In this document: one piece after another, positions 1-52,810 of the stretch
Layout: each line of letters opens with the position of its first letter
Position numbering within the stretch: position 1 is the stretch's first letter
From: Rubripirellula sp.
GTDB taxonomy: Bacteria > Planctomycetota > Planctomycetia > Pirellulales > Pirellulaceae
Reading direction: 5' to 3'
DNA length: 52,810 bases
Assembly (NCBI GenBank): GCA_012270385.1
Contig: JAAXIK010000274.1
Coordinates: 1 to 52,810, forward strand
Position numbers and translations under genes: made by a program
Notes under the pieces: generated by a model
Told to the model about the DNA's origin: nothing
What the model saw: the letters and a program-made list of their open reading frames with translations, nothing else
Database searches by the model: none

Positions 1-2
1 GA

Positions 3-1403
3 CTAGGGTTACCCTGGGCATTCTCTCAAACGCTTTCTGATGAAGAGCAGGCGAAAAATGTCGTTTTATTTTTAATTGACGACCTGGGCTGGAAAGATCT
101 AGGTTGTCAAGGAAGTGACTATTACCAAACACCAAATATTGATCTCCTGGCCAAACGAGGCGCTCGATTCACGAATGCTTATGCCGCCTGTGCCGTATGT
201 TCCCCCACACGTGCGGCAGTGCTCACTGGCAAAGCTCCCGCGCGACTGTTGCTCACCGAGTGGTTGCCTTCAGGCCGTTGGAATCCTCATGCCAAATTAC
301 ACAGCGGTCGGTATCTCAAATCCCTGCCGGTGGAGGAAGTGACACTGGCAGAGAAATTACGAGATGCCGGCTATCAAACAGCACACGTCGGAAAATGGCA
401 TCTTGGTGAGGATGATTTTTCATCCCCGATACACCATGGCTTTGATTTCAATGCGGGTGGAAACCCTCATGGTGCACCGGGAAACTATTTTTTTCCTTAC
501 AACGGAAACTGGTTAGTCCCTTCAACGGGGCAGCGAATCAAGTGGAATGTGTTCTCCGACGGATCCGAAGGGGAATACCTCACCGATCGTTTGACGGATG
601 AAGCCATCGATTTCATCGCAGAGAATCACGATGAAAAGTTCTTCTTACATTTCGCGCACTATGGAGTCCACACACCGCTCCAAGCTAAGCCTGCAATGGT
701 AAAGAAGTACCGTGAATTGCCAAAAGAAAGCCAGCAGGGCAATCCTATTTACGCAGCAATGGTCGAGAGTATTGATGAAAGTGTGGGAAGAGTCGTTGAG
801 ACCCTACAGGATCTTAGTATCCGGGACAGAACTTGCATCATTTTTGCGAGTGACAATGGTGGGTTCTACAAGGCGACAAACAACGCTCCACTCCGCGCTA
901 ACAAAGGAGCTTATTACGAAGGAGGAATCCGTGTTCCATTAATCATTGATTGGCCGGGCACAATTGAAAATGGGTGCGTGATCGATCAACCGGTCATCAG
1001 TATGGATCTCTATCCTACCTGCTTGGCAATGACCGGCGTACCTTTGTGTCCAGAACAGCACCTGGATGGTGTGTCACTTCACACATTACTCGATGGCTCC
1101 CAAAAAGGATTCAAAAGGTCGCTTTTTTGGCACTATCCGCACTACAACCAGCATCCATCTAGTTTCCCATCAAGCGTAGTTAGGAATGGAGATTGGAAAT
1201 TGATTCAAACTTTTGATCCAGAGGGTGTAGAGCTATATCACCTAGGTGATGATCTTGGTGAGAAGAAGTCCGTCGCTAAAGAGTACCCTGAGATCACCAG
1301 TCGTTTAATGACAGAGCTAAATCAATGGAGATCCGAGGTGGGTGCTGAGACCATGCGACCCAACCCCAACTACGACCCCAGCAAGCTTGAGAAAAAGCGG
1401 TGA
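3..1403 (+). CDS. Sulfatase (arylsulfatase family), 5' end truncated by window edge
   Basis: Frame 3 is open from the window start (…AKNVVLFLIDDLGWKDLGCQGSDYYQTPNIDLLAKRGARFTNAYAACAVCSPTRAAVLTGKAP…). FGly-type C-S-P-T-R motif at 198-212; later 'HVGKWHLG' and 'FASDNGG'. TGA stop. Confidence 0.95.
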   Translation, partial: LGLPWAFSQTLSDEEQAKNVVLFLIDDLGWKDLGCQGSDYYQTPNIDLLAKRGARFTNAYAACAVCSPTRAAVLTGKAPARLLLTEWLPSGRWNPHAKLHSGRYLKSLPVEEVTLAEKLRDAGYQTAHVGKWHLGEDDFSSPIHHGFDFNAGGNPHGAPGNYFFPYNGNWLVPSTGQRIKWNVFSDGSEGEYLTDRLTDEAIDFIAENHDEKFFLHFAHYGVHTPLQAKPAMVKKYRELPKESQQGNPIYAAMVESIDESVGRVVETLQDLSIRDRTCIIFASDNGGFYKATNNAPLRANKGAYYEGGIRVPLIIDWPGTIENGCVIDQPVISMDLYPTCLAMTGVPLCPEQHLDGVSLHTLLDGSQKGFKRSLFWHYPHYNQHPSSFPSSVVRNGDWKLIQTFDPEGVELYHLGDDLGEKKSVAKEYPEITSRLMTELNQWRSEVGAETMRPNPNYDPSKLEKKR

Positions 1404-1453
1404 AGCTACATGAGAGGCAGCTGACGCGTTGCTTTACCTCAAGTTGTTTTCTA

Positions 1454-2851
1454 CTACGGTGCAGGCATATTCCATGCAGGCGCAGCGTCAACCATTTTGT
1501 GTAAGAGTCGATCTAGCTCGAGGCCTAACTTCTTATCCGTCGGCGTTACTCGTGTGTTAAGCAGTCCGATGAAGTTCTTGCCGTCGTGGCGTCGAATCAT
1601 AATCGAGGTTGTTCCGGGTAATGAGCCAGAATGCCACCGGTTTGCTCGTTGATTGCTGAGGATGCGATTACTCCATCCAAGTGAGTAATACACATTTTTG
1701 GGACGCCCATCTTCCTCATAGCCCGCGCTGCCTTCGGGTCTCCCATGCATTTTCTCGATGCTTTCTTTCCTCAGAATCGGGCAGTTCTCTGGGTCATCAA
1801 ACGCGGCAGCGAACTTGGCCAGATCCTCGGCAGATGCAATCCAGCCGCCATGCGAGTCCATTGCTTCCAGGTACCAGCCTCCATATTGGGAAGGGACTTT
1901 TTGGCCGATACTGTCTGAAAACACCGAGTCTGCTGAGTGGGGATGATAGTAGCGAACTTCATTCGCAAATCTTTGATCAAGGTGTGTGCGACCAATCCTC
2001 ATGGAGTGGATATCAAGAGGTTTTAGAACATGGGTTTGTACGTATTGCTCGTAGGTTTGGTCTGTAACCGCTTCGATCAGGCGACCGAGAAGGCAATATC
2101 CAAAGTTTGAATAGGCGTAACGGTTACCAGGCTTAAAATCCAAGTCTTGGCTTAACATCGCTCGAATGACATCTTGTGCATCAGCTGGTGATGGAATTCC
2201 AAGTTGATTCGCAAAACGTACCGATTGGAACATCGGATCGAAGGATTGATTACGGTCCCATCCCCCGCGGTGCTGTAGGACTTGTTCCACCGTAATCTCA
2301 GTCAATCCTTCAGGTGTGGATTGATCGTTCGTGTTGATCAAATTCAGTTTGAGAAAAACACGGTCACGGAGATTGATATGTCCTTTTTCAACCAACTGAA
2401 GGATCGCTACGGCAGTGATAGGTTTTGAGACACTTGCAATTCTGAAAAGACTATCAGGTTCCACAGGTTGTTGATTGCTGAGATCAGAGTAACCAAATCC
2501 TGCAGAATACATCAGTTTCCCATTGTCAGTGACTGCCACCGCAGCACCAGGTATGCGATGTTGTCTGAGGAACTCATGCATGGTGGGTTCAAAATTACTG
2601 AACGCCTTGGGATCAGTTTTTTCAGAGGTGCGGGTGGGCAATGCGGGTTCTTCTTCGCCTCGATCCCGTAGATTGTGTCCTTCACGGATCGTGATATTCG
2701 CCGTCAATCTGTTAGGAGCTGTTCCATCAATGACAGTCCCATGGCGAACAATGGGATCGTATTGCTGGCCCCACAGGATGGGATTCATGAAAACCCAAAT
2801 CCCAAAAATCCAAAGCAGTTGATTCAGCACAGAATGATCAAGGGGCTTCAT
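1454..2851 (-). CDS. Serine hydrolase, beta-lactamase/class C (PBP-like) family, with N-terminal signal peptide and amidohydrolase-like stub
   Basis: SxxK motif in 'FRIASVSKPITAVAILQL', 'YAYSNFGYCLLGRLIEAVT' (YxN), C-terminal 'WHSGSLPGTTS' (HxG). Ends in tandem TAG TAG. Confidence 0.9.
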   Translation of the reverse strand: MKPLDHSVLNQLLWIFGIWVFMNPILWGQQYDPIVRHGTVIDGTAPNRLTANITIREGHNLRDRGEEEPALPTRTSEKTDPKAFSNFEPTMHEFLRQHRIPGAAVAVTDNGKLMYSAGFGYSDLSNQQPVEPDSLFRIASVSKPITAVAILQLVEKGHINLRDRVFLKLNLINTNDQSTPEGLTEITVEQVLQHRGGWDRNQSFDPMFQSVRFANQLGIPSPADAQDVIRAMLSQDLDFKPGNRYAYSNFGYCLLGRLIEAVTDQTYEQYVQTHVLKPLDIHSMRIGRTHLDQRFANEVRYYHPHSADSVFSDSIGQKVPSQYGGWYLEAMDSHGGWIASAEDLAKFAAAFDDPENCPILRKESIEKMHGRPEGSAGYEEDGRPKNVYYSLGWSNRILSNQRANRWHSGSLPGTTSIMIRRHDGKNFIGLLNTRVTPTDKKLGLELDRLLHKMVDAAPAWNMPAP

Positions 2852-2906
2852 AGAGTGCTCCCGTGTATGGTCTTTGGATCTCGGTATCTCGGCGATTTGA
2901 CAAGAA

Positions 2907-2955
2907 ACAAGGTGTGCGATCTATCCTCTCCTCAAAAAGAGTTCGCACACCTTGT
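2907..2955 (-). terminator. Perfect 13-bp inverted repeat about 20 nt downstream of tRNA-Arg; possible terminator/processing hairpin
   Basis: acaaggtgtgcga (2907-2919) and its exact reverse complement tcgcacaccttgt (2943-2955), 23-nt spacer; only a weak T-rich tract follows on the minus strand. Confidence 0.5.
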
Positions 2956-2975
2956 TGGTGTTCTACTACGGGAAG

Positions 2976-3048
2976 CACCCACGGGAGGATTCGAACCTCC
3001 GACACCCGCTTTAGGAAAGCGGTGCTCTATCCCCTGAGCTACGCGGGC
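2976..3048 (-). tRNA. tRNA-Arg (anticodon CCT)
   Basis: Reverse complement GCCCGCGTAGCTCAGGGGATAGAGCACCGCTTTCCTAAAGCGGGTGTCGGAGGTTCGAATCCTCCCGTGGGTG folds as a cloverleaf; anticodon loop TTCCTAA; TTCGAAT T-loop; CCA not encoded. Confidence 0.93.
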
Positions 3049-3264
3049 AAAATGTCACGGGCAGTGAACCGTCTAACAGTGAACCGTCGAATGACCTGTT
3101 GCCTCCGGCCATTCGATTAATGCACGCAGACTTGGCGATACCTAAACTTAACGGCTAGGTTCTAATTCGGCTAGTTGGTGTCCACGCAGTGCCAACAGTA
3201 ATTGGCCATCGCTCGCAGGCGAGCCAATACTGCCCTTTTCAGACCAAGCAGACTGAGCGTGCTG

Positions 3265-4047
3265 TTAAAGCTCTTTTCTGATCGAGTCTGCTACGAACTT
3301 GGCAAGTTTCGTGCTGTTTTCCGGCGTGTAATGAACGTTGGCCTCACGTGTGGGGACGTTCTTGCTCGCGAAATCAAAGAGACCATTTGTTTTAATTCCG
3401 TGTGTAGACATCACTTTCTTCGCAATTGCGTTGTACTTCGCGCTGTCGCCTACCACACGTCCTGCTGCTCCATTCGGAACGGGTGTTGTCTCACACCAAA
3501 TGACTTTCGCACCCGTTCTCTTGAGGCGTTTCGCAAGCGTATCGAGATTAGCGGCGTATTGATCCGGTGGGATCTGCTGATGGCTACTTTCATTCTTTGG
3601 ATCTGCGAGATTCTGTCCCTGAGGACCCATGTATTTTAGATCATGGAGGCCGTGATTAATTTGGATGACTGACCACTTTCGATCTCCTAGCCATTGGTCA
3701 ATTTCTTCAAGTCCTTTGCTAGAGGGTCCACAGTTAGTCTGGGGGCGATAAACATTGGCTGTGCCTTGGAGCTCTGCTCGAAGTGGGACCATGTATCCGA
3801 TTGAAATGGAATCTCCAATCACCAGTACATTCGGGAGATTCGGATCAGGATTTTCTGGATTCTGATAGGATGGATTGATCTTTCGGGCAGGTTTGTCAGG
3901 CATTGGTTTTGCGGTTTCAGACTTCCCAGGCCTTCTCACTGATATCCTTGGTTTGAGTTCGGGGTTTTTCTGTGCTGATAAAGCTACAGGGAGAACGGAA
4001 ATGAATGCTAATGTGATCGTCAGAATCATGGTTGGGTTTTTCTTCAT
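3265..4047 (-). CDS. SGNH/GDSL-like hydrolase, secreted
   Basis: Signal-peptide-like MKKNPTMILTITLAFISVLPVALSAQ, then 'VLVIGDSISIGYMVPLRAEL' (GDS block). The longer ORF start at 4206 is less likely. Confidence 0.75.
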   Translation of the reverse strand: MKKNPTMILTITLAFISVLPVALSAQKNPELKPRISVRRPGKSETAKPMPDKPARKINPSYQNPENPDPNLPNVLVIGDSISIGYMVPLRAELQGTANVYRPQTNCGPSSKGLEEIDQWLGDRKWSVIQINHGLHDLKYMGPQGQNLADPKNESSHQQIPPDQYAANLDTLAKRLKRTGAKVIWCETTPVPNGAAGRVVGDSAKYNAIAKKVMSTHGIKTNGLFDFASKNVPTREANVHYTPENSTKLAKFVADSIRKEL

Positions 4048-4522
4048 TAGTGGTCTCAATTTCAAAGTAAAAAAATTCTCAATGGATCTGACGGTTTGGT
4101 TCACCCTCAGGCGAATCAAGTTAATCGATCCATACCTGCCCATGTGAGTCGACTTGAGATTTTTTTGACTCGGTTCACCGCTGTTGACTCGAGTTAGTTC
4201 CGTCATTCATGTTTGTCGTTTCAACAAAAAACCAAGCATGAGTTGGGTAACTTTTCTTTCGAATCAAGCTAGACTAGAGGATCAATCGGAAGTTACGAGC
4301 CACCCGTCTGTTGGTGTTTGTTGTCGATATTGCTTTTAGCCGATGGAACGGAAAAGGCTAGGACCGAAGCAAGTAAGACTGAAGCAAGTAGGACTGAATT
4401 CAACGATAAGCTTGATCGATGTCTGAGGTCGATGGGCTGGTGATTCGCCGTCACCGTGAGATCATGCTGCTAGTCAATGGTGGAAAGCAGCTCCATGCAT
4501 ATTCAACAAGTGCTTCAGAGAA

Positions 4523-5608
4523 ATGGAAGAACACAATTCGGTATACCGTATTCTTGATGCATCATTCAATCGTGCCAGTGAGGGTTTGCGAACCTTGGAG
4601 GAAGCAGGGCGTTTTGCCTTAAACCATTCGGAGCTCGCGAGTGAGTTCAAGGAGTTGAGGCATGGTCTGGCATCCTCGATGGAGGCCTTGCCACGAGCAG
4701 AGTTGATCCGCTCACGAGATACCACCTCGGATGTGGGTACCGAAATCCAAGCCGGTTCGGAGTACCGGAGGCAATCGATCGAATCTGTTGTGATTGCAGC
4801 CGCATCAAGAGTTCAACAGTCCATGCGTGTACTTGAGGAATACATGAAGGTGATTGATGCGGAGCCGGCTAGGAAGCTTGAAAGGATCCGCTATCGCATC
4901 TACACAGCATGTGCGAACCTTGAATTGAAAGTCCGTTCGAATCAGATCCAACAAAGACTCGCGGATTCTCATCTCTATCTGTTGTTGGATGCGGCGGATT
5001 CTGATCTTGAATTTGAGCGCAGGATGACTGACTTGATTGACAGTGGTGTTGATATCGTACAGTTGCGAGATCGAAGTGTTTCAGATCGAACTCTTCTGAG
5101 GCGGGCTCGGATCGGTGTCAGGATCGCAAGAGATGCAGGCAAATTGTTTATCGTCAATGATCGAGCGGATCTCGCTCTCGCGGCTGATGCAGACGGAGTC
5201 CATGTGGGTCAGGAAGAGTTGCCGGCAATCGATGCTCGCAGGATATTGGGATCAGATCGAATCATCGGCGTGTCGACACACTCACTCGAGGAAGCGAAAC
5301 AAGCGGTTGCAGATGGAGCTGACTATATCGGTTGTGGACCAGTGTTCCCCAGTCATACCAAAGCCTTTAAGCATTTCGTTGGAGTCGACATGTTAAGAGA
5401 GGTCGCGGCAATGATCCAAATACCATCTTTTGCCATTGGAGGAATAGACAGCAGTAAACTAGAGCAGATCATTGATAGTGGGTTCTATCGGGTCGCTGTC
5501 TCCAATGCTGTCCATGCAGCGCCCCATCCAATGAAGACTGCGAACGAAATCAAGCAGGTTCTCGAGGAGGCTGCATCGCGACTTTCTCCGACGTCCAAAG
5601 TCGTTTAG
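4523..5608 (+). CDS. thiE: Thiamine-phosphate synthase with extra N-terminal domain
   Basis: C-terminal half has ThiE hallmarks (DIVQLRDRSVSDR, LFIVNDRADLALAADADGVHVGQEELP, IGVSTHSLEEAKQAVADGADYIGCGPVFPSHTK, AIGGI). N-terminal 'YRILDASFNRASEGLRTLEEAGRF' domain. Confidence 0.93.
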   Translation: MEEHNSVYRILDASFNRASEGLRTLEEAGRFALNHSELASEFKELRHGLASSMEALPRAELIRSRDTTSDVGTEIQAGSEYRRQSIESVVIAAASRVQQSMRVLEEYMKVIDAEPARKLERIRYRIYTACANLELKVRSNQIQQRLADSHLYLLLDAADSDLEFERRMTDLIDSGVDIVQLRDRSVSDRTLLRRARIGVRIARDAGKLFIVNDRADLALAADADGVHVGQEELPAIDARRILGSDRIIGVSTHSLEEAKQAVADGADYIGCGPVFPSHTKAFKHFVGVDMLREVAAMIQIPSFAIGGIDSSKLEQIIDSGFYRVAVSNAVHAAPHPMKTANEIKQVLEEAASRLSPTSKVV

Positions 5609-5683
5609 GAATGAGGCCATTCGTTTGCTTGATCGCCTGAAAATGAGCAGTTCAAAAACAAGTGATAGAAAGGAGGGGGACGG

Positions 5684-6235
5684 ATGTTGGAGGTTGAACA
5701 AAAATTTCGAGTTGACGAGGAAGCGAAACTGCTCAGCTGCCTGGAAGCAATCGGAGCGGTAGCGGATACCACGGAAATTCATGAAGACATCTATTACGCA
5801 CACCCAGCACGAGATTTCCGGCAGACAACAGAGGCTCTGAGAATCCGAGTGGTCAATGGCGTCCCGATGATTACGTACAAGGGACCAAAATTGCCTGGGA
5901 GCATGAAGGTTCGCAAAGAATTGGAGTGGCGTTTAGATCCCGGTGATCCGTGTGGTCGTCAAACCATGGAAATGCTCGATCTGCTCGGCTTTAAGCCTGT
6001 GGCCACCGTTCGGAAATCGAGAAACGTTTTTCGTCTCTCAGAGAGCCATCTCACGGTTGCTGTCGACAACGTCGAAAGGTTAGGGCTTTTTGCCGAAATT
6101 GAGTGTCTCGTGAGTGAAGTACCCGAAATTGACGGTGCAAAAAAGCGGATTCAACAGGCGCAACTGCAGCTGGGCTTGGAAAAAAAAGAAAAACGGAGCT
6201 ACCTGGGGATGCTTTTGGAGTTGTCAGAGAGTTAA
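5684..6235 (+). CDS. CYTH-domain protein, class IV adenylate cyclase-like
   Basis: 'MLEVEQKFRV' (ExExK-like start), 'EALRIRVVNGVPMITYKGPK', C-terminal 'SYLGMLLE'. Strong Shine-Dalgarno (aggaggggga) at 5671-5680. Confidence 0.82.
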   Translation: MLEVEQKFRVDEEAKLLSCLEAIGAVADTTEIHEDIYYAHPARDFRQTTEALRIRVVNGVPMITYKGPKLPGSMKVRKELEWRLDPGDPCGRQTMEMLDLLGFKPVATVRKSRNVFRLSESHLTVAVDNVERLGLFAEIECLVSEVPEIDGAKKRIQQAQLQLGLEKKEKRSYLGMLLELSES

Positions 6236-6348
6236 ACTATCCAGTATCCGACTATCACATCCCTATCAGGCGTCATTCGTAAAGGCGACAACGGGAAAGA
6301 AATATCGGGTAACTATCGTTGTACAACTCCATTTAAGAGGATTTCTAG

Positions 6349-6789
6349 ATGATCAAAAAAGCGATGAGCGGCGTGGCCGTCCTATTAGTTGCAGCGGCAA
6401 CTGTCGTGGCTGCTGAAGTCAATTTGGAAGGCGTAAAATGCGTCGTTGCACCCAAAGCAGCTTCCGCATCCAAAGCGGTAGACTACAAAGGTGGCAAAGT
6501 TTACATGTGCTGTGGTGGATGCGTTGGCAAATTCAAGTCCAACACTGCTAAATATGCAGAGAAAGCTAACCATCAGCTCGTAGCAACTAAGCAGTTTGCA
6601 CAGAAAGGCTGCCCATTCAGTGGTGGTCCCGTTAACGAAAGCACCGTTGTTGAACTGGCCGGCACGAAGGTCGGATTCTGCTGCAACAATTGCAAAGGCA
6701 AATTCACAAGCGCTGGCGATGATGCCGCAAAGATGAAGTTGGTCTTCAGCGACAAAGCTTTCAAGAAAGCTTTCGCCAAAAAGAAGTAA
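6349..6789 (+). CDS. Secreted small Cys-rich protein with two tandem CCxxC (YHS/TRASH-like) modules
   Basis: Signal peptide MIKKAMSGVAVLLVAAATVVAAE; repeats C-x(n)-VYMCCGGCVGKF and C-x(n)-VGFCCNNCKGKF. SD aagagga upstream, intrinsic terminator downstream. Confidence 0.85.
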   Translation: MIKKAMSGVAVLLVAAATVVAAEVNLEGVKCVVAPKAASASKAVDYKGGKVYMCCGGCVGKFKSNTAKYAEKANHQLVATKQFAQKGCPFSGGPVNESTVVELAGTKVGFCCNNCKGKFTSAGDDAAKMKLVFSDKAFKKAFAKKK

Positions 6790-6837
6790 GGCAGCTGTGC
6801 CATCGTGTCGCTTCTGCGGTAGCGACTAAACAACATT

Positions 6838-6875
6838 CCGGTGGTTGCCCTGAAAGGCAATCGCCGGTTTTTTTT
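6838..6875 (+). terminator. Rho-independent terminator
   Basis: ccggtggttgcc / ctgaaa / ggcaatcgccgg 12-bp stem (two G-U wobbles) followed by 8 T. Confidence 0.92.
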
Positions 6876-6996
6876 GGATCCCCCACAAACGTTTTTCGTC
6901 AGCAGCTACTCGGTGAGTCTATTCGGCAAGAGAAAACGAGTGTTTTCGCGTCCGGACCCCTCATCTTGCTGTGTATTTTTTATGGTGCTCTGACCG

Positions 6997-8301
6997 ATGT
7001 ATTTAAGCTTGGCCCGGCGACTGATCACTGAGACAGATAAACGCCTCCTGTTCAAGGCTGCCTGGACTCTAGGAGTTCGAGGACTTTGGAGCGTGCATCA
7101 ACATAAGAGAAGATTGAAAAGAGGTGAGTTCTTTCCACCCTTCCTCTATCTCTCTGTGATCAATAGCTGCAACCTACGCTGCCAAGGATGCTGGGTGGAT
7201 GTCGGAGCGAAACAACACCGAATCGAAGTCGATGCTGCCAACCAGACGATCGCACAAGCCAAGGCAATGGGTAACAGCTTTTTCGGCATACTCGGGGGGG
7301 AACATTTTATGCACAATGATTTGCTGAAGATCTTCGAAGCAAATCGTGATGTTTACTTTCAAGTTTTTACCAATGGACATTTCATCACTGATGAAATCGC
7401 TTCTCGTTTGCGAGAGCTCGGAAATGTTACACCACTGATTAGTGTTGAGGGCACAGAGATCATTAGTGATACCCGACGAGGACGGGATGGCGTGTTGAAT
7501 CAGACCATGCAGGGTCTTGAGACTGCGTTACGTCACAAATTGCTTGTCGGAGTCTGCACTAGCGTTTGTCAGTCCAACCTAGATGATCTTGTCCAAGATG
7601 CTTGGGTGGATCGGCTGATTGATATGGGTGTGATGTATTGTTGGTATCACATTTATCGACCTGTTGGACCTGAGCCCAATCCACAACTCGCTTTAACGAG
7701 TGAGCAGCAGAAGAGAGTCCGGCAATTTGTAGTGGATACCCGTGCGACAAAACCAATCATCGTTATCGATGCCTATCATGATGATGCTGGTAATGCGCTC
7801 TGCCCAGCTGCTACTGGGTTCACACATCACGTTGGTCCATGGGGAGACCTTGAGCCCTGCCCGGTGATTCAACTCGCAACGGAGTCGATTCATGATGAGA
7901 AACCCTTGGCGGATACTTTCAACCAATCTGAATTCCTGAGGGATTTTCGTGAGCTCACTGCAGAAAATACTCGGGGATGTGTCATCATGGAACGTCCTGA
8001 CCTCTTGGTAGAGCTAGCAGAAAAGCATAATGCCAGAGATACAACGGTCAGGGGAGGAGTCATCGATGAACTGAAACAGGTAACTCCTCGACGTAGTCAG
8101 TTTCAGCCCGGCGACGAAATACCAGAAAGGAGTTTGGTTTATCGTTGGGCCAAAAGGTATGCGTTCAACGACTTCGGCACTTACGGTCAGCATTTCGATC
8201 GACAGAAATATCGAGACCCTGATGTTGTGCAAATCAAGCCGATGTCCAAGGTGAACTCGCAGGCTACTGTAAGTCAGTTGCCGGTTGTTGACTCTGAGTG
8301 A
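6997..8301 (+). CDS. Radical SAM protein, possibly with C-terminal auxiliary cluster region
   Basis: 'SCNLRCQGCW' (CxxxCxxC), 'FFGILGGEHFMHNDLL', C-terminal Cys residues in 'ALCPAATGFTHHVGPWGDLEPCPVIQ'. Confidence 0.88.
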   Translation: MYLSLARRLITETDKRLLFKAAWTLGVRGLWSVHQHKRRLKRGEFFPPFLYLSVINSCNLRCQGCWVDVGAKQHRIEVDAANQTIAQAKAMGNSFFGILGGEHFMHNDLLKIFEANRDVYFQVFTNGHFITDEIASRLRELGNVTPLISVEGTEIISDTRRGRDGVLNQTMQGLETALRHKLLVGVCTSVCQSNLDDLVQDAWVDRLIDMGVMYCWYHIYRPVGPEPNPQLALTSEQQKRVRQFVVDTRATKPIIVIDAYHDDAGNALCPAATGFTHHVGPWGDLEPCPVIQLATESIHDEKPLADTFNQSEFLRDFRELTAENTRGCVIMERPDLLVELAEKHNARDTTVRGGVIDELKQVTPRRSQFQPGDEIPERSLVYRWAKRYAFNDFGTYGQHFDRQKYRDPDVVQIKPMSKVNSQATVSQLPVVDSE

Positions 8302-8641
8302 GTGATGAACGACAGCGCTGACTCTCACCCGCTGAACGCTCTTTGGCAAGCGCTAGTCTGCAGAGATTCGAAAGCAAAGCTTTTCTGTTAAAAAAATCAA
8401 ATCGAGCCTCAATCCTTCAATGTGAGCTTACGTTCACTACTCACCGTGGGATCTTTTGATTTTTTGCTGATCTGGCGTGCCAAAAAACTGGGAAAACCTC
8501 TGCGATTGTTTGTGACCAAACCTGAAAACTGGTGCGCACTAGCTATGATGTCAGTTCACGCGGAGGAGCTCCTCGGTATGCGACCCGAGGAATGTCAATC
8601 TAGGCAAGATAGGTTGGCTGGCATGTGCAAGGGGGAAGGTC

Positions 8642-9361
8642 ATGTGGCATACAAGTCGAGGCGATCGAACGCTGTCCGGCGATGAAGCTGCGCTAATCTC
8701 GCGAGCAATCGATGAAATGATCACCGCATTGGGTATGCGTGTTCATGAGGATTTCGAAGAGTTTGCCACCGACTGCATTTCCGGTATCGGAATCTATGAT
8801 GCCTGCACTCCCTCTCAGCGAATCGGTTTGCTGCATCAAGTTGCAAATTATCTTTTGTGCGATACGGAAACAGCACTACCGCTGAACGCACTTACCGATG
8901 CAACCGTCGCTGCGGTCTTCGCGGAGATTCGAGACCAAGTCGTCATTGAGATCAAACTTGGCCACCAAGATCCAGTGCCGACCGTCGAGCGGCCGGAGAC
9001 AGAAAGGTTGAGTCGACCTACTTGGAGGCAAATGGTTCTCTCGGCACATCTGAATTGTTTTGATCAACGTTATGAGCAAGAAGAAGGTGTTGAGGAGGCT
9101 TGGTTTCCCGAAATCAATTGTGAGGAGTCGAGGGTTTGGGAAGGATTGATCAACGAGCTTTCAGAATTGATCCTATGGGACCGCGACTTCGAATTAGCAG
9201 AAACCTTTCTTGATCTCGATCCGAATATCTCTAAACATCGTAGAAGATTGCTGGGCATTGATGATCATTACTTTTCCGCAGTACCGCAGGATCTTGAAGC
9301 GGACTCTGTATTTCAAGTACTCGAGGAAACTTATCACTTGGTTCGCACAAAGCCTCGTTGA
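8642..9361 (+). CDS. Conserved hypothetical protein
   Basis: 239-aa ORF with a good upstream SD (gggggaaggtc ATG), acidic globular composition, co-directional with neighbours. Confidence 0.7.
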   Translation: MWHTSRGDRTLSGDEAALISRAIDEMITALGMRVHEDFEEFATDCISGIGIYDACTPSQRIGLLHQVANYLLCDTETALPLNALTDATVAAVFAEIRDQVVIEIKLGHQDPVPTVERPETERLSRPTWRQMVLSAHLNCFDQRYEQEEGVEEAWFPEINCEESRVWEGLINELSELILWDRDFELAETFLDLDPNISKHRRRLLGIDDHYFSAVPQDLEADSVFQVLEETYHLVRTKPR

Positions 9362-9421
9362 GAAGTGATGCTGTCCGTTTTCTTTACAAAGATCCATTGA
9401 ATCCATGCACTGGGGTAGACC

Positions 9422-10663
9422 ATGAAGGCATTCGAGGCGTCCAAGCGGTACTTCGAGATTGCAGCTGATCAATTAAAAATTGATTCGGATCGAAGAGACA
9501 CTTTGCTGATTCCAAATCGGGAGATGCAGGTTCAGGTAACCATTGAACGAGATAATGGTCAGCTGGAAAACTTTATTGGGTTCCGAGTTCAGCACGATGA
9601 CTACCGAGGTCCGATGAAGGGTGGGTTGCGTTACCACCCCGAGGTGGACTTGGATGAGGTCAGAGCACTGGCGAGCTTGATGACATGGAAGACCGCGGTC
9701 GCCAATCTGCCATTCGGAGGAGCAAAGGGTGGGATTGGAGTCGATCCCAACAGCTTATCGACACGTGAGATTGAGCGTCTCACTCGTTCATTTGTGGATC
9801 AGATTCATGAGATCGTTGGACCGGATAAAGATATTCCGGGACCTGATATGGGTACGGATCATCGCGTGATGGCGTGGTTTAGAAACCAATGGGAGAAATA
9901 CCACGGGTTTGATCCCTCGGTAATTACGGGTAAGCCCGTCGAGGAGTATGGAGCCAAGGGCCGGGAGGAAGCCACTGGACGTGGAGTGGGTTTGTTGACG
10001 CACAAGCTCATGAAGCGTCTTGGCTCTAAGCCGGGGGAATCGAATGTAGCCATCCAAGGATTCGGGAATGTCGGCACGCACGCCGCCAAGTTTCTCGATG
10101 AGGCACAGTTTCCCATTGTGGCTGTGAGTGACATCACCGGCACTTATTATCGCGCGGCTGGGTTGAATGTCCGGGCGTTATTGAAACATAAACTCGAGCA
10201 TCCAAGAGGTTTATTGGAGGGGTTCGATGATTGTGAAACACTCCCACCTGATGCTTTGCTTGGGTTGAGTGATGTGGATATTTTGATTCCCGCGGCAGTG
10301 GGCGGCGTGATTACAGAGGAAAATGTTGATCAGATTCAAGCAAAGGTGATTGTCGAAGGAGCCAACGGGCCGGTCTATCCGATCGCTGATCGCATTCTGA
10401 GTGATCGAGGGATTCTCGTTCTGCCAGATATCTTGGCTAACGCAGGTGGAGTGACGGTAAGCTACTTCGAATGGGTCCAAAATCGGCAACACTATCGATG
10501 GACACTCGATCGTGTCCGTCAGGAGTTAGAGCACACCCTGAGTGACGCCTTTGAAAAAGTTTGGCAGACCGCCAACCAGCACGATGTCTCTTTACGGACG
10601 GCTGCCTACATGATCGCCATTAATCGGGTCCAACGAGCGGGTGAGCTTGCCGGTTTTGCGTAA
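9422..10663 (+). CDS. gdhA: Glu/Leu/Phe/Val dehydrogenase family (glutamate dehydrogenase)
   Basis: 'GPMKGGLRYHPEVDLDEVRALASLMTWKTAVANLPFGGAKGGI', 'GPDKDIPGPDMGT', 'AIQGFGNVG'. Confidence 0.95.
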   Translation: MKAFEASKRYFEIAADQLKIDSDRRDTLLIPNREMQVQVTIERDNGQLENFIGFRVQHDDYRGPMKGGLRYHPEVDLDEVRALASLMTWKTAVANLPFGGAKGGIGVDPNSLSTREIERLTRSFVDQIHEIVGPDKDIPGPDMGTDHRVMAWFRNQWEKYHGFDPSVITGKPVEEYGAKGREEATGRGVGLLTHKLMKRLGSKPGESNVAIQGFGNVGTHAAKFLDEAQFPIVAVSDITGTYYRAAGLNVRALLKHKLEHPRGLLEGFDDCETLPPDALLGLSDVDILIPAAVGGVITEENVDQIQAKVIVEGANGPVYPIADRILSDRGILVLPDILANAGGVTVSYFEWVQNRQHYRWTLDRVRQELEHTLSDAFEKVWQTANQHDVSLRTAAYMIAINRVQRAGELAGFA

Positions 10664-10912
10664 ACGCTTTGGAGGCAGCATTTTGATCGATTCCTTCACG
10701 AATCTTCGCAAATTGCAGTGTTTGGGCATGCTCCTCATCCGCCAAGGGACGCCGGATGGCTCTCCATGCAACTCGGAATCTGTATCATTTTCATCGAGAT
10801 ATGAGATCTGCTACCGCTGGGCTCGACGAAATTGGCCTCGAAGTGATAGATTACGCGGCTCGCTGGGGTTTTTTGTCCCTTTTTGAATTTTTTCGTCGCC
10901 TTCGAACCGTTT

Positions 10913-11959
10913 GTGGCATCCGTGATTCTGATTCTGAAGAGTAGCGCTACCGAAGAACAAATCGAGCACGTTCTGGAACGTGTTGAAGCACTGGGGCTGC
11001 AGCATCACCTCAGTCGTGGAACTCACCGAACGATTGTGGGGATCATTGGTGATGAAGAGCAGCTACGAGAAGATTCCTTACTGGCGATTCCTGGAGTAGC
11101 AAGCGTGGTTCCTGTTCTACCTGCTTATAAGCTTGCATCCAGAGATGCTCATCCTGATGCCAGCGTGATCAACGTATCCGGAGTCCAAGTAGGCGGGGGC
11201 CACTTGGGGATGATCGCGGGTCCATGCAGCGTTGAGGACAGGGACCGTATGTTCCGCATCGCAGAGGCCGTGCGCGAATCCGGTGCCAATCTCTTTCGTG
11301 GTGGCGCCTACAAACCTCGCACGAGTCCATACGCCTACCAGGGGATGGGTGTTGAGGGTTTGAAACTCCTCAGGGAGGTGGGTGATGCATTTGATATGCC
11401 AGTGGTTACCGAAGTCACCGATCCCCGCCTCGTGGAGACGGTCGCCGAACATGCCGATATGTTGCAGGTTGGTGCCCGTAATATGCAGAACTTTGTTCTA
11501 TTGACGGAGGTGGGTAAGTCTCGACGGCCTGTTCTACTGAAACGTGGGATGAGTGCAACGGTCAACGACCTTCTCATGTGTGCGGAATATATACTCTCTC
11601 AGGGCAATCCGAACGTCATCTTGTGCGAGCGGGGCATCAAAGGTTTCGACCCTGCTACGCGAAACGTATTTGATGTTGCCGCTGTACCCCTGCTTCATAC
11701 ACTGACCCACTTACCGGTCATTGTGGATCCCTCTCACGCTACCGGAAGACCGGATCTGATTCCTTCCTGTTCTTTGGCGGGACTAGCCGCGGGTGCTGAT
11801 GGTGTCCATATTGAAGTGCACGATTGTCCTGAAGAAGCAAAGAGCGATGGGCCACAAGCCCTCTTACCTGAACAATACGATGAGCTAGTTGGACAGATGC
11901 GTCGGCTAGCGGAGATCCTTGGAAAAACGATTTCACCCCTACCGGAGAAGAATCCTTGA
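10913..11959 (+). CDS. aroF: 3-deoxy-7-phosphoheptulonate synthase (DAHP synthase, AroA-beta/AroF type)
   Basis: N-terminal ferredoxin-like regulatory domain; '[46 protein letters not shown]', '[35 protein letters not shown]', 'DPSHATGR'. GTG start at 10913 assumed. Confidence 0.93.
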
Positions 11960-12711
11960 GCCGTCGTCGAATCATTGCTGGAAACTGGAAAATGAACATG
12001 CGTTTGGACACGGCAACTGCCTTGGCCAAGGGTGTTGCTGAGTCGGTGGGTGAAAATCCAGAAGTCGACGTCGTTCTCTGTCCGCCTTCTATTTATTTAT
12101 CCGCTGTTGGAACTGCCGTGGAGGGTACTCCTGTCGGTCTAGGTGCACAGAATTTGTACGCCGCCCAAGACGGTGCATTCACGGGTGAAGTCAATGCAGC
12201 CATGTTGACCGATGTCGGATGCGGATACGTGATCCTGGGGCATAGCGAGCGGAGAGCACTCTTAGGTGAAACAGATCAACAGATTAGTGAAAAATTGCAC
12301 AGTGCTCTCGCGGGTAATTTGACTCCTATTGTTTGTGTAGGAGAAACACTCGAAGACCGCGAATCAGGTCAAACGGAGCAAGTCGTTGAGACCCAAGTAC
12401 GAGGTTCCTTGGCGGGTCTGGATGCGGGCCAAGCGGCATCCATCGTTCTTGCTTCTGAGCCTGTCTGGGCAATTGGTACTGGTAACACAGCGACACCAGA
12501 GCAAGCGGAGGAGGTTCACGCTTTCATTCGAAAATTGCTCGGCGAGATCTTTTCGGCGGAGATTGCCGGTCAGATTCGAATCCAATACGGCGGAAGTGTA
12601 AAACCAAACAATGCCACCGAGTTACTCGGGCAGCCGAACATTGATGGAGCCCTCGTTGGTGGGGCGAGTTTGAAAGTGGAAGATTTTGCTGGCATCATTC
12701 ATGCTGGCTAG
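11956..12711 (+). CDS. tpiA: Triosephosphate isomerase
   Basis: 'AGNWKMN', 'ILGHSERR', '[27 protein letters not shown]', '[10 protein letters not shown]'. TTG start overlaps the aroF stop by 4 nt. Confidence 0.97.
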
Positions 12712-12764
12712 TATCCTTCCGAGTCCTTCCAAAACCTTCTAATCCAAATTGAAGTGAATACGAA

Positions 12765-13331
12765 ATGATGATCTTACCTTTGGCTTCCCTCTCGGGTGTG
12801 TTGCTCGGTTGGCTGATGGCCTTCCTCTCTTTGTTCCTGATTATGCTCATCCTGATCCAACGGGGTAAAGGTGGCGGTTTGACCGGTGCATTGGGTGGAC
12901 CTGGAGGACAAAGTGCCTTCGGTAGCAAAGCAGGTGATACCTTTACTGTGATCACAGTAGTCGTCGCTTCGCTATGGGGTCTCGCTTGTATTATCACCAT
13001 GCTGGTTCTTGGGGATGCTGGCGGTAAGGCCACTGCAAGCGATTCGCAATCCAATACCGAAGCGGTAGCTGAAGCCTCGGAGGAGCTTGAGGAAATGGAT
13101 GCAGGTTCCGGATTGGTCGTTCCCTCCAACGATACCACGACTGAGGAATCGGAAACGGATGAAGACGGGGAAGAAAGTGCCTCTGCAACCCCATCGGCCG
13201 ATCTGTCGCCAAACGATGCTGGGGCAGCTGATGATTCCAGTTCGGACTCGGAAGCGGTGAATGATACCGAAGCGGAAGAGACCGATGAAACTGCTGCTGA
13301 GGGCGAACCAGCAGAATCAGCTTCCGAATAA
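12765..13331 (+). CDS. secG: Preprotein translocase subunit SecG with acidic Ser/Glu-rich C-terminal tail
   Basis: '[40 protein letters not shown]' is diagnostic of SecG. Confidence 0.92.
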
Positions 13332-13384
13332 GCATCGGAACACTTCTGCAAACACCCCTCTTCAAGCGGCTAAAGGCTACGACC

Positions 13385-14302
13385 ATGACAGATCAGCAGA
13401 CTGCCATCGTTCGAAGTATGACAGGTCAGGGCCATGCTCAGAGGATGGGTGAACAAGGAAATGTTAAGGTAGAAATACGGACCGTCAATCATAAGGGCTA
13501 CAAGTGTGTTCCCAAGCTCAGTGATTCCCTCGTAGCATTTGAGAGTAAGATCGACGCCCTCGTCCGCGGCAGGATCCATCGAGGTACGGTACATCTTCAT
13601 GTGGTCTATAGGCACCCAACAGTCAAAGAGATCCCCGTAATCAATCAGCCTGCTGTGGATGCTTATCTCGAAGCCTTATCGGAGACGGTTGATCGACATG
13701 GTGACCTTTTAGGGCCTGTTGATTTTGCATCCCTATTGTCGCTGCCCGGTGTATTAAGTGTAGGGGCTTCTGATCACGAGGATGAGCAAGGTCTTTGGGA
13801 GTTGCTACAAGAGGCGATCATTTCCGCGATCGATAATCTTGATGAGATGCGAATGACAGAGGGACAGCGAATGTCTCAAAGTCTTCAGCACGACTGCGAT
13901 CAAATCACCGAGCATCTTGAGGGGATAGGCAGCACTTCACCTCGATCCGTGGAGGTTTATCGCCAAAGATTACAAGGAAAGATTGAGCGAGCTCTGCAGG
14001 AGCACGGCGTTCAGGTATCAAGCGTCGATCTCCTTCGAGAAGTGCAGATTTACGCAGATCGAGTAGATATTCACGAAGAGATCGTCAGATTAAATAGCCA
14101 TCTGGAGATGTTTGCCGGCGTTCTTGGAGGCAAAGATCAATCTCAACCTACCGGTCGGAAGCTGGATTTCATACTCCAAGAAATGTTCAGAGAAACGAAT
14201 ACCATTGGCAGTAAGGCATCCGATGCAGACATCTCTGCGCACGTGGTAGAGGTGAAGTGTGCGATCGAGAGGATGCGAGAGTTAGTACAGAACTTGGAAT
14301 GA
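13385..14302 (+). CDS. yicC: YicC family protein
   Basis: 'SMTGQGHA', 'VEIRTVNHKGYKCVPKLSDSL', C-terminal 'RKLDFILQEMFRETNTIGSKASDADISAHVVEVKCAIERMRELVQNLE'. Confidence 0.95.
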   Translation: MTDQQTAIVRSMTGQGHAQRMGEQGNVKVEIRTVNHKGYKCVPKLSDSLVAFESKIDALVRGRIHRGTVHLHVVYRHPTVKEIPVINQPAVDAYLEALSETVDRHGDLLGPVDFASLLSLPGVLSVGASDHEDEQGLWELLQEAIISAIDNLDEMRMTEGQRMSQSLQHDCDQITEHLEGIGSTSPRSVEVYRQRLQGKIERALQEHGVQVSSVDLLREVQIYADRVDIHEEIVRLNSHLEMFAGVLGGKDQSQPTGRKLDFILQEMFRETNTIGSKASDADISAHVVEVKCAIERMRELVQNLE

Positions 14303-14442
14303 TTTCGAAAGAATTTGCCGCTCAGTGGGCAGCGTGGAGGAAGATTCCGGACAGTTTTCGATCCGGGAAACACGCCACCAGAATCTCTGGATCCGAGGCT
14401 TTTTGAGCGTCTTTCACAGTTTTTTTAGCTTGGGGAGCGAAT

Positions 14443-15030
14443 TTGGTGACGAGAGGCCGTCTTGTAATCATCTCCGGACCAAGTGGTGCTGGTAAATCTA
14501 CGGTGGTGCGTGAGCTGATTAATCGATCCGATTTACCTCTAAAACTCAGTGTTTCTGCCACAACTCGGCCTGCTCGGGCTGGAGAGATTGACGGAGTGCA
14601 TTATCATTTCCTGAACCAATCGCAATTCAATCAATTGCGAGAGGACGGCGAATTCCTTGAGTGCAAAGAAGTTTTTGGATTAGGCTACTGGTACGGGACA
14701 CTGCGAAATAAGGTGGCCACTGGCCTCGAGGAGGGGTCTTGGGTTATTTTGGAGATTGATGTTCAGGGTGCCATCGCAGTCCTGGATCAAGGTGGATTAG
14801 ATCCGATTACTTTTTTTGTCCATACAGGTGGGCTGGATTCTTTGGAATCGAGGTTGAGAGGACGAAAAACTGAGGATGAAGCGGTGATTTCGAGACGGCT
14901 GACTACCGCCGAAGAGGAAATCCAACTCATGCATCGATATCAGTACGAGATCATCAATGATGAGGTCGACCGTGCGGTCGAAGAAATAGATCAACGGTTG
15001 AGCAGACACAGAGAAAACAGGGAGCATTAG
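14443..15030 (+). CDS. gmk: Guanylate kinase (GTG start)
   Basis: '[21 protein letters not shown]', '[25 protein letters not shown]', '[17 protein letters not shown]'. Confidence 0.96.
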
Positions 15031-15032
15031 AA

Positions 15033-15305
15033 ATGCTAGAGGAATTAAAAGAAGAAGAAATCGTCAACAAGGTTGGTGGTCGTTTCAAACTAAGCACATT
15101 GATTCAGAAGCGATTGGTGCAATTGAATCAAGGAAGTCGAGCGTTGGTCAACGTGGATGCCCACGATAAGATGACGATTGTCCTGCAAGAAATTATGCAG
15201 GATAAGATTGTCTTAAATATGGACAATGAAGTCGAGAAAGTGATGGATTTGGATGCAACCATTGCCGCTGCTGAGGGTCCTGAAATCGAAGCAGCCGACC
15301 TATGA
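15033..15305 (+). CDS. rpoZ: DNA-directed RNA polymerase subunit omega
   Basis: '[32 protein letters not shown]'; position directly after gmk. Confidence 0.87.
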
Positions 15306-15853
15306 GTCGTTCACCCGCTACCGTGTTATTGGCAGTGGGTGGAGGCATCGCGGCCTACAAGGCGGCCATTCTATGCAGCCGACTCGTGCAACTCGAGCAT
15401 GACGTAAGAGTCGTCATGACCAAGTCGGCAGAGCAATTCGTCGGGGCAGCAACGTTTGCTGCTTTGTCTGGTCAAAGAGTTGCAACGGATACGATTGATC
15501 ACAATTCTTATCCTGCGGGACCGCACATCGAGCTTGCCCGCGGCGTAGATTTGATGATTGTTGCACCCGCTACCGCGAATCTCATCGGTAAGTTCGCGAA
15601 TGGCATTGCCGATGATTTGACCAGCACTCTGTATCTTCAAAGGGTTTGCCCTGTCCTGATGGCTCCCGCCATGAGCGCTTCCATGTGGGACAAATCTTCG
15701 GTGCAGAGGAATATTGAACAACTTCGTGCTGATGGCTGTGAATTCGTCGGTCCCGAGGAAGGCTGGCTAAGTTGCCGTGTCAGGGGTGCCGGTCGGATGA
15801 GCGAACCGGACAGTATTTTGGAGCGAGCGGAGCTAATGTTATCTTCGGATTAA
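15302..15853 (+). CDS. coaC: Flavoprotein, phosphopantothenoylcysteine decarboxylase (CoaC-type, no CoaB domain)
   Basis: '[22 protein letters not shown]', '[23 protein letters not shown]', '[27 protein letters not shown]', '[17 protein letters not shown]'. Overlaps rpoZ by 4 nt. Confidence 0.9.
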
Positions 15854-16043
15854 GCTCCCGTTTTGGCATCATCCAATGGAATTCGCTCTCTCTCAGGCGG
15901 GCAGATTTCTTTATGATTCTAAAGTCCGTCGCTAACTGGTTCGCTCAGACCTGTCTCACTCTCTACATTATTGTGGTAGGGATCTGCCAGGTGTGTGTTT
16001 TGCTGTAATTCTGTTTGTTTCTCGACGCTGAGTGGGACGATTC

Positions 16044-17660
16044 ATGCCCGTTTACGTTTTTGGCCATCGTAATCCCGATACCGATGCAATTTGCAGCGCC
16101 CTTGCTTATGCGGATTTTCTGCGACAAACCACTCGGCCTGATGCGATTGCAGCTTGTTGTGGGACACCCAACGAAAGAACGGAATTTGTACTTAGGAAAG
16201 CGGGTATAGCTTCTCCGAAAATCATGATGGACGTGCGTCCAGAACTTGAGGATGTCTGCAATCGAGATCCGATTACCGCCACTAAGGGTGATGTTTTTTT
16301 TGAAGTTTATCAGCGTATGCTTGATCATGGTGTCAGAGCAATTCCTGTGCTGGATGAAGAGCATAATGTTACTGGGATTGTGACTCTCTTGGATCTTTTG
16401 CAACTGATGTTGCGTGGTGGCGTAGATCCCATCAAGGCGAGAGAAGTTCGCACAACGCTCGACAAGGTGGTGGACGTCATCGGTGGTTCTTATCAGCATT
16501 CGGTTGATACGGGCCGTGTGGATGAACTTGTGGTCACCGTGGGTGCGATGAGTGCGGATGGCTTCACATCGCGTGTTCGTGCCTTCCCTTCCGAGCGATT
16601 ACTTGTGGTTAGCGGTGATCGCCCAACCATTCAGCTACCTGCCATTGAGACAGGAGCGCGAGCACTCGTCGTAACCGGCGGCTATCAACTTTCCAGTGGT
16701 CTATTGCAATTAGCGGAGGCTCGCGGCGTGACCGTGATCAATAGCCCATATGATACCGCGACCACGACAATGCGAATCAAAGCAGCTCACCTAATCGATT
16801 CGGTGATCAATCCTGAGTTCATGAAGCTTCCCGCTCGTATGCCTGTTGCGAATGCTCGCCAGCAAGTCTATCGATCACCTCAAATGGTGTTCCCCGTGGT
16901 GGAGGGTAATCGATTGGTAGGTGTGATCAGTAAGAGTGATCTCGTGCATCCACCTCGGCCCCAATTGGTGCTGGTTGATCACAATGAGATCAGCCAGGCC
17001 GTTCAAGGTGCTGATGAAGCGGATGTGCTTGAAGTGCTCGATCATCATCGTTTGGGTGGATCTCTCAAATCAACAAACCCAATTCGCTTTAACATGGAAC
17101 CAGTGGGTTCCACCTGCACGCTGGTTGCCAAGATGTTTCGTTCGGCAGACATCAAGCCTACCGCAGGCATCGCCTTATGCATGGCATCAGGAATGATCAG
17201 CGATACGTTGAATCTTCGATCACCAACTGCAACAGATGTCGATCGAGATCTACTTCGTTGGCTACAGAAATACTGTGAAGTGAATCTCGACCAGTTTGCG
17301 GGGGAGTTTTTTCAAGTAGGTTCTGCTCTGAGATCTTGTGATTCAGATCAAGTGGTACGAGAAGATTGTAAGGAATGCGAAGAGTCGGGGATCCGATTTT
17401 CAATCTCTCAGATCGAGGAGATTGGTTTTGATCTTTTCTGGAAGCGTAAAGAAGAATTATCCCAATCTTTGGAGCAATTGGCAGCAGCCTCTGGGCTAGA
17501 ATTCTCCGCGCTTCTCGTCACCGATATATCAAGTAATGGCAGCTTATTGCTGATGAGCCGTGAGCCTGAAGGATGGGAAGAAATTAACTATCCCCAATTG
17601 GAGGATCGTCTCTACCAACTCGATGAGGTGGTTAGCAGGAAGAAGCAGCTTTTGCCATGA
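16044..17660 (+). CDS. ppaC: Manganese-dependent inorganic pyrophosphatase with inserted CBS/DRTGG domains
   Basis: 'YVFGHRNPDTDAICSALAYADFL', 'IPVLDEEHNVTGIVTLLDLL' (CBS), 'LVDHNEISQAV…LEVLDHHRLG', C-terminal 'RKKQLLP'. Upstream alternative ATG at 16032. Confidence 0.95.
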   Translation: MPVYVFGHRNPDTDAICSALAYADFLRQTTRPDAIAACCGTPNERTEFVLRKAGIASPKIMMDVRPELEDVCNRDPITATKGDVFFEVYQRMLDHGVRAIPVLDEEHNVTGIVTLLDLLQLMLRGGVDPIKAREVRTTLDKVVDVIGGSYQHSVDTGRVDELVVTVGAMSADGFTSRVRAFPSERLLVVSGDRPTIQLPAIETGARALVVTGGYQLSSGLLQLAEARGVTVINSPYDTATTTMRIKAAHLIDSVINPEFMKLPARMPVANARQQVYRSPQMVFPVVEGNRLVGVISKSDLVHPPRPQLVLVDHNEISQAVQGADEADVLEVLDHHRLGGSLKSTNPIRFNMEPVGSTCTLVAKMFRSADIKPTAGIALCMASGMISDTLNLRSPTATDVDRDLLRWLQKYCEVNLDQFAGEFFQVGSALRSCDSDQVVREDCKECEESGIRFSISQIEEIGFDLFWKRKEELSQSLEQLAAASGLEFSALLVTDISSNGSLLLMSREPEGWEEINYPQLEDRLYQLDEVVSRKKQLLP

Positions 17661-17811
17661 ATGTGCCGTCTGCGGGAGGCCACGGGGGCGGCATCGTGGA
17701 GGTGCTTGGATTTGGCTAGTCTGTGTGTTTTTACAGTCCCTCCGCCTCAAGCGGAATCATCAATTCGAGTGGTCCCATGATCCATCGGATTCATACTGAA
17801 AGTGATCATCC

Positions 17812-19410
17812 ATGTTATGCAGTTATCGGAACTCCTTGATTTCTTTTTCTCTGACAAGATTTTCTCAGCTCACCGCGGCGTTAGTGACTTTTTGCATATT
17901 AGCTGCTGATAGCACTTTACTATTGGCTCAACATGACGGAGCGAGGGACTCTGTTCAGCAAATTGCACTGGGTAAGTTTGAAAAGGTCGATCAGATCTTG
18001 GAAAAAAAGAAACCGTTTGCAGGGGAGGCCGAATCCGCATTCGTCAAATTATTGCAATCAGCTGCTCAAGATGATGTTGCGAAGGCTACGGAATACGGAA
18101 AACAAGCGGTAGAACTGGGTATCCCACCGGAACGTTTGGTGGTAGGACCACGGACGCTGCTTGGCAGATTACCCGAGAACTCCGAGTTGAATCGATGGGT
18201 GAGTGAACAAGTTTCAACAAAATTGGTTCACGGACCCATGGTAGGTTCGGTCACGGATCATTCTGCATCCATCTGGTTGAGAACACTTGGGGACGCAAAA
18301 GTTGACGTAACTTGCATCGAGACCGGACAGAAGTTGAGTTCCATGACGAGCAAAAAGTCGGATTGGACAACCGTACTCACGTTCGATAATTTACCGTCGG
18401 CTGCAGAGTGTCACTACGTCGTTCACATTGATGGAAAGCAATGTGCGACTTCATCTTTTCGCACCTACCCGATCCATGGAACAGGGGGACAGTTCTCGGT
18501 AGGCTTCGGTGGTGGAGCAGGGTTTGTGCCCGAGTGGGAGCGGATGTGGGACACCATTCTGGACTATAAGCCTCACGCATTTTTGATGATGGGTGATAAT
18601 GTCTATATTGACCAGCCTCAGCAGTCGCTTACCCAGAGGTATTGTTATTATCGACGCCAGTCTCGGCCGGAGTGGCAACGATTCACCTCCCAAACCTCCA
18701 TGTACTCCATTTGGGACGACCATGATTTTGGGACAAATGACTGCATACCCGGTCCCGAGATTGAAGTTCCTACCTGGAAGCGTTCAGTCTGGGAGATTTA
18801 CAAGCAGAACTGGGTGAATCCGTCTTATGGTGGTGGCTCCGAACAGCCGGGTTGTTGGTACGATTTTCACATCGGTGACGTCCACTTTCTAATGCTCGAC
18901 GGTCGTTATTATCGAGACCTCAAAGGTGGGTCAATGCTTGGTCCAGTTCAAAAGACCTGGTTATTGAAAACACTCAAGGAGTCATCAGCTACCTTCAAGG
19001 TAATCGCATCGCCTGTTCCTTTCACTGTGGGTATTAAAAAAGGAAGTCGGGATCCTTGGGACGGTTTCCCTGAGGAGCGAGCCGAGATCTTTGATTGGAT
19101 TCAAACGCAGCGTATCGAAGGTGTATTTCTAGTTGCCGCAGATCGTCATAGGACGGATCTGCGAGTCAACCCACGTCCCGATGCTTATGATCTTTACGAG
19201 TTTGAAAGTTCGAGACTTACCAATCACCATACACACAGCGTTGTTCAAACCGATGGCTTAATCTGGGGTTATAACGAAACGTGTTCTTTCGCTTTGATGA
19301 CTTTTGATACGGATCAAACCGATCCCATCGTGAAATTCCAGTGCATCGACATCGATGGAAAAGTGCACCATACATTTGTTCTAAAACACAGTCAGCTAAA
19401 ATTTAAATGA
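17812..19410 (+). CDS. PhoD-like alkaline phosphatase/phosphodiesterase
   Basis: 'GSVTDHSASIWLRT', 'FLMMGDNVYID', 'SIWDDHDFGTNDC', 'HFLMLDGRYYRD', 'VAADRHRTDL'. Signal-peptide-like N-terminus. Confidence 0.9.
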   Translation: MLCSYRNSLISFSLTRFSQLTAALVTFCILAADSTLLLAQHDGARDSVQQIALGKFEKVDQILEKKKPFAGEAESAFVKLLQSAAQDDVAKATEYGKQAVELGIPPERLVVGPRTLLGRLPENSELNRWVSEQVSTKLVHGPMVGSVTDHSASIWLRTLGDAKVDVTCIETGQKLSSMTSKKSDWTTVLTFDNLPSAAECHYVVHIDGKQCATSSFRTYPIHGTGGQFSVGFGGGAGFVPEWERMWDTILDYKPHAFLMMGDNVYIDQPQQSLTQRYCYYRRQSRPEWQRFTSQTSMYSIWDDHDFGTNDCIPGPEIEVPTWKRSVWEIYKQNWVNPSYGGGSEQPGCWYDFHIGDVHFLMLDGRYYRDLKGGSMLGPVQKTWLLKTLKESSATFKVIASPVPFTVGIKKGSRDPWDGFPEERAEIFDWIQTQRIEGVFLVAADRHRTDLRVNPRPDAYDLYEFESSRLTNHHTHSVVQTDGLIWGYNETCSFALMTFDTDQTDPIVKFQCIDIDGKVHHTFVLKHSQLKFK

Positions 19411-19433
19411 GATAAGCTGTGGGTTGAGAATGA

Positions 19434-20774
19434 CTATTCTTTGGCGAGATTGACAGCGACAATTTCTTTGTCGTTTCTTGCAAACAAAGTCTTTTGTGCG
19501 TAAGCGGGATGGCTCCACACCACCGAACGACCGAAGCATTCGGCGGTCGGTTCAAGTACGTGAAATCTTCCTTTCTCGAGATAGCCATCGGCTGATAATT
19601 CGGCCACGATAAAGTCCCCAGATTCACTCATGAGGAAGTATTGGTTGCTGTCACCTCTTCGAGTGATGAATGCAGTGCCGTGCCGGATATAGCGAGTTTC
19701 GCCCGGTTTGGTTGGTTCAAAGCTTGTCCAGAGTTGCGTTCCGTCCTTGGAGTCTACAGCAACCAGATCTCCATCATTGCAATCGGTTCCGAAAACAATG
19801 CCATCAACGAAAAGTGGTGTTGAATTAGCACAGTGAACTGCATTCTTCGGTTCCCCTCGCCAAAGTTCCGTCACCGTTGGACTTGACGGATTCAGTTTCA
19901 GCATGATCGCTTCGGTTCGTATACTGCTGATGTACATGAGGTTGCCTTCTACCACTGGGCTCGCAATGGACATCTCGTAGTCCGGTGTAATCGGCACCTC
20001 CCAATAGAGTTCGCCGTTTTGTGGATTAAGACTGGATACAGCTTGAGGATGAAAACAGATGAGTTGTTCGGTGCCACCAGCAGAAATTAGCGTCATTGGA
20101 CAGTAGCTGGTCTTCGCATCCAGAGATTTCCAAACCACCTGGCCTGTGAGTTTATCGAGTGCAACGACACCCTGCCCTTTTCCACCCACGCTGGTATAGA
20201 GAAGATCGTTGACGATGAGAGGGTGAGAGGCGAAGCCCCAGATGGGAGCTTCGATTCCAAAGGATTCCTTAAGGCTGCGTTCCCAAATTAGCTTGCCGTT
20301 TTGGAGTCCGATGCATTTCAAATCACCCTCAGCTCCCAGGCTGTAGATTTTCCCATCATCGATTGTGGGTGTGCATCTCGGTCCCGCTGGATAAGAAATA
20401 CTGTAGGGACAATCATACTGGTAGGACCATTTAAGTTTTCCACTGTTGGCTTCAAAGACCTGAATTCGCTCGCTCCCTTGAAGAGATGCTCGCGTTCCTG
20501 GATCGTTAAAGGATTCCCCAGAGCTTTTTATGTAGTCGAAGACAACAACACAATCCTCAGCAACAGCGGGTCCAGCATATCCAGAACCTACGGAATTCCT
20601 CCATTTTACTGTTAAACCGTTTGGAGTGATCTCGTCGATGACTCCTGATTCACGGTAGACTCCGTCACGTTGATCACCCATCCAGCCTTTCCAATCATCG
20701 GCTTTACTGGCCGTGCAGGCGAAAATGATCACCGCTACGGTGCTAAGCTTTGCCAAGGCATTTTGTGGATTCAT
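19434..20774 (-). CDS. PQQ-like beta-propeller repeat protein, secreted
   Basis: Signal peptide; blades such as 'GDLKCIGLQNGKLIWERSL', 'VVALDKLTGQVVWKSL', 'VAVDSKDGTQLWTSF'. Confidence 0.9.
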   Translation of the reverse strand: MNPQNALAKLSTVAVIIFACTASKADDWKGWMGDQRDGVYRESGVIDEITPNGLTVKWRNSVGSGYAGPAVAEDCVVVFDYIKSSGESFNDPGTRASLQGSERIQVFEANSGKLKWSYQYDCPYSISYPAGPRCTPTIDDGKIYSLGAEGDLKCIGLQNGKLIWERSLKESFGIEAPIWGFASHPLIVNDLLYTSVGGKGQGVVALDKLTGQVVWKSLDAKTSYCPMTLISAGGTEQLICFHPQAVSSLNPQNGELYWEVPITPDYEMSIASPVVEGNLMYISSIRTEAIMLKLNPSSPTVTELWRGEPKNAVHCANSTPLFVDGIVFGTDCNDGDLVAVDSKDGTQLWTSFEPTKPGETRYIRHGTAFITRRGDSNQYFLMSESGDFIVAELSADGYLEKGRFHVLEPTAECFGRSVVWSHPAYAQKTLFARNDKEIVAVNLAKE

Positions 20775-20954
20775 CAGTCCTTATTCCTTTCGGTAAGAAT
20801 ATCGGGTTGGGCCCGGAGGTTCGACTTGGGTCTATCGAGACGTTTTACCTGATACCATGTTGGATGTGGATTTTAACGTGATGGTGGGAGTTATGGGAGT
20901 CTTTCCGCTGTGTGGTGGGATTGCTTCTCGGCGGCTAAGCCAGAAGGAATGGAG

Positions 20955-21443
20955 ATGTTGAAACTCATTTTGATGAGGCACGCAAAAAGCGATTGGAGTC
21001 AAGGAAATCAATCCGATCATCAGAGACCGCTCAATTCGCGAGGGATTCGTGATGCAAAACGGATGGGGACCTGGTTGAAAGAGAATGATTTAACACCCGA
21101 AATCATTCTGTGCTCGAATGCTTGCCGGACTGAACAAACTGCTGAATTGATGCTCGAGCAATGGGAAAGTAAGCCAGCTTTGTGTCTGACGCAGGAACTT
21201 TACTTAGCGAGTCCAGAATCCATTCAGCGCACCGTTCATCAAGATGCCTGTGATTTTGGTTGCGTGATGGTGCTGGCACACAATCCAGGAATCTCATACC
21301 TCATCTCATTACTAGCTGGTGAGGACATACAGTTACCGACCGCTGGGCTAGCCGTGTTTGAATTGTCAATTGAGCATTGGAGTGAATTGCGCAACAGTAG
21401 TCGTGTTCGGTTAATCAGCCTCACAAAACCCAAAGCACTCTGA
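20955..21443 (+). CDS. sixA: Phosphohistidine phosphatase SixA-like (histidine phosphatase family)
   Basis: 'LKLILMRHAKSDW' (RHxK), 'RPLNSRGIRDAKRMGTWL', 'ILCSNACRTEQTAELM', 'VMVLAHNPGIS'. Confidence 0.92.
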   Translation: MLKLILMRHAKSDWSQGNQSDHQRPLNSRGIRDAKRMGTWLKENDLTPEIILCSNACRTEQTAELMLEQWESKPALCLTQELYLASPESIQRTVHQDACDFGCVMVLAHNPGISYLISLLAGEDIQLPTAGLAVFELSIEHWSELRNSSRVRLISLTKPKAL

Positions 21444-22616
21444 ATGATGAGGAAAGAATTGGTGTTGGTACTGGCAATTCTTGCTTTTCTGATTGCACAC
21501 TTTGGAACGTGGGTGGCATTTTATAATCGAACCAATGCGATGGATCTGCCGCGCCGATTGACTAAGCCGCTGATGAAGCTGTCTCTTCTGCTAGCGATCC
21601 TGTTTCCACTGTACTTAGTGTTCTTTCAGAGTAGGACCTTAGGCTTTGGGCACCTACTTGAGGGTCGATTCGGAGAAGTTCCCTTGTTCCTCCGTCTTTA
21701 CTATGGGTTTATTTTCTCAAGTTATCTTTGGCTCGGAATTGCATGGATTTACACACGACCGTTCTTGCGTATCGGATGGGTGGACGCTCAGGTAGATTCC
21801 AAGCAGTATGATGTTCAAGTTGAAACGGGCGAATGCCTGACTCTGTCACCCAAGTGTGCGGTCTTTGCCAAGATACCATGGAATCAGATTTTTCAACTAT
21901 CTGTCGAGCAGATCACTTTACCGGTCCGTGGCCTTCCCTCCCAACTCGATGGTTACCGCATTGCTCATCTGTCGGATATTCATCTCACGGGTGACGTTGC
22001 TCCCGAATTTACTCAGCACGTGATCAATGTAGCTAATGCTTGGTCTCCCGAGTTATTTGCGTTAACAGGAGATTTGATTGACTCTGAGCATTGTGTGGAA
22101 TGGATTCATCCCATTTTTGCCGCGGCAACAGCGGTAGACGGCGCGTACTTCATACTCGGTAACCACGATGCACGAATGAAAGATGTGAATTGGATTCGTG
22201 AATCAATGCGTGGAGCTGGATGGGTTGATTTAGGGGGGCAGAAGAGGTCTGTCACCTTGCGAGGGCAGGAAGTCACTCTGCTTGGTAACGAATCGCCGTG
22301 GTTAAAAGAACCACCATTGCTCGATCGCAGTGATTGTGATTTTCGATTGATGTTGAGTCATAGTCCTGATCAAATCCGCTGGGCCCGCAATCACAATGTT
22401 CAGCTGATGCTAGCTGGACATACTCATGGCGGACAGGGACGAATACCCTTGTTGGGTCCGATCCTCAGTCCAAGTTTATATGGAAGTCGTTTTGCGTCGG
22501 GGCAGTTCTATCACGATCCAACCACCATGCATGTGACCCGTGGACTTGGGGGAACAAGATTGCTGCGATTGAATTGTCCACCTGAACTATCTTTGTTGAC
22601 ACTTCGATCGATGTGA
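21444..22616 (+). CDS. Calcineurin-like metallophosphoesterase with N-terminal TM helices
   Basis: 'IAHLSDIHLTG', 'ALTGDLIDS', 'ILGNHDAR', 'LMLSHSPDQ', 'MLAGHTHGGQGRIPLLG'. Abuts sixA. Confidence 0.94.
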   Translation: MMRKELVLVLAILAFLIAHFGTWVAFYNRTNAMDLPRRLTKPLMKLSLLLAILFPLYLVFFQSRTLGFGHLLEGRFGEVPLFLRLYYGFIFSSYLWLGIAWIYTRPFLRIGWVDAQVDSKQYDVQVETGECLTLSPKCAVFAKIPWNQIFQLSVEQITLPVRGLPSQLDGYRIAHLSDIHLTGDVAPEFTQHVINVANAWSPELFALTGDLIDSEHCVEWIHPIFAAATAVDGAYFILGNHDARMKDVNWIRESMRGAGWVDLGGQKRSVTLRGQEVTLLGNESPWLKEPPLLDRSDCDFRLMLSHSPDQIRWARNHNVQLMLAGHTHGGQGRIPLLGPILSPSLYGSRFASGQFYHDPTTMHVTRGLGGTRLLRLNCPPELSLLTLRSM

Positions 22617-22662
22617 GAGCCGCGGGAAATGGAATACCTGTCCGGACGGTAGATGAGAGAGA

Positions 22663-24324
22663 TCAGGTAGATGCCAGTACCGTCTTTCTTCGACGAACTC
22701 GAGAATATTTATATCCGGGTACAAAGAAACAGCCGGCGGAGGTAAGTCCGAATAGCAAATGCCCATGGTCGGGCCAAATTGCCATCGCGACAGCGGTTAA
22801 CGAAAGAACAGCAGCTTGCAGATAAAAAATACCGTGAAACATACTGGCTTTGATCACGAAAACCATTGAGCTGATAACACCCAGAAGTGGTGAAAAGGTA
22901 AGCACGGGAAGTTTGAGGATAGCTTCAATAGGAAACAGCATTGCGATGGCAACCATGCTGGCGCCCCAGACATGTGCAACCTGACGTTCAACAAAAGTCA
23001 CCGGGCCTATTCGTTGACGGATCTTCCAAAAAACCCCAGCCCAAGCACCCAATCCTACTGTCCACACCGCACCGTAGACCCATCGCTCGGAGTACCCTAG
23101 CTGATTCAATTGCCAAGTAAGCAAACCAGCAACAAGGAGCACCATGGAGTGCCAGATCCAGAGCGTACCCCAATTTTCCAGAACACCAGCGTGATGAGTT
23201 TCTCGAAACATTCTTGCAATGACTTGCGTGAATCGACCACTACTGGCGACTACTTTTTCATCCGCTAGATAAGCCTCCAAATCTTCTGCTAATGCTTCCG
23301 CTGTTTCATATCGAAGATCGATGGGCTTTTGCAGACATCGGATGGTGATCATTTCGAGGTCACGATCGAGTCTCGGACGCAGAGCACGTGGAGAGACAGG
23401 TTCCTGTTCGATTACCTGCATCACCAAGTCCATTGGGGTGTCGGCGAGGAATGGATTCCGTCCGGTGAGAGCGTAATAGAGAACACAACCGAGGGAGTAG
23501 ATGTCGCTACCTGGCCCCAACAAATGGGTTCTTCCACTTGCTTGCTCGGGTGACATGTAGGCGGGTGTGCCAACCAGTGCACCGCTGCGAGTTGCATCCA
23601 TCTGGCTGTCAACTTGCTTCGCCAATCCAAAGTCGGTCACCATCGGAATATCTTCCGATGCGATAATGATGTTGCTCGGTTTCAGATCCCGATGAAGGAT
23701 TCCTTGCTGGTGTGCATATCCAATAGCTCTGGCAATCTTAGCGACAAGACTCGCGGCATCTCTTTGACGTAGGGGTTGTGCCGCAACTCGTTCAGAGAGA
23801 GTTGGCCCCTCAATGAGCTTCATGCTGAAAAAGGCTCTCCCCTCCATATCGCCAGCTTCGTATACGGGCACAATGTTTGGATGTTCGAGCTTGGCGGTGG
23901 CTTTGGCTTCCGAAAGGAATCTACCGATGTCTGTATCACTGGCTAGCCGTCCTCGAAGGATCATCTTGACGGCTACTGTTCGATTGAGACTGATTTGTTT
24001 GGCTCGAAAAACCACCCCCATCCCACCTCTTCCGATTTCATCTTCAAGGCGGTAGTCACCGATGACGACTGGCAATTGAAGGCTACGCCAGCGGCCTTGT
24101 GACTCCGTGCTGGTAATTCCTTCATCTAATGAAGCACCTGCCGTGTCAGTGACCAGCATCGTGCCGAATAGACGACGCAGATCCGTTTCAAGATCGGGAT
24201 GCTCTTGATACATCGAGTGAAGGTCTGTCAGATCTCCTCGGCACACTGCATCCGCGGCGTTCGATAAAACATCAGCTAGTCGTTGTTCACGATCTTCACT
24301 CGTTTCAATACCCACATCGCTCAC
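22663..24324 (-). CDS. Membrane serine/threonine protein kinase
   Basis: 'IGRGGMGVVFRAK', 'AVKMIL', 'LHRDLKPSNIII', 'VTDFGLAKQ', 'GTPAYMSPEQASGR'; C-terminal multi-TM segment. Confidence 0.96.
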   Translation of the reverse strand: MSDVGIETSEDREQRLADVLSNAADAVCRGDLTDLHSMYQEHPDLETDLRRLFGTMLVTDTAGASLDEGITSTESQGRWRSLQLPVVIGDYRLEDEIGRGGMGVVFRAKQISLNRTVAVKMILRGRLASDTDIGRFLSEAKATAKLEHPNIVPVYEAGDMEGRAFFSMKLIEGPTLSERVAAQPLRQRDAASLVAKIARAIGYAHQQGILHRDLKPSNIIIASEDIPMVTDFGLAKQVDSQMDATRSGALVGTPAYMSPEQASGRTHLLGPGSDIYSLGCVLYYALTGRNPFLADTPMDLVMQVIEQEPVSPRALRPRLDRDLEMITIRCLQKPIDLRYETAEALAEDLEAYLADEKVVASSGRFTQVIARMFRETHHAGVLENWGTLWIWHSMVLLVAGLLTWQLNQLGYSERWVYGAVWTVGLGAWAGVFWKIRQRIGPVTFVERQVAHVWGASMVAIAMLFPIEAILKLPVLTFSPLLGVISSMVFVIKASMFHGIFYLQAAVLSLTAVAMAIWPDHGHLLFGLTSAGCFFVPGYKYSRVRRRKTVLAST

Positions 24325-25049
24325 GAATGAGCTCCTTGCTCGGTGACATCGAGAGGAGTTTCCTCCAGAAGTGACCTGAGTCGACGCAGAGCTCGCAGGT
24401 ACCTCATGCTCGCCGCGGGTGGATTGAGTTTGAGCAGTTCTGCGATCTCATGATTAGAAAGATGCTCGTAGTGTCTCATCAAAATGATTTCACGATCCTG
24501 ATCATTCAGTTGTTGAATGACCCCCTCCACCTTGATGGCAATTTCGCGTTGAGCCGCCGCGGTCGCAGGAGTCATTTCAGGATCGCAGATCTGTGCACTG
24601 AACTCTACGGTAGATGGGTCGGGACCTGCCATCGCGCTCATGGGTCTCTCCCGATCCATGTTGCGTTTCGCACTCACGCGGTGCCGACGATAGGTGTCGA
24701 TGATTCGATCCCAAGCAATTTGCCTCATCCACAGGTGGAAAGCCATAACGGGGTCGTTCAGGTACCTGTCGAGTCGTCCGCTTGCTTCAACCAGCACATC
24801 CTGAACGACGTCACTGACGTCAATTCTTTGTTGGACCTTCCTGTCAAGCCGCATCTCGACGAGACGACGCACAGGGCCTCGGTGCTCCTCGAGAAGCTTG
24901 TTGACAGCCTGAGCATCCCCATTGCGAGCCGCATTGAGCAGCGATTGCGTTTGATCTTGGGATGGCCACATTGAATTTGCCAGTTCTGGGGAGAATTGCT
25001 CCGCCGCCGCCTTGCGAGGATGAACGGTAGAGAGACCGTTCCTTTGCAT
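24321..25049 (-). CDS. RNA polymerase sigma factor, ECF-like sigma-70 family
   Basis: 'RIDVSDVVQDVLVEASGRLDRY', 'FHLWMRQIAWDRIIDTYRRH', region 4 'EIILMRHYEHLSNHEIAELLKLNPPAASMRYLRALRRLRSLLEE'. Stop overlaps the kinase start by 4 nt; likely start MWPSQDQ is internal. Confidence 0.93.
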   Translation of the reverse strand: MQRNGLSTVHPRKAAAEQFSPELANSMWPSQDQTQSLLNAARNGDAQAVNKLLEEHRGPVRRLVEMRLDRKVQQRIDVSDVVQDVLVEASGRLDRYLNDPVMAFHLWMRQIAWDRIIDTYRRHRVSAKRNMDRERPMSAMAGPDPSTVEFSAQICDPEMTPATAAAQREIAIKVEGVIQQLNDQDREIILMRHYEHLSNHEIAELLKLNPPAASMRYLRALRRLRSLLEETPLDVTEQGAHS

Positions 25050-25240
25050 GGTAGAGGCTTGGGAATCCCTTCAGCCACTTTTCGTGAGCTCAGTGGATTC
25101 TGGAGAGCAAAAAACGCCGATAGTGCACTCGAATCAGGCTTTTTCCCCCCTGAAAGTCGTTGGGATATGCCGATTGAGGGGGTTTTAAGACTGACGTTTT
25201 AACTGGCTGCTAGCATTTTAACCGCGTTAGCTGGCTGACA

Positions 25241-25275
25241 ATAAAAAAGGGCCACCGTAGTCACTGGCAGCCCTT
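25241..25275 (-). terminator. Intrinsic terminator downstream of the DUF1080-like gene, possibly bidirectional
   Basis: Minus strand AAGGGC…GCCCTT stem followed by a T-run (a-run at 25243-25248 on plus). Confidence 0.75.
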
Positions 25276-25306
25276 CTTTTCATTGCGGAATCCGCGTTTG
25301 TGCTGA

Positions 25307-26002
25307 CTACTTCAGCTTACGGATCATGATATTTTTGAACCTCACCGTCATTGGTGGACCTTGATGAATCTGAAGTGCAATCACACCTTCGGTCGCGGCT
25401 TTGTCCTTCTGATCATCGATGACTTCGGCTGTCATCGTTCCGTTGATGAAATGTTGGAGGTGATTCCCATTAGCGACGACACGAAAATCATTCCATTCTC
25501 CGGGATGGATCGCAGAAGCTAATCCGGCTTCGTCACCAAATCGGGATGCGTCTTTACTGCCATCGGCATTGATGGTGACTTTCTGTCCGCGTCTTGCCAG
25601 GATACCCCGACCTTTTTCCTCGTAGAGGATACCGGCGAAGGTATTGCCGAAATCGATATCCGCTTGGTAGCCACTGACCACAAAATCCTTTTCATTCACG
25701 ACACGGCTTCGGTATTGAATGCCCGAGTTACCCGACTCAATTTTAAATTGAACGGTCAGTTCAAAATTCTCTGGCATACCTCCTTTCCATATCAAAAATG
25801 TATTTCCTTTGATTGGTTTCTCGGCTGTTGTTCGCCCAACGATTTGTCCGTCTTCAGCTGACCAGAGATCGGATCGCCCTTCCCAGCCACTCAGGTCTCC
25901 GCCGTTATACAAGACGGTCACATCAGGATCGTTTGGCTGTTCTGCCAAGACAGTTGAGTACATGAGGAGGAGGGTAGCAAAAAATCCGATACTGAGTCTC
26001 AT
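25307..26002 (-). CDS. DUF1080 / 3-keto-disaccharide hydrolase-like LamG-fold secreted protein
   Basis: '[31 protein letters not shown]', '[20 protein letters not shown]', C-terminal '[24 protein letters not shown]'. Signal peptide [20 protein letters not shown]. Confidence 0.92.
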
Positions 26003-26212
26003 TGGTTTTATTCTCCGTTGGGGTAGTGTTTTTGAATGAGTGGTTTTGTTAGACGCAAACTGGATTCCCGAAGGTGTAATTACCGTGCGCGACAAGTCTG
26101 CATCTCGTAGGAAAATGATGAAGCAGCATTCGAGTTCTGCTTTGGTGATCCGTTGGGATGTCGATGGCGGGTTATTTGAGCCCGTTGCAGGATATCTCAG
26201 CAGCACGGTATC

Positions 26213-27577
26213 TTAACGAATTCCAATACCATCGGGTGTGGCCCAGTAACCTCCTCGTGCATGGTCGAACAAAAGTTTTTCTCCATGGCGTATGGAGCTG
26301 AAGCCGGCCGCTTTGCTCCAAACTTCTATTCCCCGGAGGAAAGTAGCGACTGGCCAACCCGTTAACGTCTCACCGTTCCACGGTGACCAACGAGATTTAG
26401 TGTGCTGAGCCTCATCGCGAATGGTGCGTTCTTCCTCAAGATTGACAAGAACCAGATCCGCGTCGTATCCCACTTCAATTCGACCTTTTCCCACAATGCC
26501 CCAAACGCGAGCTGGAGCATCAGACATCCAACTTGCAACTTGCGTCAGTGTGCATTTTCCGGATGCAACCTGATTGAGAAACAATGCCAGACTGTTCTCA
26601 ACTGCGGGCAGGCCCGATGGGCTTTGGGGATAGGGTTGAGCTTTTTCTTCTAGGGTGTGTGGAGCATGGTCCGTGGCGACGACCTGAATCACGTTGCTTT
26701 GAAGAGCTTCCCACAATTTTTGATTATCAGTGGCGGTTTTGATTGAGGGGTTCATCTGAATGCGGCTACCAAGGCGATCATAGTCATCTACATTAAAAAA
26801 CAGATGGTGAGGACAAACCTCTGCAGTGATGTAGGGTGACTGGTTAGCGATGCTCGGCAGCTCGGCAGCTGTGGAGGCAGGGAGCACATGAAACCGGGGT
26901 TGATGACGATTTGCAAGATCAACTGCTCGAGTGGTAGCGATGATTGCTGCTTTTTCATCTCGGATCCGAGAGTGATCATGAAGATTACTCGTCCCACTCA
27001 ATTTTTCAGCATTCGCGCGCACGGTGGTCTCATCTTCACAGTGAGCGCATATCGGCAGGGTTGTTTCCGCGAAGATCCTCTCCAGAGCGGCTTGTTCGTC
27101 GACGAGTAGGTTTCCTGTGCTACTTCCGATGAAGATCTTGATGCCAGGAACATTTGACGCCGCATTCAGTTCAGGAACGTTGTCCGGTGTGGCGCCAATG
27201 TAGAAACCGTAGTGGACGTGTGACTTCTCAGCCGCGATCGAATCTTTCGCTCTCACCCCCTCGGCAGTGACAGCAGGTGGTTTCGTATTTGGCATCTCCA
27301 GGAAGGCGGTGGTTCCCCCAGCTGCGCAGGCCCGCGAAGCGGTATAGAGGTCTTCTTTGTGGGTTAGTCCCGGCTCCCTGAAGTGGACTTGATCGTCAAT
27401 AACCCCCGGCATCAAGGTTTGACCGTCACACTGAATCACTTGATCTGCAGTGGACTGCGGACTCGCATCGATTTCAATGATTCGTCCATCTTCAACAAGC
27501 AGGGCGCCTCTTCGGACTTCGGTGGGCAAGACGAGAGATGCGTCAAGAAAAAGTGTTCGGTTTGTTTGTGTGGTCAT
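26213..27577 (-). CDS. pyrC: Dihydroorotase-like cyclic amidohydrolase
   Basis: '[46 protein letters not shown]', 'VCPHHLFFN', '[14 protein letters not shown]'. Confidence 0.88.
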
Positions 27578-27657
27578 GGGGTCCTCGATGATGGGTTGAC
27601 CTGATAAGGATACCGCATCTCGAGCGACTGTCGAAGGCACAAGGCTGAGAGCATCAA

Positions 27658-30012
27658 TTAATTGCGCGTTTGATTCATAGCTCGACGGAACTCGTTGAAT
27701 GCGTCGCGGTATGCAGCGGGCACGGGTTGAGATGGAGCGGAATCAATCAGGGATCCAAGAGAATCTTCGCTTTCTGTTATTCTTGATGCTCCATCGCTAG
27801 GCGATCTCAATCCCAAACTCTTCAAGGTTTGATCCAATTCGTCATTTCCTTCGCTTCCTGCAGTGTTAGGTAGCTCACGTATCTTGTTCCAACGATCAAC
27901 GAATTCGTTGAGATCTTTCTCGCTCCACTGGAGCTCTTGCAGAAGATCTTGATTGGGTTGGTCACGCGTCCGTTCTAGGTAATCCAGAACGAGGTCCGTG
28001 GCTTTTTTGGCGTATTCAAGATCCACTTCATCTGGTGGTTGAGGATTTGCAAGGGAACCATCTCCAAAAATCTCGTCGCCCTGTGTTGGTGACGTATCCG
28101 ATCTTTCACTATTCGTTTGATCGCCAATTTCTCCCGTCTTATCCTTAGGTGAGTCGGAACCGCTGTCCCCATTTTGTTTTTTTTCCGAGTCCCCGCTGGT
28201 AGGTTTTTTGTCATTTGAATCTGTGGTGGATGTCTCGCTTTCGTTTGGCGTCTCTTTTCCACTTGGCGAGTCATTTGCCGACTGAGAGTCCTTGGTTTTT
28301 TGAGTATTGGATTCCCCCTGCTGCGTCGATCCATCGTTTGAAGAATCGTTGCCATTGCTTTGTGATGGTTTTTGTCCATCACTCGAGTTCTGTTGGTCCT
28401 TGGTGGAAGGGTTCTCGCCTTTCGAATCACTGTCATTTGAGCTGCTGGAATTTTCTTCATCAGCAGTTTCGGATGTGCCGTCGCTCAAGCCTTGGGACTG
28501 CTCCGTGGTAGAAGCAGATTCCGATTGACTCTCTTGACCGAGGCGATTTTCATTCGTTGAAGACTCGTTTGCATCCGATGCGTCAGTGGATGACTCGGAA
28601 GGCTGTCTACTGTCTTTGGGCTCGCTTGAGTCACTCGAGTCTGAGTCTCCACCCGGATCTGGGTCTCCAGCCGACTTGTTTCTGTCTTTGTTTTCTAGGA
28701 AATCTCGAATGCGTTCAAATGCTTCGCCATCGTGATCGGGTTTACGCTTTGGCTGTGATCCTGCATCACTTTGGTTTGAATCTTGGGAAGCATTTTCAGG
28801 GAGGGTTTGATCTTGAGAGTTCTCAGAATCTGCTTCAGTTGACGCGGTCTGATCGCCTTCGGAGCTGGAAGTTGGGTTGTCTGACTGATCAGAGCTACGA
28901 CCCTGCCCCGGATTCGAATCCTGTGATGTGTCATTTGGATTCGTCGGGGCGAGTTGGTTTTCTTGATTTGAATCCGAGTTGCTTTGTATGGGTTCGGCGT
29001 CCGCTTGTTGTGGCTGACTCTCTGACGTCATACCACCGTTCTGTTCGGAAGACACATTAGTGGATTCATCTTCGGAGGCTTGGTCTTCTTGGCCGGCCTG
29101 AGTTTTCGATTCTGATGGATCACCCTGACTGGTGCCTTGGTTCGAATGATCGTTGGAAGCATTGGCATCACCCGTAGGATTAGACGATTGGTTATCAGTT
29201 CCTGTCTGAGTGTCGTTGTTTGATCCGTTCCCCGAAGAGCCCTCCGAGGAGTCCTCAGTGTCGTTTGGCATATCGGATGTCGACGAGTCTGATGAAGGAT
29301 CGCCATTCTTTGGATTGCCATTCTGTTGACTTGCATCCCCTGATCCGGAACCACCTGCGCCGGATTCGTCCGCTCCCTGTTCTCCCTCAGATTGGGTTGA
29401 GGGCTTGCTTGGGTTGGACTGAGGGTTAGATAGTCCATCTGCTTCTGGATCATCTTCAGCGGGTAGACTGCTCGGCGCTGTAACTCTCAAACGAATGGGG
29501 TCGGTGCGGGTCACGTTGGGTTGCAAAATCGCTGGAGAAGTTCCAGGTTGATCATCCCTTCGATTGTCAGTCGCGATACCAATCAGTTCGATTGTGTCTC
29601 CGATCTTAAGATTGAATTCCTCGGGACGGATCGGGATACTGACGAGTTGACGCCCTAATTTTCCAGCACGATTTTCCCACAGCACGGGTACCAGCTCGCG
29701 TTGATTACCGTAGTTGATCTGCAGTTCGATGCGGCTTAGTCCAAAGTCAGGATCTGAAGCATGTAATTCAACCCTCTGTTGTGCGTTGAATGGGACATCC
29801 TTCGGCGTTTTGGCTGGAAGCGTGATAGCGATTTCGGGCGGGATATCCGCGAGAACATCGATGGGATAAATAATAGGATCGATGTTTTCCTGATTCACCT
29901 CGTCCCAGACTAAAATTCTGTAGGACTCTTTAGCTCGGGTTCCGGGGAGATTTGAATCGGTACGGACTGCAAATTTCGCTGAAAGTCCTTTTCCTGTTGA
30001 ATCAATTGACAT
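27658..30012 (-). CDS. C-terminal part of a large planctomycete-type membrane protein (Ser/Asn/Gln/Asp-rich linker); likely continuous with 30052..31155 across an in-frame TAG
   Basis: Frame identical to the upstream ORF. Beta-sandwich-like segment '[51 protein letters not shown]', then ~450 aa of low complexity, then a conserved-looking helical C-terminus. Confidence 0.8.
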
Positions 30013-30051
30013 TTCAACAACGCCTGCGGTGGCTTGAAGGCGCTCCCCAAC

Positions 30052-31155
30052 CTAGGCTGGGGTGAGCTCAATCTTGGCTCGTTTTACCGGCGGGTTGACT
30101 AGGGCAGGGCTCTCGAGATTTGTTCCATCTGTGGCCTGTGTCGCGCCTAGCGTTTTGGAATAATTTCCCAAACGAGTGTACTTGGGCGGGGAATAGTTGA
30201 TTCTGTCGATGGCAACAACGGGTGCATCTTGGACACTCAAGGTGTAAGGCCCCGCTGATGCATCACCGGCAATCACTTCATAATGGATGACACGGGCAGA
30301 TGTGTAGGGAACGGCAAGGGTTCCGACGTAATGATTGACTTCCTTGTCATAGATGAGTTCAAACTGATCTTGTTTCGTTACCGAATTCCACACACAGGTG
30401 ACAGCCTCGTTGGCGTAAAGTCCTTGAATGCTTGCTTGAATATCTATCGATTGACCTGCAGTCACCTCAGCGTCGCCCGGAAGGACCTGATCGATGAGGA
30501 CACGCTGCGGAGCATCGATATTTGCAAGAGGCGCACCCAGTCTCATCATCGCTTGGACACTGCTCTTGGGTGAGATCAAAACATAGGCCACCAATAAAGC
30601 AAGACTGCTGATTGAGATCAGCCACCACTTCACCGTGCCCGTGACCTCGGTTGGGAGCGCATCGTGGCCACGAAGTTGCTTCCCGGTGGAAGAAGCAAGG
30701 CTGCGAAGCACTCCAAAGCCAAGCTTATCTTTTTTGGATTCATTCCTCAGTGTTAGATAACTGAGTAGTGACTGTCTTGCATTGGGAAGATCTTTTTCCA
30801 ACGCCCTCGCAGCATACTCAGGAGTGATAGTGCTACCTAAGATGGGCATCAGGTGACGCAGTAAGTATTCGATTGCTACCGTGACAAGTAAGCCAAACGC
30901 CAAGCAGCGCAGGATGGGACCTGGGGAATAGATCCATTGATCAAGTACAAGCCAACTGATGATGAGTACATTGATACGGACAACCAAGCCTAGGAATTTT
31001 CTGATGAATTCTGCTCGCCATAGCGCTCGGCAGGATTCGTCAATCCTTGAATCGATGAATTGATCCAACGTGGAGGTGTCTGTGCGTTTCCACTGTTGAG
31101 GTGCCTCTTCGGGACCGAGGTCGTTCTTTCGGTGGTGAGAGGGGGCCGCAGACAT
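30052..31155 (-). CDS. N-terminal part of the same membrane protein (two TM segments)
   Basis: 'LGLVVRINVLIISWLVLDQWIYSPGPILRCLAFGLLVTVAIEYLL', 'TVKWWLISISSLALLVAYVLI', then 'SPPKYTRLGNYSKTLG…VKRAKIELTPA*'. Confidence 0.82.
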   Translation of the reverse strand: MSAAPSHHRKNDLGPEEAPQQWKRTDTSTLDQFIDSRIDESCRALWRAEFIRKFLGLVVRINVLIISWLVLDQWIYSPGPILRCLAFGLLVTVAIEYLLRHLMPILGSTITPEYAARALEKDLPNARQSLLSYLTLRNESKKDKLGFGVLRSLASSTGKQLRGHDALPTEVTGTVKWWLISISSLALLVAYVLISPKSSVQAMMRLGAPLANIDAPQRVLIDQVLPGDAEVTAGQSIDIQASIQGLYANEAVTCVWNSVTKQDQFELIYDKEVNHYVGTLAVPYTSARVIHYEVIAGDASAGPYTLSVQDAPVVAIDRINYSPPKYTRLGNYSKTLGATQATDGTNLESPALVNPPVKRAKIELTPA

Positions 31156-31814
31156 TCACTTTCTCTCGTTTAATGACTCAGAGGTCTCTACATTATAATT
31201 TTACGGAGGCATCCAAGCATCAGAAACCCAATCGAGTTTCACATTTTGAATTCAGATTTCCGGCAGGATTCTCACTTTTGAAACGGGTTATGTGAGACCT
31301 CTGCTTTGTTTTATCGGCCATCACAGGTGTGGGGCATTTACAAAACGCGTGGGTGCTGGGGAAACCTGCAAACTAGGTGTCTGGTTCGAGTTCTCGCCCC
31401 TGAAAACCGGTTCTGGATCTGACGAAGGCTGTTTTTTCGATCGCGTCCGCCAATTCTCTGATGTCAAATTACAATAGATTTTGGGTGCGCAAGGCACTCG
31501 GGCCGTGTCTGCAATCCACGGCATATCCACTGGCTCTGTCCCGCAAGGCCCCAGTTTTCTCGAGTTTCACGCATCCGGTGACCCCGAATCCTCCCAGCCA
31601 AGCACCTGCGAGGATTTGCCAGTAGTCCAGAATATTTCATGAAGGACTCCTCGGTTCGTTGTAGGAATAGGTTGCTCGAAAGCATCCTTAGCTCTGCTTT
31701 CTACCGGTATGTACAGCTTTTTACCTGCTTGTCCTACTACCTATGTTTGCGATCGCAGATCCTCTGTTAAACTAGATATCCGCATTTAGAAACACACCTC
31801 TTGGTGATCATAAA

Positions 31815-32960
31815 ATGAGATATGCATTCCGTTTGGCGGAGTTGTTGGGTCACACCCCTGACCGTCGCAAGCGTCCCGGTACGATCAAATCCATCGTCGA
31901 GCACACCGGCCTCGACCGACATCAAGTTGCCTCATTGCTTAAAAATGAAGCGAAATATATCCCGCTTGATGCGCTTTCAAGAATTTGTGACTACTTAATC
32001 GATCACGGCTACTCCACCGCGGAGCAACTACCCGGAGCCCTGTTCGCGGTGAATGCTGAGAACTTTTGGGAACTGCTGGCCAGGCGGGGGGAAATCGAGA
32101 TTGTTCTTGGAGTGCGACAGGCGCCCACAACACAGTCAGCAGACAACGCGACGGTGGTTGCAAGTGATGCAGTCTTGTTTGGGGAATTGCTTAATGGGGT
32201 TTCCACCCTTGGAGGTGTAGCCAAGCACCAAGGATCATCGGAACAAGAGGACGGCAAACTACTCCAACCCCCCATGCCAGATCGAATACAACAGTCGTTG
32301 GTGTGGAGTCCAGGAGAGGTCTCTCTGGAGGACGCACGTGCTCGAGCAAGCGAAGTGTTTGAAGGTTTTGTGGATGCTCAGGGTGATCGGGGCATGGTTT
32401 GTATTGGCAGCGTAAAGAGCAATCCTGTCGTTGAGCTGCTCTTTGCTGATGCATTTGGCTGCACACCTTTTGTGACCGAGGACGATGTGGACGATGTCTC
32501 CGCACGGTCTTGCCCTTTCTTTCTCAGGTATCGCGATAGTGACCCGAAACCCGATGGCGCTTCGGCTGGAACTCGGTTGAGTAAAAATGAAGACGCGCCC
32601 GAGCCTGGTTTCTATTACGAAAAGGATGATGGGACTTGGGCGTACGCCGGAGGAAAGAATCAGGATACTGCCCTTGTCTTCTATTTGTTCAGAGAAGCTT
32701 TGGGTCGGCTTGATATGGTTCTTAGTGGATTTTCCGGAAGAGCGACCCGATTACTTGCTAAGACACTCGCCATTCGCGGTGAGGAATTCTGGCCGCCTGT
32801 CTACGAGGAAGCTGGATTGCAGATGGGAGCTTATCTCGTGCAGTACGAAAACACGGAAACCAACCCGAATCGGGATGATCTGCTCTTTAATTCAGGCGGA
32901 GCCGTTAAGATTATGCCCCTACCCAAAAATGCGATTGCTCGGCGTATGGCACGTCGGTAA
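31815..32960 (+). CDS. Putative HTH (XRE/Cro-like) DNA-binding protein with uncharacterised C-terminal domain
   Basis: N-terminal 'GTIKSIVEHTGLDRHQVASLLKNEAKYIPLDALSRICDYLIDHG' resembles a Cro/C1 HTH; remaining ~290 aa unrecognised. Confidence 0.75.
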   Translation: MRYAFRLAELLGHTPDRRKRPGTIKSIVEHTGLDRHQVASLLKNEAKYIPLDALSRICDYLIDHGYSTAEQLPGALFAVNAENFWELLARRGEIEIVLGVRQAPTTQSADNATVVASDAVLFGELLNGVSTLGGVAKHQGSSEQEDGKLLQPPMPDRIQQSLVWSPGEVSLEDARARASEVFEGFVDAQGDRGMVCIGSVKSNPVVELLFADAFGCTPFVTEDDVDDVSARSCPFFLRYRDSDPKPDGASAGTRLSKNEDAPEPGFYYEKDDGTWAYAGGKNQDTALVFYLFREALGRLDMVLSGFSGRATRLLAKTLAIRGEEFWPPVYEEAGLQMGAYLVQYENTETNPNRDDLLFNSGGAVKIMPLPKNAIARRMARR

Positions 32961-33001
32961 CGGGCAGAACAAAATCTGATCGGAGTTAGCTGAGCAGGGA
33001 T

Positions 33002-35026
33002 TTACTGCTTCCATTGCCATTGCTCATCAAAGAAGCCTTCCAGGACTTTTTCTCCTGCAAAAATATCAGTAACGGTGCTATCGGTGCGAAGAATCGCCCA
33101 GTCCGGAAGCATCGCAATCTGCCTTGAGTTGCTCACATTGGAGAATTCACGAAAGGTCATCCCACTATTGATGACTAGGTATTTATCAGGATTAGCTGGA
33201 TTGGGATAACAAAGCGTTGCAACGTGTGTATCTGCGTCGAATCTATGGGACGGGAGGGAAATGGATTCTTGGTCCCAGCGTATTGGCAGATCAGATTTGA
33301 TCTTCTTAAGGAAAAGATTCCCAGTGAAGTCACCAAAGCAAATGAGATGATTCTCTTTAATCATTGATTCAGTAAGATCGATGTCTTGAACAACTCGAAT
33401 GTCGCCACGCATGAGAGTTCTCCAGCGATGTTTTGCATATTCAAACTCACGCTCAATCCATTTTTGCGTGGCATCGTGTCCATTAAGTTCGCTGGGTGCA
33501 ACAAAAAGAAACCGATCACAGAATGCATCATCGATTGGACCTTGAAGACCCGGACGCTTTCTGAGCGACGTATCGACCTCGTTGAGCTCTTGCCATTGTT
33601 CTCGTTTGATGAATTCAACTTGCAGGCCGGGTGCGACGTTCCTATCGGAAACCTCAATCAACTCTCCGTCAATGACGACTTGGATTTTCTGGCTGAGTTG
33701 AGGCCATCCTGAATCGCGAAAATTCAATTTCAGACGCGTTATACCTTCCGTTGAAATTACAATCTGTTGGTTGTCGGTGATGCGAGCTCCGGCTTGACTG
33801 AAAATCCAATGTTCTTTGAGTCCAGTGATTTCTAGCCAATCTGCTTTCCAATACCGCAGTGTGCAGGTGGTGAAATTAATTTCACGTCGCGGGCTCTCGT
33901 TAGGCTCAGAAGCCAAACGGTTAAGAGATCCCTCAATCTTGAGTGCGCTATCGGTATCAATCTTATGCCCCATATTCCTTCCGATGATATGGGTAACCGG
34001 GATTTCCGATTTTTCCGCCTGTTCAACCACTCGATCCGCTGCTTGCCGCTGCTTATCCAGTTCCCCACTGTAGGCGACTGTGGGCACGTTTCTGAGATTC
34101 CCGACCCATGGTAGCACGTCATACCAATTGAGTAGCTTCTGTTGAGTTGGGGTGATGGCGAAGGGAGTTTCCTCTTTCCAGCCCTGATAGATCAATGTGT
34201 CGACAAAGCCAGCTCCCGGGTTCGCAGCGAACCAGTTTGCCGGTTGGTGGACGGCCATGTGCCAGCAGCCTGCTCCACCCATTGAAAAGCCACGTATAGA
34301 AATTTTCGATGAATCAATGTTGGCAATCTTTTTGAGATGCTCAATCGCTTCGTTCACGTCAGTTTCACCTGCAAATTTGAAGGCATTGCAGTGCCTACCA
34401 AATGGGTGCAGAACCAAGGTGTTCTTAGGTGCATATTGCCCAACGCGTTCTAGACGCTCGGCTAGAAATGCGATTTCGGTTTTATTGTCACCCCTTCCGT
34501 GCAGCCATACATCGAGTCGATAGGGAATTTCGGAATCGGGTTGATATCCAACCGGTAGCACGATCCCGTAAGGCTGTATGGAATCATCTAGACGTGATCG
34601 AAATCCGCCAGCTAGTGGCATCGGGGAATCGATGACTTTCTCAGTTAGTCCTAAAAGTTGTAACCCAGATGAGCCGGTGGCGAGTGATGCCAATCGCCGT
34701 TCGGCTTGATCAAGGAGCTTGTTGGCAGCATCGACGTCTTTTTCCCGGTAAAACCCATCTTCGGTAAGTGCAAGATCGACTGCCCTAATCAGGACATCAA
34801 CATCACCGATCCAATTCTTTCCCACACTCTTCGAGAGCAATTGGCTCCGAACAGATAGGTCGCGTACCCGTTTTGTCAGCACTAGACGGGAGGAATCGCT
34901 GATTGAGATTCCTTTGGGTGGAAGCTGCTTGTAGCTCTGGGCGGGAAGGAGCTGTCTGTCCAGGTTGTTGATCACCAAGGTCAGTAGACAGGACAGTAGT
35001 ACGTGATGCGGAAAAATGGGTTGCAA
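33002..35026 (-). CDS. Secreted alpha/beta hydrolase (prolyl-oligopeptidase/PHB-depolymerase-like) with extra C-terminal region
   Basis: 'VWLHGRGDNKTEIAFLAERL', nucleophile elbow 'ISIRGFSMGGAGCWHMAVHQP', 'GRNMGHKIDTDS'. Confidence 0.83.
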   Translation of the reverse strand: MQPIFPHHVLLSCLLTLVINNLDRQLLPAQSYKQLPPKGISISDSSRLVLTKRVRDLSVRSQLLSKSVGKNWIGDVDVLIRAVDLALTEDGFYREKDVDAANKLLDQAERRLASLATGSSGLQLLGLTEKVIDSPMPLAGGFRSRLDDSIQPYGIVLPVGYQPDSEIPYRLDVWLHGRGDNKTEIAFLAERLERVGQYAPKNTLVLHPFGRHCNAFKFAGETDVNEAIEHLKKIANIDSSKISIRGFSMGGAGCWHMAVHQPANWFAANPGAGFVDTLIYQGWKEETPFAITPTQQKLLNWYDVLPWVGNLRNVPTVAYSGELDKQRQAADRVVEQAEKSEIPVTHIIGRNMGHKIDTDSALKIEGSLNRLASEPNESPRREINFTTCTLRYWKADWLEITGLKEHWIFSQAGARITDNQQIVISTEGITRLKLNFRDSGWPQLSQKIQVVIDGELIEVSDRNVAPGLQVEFIKREQWQELNEVDTSLRKRPGLQGPIDDAFCDRFLFVAPSELNGHDATQKWIEREFEYAKHRWRTLMRGDIRVVQDIDLTESMIKENHLICFGDFTGNLFLKKIKSDLPIRWDQESISLPSHRFDADTHVATLCYPNPANPDKYLVINSGMTFREFSNVSNSRQIAMLPDWAILRTDSTVTDIFAGEKVLEGFFDEQWQWKQ

Positions 35027-35093
35027 CTTGGCTATCTCCTAGACTGGTTCGGAACCGCAATATCATACGCTTTTTGGCACAGGCTTCACCGTT

Positions 35094-36665
35094 ATGGTTA
35101 GAAAAAAGCAATTCAGAAATCTTATCATTGTTTTCGGCGATCAACTCAATCACGACTCGGCAGCATTTGATGGATTTGATCCGAACTTAGACCAAGTGTG
35201 GATGGCTGAAGCCGCGGGAGAGGCAACCCATGTTTGGAATCATAAGTATCGCTTGGTCGGTTTCTTTGCACCCATGCGACACTTTCGGGACGAAATGTTG
35301 GCAGCGGGCAAGCAGGTGATCTACCATCAGTTAAGTTCGGACGCAGGCCAAGATGAAGGGGAGTCCCTCAGTGATTTATTACTTATCACCCTGAAACGAT
35401 TTTCGTTTGAGCGGGCGATCTTCGTTCAACCGGGAGACTTCCGGGTCCAACAATCGATGAAAGCTTGCATCAAGAAGGCCGGTGTGATTTGCGATGAGAG
35501 GGAGGATCGGACGTATTATTGCTCGTTGGATCGTTTCTCACGTTGGGCGGAGGGTCGCCGGTCTTTCGTGCTTGAGCAGTTCTATCGAGTCATGCGGAAA
35601 GAACACCGTGTCATGATGCAAGATGAAAAGACACCCACCGGGGATGCCTGGAATTTTGATAAGGATAATCGTGGTAAGTTTGGCAAATCGGGCCCCGGAG
35701 CCATTCCACCGGCACCTTCCTTCAAGCCAGATTCAATCACTGAGCAAGTGATGGATATGGTGGACTCAAGATTCAACGATCACCCGGGCAGGATGACAGA
35801 CTTTGATCTGCCTGTGACGCGTACTCAGGCATTGGAATTACTGGAAGATTTCGTTGTTCATCGCTTGCCCTTGTTTGGTACGTATCAGGACGCCATGTGG
35901 TCCGATCAACAGTTTCTTTATCACTCTCGATTGTCTCACGCTATGAATCTGAAATTGCTTTCACCTCGCGAGGTGGTGGAAGCTGCGGTGGAGCGTCTTG
36001 AAACGAGCCAAGCTCCCATTAATTCTGTGGAAGGATTTGTTAGGCAGATCCTTGGCTGGCGAGAATATGTCCGAGGGATTTACTGGACGCAGATGCCAGA
36101 GTACGCCCAGCTCAATGCTCTCGGGTGTGATTCAGATCAGAACGTACCGTCTTTCTTTTGGGACGGTGAAACAAAGATGGCATGTGTAGCAGACGCAATG
36201 AGGTTATTGATAGATACTGCCTATGCTCATCATATCCAACGATTGATGGTGCTTGGTCTCTACGCGCAGCTCCTGGGAGTCCATCCTCAGCACTTCAATG
36301 ACTGGCATCTTGCCATGTATGCTGACGCGATTGATTGGGTATCGCTACCCAATACCTTGGGGATGAGTCAGCATGCTGACGATGGAATTATGGCAACCAA
36401 GCCCTACTGTGCCAGTGGTGCCTATATCGATCGCATGGGTAATTTTTGTAAGGGTTGTATCTACTCGCCCAAGAAAGCGATCGGGGAGGATGCATGCCCC
36501 ATTACAACCCTTTACTGGGATTTTTTAGCGCGACACCGAGATCGTTTTAAGACCAACCATAGAATGGTGATGCAGTACAAAAATCTAGATCGAAAGGATC
36601 CAGTTGAGTTGGATCAGATCTTGAGCAGGGCACAGTTGATTAAATCAGGGGAATTGAAAGTTTAG
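35094..36665 (+). CDS. phrB: Cryptochrome/photolyase-related protein, FeS-BCP type (deoxyribodipyrimidine photolyase-related)
   Basis: 'LIIVFGDQLNHDSAAF', 'GWREYVRGIYW', 'HHIQRLMVLGLYAQLLGVHPQHFNDWHLAMYADAIDWVSLPNTLGMSQHADDGIMATKPYCASGAYIDRMGNFCKGCIYSPKKAIGEDACPITTLYWDFLARH', with four C-terminal Cys. Confidence 0.93.
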   Translation: MVRKKQFRNLIIVFGDQLNHDSAAFDGFDPNLDQVWMAEAAGEATHVWNHKYRLVGFFAPMRHFRDEMLAAGKQVIYHQLSSDAGQDEGESLSDLLLITLKRFSFERAIFVQPGDFRVQQSMKACIKKAGVICDEREDRTYYCSLDRFSRWAEGRRSFVLEQFYRVMRKEHRVMMQDEKTPTGDAWNFDKDNRGKFGKSGPGAIPPAPSFKPDSITEQVMDMVDSRFNDHPGRMTDFDLPVTRTQALELLEDFVVHRLPLFGTYQDAMWSDQQFLYHSRLSHAMNLKLLSPREVVEAAVERLETSQAPINSVEGFVRQILGWREYVRGIYWTQMPEYAQLNALGCDSDQNVPSFFWDGETKMACVADAMRLLIDTAYAHHIQRLMVLGLYAQLLGVHPQHFNDWHLAMYADAIDWVSLPNTLGMSQHADDGIMATKPYCASGAYIDRMGNFCKGCIYSPKKAIGEDACPITTLYWDFLARHRDRFKTNHRMVMQYKNLDRKDPVELDQILSRAQLIKSGELKV

Positions 36666-36749
36666 AGGTTGGACCATGGGTCGCAGCTTCCTCAATCTTT
36701 TCCGAACTAAGGATGTTAGATCACGACAGCTTGGCTTCAAGCTCATTCG

Positions 36750-37151
36750 CTACGGTTCAGACGTGGCGTTATCCATCAGATTCTTTACCGCTTTGATTAA
36801 TTCAGGCTCGATAATCAGAGCATCATCTGACTCGGCATCAAGAAGAATTCCGTAGTCTTTTGGTAGGTATTGCAAGAGTGCTTCACCTTCAATGATGATG
36901 CCATCAATTTCGTCATCAGCCGCGATCATCGTGTCTGCATCATCGACAAATGACTTGGCCACTTCGTTGGTGGAAAAAACAAGCAATGCTTCCATGTCTT
37001 CGATTTCAGCAACGAATGCACCAAAATCCTGTCCTTCATCATCTTCCGAATTACTGATCAAGATGAATTCGTTATCTTTGATAAGGGAAAGAAGTTGATT
37101 CACTTCGCGATCTGCAACAGCCTGTTGGATCGACTCGTTCAAGGTGCTCAT
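36750..37151 (-). CDS. Small acidic protein, SseB-like
   Basis: 133-aa strongly acidic ORF; 'FILISNSEDDEGQDFGAFVAEIEDMEALLVFSTNEVAKSFVDDAD' resembles the SseB N-terminal fold. Confidence 0.65.
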   Translation of the reverse strand: MSTLNESIQQAVADREVNQLLSLIKDNEFILISNSEDDEGQDFGAFVAEIEDMEALLVFSTNEVAKSFVDDADTMIAADDEIDGIIIEGEALLQYLPKDYGILLDAESDDALIIEPELIKAVKNLMDNATSEP

Positions 37152-37309
37152 GGTTTTCTTGTTTTTCCAGCTAAACGTGAAGCTTTAGGTACTTACGGTA
37201 GTATATCGCTTTGCTTGAATCTCCGTTAGGTTGCCGTGTGGCTGCTTACGAATTTCCTCAAGCAACTCGTGTAAGATGAACGGTTCACCATCAAAGAAGC
37301 CATGGGAAC

Positions 37310-39367
37310 CTAAGCAACTCTTTTTGGATCGTCACTGATCGCAGAGAAGTCTTCTTTTTGGCCGTTACGTTCCACGTCAGACTGACCAGGACTTTGATCC
37401 ATGCAGTTTTGGATATTCAATGTCGTTTCCATGTTTTCTGACAAAAAAGATAGAGCAATTGGCTTGCTATGGTCATGAGTATCAGGAGCGATGAATGTCA
37501 TCACAGAGAAAAACCAATCTGTGAATTCAATCAGCCCAATCTCTAATCGAGTATTCTCACCACCATAGATTGGGAATTTCCTTCCCAGATTGGATGCGAA
37601 GTCGCGAATAAGAAAACGTGAAAGTCGAAGATTCGAAGAATACAACTGTGCTGGATAGGCTAGCGTTCCCAGTACCGGCAGCCAGCTCAATAGAAGTGCC
37701 ACACGATGATTCTTCAGTGGTTGATGCGATATTCTTTGATTGACCAAGGTGAGGCTCAATCTGAGTATTGGTGCGACGAGGAAGGGTATTAAAAGCAACA
37801 CATTCTTTGTCTCATAGAAACCAACAAGCCCGATAATCTTCAGAGGCGTAAACACGGGGGATAAAAATTTTAGACCCACGTGAAAACCGAAACCTCGCAG
37901 GCAATCACGAATCTGAGGATTTGAAAGTGTGTGTCTAAGCCGATCCGCCTCCACACCATCCATTCTTCCGGCTAGCGTCCAGCGATCGACCCTTCTCCGT
38001 ATGAGGTGTTTACCGTAGCGATTTTGGAACGCGCGATTCTGCGTAAGTCGCCATACACGTCGTGTCAGTTGTTTGCGCCGGTGTGAGTCACTCAGGAAAC
38101 GATGCAACGAAGTGGGTGTTACTCTTCGTAGCATCCGATGGAGCGTGTACCTTTTCCATGATGGCGACGCTCCGTTCGGCACACGTTCGGTTCTAATCAG
38201 TGAAGCCCAATTTCGATGAAGTGAGAATCGCAGTACTCTCTTGCGGATCTTGGGTTGCAGCAAAAAATTATGCGTTCGACGTCGATGATTTTGATCGCCC
38301 AGATAGCGAGCTGCAAAACGAAATAATTTTCCGGGGAATAAATTGCATAGCCAGATGAGGGAGATGAGTAGTCGATGCCTACTCGCAAGAGTTGCCTGAT
38401 CTAAGGTGCGTTCTTGCTGCCAGCGCCTTAGACGCTCCACGGCACAGTTCCCATAAAACTTGCGGTTGAAAAACTTCCAAGGCTTTCGAAAGATCGCGAC
38501 CTCTGAATTTTTCCAAGCTAGATGATGCCAGATCAGCTGATCGACACTCTCTTCGAGTTCAGCTAGGCCCTCAACTCCTAGGTTTGTACTCAATACACTC
38601 CGATGGTCTCGCACCCAAGTTTTTAGTTTTCGATGATCTAATTCATCAAAGGGTGGAAAATGAGCATTCTTGATTCCATCGATGAGGTACTTGGCAACGA
38701 GGATAGCTGGTATGCCAGACTCCAAATCAATCACGGTGTATTGGTTTTCAACACGGAGCAAGTTGGCAGTGGACACCATCGCTGCGGGGGAAACCTGCCA
38801 GCCTGTTCCAATGAGCCCGCACTGCCGTAATTGAGCTTCCAGAACTCGCATGGTTTCAAGAAGCTCACTCATTTCGGATCGCCCTTGAGATGACTTCTGT
38901 TTCTCGAGTCCAAGAAAACGGCGAATCACTCGTCTGGGTCGTGTTGCGTCGGTATCCATGGGGCGGATACCCCGTCCTTGAATCCATTCCGCTGCGAGTA
39001 CCCAACAGTTGGAGACGCGATCAAATCTCACGTAGAGCGGCTTTGCAACGTGCACTGGTGAATTGAGTCCGCGAAGAATCTGGCCCACGACAATCCGACG
39101 ATGGTAACAGGCTAAGATTGCGTCTCGATTGGACTGATAAGCAAAAGGAGCTTGGAAGCAAATGCGGTAGATGATTCGAGTTAGCCAGCCCGGTGAAAAC
39201 CGTTTCTCCACACATCGAATTTTTTTTCCGCAATCCAGTGTAGCGTCACAAAGAATCGCCCGTGCCGCTCTCCCCTCACCCAAAGTACTAATCGTTTTGA
39301 CGGAGGTGGGGTGAGGAAGTAGGCTGAAATTCACCTTAGCAATAGATTGATGGAGTGGGACTGTCAT
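37310..39367 (-). CDS. Uncharacterised large basic protein; N-terminal part resembles a kinase-like (ABC1/UbiB/APH-type) fold, C-terminal hydrophobic segments
   Basis: 'GKKIRCVEKRFSPGWL', 'SNCWVLAAEWIQGRGIRP', 'RQCGLIGTGWQVSPAAMVSTANLLRVENQYTVIDLESGIPAIL'; C-terminal 'VLLLIPFLVAPILRLSLTLV'. 685-aa ORF. Confidence 0.7.
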   Translation of the reverse strand: MTVPLHQSIAKVNFSLLPHPTSVKTISTLGEGRAARAILCDATLDCGKKIRCVEKRFSPGWLTRIIYRICFQAPFAYQSNRDAILACYHRRIVVGQILRGLNSPVHVAKPLYVRFDRVSNCWVLAAEWIQGRGIRPMDTDATRPRRVIRRFLGLEKQKSSQGRSEMSELLETMRVLEAQLRQCGLIGTGWQVSPAAMVSTANLLRVENQYTVIDLESGIPAILVAKYLIDGIKNAHFPPFDELDHRKLKTWVRDHRSVLSTNLGVEGLAELEESVDQLIWHHLAWKNSEVAIFRKPWKFFNRKFYGNCAVERLRRWQQERTLDQATLASRHRLLISLIWLCNLFPGKLFRFAARYLGDQNHRRRTHNFLLQPKIRKRVLRFSLHRNWASLIRTERVPNGASPSWKRYTLHRMLRRVTPTSLHRFLSDSHRRKQLTRRVWRLTQNRAFQNRYGKHLIRRRVDRWTLAGRMDGVEADRLRHTLSNPQIRDCLRGFGFHVGLKFLSPVFTPLKIIGLVGFYETKNVLLLIPFLVAPILRLSLTLVNQRISHQPLKNHRVALLLSWLPVLGTLAYPAQLYSSNLRLSRFLIRDFASNLGRKFPIYGGENTRLEIGLIEFTDWFFSVMTFIAPDTHDHSKPIALSFLSENMETTLNIQNCMDQSPGQSDVERNGQKEDFSAISDDPKRVA

Positions 39368-39479
39368 CAGGACAATCTTGTCGTCAGAATAGACTGAGCT
39401 CGGAAGGCTATTCCTTCTGCTCGGATTCGATGCTCGATCTGCACGGTATCGTTCTGAGTGAGAAGAGACAAGATGAATC

Positions 39480-41735
39480 TTGGAAATGTTGGTTTCCGAG
39501 ACGCTTTTTCGATCTCAAACCACTCCATCCGCTAGCGATTACCGTATAGGCATCAAGGTAAGGCTATTTCGCGTGTCCGAATCAAACGCTCTTCGACTAG
39601 CTACGCTCGTGCAGTATTTACCGGGTGTGGGACCTTCTCGTGCAAAACGGCTACAGAAACTGGGAGTCAATACCGCCCAGCAAATACTCTTCTTCTTACC
39701 TAGAAGTTATGAATTACCTGCACCGGTCTGTGCCATAGACAAAATTCAGGAGGGAGTACCTTGCTCGTTGATTGGCGAGGTAGAAGATATTGATCTCATC
39801 ACACGATCGCCGGGTAAATCGATCTGCAATGTAATCGTCATCAATGAAAGCGGAGCGGTAAGGTTACTGTTTTTTAACCAGCCCTACCGAGCCGAGCAAT
39901 TGACGATAGGTCAGCGTTTGCAAGTATCTGGTAATCCACGCCTGAACGGTCTGCAGGTTGAATTCACACATCCAAAAGTGGTCACCCTATCGGACGAAGA
40001 GGATCTTCCTGTGCCTGAGATTCTTCCCGTGTATTCACTGACTGAAGGACTCAAGCAAACAGACCTTCGAAAGACGGTGCGAATGGTAGTTGATGAGTTA
40101 TCTGATCAGTTGAAGGAGGTAATGCCGCAATCACTTCGAATCCGAGCAGCCCAAGCACTGCGAGCGGCCGGAGTGATTGATCGAGATCAATTGCCAGGGA
40201 TTTCAGATTCCATTCGAGGATTGCATTTTCCATCGGACCAAAGAATTCTTGATCAATCCAGAGCACGGTTGATCTTTCAAGAGTGTTTGGTTCTTCAGCT
40301 CGCACTCGCTATTCGACAGAAACGTCTGTCAACGGAAAGAAAATCTCCGGTACTCACTTCGAGTGCAATGATTGATGCGAGAATCAAAAACCGATTTCCG
40401 TTTCCGCTGACGATCGATCAGGAACGGGTGATTGAAGAAATTCAGTCGGATGTGGCTCGCCCTTTTCCTATGAATCGTTTACTGCAGGGCGATGTGGGAA
40501 GTGGCAAAACAGTGGTCGCCGTTTACGCGATGCTGCTTTGCGTTGCAAATCGTTATCAAGCAGTCTTGATGGCACCGACGGAAGTCCTGGCCAGACAGCA
40601 TTACCTTACCCTGAAATCCTACCTTGCCGAGACGAAGGTGACGGTTGGACTTCTCAGTGGGTCGCTGTCAAACGCTGATCGACGACAGGTGTTACATGAT
40701 GCGGAGACGGGGCAGATTGATCTGCTTGTTGGGACCCAGGCATTATTGCATGGAGGAGTAAGGTTCTCGCAGCTTGGTCTTTGCGTGGTGGATGAACAAC
40801 ACAAGTTTGGTGTAGCTCAAAGAGAAATGCTAAGAAGAGGTGGCGCAGATCCCCACTACCTTGTGATGTCTGCTACACCCATTCCAAGATCCATTGCAAT
40901 GACTCTATTCGGAGATGCTGAGCTAAGTACCCTTCGGGGTGCACCTCCTGGGCGCGGAAGCGTCCATACTTATTTATCTCATCAGGGTTGGAAGGATCGA
41001 TGGTGGAATTTTGTTTGTGAGAAACTCAACGAAGGGCGTCAGGCGTACGTGGTTGCACCGATGATTGATTCTGTTGCATCGTCAAGCGATGCAATGGATG
41101 AGGCCGAAATGAGCAAGAACGAGGATATTTCTTCAGTTGAATCAGTTTACGAAGATCTCGCGAATGGATTACTCTCAGATTATCGCATCGGCCTCCTGCA
41201 TGGCAGAATGGATCAGCAGCAGAAACAGCGGGTGATGGAAGATTTCCATTCCGGAAAGCTGCAGGTTCTCGTCTCCACCACGGTCATTGAAGTCGGAATC
41301 GACGTTAGCAACGCTACAGTCATGACCATATTGGGAGCTCAAAAATTTGGGCTCGCACAACTTCATCAATTGCGAGGGCGGGTTTCTCGGGGTGTGCATG
41401 ATGGTCACGTTTGTGTCTTTACCGACGGTGAGACTCATCCAGATGATCATGAACGCTTGAAGGTATTTGAGAGCACTCATGACGGAGTCGAGTTGGCTGA
41501 GGCAGATTTTCGACTCCGTGGACCAGGTGACTTCTTTGGCAAGAGCCAGAGCGGTTTGCCTCCGCTCCGTATCACGGACTTGCACCGCGATCAGGAAATG
41601 ATGAGGGTTGCAAGAAGGTTGGCGAAGGAGAGTGTTGAGGATGAGGAGTTCTTTGAATCGGAGGATTGGGCAGAGTTAAGAAGTCAAGTGCTACGAAGGT
41701 ATGGTGACCGACTTGATCTAGGGGATTTGACGTAA
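39480..41735 (+). CDS. recG: ATP-dependent DNA helicase RecG
   Basis: 'LPGVGPSRAKRLQKLGVNTAQQILFFLPRSYE', 'LLQGDVGSGKTVVA', 'MAPTEVLARQHY', 'VVDEQHKFGVAQRE', 'VMSATPIPRSIAMT', 'LHQLRGRVSRG'. The true start may be GTG at 39573. Confidence 0.97.
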   Translation: MEMLVSETLFRSQTTPSASDYRIGIKVRLFRVSESNALRLATLVQYLPGVGPSRAKRLQKLGVNTAQQILFFLPRSYELPAPVCAIDKIQEGVPCSLIGEVEDIDLITRSPGKSICNVIVINESGAVRLLFFNQPYRAEQLTIGQRLQVSGNPRLNGLQVEFTHPKVVTLSDEEDLPVPEILPVYSLTEGLKQTDLRKTVRMVVDELSDQLKEVMPQSLRIRAAQALRAAGVIDRDQLPGISDSIRGLHFPSDQRILDQSRARLIFQECLVLQLALAIRQKRLSTERKSPVLTSSAMIDARIKNRFPFPLTIDQERVIEEIQSDVARPFPMNRLLQGDVGSGKTVVAVYAMLLCVANRYQAVLMAPTEVLARQHYLTLKSYLAETKVTVGLLSGSLSNADRRQVLHDAETGQIDLLVGTQALLHGGVRFSQLGLCVVDEQHKFGVAQREMLRRGGADPHYLVMSATPIPRSIAMTLFGDAELSTLRGAPPGRGSVHTYLSHQGWKDRWWNFVCEKLNEGRQAYVVAPMIDSVASSSDAMDEAEMSKNEDISSVESVYEDLANGLLSDYRIGLLHGRMDQQQKQRVMEDFHSGKLQVLVSTTVIEVGIDVSNATVMTILGAQKFGLAQLHQLRGRVSRGVHDGHVCVFTDGETHPDDHERLKVFESTHDGVELAEADFRLRGPGDFFGKSQSGLPPLRITDLHRDQEMMRVARRLAKESVEDEEFFESEDWAELRSQVLRRYGDRLDLGDLT

Positions 41736-41848
41736 ACACTTCGAATCTGCTCTGCCCTGGCTTAATGAGATCTTGCGGTAAGATCGCTTCACAGTTCGTT
41801 TGACAATTCACGTCTTGTCATGAATAGCTTTCGATAAATCCGCAACCG

Positions 41849-42547
41849 TTAAGGGACTGGCTGTAGCGTGCCATCGACTAATTCTTTACGATCTTGAAGA
41901 GCATCGGCGAGGGCTTGGCTGTGGGTTACGGCGACTAGGATCGCGCCATGATCTTGAGGTAAGGAAGTGAGAAGCTCTGTCACTTGATCTGCAGTTTTTC
42001 GATCAAGGTTTCCTGTAGGTTCATCTGCTAAGATCAGGGTCGGATCCATCACCAAGGCCCGTGCGATAGCCACCCTTTCACGTTCACCTCCGGATAGAGC
42101 TTTCGGTAGATGAGTGAGTCGGTTTTCGAGACCAACCGATTCTAGCAATGCTTCTGCTCGATCCATTCTTTCACGACTAGGTTTTCCCTGAGCTAACGAA
42201 GGTACAAGAACGTTCTCGATCACATTGAGATGGGGAAGGAGGTGGTGGTCTTGGAAAATGAAGCCAATTTTTGCGTTTCGGAATTTGGAGAGCGCCAATT
42301 CGTCCAAGTCAAAGGGGTCAACTCCGTCGATTTGAATTGAGCCGGAATCAGGTCGATCCAATGTTCCCAAGAGATGAAGGAGAGTACTTTTGCCTGTACC
42401 GCTGGGTCCAAGAATAGCGAGCGAATTTCCAGCACTGAGTGAGAATGAAATATCGTTGAGAACCTCAATCGTACTGGAGGGCGTTTCGTACGACTTGGAA
42501 ACATGCTTGACTTCGACGGTTGCGACTTTGGTAGAGGTGGTATTCAT
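41849..42547 (-). CDS. ABC transporter ATP-binding protein (LolD/MacB-like)
   Basis: Walker A 'ILGPSGTGKSTLLHLLGTLDRPDSG', signature 'LSGGERERVAIARALV', Walker B 'LILADEPTGNLD'. Confidence 0.95.
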   Translation of the reverse strand: MNTTSTKVATVEVKHVSKSYETPSSTIEVLNDISFSLSAGNSLAILGPSGTGKSTLLHLLGTLDRPDSGSIQIDGVDPFDLDELALSKFRNAKIGFIFQDHHLLPHLNVIENVLVPSLAQGKPSRERMDRAEALLESVGLENRLTHLPKALSGGERERVAIARALVMDPTLILADEPTGNLDRKTADQVTELLTSLPQDHGAILVAVTHSQALADALQDRKELVDGTLQPVP

Positions 42548-42619
42548 AAGTGATCATTCTGCCTAACTCAGTGCAGCAAAAACGGTTTGGTTGAAGGATT
42601 CGGCCCCAGATCTTCTGCT

Positions 42620-43558
42620 TTAAGTATTACACAAAGCTAAGGTTCCAATTCCGTAGAAGGAATATTCCACATCCGCAGTCTGATCAAGCGCGAAGCCAAA
42701 AAAACCACCCTCGGGACCCTGCATCGATTGAGCGTATTTTTGCACGGCCTTCAGGTTGATTTCTTCAATCGCTTCGAGATCAAAGAGAGTGAGTGTTCCG
42801 GTGAAAGTACTTAACAGATCCGCGAAAGGAATACGCGTATTCGCTGTGAACCCTCCTTCATCGGATTGCATGTCGGCGAGAAATTCAATCGTTTGACGAT
42901 GCTCCTCCGGCTTTAGCCTGCCCAAGGCCTTGAGAGTACCGATTGCCGCCGCAGTCGGATTGACGCCCGCGCGCTTGGCGGCTCGGATTTCCAGAAAACC
43001 GCCTTCAGCATGTTGTTGATTTTCAAGGAAGGTAACAATGCTATCCATGTCCGGAACCGGAACCTCGATTAACTGATAGCACAGAACTGTCAGGAAGGTT
43101 TGGTAGGTGCTTCCCGCTCGCCCTTCAGGGGTTTTTGCGTATCCACCATCTGGTGTCCGAAGACTTTCTAACAGAGCTGCGACGTTGCTTCGCCAACTCA
43201 CTTGTTGTTGATCATCTTCGTCCGGTAGAACGACTTCACCAGCAGCCATTTCACATATTGCTGCCCCAAAGATCAATGAAATCATATCAATGATGGATTC
43301 GCGTTCATTCAGCCGGGCGCGGAGAAAAGATCCTGCTTTCTTGGCAATGTCGCCATCCAAGGCACCTGCTACCCATAACGCTCTCAAGGCGAACGCACTG
43401 TAATAAGGGTCGCAATCGCCTTCACGCCCCGCGTATCCTCCATTCTCGGATTGTTTAGCTCGAAGCCAAGAGACATGCTTCCCGAGAGTATTCTGCTCGA
43501 TGCCCGCGGCACCGAGTGCTAAACGCAGGGTCAGTTCATGAAGATAAGGAGCGCTCAC
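42620..43558 (-). CDS. Prenyltransferase/squalene-oxidase repeat protein (protein-prenyltransferase beta-subunit-like)
   Basis: Repeats 'QSENGGYAGREGDCDPYYSAFALRAL', 'RTPDGGYAKTPEGRAGSTYQTFL', 'QHAEGGFLE', 'QSDEGGFTANTRIPFADLLSTFTGTLTLFDL', 'QGPEGGFFGFALDQTADVEYSFYGIGTLAL'. GTG start overlapping the upstream TGA. Confidence 0.88.
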   Translation of the reverse strand: MSAPYLHELTLRLALGAAGIEQNTLGKHVSWLRAKQSENGGYAGREGDCDPYYSAFALRALWVAGALDGDIAKKAGSFLRARLNERESIIDMISLIFGAAICEMAAGEVVLPDEDDQQQVSWRSNVAALLESLRTPDGGYAKTPEGRAGSTYQTFLTVLCYQLIEVPVPDMDSIVTFLENQQHAEGGFLEIRAAKRAGVNPTAAAIGTLKALGRLKPEEHRQTIEFLADMQSDEGGFTANTRIPFADLLSTFTGTLTLFDLEAIEEINLKAVQKYAQSMQGPEGGFFGFALDQTADVEYSFYGIGTLALCNT

Positions 43559-44148
43559 GATGTGCCTGAAGGATTGAAGTACTGTGGCTCATTTCCTTCC
43601 TTCCATTTGATGTTACATCCCAAAGAGGGTTTTTGTTGCTCTGGGGCTTTGCCGCCCGCAATCACCGCGTCGATTGCCGTTCGCAAATCCTCTCCCGTTA
43701 CGGGTATGCCACTGTTCGGACGACTGCCGTCTAGCTGTCCTCGGTAAGCCAGCTGATGCTCCGAGTCAAAAAGATAGAAGTCAGGAGTGCAGGCAGCGCG
43801 ATAAGCTTGGGCCACACTCTGATCTTCATCATACAGATATGCAAATGGATATCCCCGCATCGCCTTCTCTTCTGCCATGGCAGCTGGAGAGTCATCAGGG
43901 TACTTCTCTGCGTCATTACTGCTGATGCCAACAACGGCAACACCTTGATCTGCATAATCATCTGCGAGCTGCTTCAGTTGATCAGCGACATGTTTTACGT
44001 ATGGGCAATGGTTGCACATGAAAATAATCAGTAGAGCTTTCGAATCCGCATAATCAGACAGACTTACGGAATTGCCCTCCGTGCTAGGTAGCGTAAAGCC
44101 AGGTGCTTTCGTGCCCAGAGGCAACATTGTGCTTTCGGTGCGAACCAT
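43555..44148 (-). CDS. Thioredoxin-like / AhpC-TSA family protein
   Basis: 'LPLGTKAPGFTLPSTEGNSVSLSDYADSKALLIIFMCNHCPYVKHVADQLKQLADDYADQGVAVVGISSND'. Start assigned to MVRTESTM. Confidence 0.9.
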   Translation of the reverse strand: MVRTESTMLPLGTKAPGFTLPSTEGNSVSLSDYADSKALLIIFMCNHCPYVKHVADQLKQLADDYADQGVAVVGISSNDAEKYPDDSPAAMAEEKAMRGYPFAYLYDEDQSVAQAYRAACTPDFYLFDSEHQLAYRGQLDGSRPNSGIPVTGEDLRTAIDAVIAGGKAPEQQKPSLGCNIKWKEGNEPQYFNPSGTS

Positions 44149-44290
44149 TCGTATCCTCGATGAAACAAAAAAAGACTTGCTTGATGAACGGCCTCCCGAC
44201 ATGGTGGGCCATCATGAGTTTTTGCATTTCATTCGATATGAAAAGCGGGTAGCTCAGACATTCATCAAAATGGAGATTGACGATAAACGT

Positions 44291-45115
44291 TTAGGATTGT
44301 GGTTTATTGACATGATCAAGCAGTCGGCCTGGGCTGCCCATGGCGTGGTAACCACCATCAACATGAAGGATCTCTCCGGTGACACCTTCACTTGCTTCGC
44401 TAAGCAGGAACGCTCCGGTCTTACCCACCTCCTCGTGACTTACATTTCTCCCCAGTGGAGCCATGTGTTCGTAGAGCGTGAGCATTTCCTCAACACCAGC
44501 AGCACGCCCCGCCAAGGTCCGAATGGGTCCCGCAGAGAGGGCATTGACGCGGACACCTTGTGGACCCATATCGTAGGCGAGGTATCTCACCGTGGCTTCA
44601 AGAGCTGCTTTACAGATACCCATGACGTTGTAGCCAGGAACACACTTTTCACCACCGAAGTAGGTCATCGTTGCGACAGCACCGCCCGGCTTCAGGATTG
44701 GCTTTGCTGCGGCTGTGCAGGCAAGGAGGGTGTACACACTCACATCCATTGCCAGTTTAAAACCATCGCGGCTTGTATGTACTGTGTCTCGAGAGAGATC
44801 ATCCCGATCAGCGAAAGCGATCGAGTGGAGTAAGAAATCAATCTGTCCAAATGTTTCTGCCGCGTGATCCATGACGCTCTGAATGTCCTCATCCTTTTGA
44901 GCGTCCATCGGAATGAGAAATTTCGCGTTCTCGTATTTGTCAGTGAGTTGTGCTACCCGGCGGCGGTTACGCTTCCTCTCATCATCCTCTCGATCGGGCA
45001 GATGCGTGAACCCACATTCTCCGCCAGCATCCATGATTTGCTTCGCGATTGCCCAAGCGATGGAATGATCATTGGCCACGCCAAGTACTAGACCCTTTTT
45101 GCCCTCAAATTGCAT
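44291..45115 (-). CDS. fabI: Enoyl-[acyl-carrier-protein] reductase (FabI-like SDR)
   Basis: 'FEGKKGLVLGVANDHSIAWAIAKQIMDAGGECGFTHL', 'DFLLHSIAFADRDDL', 'MTYFGGEKCVPGYNVMGICKAALEATVRYLAYDMGPQGVRVNALSAGPIRTLAGRA' (Y-x6-K). Confidence 0.95.
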   Translation of the reverse strand: MQFEGKKGLVLGVANDHSIAWAIAKQIMDAGGECGFTHLPDREDDERKRNRRRVAQLTDKYENAKFLIPMDAQKDEDIQSVMDHAAETFGQIDFLLHSIAFADRDDLSRDTVHTSRDGFKLAMDVSVYTLLACTAAAKPILKPGGAVATMTYFGGEKCVPGYNVMGICKAALEATVRYLAYDMGPQGVRVNALSAGPIRTLAGRAAGVEEMLTLYEHMAPLGRNVSHEEVGKTGAFLLSEASEGVTGEILHVDGGYHAMGSPGRLLDHVNKPQS

Positions 45116-45334
45116 CTTTTGTCTGTCCTGATAAGTATTTCGGAAATTCGCCTAGTGCCTCGTGGGACGGTGAGGCTCTCGTGTCAATTATGAAAGTCGT
45201 ACCGGATTCGGTGGTTTGCTGTCCACCGGGGTGCCTTCGGCCTATTATTCTAACGGTAGGCTCGATGTTATTGTTAGCCGTCTAGGTAAGCCACTTTCAG
45301 ATATCTATCGACACTGTTTTTCTGACCGTGAGAA

Positions 45335-47341
45335 ATGATTTTGGATACTGCAGATTCCCAAGGACCCGACGATTCGAAAGGTTTGAGTTTTTCGAGTCAA
45401 ATTCTACTCGCGATGCAGAAATCTCACTCTGAACAGGAGTTTCTCGCATTGGTCATGCCCCAACTCTGCAAGGATTTGGATCTCGATGCTATTGGATTGG
45501 TGCAGCAAATTCGTGGCCATTGGGTAACAAAGGACTGGGAGGGCGGGGAAATTTCGGCTCCGGAGACCTTAGTTCCTAGAGCTTTGGATCAAGCACAATC
45601 GGTTTCAGAAGGCGGTTGGTTGGCAATCCCCTTGGAAAATTCATCATGCTTTATCGACCTGTGGCGATCGAAGGGGATTCCCGTCTCTGCCGCTGCTTTC
45701 GTATTCCACCCACTCCGGGTTCCGTGGGAGGACCGATCGGTGAAGCAGATCACCCAAATGGAGGAACTCGTCCGAAACTTAAGTACCGCTTTGGGGCAAT
45801 TAAGATGGTCAGACCATTGCTCTAGACGACTCAGTCAGCTGACCGCAGTGGTCGAAGCCGCAGCGAATTGGCAACGACATGATGACGATCAGACACTACT
45901 TGAAGCGATTGCTGATGCTGCAACCCGCATTCTGGAATGCGATCGAGCGAGTATCTTTCTCTGGGACCGAAAACGAAAGAAGCTGGTGGGAAGACCCGCA
46001 CTGGGTGTTCCCGGCGGGATTTTGGAAGTTGATGATTCCGCCGGTGTAGTGGGTGAAGTCCTTCAAAGTGGATTACCGCAAATATGGAATCGAGGTAGCG
46101 ACGAGGAGTCTAGGGTTAACCGTCGCGTAGACGAGAGCCTCGAGTTCGAAACACACTCTCTGATTGCTGTTCCTATGTTCGATATGCGCAATCGGCTGAT
46201 TGGTGTTTTTGAAGCGATCAACCATGCGGAATTCTTGTTCGATGAATCACACGGATTGGTTTTAGCCGATCTTGCCAGTCATGCTTCCGCAGCTATCGAG
46301 TCCCATCAAGTAAGGTCGGAATTGACTGCAACACGCGACCGACTCATTGATGACGCAGCAGCAAAGTCACCCTTGATCGGCTCACATGAGAGTATGGTTT
46401 CTATCAAAGAGACAGCACGAAAAGTGGCTGGAACCGATTTAGGCGTCTTGATTCGTGGGGGGAATGGTACTGGGAAGGAAGTGTTGGCTCGGACGATCCA
46501 TTTTGAAAGTAATCGTCGGGCGGGGCCTTTTATCGCGGTTAACTGTGCCGCTTTGGTGGAATCCTTATTGGAAAGTGAATTATTCGGACACGAGAAGGGT
46601 TCATTCACGGATGCACAAGCCACGCGGGTTGGCAAATTCGAATTAGCAGACCGGGGAACGTTATTTTTGGATGAAGTGGGGGACATGAGCCCGGGTGGGC
46701 AAGCGAAATTGCTTAGGGTTCTAGAGGAGAAGGTGGTTGTGCGTGTCGGAGGCTCACAAACGATCCCCGTGGATGTTCGGGTGATCGCAGCCACTAACCA
46801 GCCTCTAGAAGAATTGATCGAAAAAAAGCTTTTCCGAGAGGATCTCTTTTTCCGACTTAACGTTGTCAATATGACGTTACCTGATCTCAGGCATCGAGGT
46901 GATGACATCCTGGTTCTGGCCGAACATTTTCTTTTGCAGTTCTGCTCGCAGATCGGACGGAAGGTGCCTGATTTCAAAAACACAGCTAAGCAAGCTTTAC
47001 TCGCTTACCCATGGCCAGGAAATATTCGTGAATTGAGAAACACGATAGAGCGTGTTGCATATCTCTGTTCAGAGGAGGAGATCGATGTTGAAGATCTGAT
47101 GATGAATCCATCCATGGATCTGACACCTTCCAAGGATCTTTTACCGATCGAAGGAACTCTCAATGAAGCGACTCGCTCCTTTCAGGTTCAGCATATCCGT
47201 CGAGCGATTGAACTGTGTGATGGTAAGATGACACAAGCGGCAAAGTTATTGGGACTGCATCGTTCGAATCTTTATCGAAAAATGCACCAGTTGGGTATGC
47301 CTGCAGGCGAGGAAGCATCCGATCCATCGGTAATGGATTAA
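45335..47341 (+). CDS. GAF-domain sigma-54-type (AAA+/Fis) transcriptional regulator with atypical GAFTGA loop
   Basis: GAF-like region 'AATRILECDRASIFLWDRKRKKLVGRPALG'; AAA+ 'IRGGNGTGKEVLARTIH', 'ELFGHEKGSFTDAQATRVGKFELADRGTLFLDEVGDM', 'WPGNIRELRNTIERV'; Fis HTH 'TQAAKLLGLHRSNLYRKMHQLG'. Confidence 0.95.
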   Translation: MILDTADSQGPDDSKGLSFSSQILLAMQKSHSEQEFLALVMPQLCKDLDLDAIGLVQQIRGHWVTKDWEGGEISAPETLVPRALDQAQSVSEGGWLAIPLENSSCFIDLWRSKGIPVSAAAFVFHPLRVPWEDRSVKQITQMEELVRNLSTALGQLRWSDHCSRRLSQLTAVVEAAANWQRHDDDQTLLEAIADAATRILECDRASIFLWDRKRKKLVGRPALGVPGGILEVDDSAGVVGEVLQSGLPQIWNRGSDEESRVNRRVDESLEFETHSLIAVPMFDMRNRLIGVFEAINHAEFLFDESHGLVLADLASHASAAIESHQVRSELTATRDRLIDDAAAKSPLIGSHESMVSIKETARKVAGTDLGVLIRGGNGTGKEVLARTIHFESNRRAGPFIAVNCAALVESLLESELFGHEKGSFTDAQATRVGKFELADRGTLFLDEVGDMSPGGQAKLLRVLEEKVVVRVGGSQTIPVDVRVIAATNQPLEELIEKKLFREDLFFRLNVVNMTLPDLRHRGDDILVLAEHFLLQFCSQIGRKVPDFKNTAKQALLAYPWPGNIRELRNTIERVAYLCSEEEIDVEDLMMNPSMDLTPSKDLLPIEGTLNEATRSFQVQHIRRAIELCDGKMTQAAKLLGLHRSNLYRKMHQLGMPAGEEASDPSVMD

Positions 47342-47357
47342 GAATTCACTCACCGCT

Positions 47358-48542
47358 TTAGCAACACCAGTGTCGAATCACTTTGCTGTAGGTTTTGGTC
47401 CCGTCCGCTAGTTGGTCTAACGCGATCCATTCATCGGTGGTGTGCGCTTGAGCAATATCGCCCGGGCCGAATACAACACGATGATTGAGTTCATGAAACT
47501 CTCCCCCGTCTGTTCCATAGCAAACTGTTCTAGGTTCAGAGTTGGCAAGATCCGAAAGTTTTTTTATGGTTGGATCATCAGAGTCAATCCACATTGGAGG
47601 ACCCTCTCCACAGGGTTCAATCTTCAAATCCAGCTCTTCAGCCAAACGATGGATTTCCTCACGCAGATCCGTACCATCAATTTCGGGCATGGGGCGATAG
47701 GAAACCCAGGCTGTGGATCGATCAGGCGTAATGTTGATCGCTGTACACTCGTCACTGACTCCGAAATTCCAGGAGAGTGTGGGAGGATCATATCTTGGAT
47801 CGTGGTACCTCGGATCCGCTTCGGTTCGCTCACCGATTTCGAGCAAACGCTGTAGAAACGGAACCATCTTTCGGTTGGCATTGATTCCGTCTCTGCTACT
47901 GCTGTGGGCAGCTTTTCCAATGCTTGTGATTCGGTATCCCACAATGCCTTTATGAGCATGAACGACTGACAAGCGAGTCGGTTCACCAATCAGTCCTAGA
48001 GGTTGATGGCTAATCAATTCGCGGTAAGAGTTCGAGTGTTGGACAAGGTGCTTTGCCCCCAAGAAACCCACTTCTTCGTCGGCGGTGCAAACAATCCAAA
48101 GCGGTCTTTTTTGGTGAGATCTATCTAAGGTTTCAGCGCAGGCCATCATCGTTGCCAGGCTACCTTTCATGTCACAAGATCCACGCCCGTAGAGTCGGTT
48201 ATTCAGGATTTTTGGCGAGAATGGGTCGCCATCAGGTCCGTTCCATCCTCGCGTTGGCACGACATCGGTGTGGCAAAAATAAGCTAAGCCATTTGTTGGT
48301 GAAGAAGAACGTTCAGCGTTTCCACTTGTCGGAGGAGATGCGGATACCGGATCCCGCTTGGCGACAATATTGACCTTCTCGACTCCCTGTCGATCCCGAT
48401 AATCCGTTTGTTCAATGGTGAAACCTAGGTCTTCGAGTTGATTACTCACCCAATCAGATATCTCACGGTTGCTAGTTGAGCTCACCGAGGGGAACTCAAT
48501 CAATCTCTGAAGGTAGGCAATCGAGGATTCAAAGGACGGCAT
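47358..48542 (-). CDS. argE: Acetylornithine deacetylase / M20 family peptidase
   Basis: 'YFCHTDVVPTRGWNGPDGDPFSPKILNNRLYGRGSCDMKGSLATMMA', 'CTADEEVGFLGAKHL', 'IGEPTRLSVVHAHKGIVGYRI', 'VVFGPGDIAQAHTTDEWI'. Confidence 0.93.
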   Translation of the reverse strand: MPSFESSIAYLQRLIEFPSVSSTSNREISDWVSNQLEDLGFTIEQTDYRDRQGVEKVNIVAKRDPVSASPPTSGNAERSSSPTNGLAYFCHTDVVPTRGWNGPDGDPFSPKILNNRLYGRGSCDMKGSLATMMACAETLDRSHQKRPLWIVCTADEEVGFLGAKHLVQHSNSYRELISHQPLGLIGEPTRLSVVHAHKGIVGYRITSIGKAAHSSSRDGINANRKMVPFLQRLLEIGERTEADPRYHDPRYDPPTLSWNFGVSDECTAINITPDRSTAWVSYRPMPEIDGTDLREEIHRLAEELDLKIEPCGEGPPMWIDSDDPTIKKLSDLANSEPRTVCYGTDGGEFHELNHRVVFGPGDIAQAHTTDEWIALDQLADGTKTYSKVIRHWCC

Positions 48543-48622
48543 GCGTGGTCTAGGTGATTAGGAGAATTGGATAGCTGCGAAATCAATTCGAGATCATTTC
48601 GGGGAGGCATTACCCTGCATCA

Positions 48623-50446
48623 TTATTCGTTTTCACTGAAAAGGGATTGGAGTGTGGATTCGATGTTTTCTTTGTCAGTACCATCCAGATCACTCTGTAT
48701 TTCCCGAATCCATTCTAATGCTTCATCACGTAGGCCATCATTCGTTTTTGGAGCAATGAACTGATAAACGGATTTGGCCGCTGTGCTGAACGTGTCTCCC
48801 GCAACTTCGAAGCGAGCTAGTTGATGAGCAAGTGCCCAAGGTAATTCATCAATGGTGTAGATCTAATTTTTAGCGGTATATCTAACAACAAATTGTTCCG
48901 GACTTTTTTCAACTACGATCCCCCGACAGTCACGTGTAACTTCAAAGTCATTTCCTATTTCAAGTTTGGAAATGGAATCAGTAATCGCAGTTCGATAGAA
49001 GATGGCTAAGTCAATGATCTGAAAAAGCTCCGTAGCTCGACTCATCTGCTCTTCTGACATTTCCTGATCCAGCATTCGATTTGCGATCAGGTTCATCTGA
49101 TTCCAATCCGCTGCTTGGATAGCTTGTGAAGCAGTTTGTAACACTTGCTCTGCTTTCTCCAGAACCTCATCACTGAGAGGTTCCGGTGAGGTTTCGTTGT
49201 CTGGAGTTTGTGGCTTGGTGAGGTCGGGTGCGGGTTGCATCTCCTCCTTCATCTCGTTGTTCGGTTCTTCCGATTCACCGCCTTGTTCCATGTTGGTGTC
49301 GGTGGGCGTTGTCGTCGGCTTTGGTTTTTGCTCTTCCTTCGTTTCAGGAATGGGATCGCTCAGTTTTTGTTCGCTGCCATTATTCTTCGTTTCTTTTGAA
49401 TCAGGCCCCAAGCTCCCCATGATGGGATCTTTTGGCTTAGCGGGAGGAGGTGCTTGTGGTTGATTTTGCACATCTTCTGGATTGGCTTCCTGATCTTCTG
49501 GTTTCGTGTTCACCGCAAAACCGTCATCAGATACCGTGATCACAACACCCGGCCTGTTGATAATGAAGAAGAGAACGACTCCCACGACTCCAAAGCAACA
49601 GATAGCGAAGATTGCGGGGACCAGCATCCCTGTTTTGGATCGTCGCCTCCGGTTGCCCTGAGGTCGCTTGACTAGCAACTCATCTTCGTTACTGATTGCT
49701 GGAATACTTTCTTCAAAGCTGGGAAGTGTGATGGTTTCTTGGTCAGGGGAATCAGGTATTTCAATGGAATCCGTAGGTTGTGACTGATTGGATTCAAGAG
49801 AGCTTAATAGATCAGAGGGTAACAGTGACTCATCAGAGGGAAGTAAGCTTTCTGATAAAAGTACATTCTGCTCGATTGCGGTTGTTTCTCCATTGGTAGA
49901 GTCTGACGAGTCGAGGTCATCGTTCGTTAGATGTGGAGGCGTTGGGAAGTCTGGAGGGCTAACAGGTACTGGAGGGCTAACAGGTACTGGAGGGCTAACA
50001 GGTACTGGGGGAGTAACTACTGCTGGGTCATCTTCTTCTTTCGACTGACCTTCTGACGCCTCACTCACCAGTACAAAATCCTCCAGCGGATTGGTGTCCG
50101 GTAGTAGGCCATAAAGTGGGTCATCCTCAGCGAGGCTTGTTGCAGTGAAATTGGACTTTGAAGAGCCTTCAGCAAAGCCCCCAACCGTTGTGAGTTGTGG
50201 TTGCTCCCTTTTAGAAGGATCCGACAAGATTTGTTTGGCATCCGTCGCGAGTCGAGCAGCCGCTTTCCATCTTTTCGGATTCGCTGTTTCTTTGCTCGCC
50301 TTCAGTTCCCTGATCACTTTACGCATTGTGGTCTGGATGACTTCTGGATCAGCTTCATCAGGCTTCAATCCGAAGACGTCGTACGCATTTGGCTTCAAGA
50401 CACCGTCTGGAATAGGCAAAAGATCGGAGAGAGGATGGGCCGACAT
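48623..50446 (-). CDS. Planctomycete-type membrane protein with degenerate J-like N-terminus, one TM helix and low-complexity linker; interrupted by in-frame TAG at 48863-48865
   Basis: 'NAYDVFGLKPDEADPEVIQTTMRKVIRELKAS', TM 'GMLVPAIFAICCFGVVGVVLFFIIN', C-terminal '…VVEKSPEQFVVRYTAKN*IYTIDELPWALAHQLARFEVAGDTFSTAAKSVYQFIAPKTNDGLRDEALEWIREIQSDLDGTDKENIESTLQSLFSENE' ending TAA. The ORF track ends it at 48863. Confidence 0.8.
49952..50005. repeat. Three perfect 18-bp tandem repeats (coding, VPVSPP)x3
   Basis: tggagggctaacaggtac at 49952-49969, 49970-49987 and 49988-50005. Confidence 0.97.
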
Positions 50447-50560
50447 GATGACTGGAGTGAGTGGTGAGAGTGAATTGAGGACGAGAGATTGATGTATCCT
50501 AGGACAAACAATAAGCGACAAAAATGACGATGTTGGGATAAAAAGGATCGAAATGATCAA

Positions 50561-51334
50561 TCAGGGTTTTCGTTTCGATAATTCCCATAACGCGTGGCAA
50601 ACAAGATTGGATTGAGGGAGGTGGGGAGATCTCAAATAGGGAGTGACCCATTCAGCGTCTCCCCCGGTGATCACGGTCCGTATATTTCCTGCGGCGATGG
50701 AATTCTGTTCCGCATACTGGTTGATCATGCCATCGATCGCGGATGCAAGTCCAAGAATCACACCGCTGCGAATGGCATCGCTGGTATTTTTACCTGGAAG
50801 TGAAATCGGTCCAGGCTTCGTCCATTTTACCTCTGGCAGCCGTTCCGTTCGCAACGCCAAAGACTCGGTCTGTAATTGTATTCCAGGTAGAACGCTCCCG
50901 CCGGCAAAATTTCCTTCAGAATCGATCCAGTCGATGGTCACTGCCGTCCCGAAGCTGACAACGATGAGGGGGGGGGCGAACAGGGTGGATGCCATAAAAC
51001 CACTCAACAAGCGATCAATTCCCAATTGATCTGGATGATCCACCGCCGTTGATAAGGGTACATCTTGGTGGCGAATCCGTTGGATGACAGGATCATCCTG
51101 ATTGTTTCCGATTGCAACCTCGAGAGTCTTTGAACGCTCCTGATTTACACTTGCAATGAGCCACTGCTTAGGTGTTGATCCAGTGATTACTTTGGGGAAT
51201 TGCGAAACGGATTGATGCCAATTCGTGTTTTGATAGACATAGGATTCAACAATCAGCTCGGTCTCCGACACAACCGCGACTTTGGCCGAGGTGTTCCCTA
51301 TATCAACAAAAGCGAGATCCTGATCTCGTTTCAC
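50561..51334 (-). CDS. coaX: Type III pantothenate kinase (GTG start)
   Basis: '[15 protein letters not shown]', '[15 protein letters not shown]', '[45 protein letters not shown]'. Start overlaps the obg stop. Confidence 0.92.
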
Positions 51335-52512
51335 TTCGTTTCCCCATGACTTGGGTCGATCTCTGGTTCGAGTTCGAAATCTTTGGCTTGCATTTCATTT
51401 GAGAGTGCAGCGGTGGGACCATGAAGATGTGGGGGCAGTCGTTTTTTCTTTGATGATTTGACCGGCTCCCTGGAAGATTCTCGACCAACCACCACTTGTT
51501 CCCCGGCTGCGATCAACTGTTCGCGTCGGACCTCCACTCTTCGCATGATTTCTTCAAGCAGTTCGCCAATGCCATCACCTTGAATTGCACTCAGTAGATA
51601 AACCGTTTCTCCGATTTCTTCCTGAAGAGCTTTTTGGATTTCACTCGAACCCTCCATTTCCGACTTGGAAACGACAACGATCTGATCGCGTTCGGCAAGA
51701 GATGGGTCGTATTCCTGAAGTTCGGTCCGGATCGCACGATAGTTTTCTATAGGATCGGTTTGATCAACTGGAAACGGTTCGACAAGATGGACAAGAAGAC
51801 CAGCTCGCTCCACGTGACGAAGGAATTCGTGACCCAGTCCTACACCTTCGCTCGCTCCTTCAATCAATCCCGGAATATCAGCCGCAACAAAGGAACGTTC
51901 ACCGCTTAGTTCAACAATCCCCAAATTTGGATGTTTGGTGGTGAAAGGGTAGTCTGCAATTTCTGGTCTCGCGCTGGTGATGTGACTCAGAAGTGTACTC
52001 TTCCCCGCATTCGGCTTTCCAATGAATCCAACATCCGCAATCGATTTCAATTCAAGGATCACAAATCGCGTTTCTCCCTCTTCCCCTGGGGTGCATTCAC
52101 GAGGACTTCGATTGACACTACTTTTGAAGTGCGCGTTCCCACGGCCACCTTTACCTCCCTTGGCGATGACAAACTGCTCACCGTGATGCTTCATATCTTT
52201 GATCACAAAATGTTGATCTGCATCGATCACGGTTGTGCCTGGGGGCACGAGCAATTTTTGATCCCTGCCTTTTTTCCCATGACGGAGGGATCCTTGACCG
52301 GGTTGCCCTTTGTTTGCACGAAACAATCTCTGATTTGCGTAGGCGGCTAAGCTATTCACTCCTACTTTGGCTTCAAGAACGATGCTGGCCCCGTCTCCGC
52401 CATCTCCACCATCCGGCCCCCCGCGAGGCACGTATTTTTCACGTCTCATGCTTGAGCAGCCATCGCCACCTTTACCCGCACGTAACTCGATCAGAACACG
52501 ATCAACAAACAT
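51331..52512 (-). CDS. obg: GTPase Obg/CgtA
   Basis: '[48 protein letters not shown]', '[38 protein letters not shown]', '[25 protein letters not shown]'. Confidence 0.97.
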
Positions 52513-52661
52513 TCAATACCAGTCGTAAAAAAGCGGGTTTGGGAAGTAATCCGTTCAGCAGCCAGGGAGTCAGCCGATCAGGTCGTTCCGATGAGACTTG
52601 AACCAGACCCCATCTTACAAAATAACCTCATCACGCAAAGACTTTGTCCGAAGGCATCGAG

Positions 52662-52810
52662 ATGATCTTGAGTTCAAGGTCGTCGCATCAAAAAGCTTAC
52701 GTCTGCTATCTCAGTAGCCAATCCCTGGATCTCGCGTCACTCAGACATTTTCATGCAGTGAGAGAATTGGAGTTTGGCCACGAACCCGTTTCCATTCGAT
52801 CAGGGTGCAG
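52662..52810 (+). CDS. Possible 5' fragment of a CDS running off the window
   Basis: ATG at 52662 then 49 open codons (MILSSRSSHQKAYVCYLSSQSLDLASLRHFHAVRELEFGHEPVSIRSGC). No recognised motif. Confidence 0.35.
   Translation, partial: MILSSRSSHQKAYVCYLSSQSLDLASLRHFHAVRELEFGHEPVSIRSGC

Follow-up and report, generated by a model that had tools for sequence, protein, structure and literature searches.

The window analyzed here, a stretch of 52,810 nucleotides, is contig C274 of a Rubripirellula MAG (G000; 5.1 Mb, 553 contigs, ~90% complete). It carries, on the minus strand, a reading frame of 607 codons that is split by an in-frame TAG codon at positions 48863-48865. The genes for a type III pantothenate kinase and an Obg GTPase lie on one side of this frame, and a gene for an M20 peptidase lies on the other. 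The start given in the mechanical ORF list is the TTG codon at position 50560; the homologues favor the ATG codon at 50446. An earlier note on this DNA had described an in-frame TAG followed by 79 coherent codons that run to a TAA, and translation of the frame reproduced this arrangement exactly as quoted. The tail contains the peptide stretch IYTIDELPWALAHQLAR. It had also been noted that ordinary ORF calling misses the tail, and the standard ORF list does indeed stop at the TAG. The features are collected in Table 1.

Table 1. Features of the interrupted frame and of the window
Feature	Position	Strand	Basis or content
Gene head	48866..50446	(-)	translation, Pfam, homologues
Head: weak J-domain-like N-terminus, then long Pro/Ser-rich linker	residues 20-82 (N-terminus)		
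Head: apparent membrane segment after the first linker, then second linker	~residues 275-300 (segment)		by eye
Head: 3' end			first half of the C-terminal domain
In-frame TAG, codon 528	48863..48865	(-)	translation, homologue alignment
79-codon tail	48626..48862	(-)	genus-wide conservation; AlphaFold2 model (mean pLDDT 88)
TAA, true gene end	48623..48625	(-)	near the stops of unfragmented homologues
Possible error patch	48812..48934	(-)	7 of the 11 private bases at codon positions 1 and 2 within the C-terminal domain
Second TAG in the window	30052..30054	(-)	within a 1165-codon frame, 27661-31155

The N-terminus was found to match the Pfam DnaJ family (PF00226) only weakly (E = 0.0033), with a score that falls short of the curated cut-off. 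The protein thus resembles DnaJ-domain membrane proteins in its J-like N-terminus of ~60 residues, but it differs from them in this low score and in a C-terminal domain that has no confident PDB fold match; a fold search of the PDB with this domain returned nothing at E ≤ 0.001. The AlphaFold2 model of the C-terminal domain (mean pLDDT 88) predicts an alpha/beta fold in which the position of the TAG maps inside the fourth beta strand and the tail supplies the rest of that strand along with four helices. A product that stopped at the TAG would therefore lack the end of the strand and all four helices. The earlier proposal that the tail completes one domain is borne out by this model.

The protein was matched in 22 of the 22 genomes of the genus Rubripirellula. 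Using tblastn, the tail was found in 20 other Rubripirellula genomes, with 31-71% identity across the position of the TAG. The codon at this position in the homologues encodes Lys (AAA/AAG) or Arg (CGN), with Thr (ACG) in one copy, and none of the 20 aligned genomes has a stop there. The alignment of homologues through the tail, which the earlier note had called for, shows that the tail is conserved and that the homologues do not end at the TAG. The unfragmented homologues reach their own stop 0-16 codons beyond the end of the alignment, that is, near the TAA of the window. Private residues in the tail number 4 in 76 comparable codons, and the alignment gives no sign of relaxed selection or decay. 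Its conservation across the genus identifies the tail as a real coding sequence.

The head and the tail have been regarded as one gene, and this reading holds because the homologues read through the position and the TAG sits within a single predicted domain. The alternative, a head that ends at the TAG and a tail that is a separate gene or a chance ORF, is how standard ORF calling divides the sequence. It is refuted by the unfragmented homologues, in which the head and the tail match one ORF, and there is virtually no chance that it is correct.

A total of 437 kb of G000 was compared with syntenic relatives in a homology screen for in-frame stops. The screen returned TAG codons at 48863, at 30052, and in prfA; TAA codons at C239:12274 and in prfA; and TGA codons in prfA and, as a weaker case, at C239:45006. 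The frame interrupted at 30052 has no Pfam match, and its homologue in G019 is a single uninterrupted ORF of 1236 aa. The prfA gene, which encodes RF1, holds a TGA, a TAA, and a TAG within 26 codons (C239:55727-55801), together with four further changes at residues that are otherwise invariant. The rpoB gene (C56:3780-7415) is interrupted by an in-frame TAA at a position that is a sense codon in the relatives (Glu in G019), and additional private changes adjoin it. An in-frame TAG is present in gyrA (C128/C242), and rpoC of G000 is free of in-frame stops. Two multicopy families are also affected in G000, the sulfatases with a TAG and a TAA and an ABC transporter with a TGA; the matches listed for four sister genomes include no such stops. 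The apparent in-frame stops that the same screen gave in G019 and G020 were rejected as antisense or spurious ORFs or weakly aligned edges. Essential genes of this MAG thus carry in-frame stops of the substitution type, and all three stop codons are represented. Several of the in-frame stops are surrounded by clusters of private changes, most of which are transversions. The single-copy genes rpoB, gyrA, and prfA are interrupted in G000 but not in its relatives, and no other genome of the genus has an in-frame stop in prfA, rpoB, rpoC, or gyrA. No frameshifts were found across ~100 conserved genes of G000, which is unlike ordinary gene decay.

Direct evidence for base errors comes from two pairs of overlapping contigs, which disagree with one another base by base, mostly by transversions. 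The overlap of C242 and C128 in gyrA spans 121 bases and contains 11 mismatches. At the position of the gyrA stop, the codon is AAG in C242 but TAG in C128; further along, C242 contains an error of its own. The overlap of C255 and C239 in prfA spans 51 bases and contains 4 mismatches, all of them transversions. The gyrA overlap settles what type of event is involved, a base error. In gyrA columns that are invariant in the other genomes there are 17 changes found only in G000; transversions outnumber transitions 19 to 2, and the changes are for the most part tightly clustered.

For the in-frame stops examined, a transversion is the simplest route from the codons of the relatives. The excess of transversions among the nine stops then counted, three of which lie in prfA and are not fully independent, is unlikely for natural mutation, with P values of 0.008 (kappa 2) and 0.065 (kappa 1). 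The stops of natural pseudogenes are expected to arise mainly via transitions (PMC8629427). The A<>C and G<>T substitution classes ("dye cross-talk") are not unusual in G000 overall, and for this reason no particular machine error is claimed.

Were the stop a genuine nonsense mutation that arose recently in the sampled strain, the protein would end at residue 527, and the gene would be either a young pseudogene or the source of a truncated product. A single substitution from AAG would suffice for this, and the undecayed tail is as compatible with a very recent event as with an error. However, rpoB, gyrA, and prfA would then need real stops as well, and their joint loss is impossible. The transversions that most simply account for the stops, the lack of frameshifts, and the disagreement between overlapping contigs also count against a mutation, which we consider unlikely.

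Far less probable still, to the point of being negligible, is a recoding in which this lineage translates TAG as an amino acid, through reassignment or through partial suppression or readthrough, while RF1 decays. Five conserved genes do contain an internal TAG (those at 48863 and 30052, prfA, gyrA, and a sulfatase), the prfA sequence appears broken, and terminal TAG is rarer than in G019 (13/80 versus 44/143 conserved genes, a small sample). Nevertheless, with 13 of 80 conserved genes ending in TAG the codon is not avoided, and the TAG in gyrA is AAG in the overlapping contig. The residues found at the TAG sites also differ, being K/R at 48863, S/E/L at 30052, K in prfA, K in gyrA, and Y in the sulfatase. 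Of 22 tRNA matches in the MAG, which is 90% complete, none had a CUA anticodon. The genes for RF1 and RF2 are both present, prfA being split over C255 and C239 with corrupted bases. The resemblance to UAG reassignment in code-15 phages and ciliates is limited to the in-frame TAG codons within conserved genes; the MAG differs in having all three stops, no single residue at the TAGs, no CUA tRNA found, a TAG that is still terminal, and sister genomes that are unaffected. A TAG-specific recoding was rejected because TAA and TGA also interrupt genes. Any hint in the earlier note that TAG is special, as a second case of its kind, is not supported, since in-frame TAA and TGA are about equally common in conserved genes, including essential single-copy ones. 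Programmed readthrough was rejected as well, because no homologue has a stop at the position and there is consequently nothing that is conserved.

The explanation that we favor, with a probability of about 0.88, is that the TAG at 48863 is a wrong consensus base in a low-quality MAG and that the gene is intact in the organism. The true codon would probably be AAG (Lys), misread as TAG in the consensus, and the type of error demonstrated elsewhere in the assembly would have produced it. At 48863 itself the case for an error is indirect: the site lies 3.9 kb inside the 52.8 kb contig, away from the contig ends, and no second contig of the MAG covers it. The private bases around the stop may form an error patch: apart from the stop they are mostly T>G and A>C, and there are none at codon positions 1 and 2 in the last 64 alignment columns of the C-terminal domain. 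This cluster is only moderately unusual, and it is no more than suggestive because G020 and G003 have comparable clusters. False stops from consensus errors in draft MAGs show the same clustered substitutions in many cases, and they likewise affect essential single-copy genes, comprise all three stop codons, and accompany contig overlaps that disagree; the stop at 48863 differs from them in lying inside a long contig. Although the sequence was read correctly, the stop is most probably not a biological feature.

A low-quality MAG can therefore mimic the recoding of a stop codon. An apparent recoding can be checked cheaply by asking whether TAA and TGA are also present within genes, and by inspecting essential genes and contig overlaps. 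On the favored explanation, the locus encodes a ~607-residue, apparently membrane-anchored protein with no assigned function that is conserved throughout Rubripirellula. The gene described here is best handled as one intact 607-codon member of this genus-wide family.
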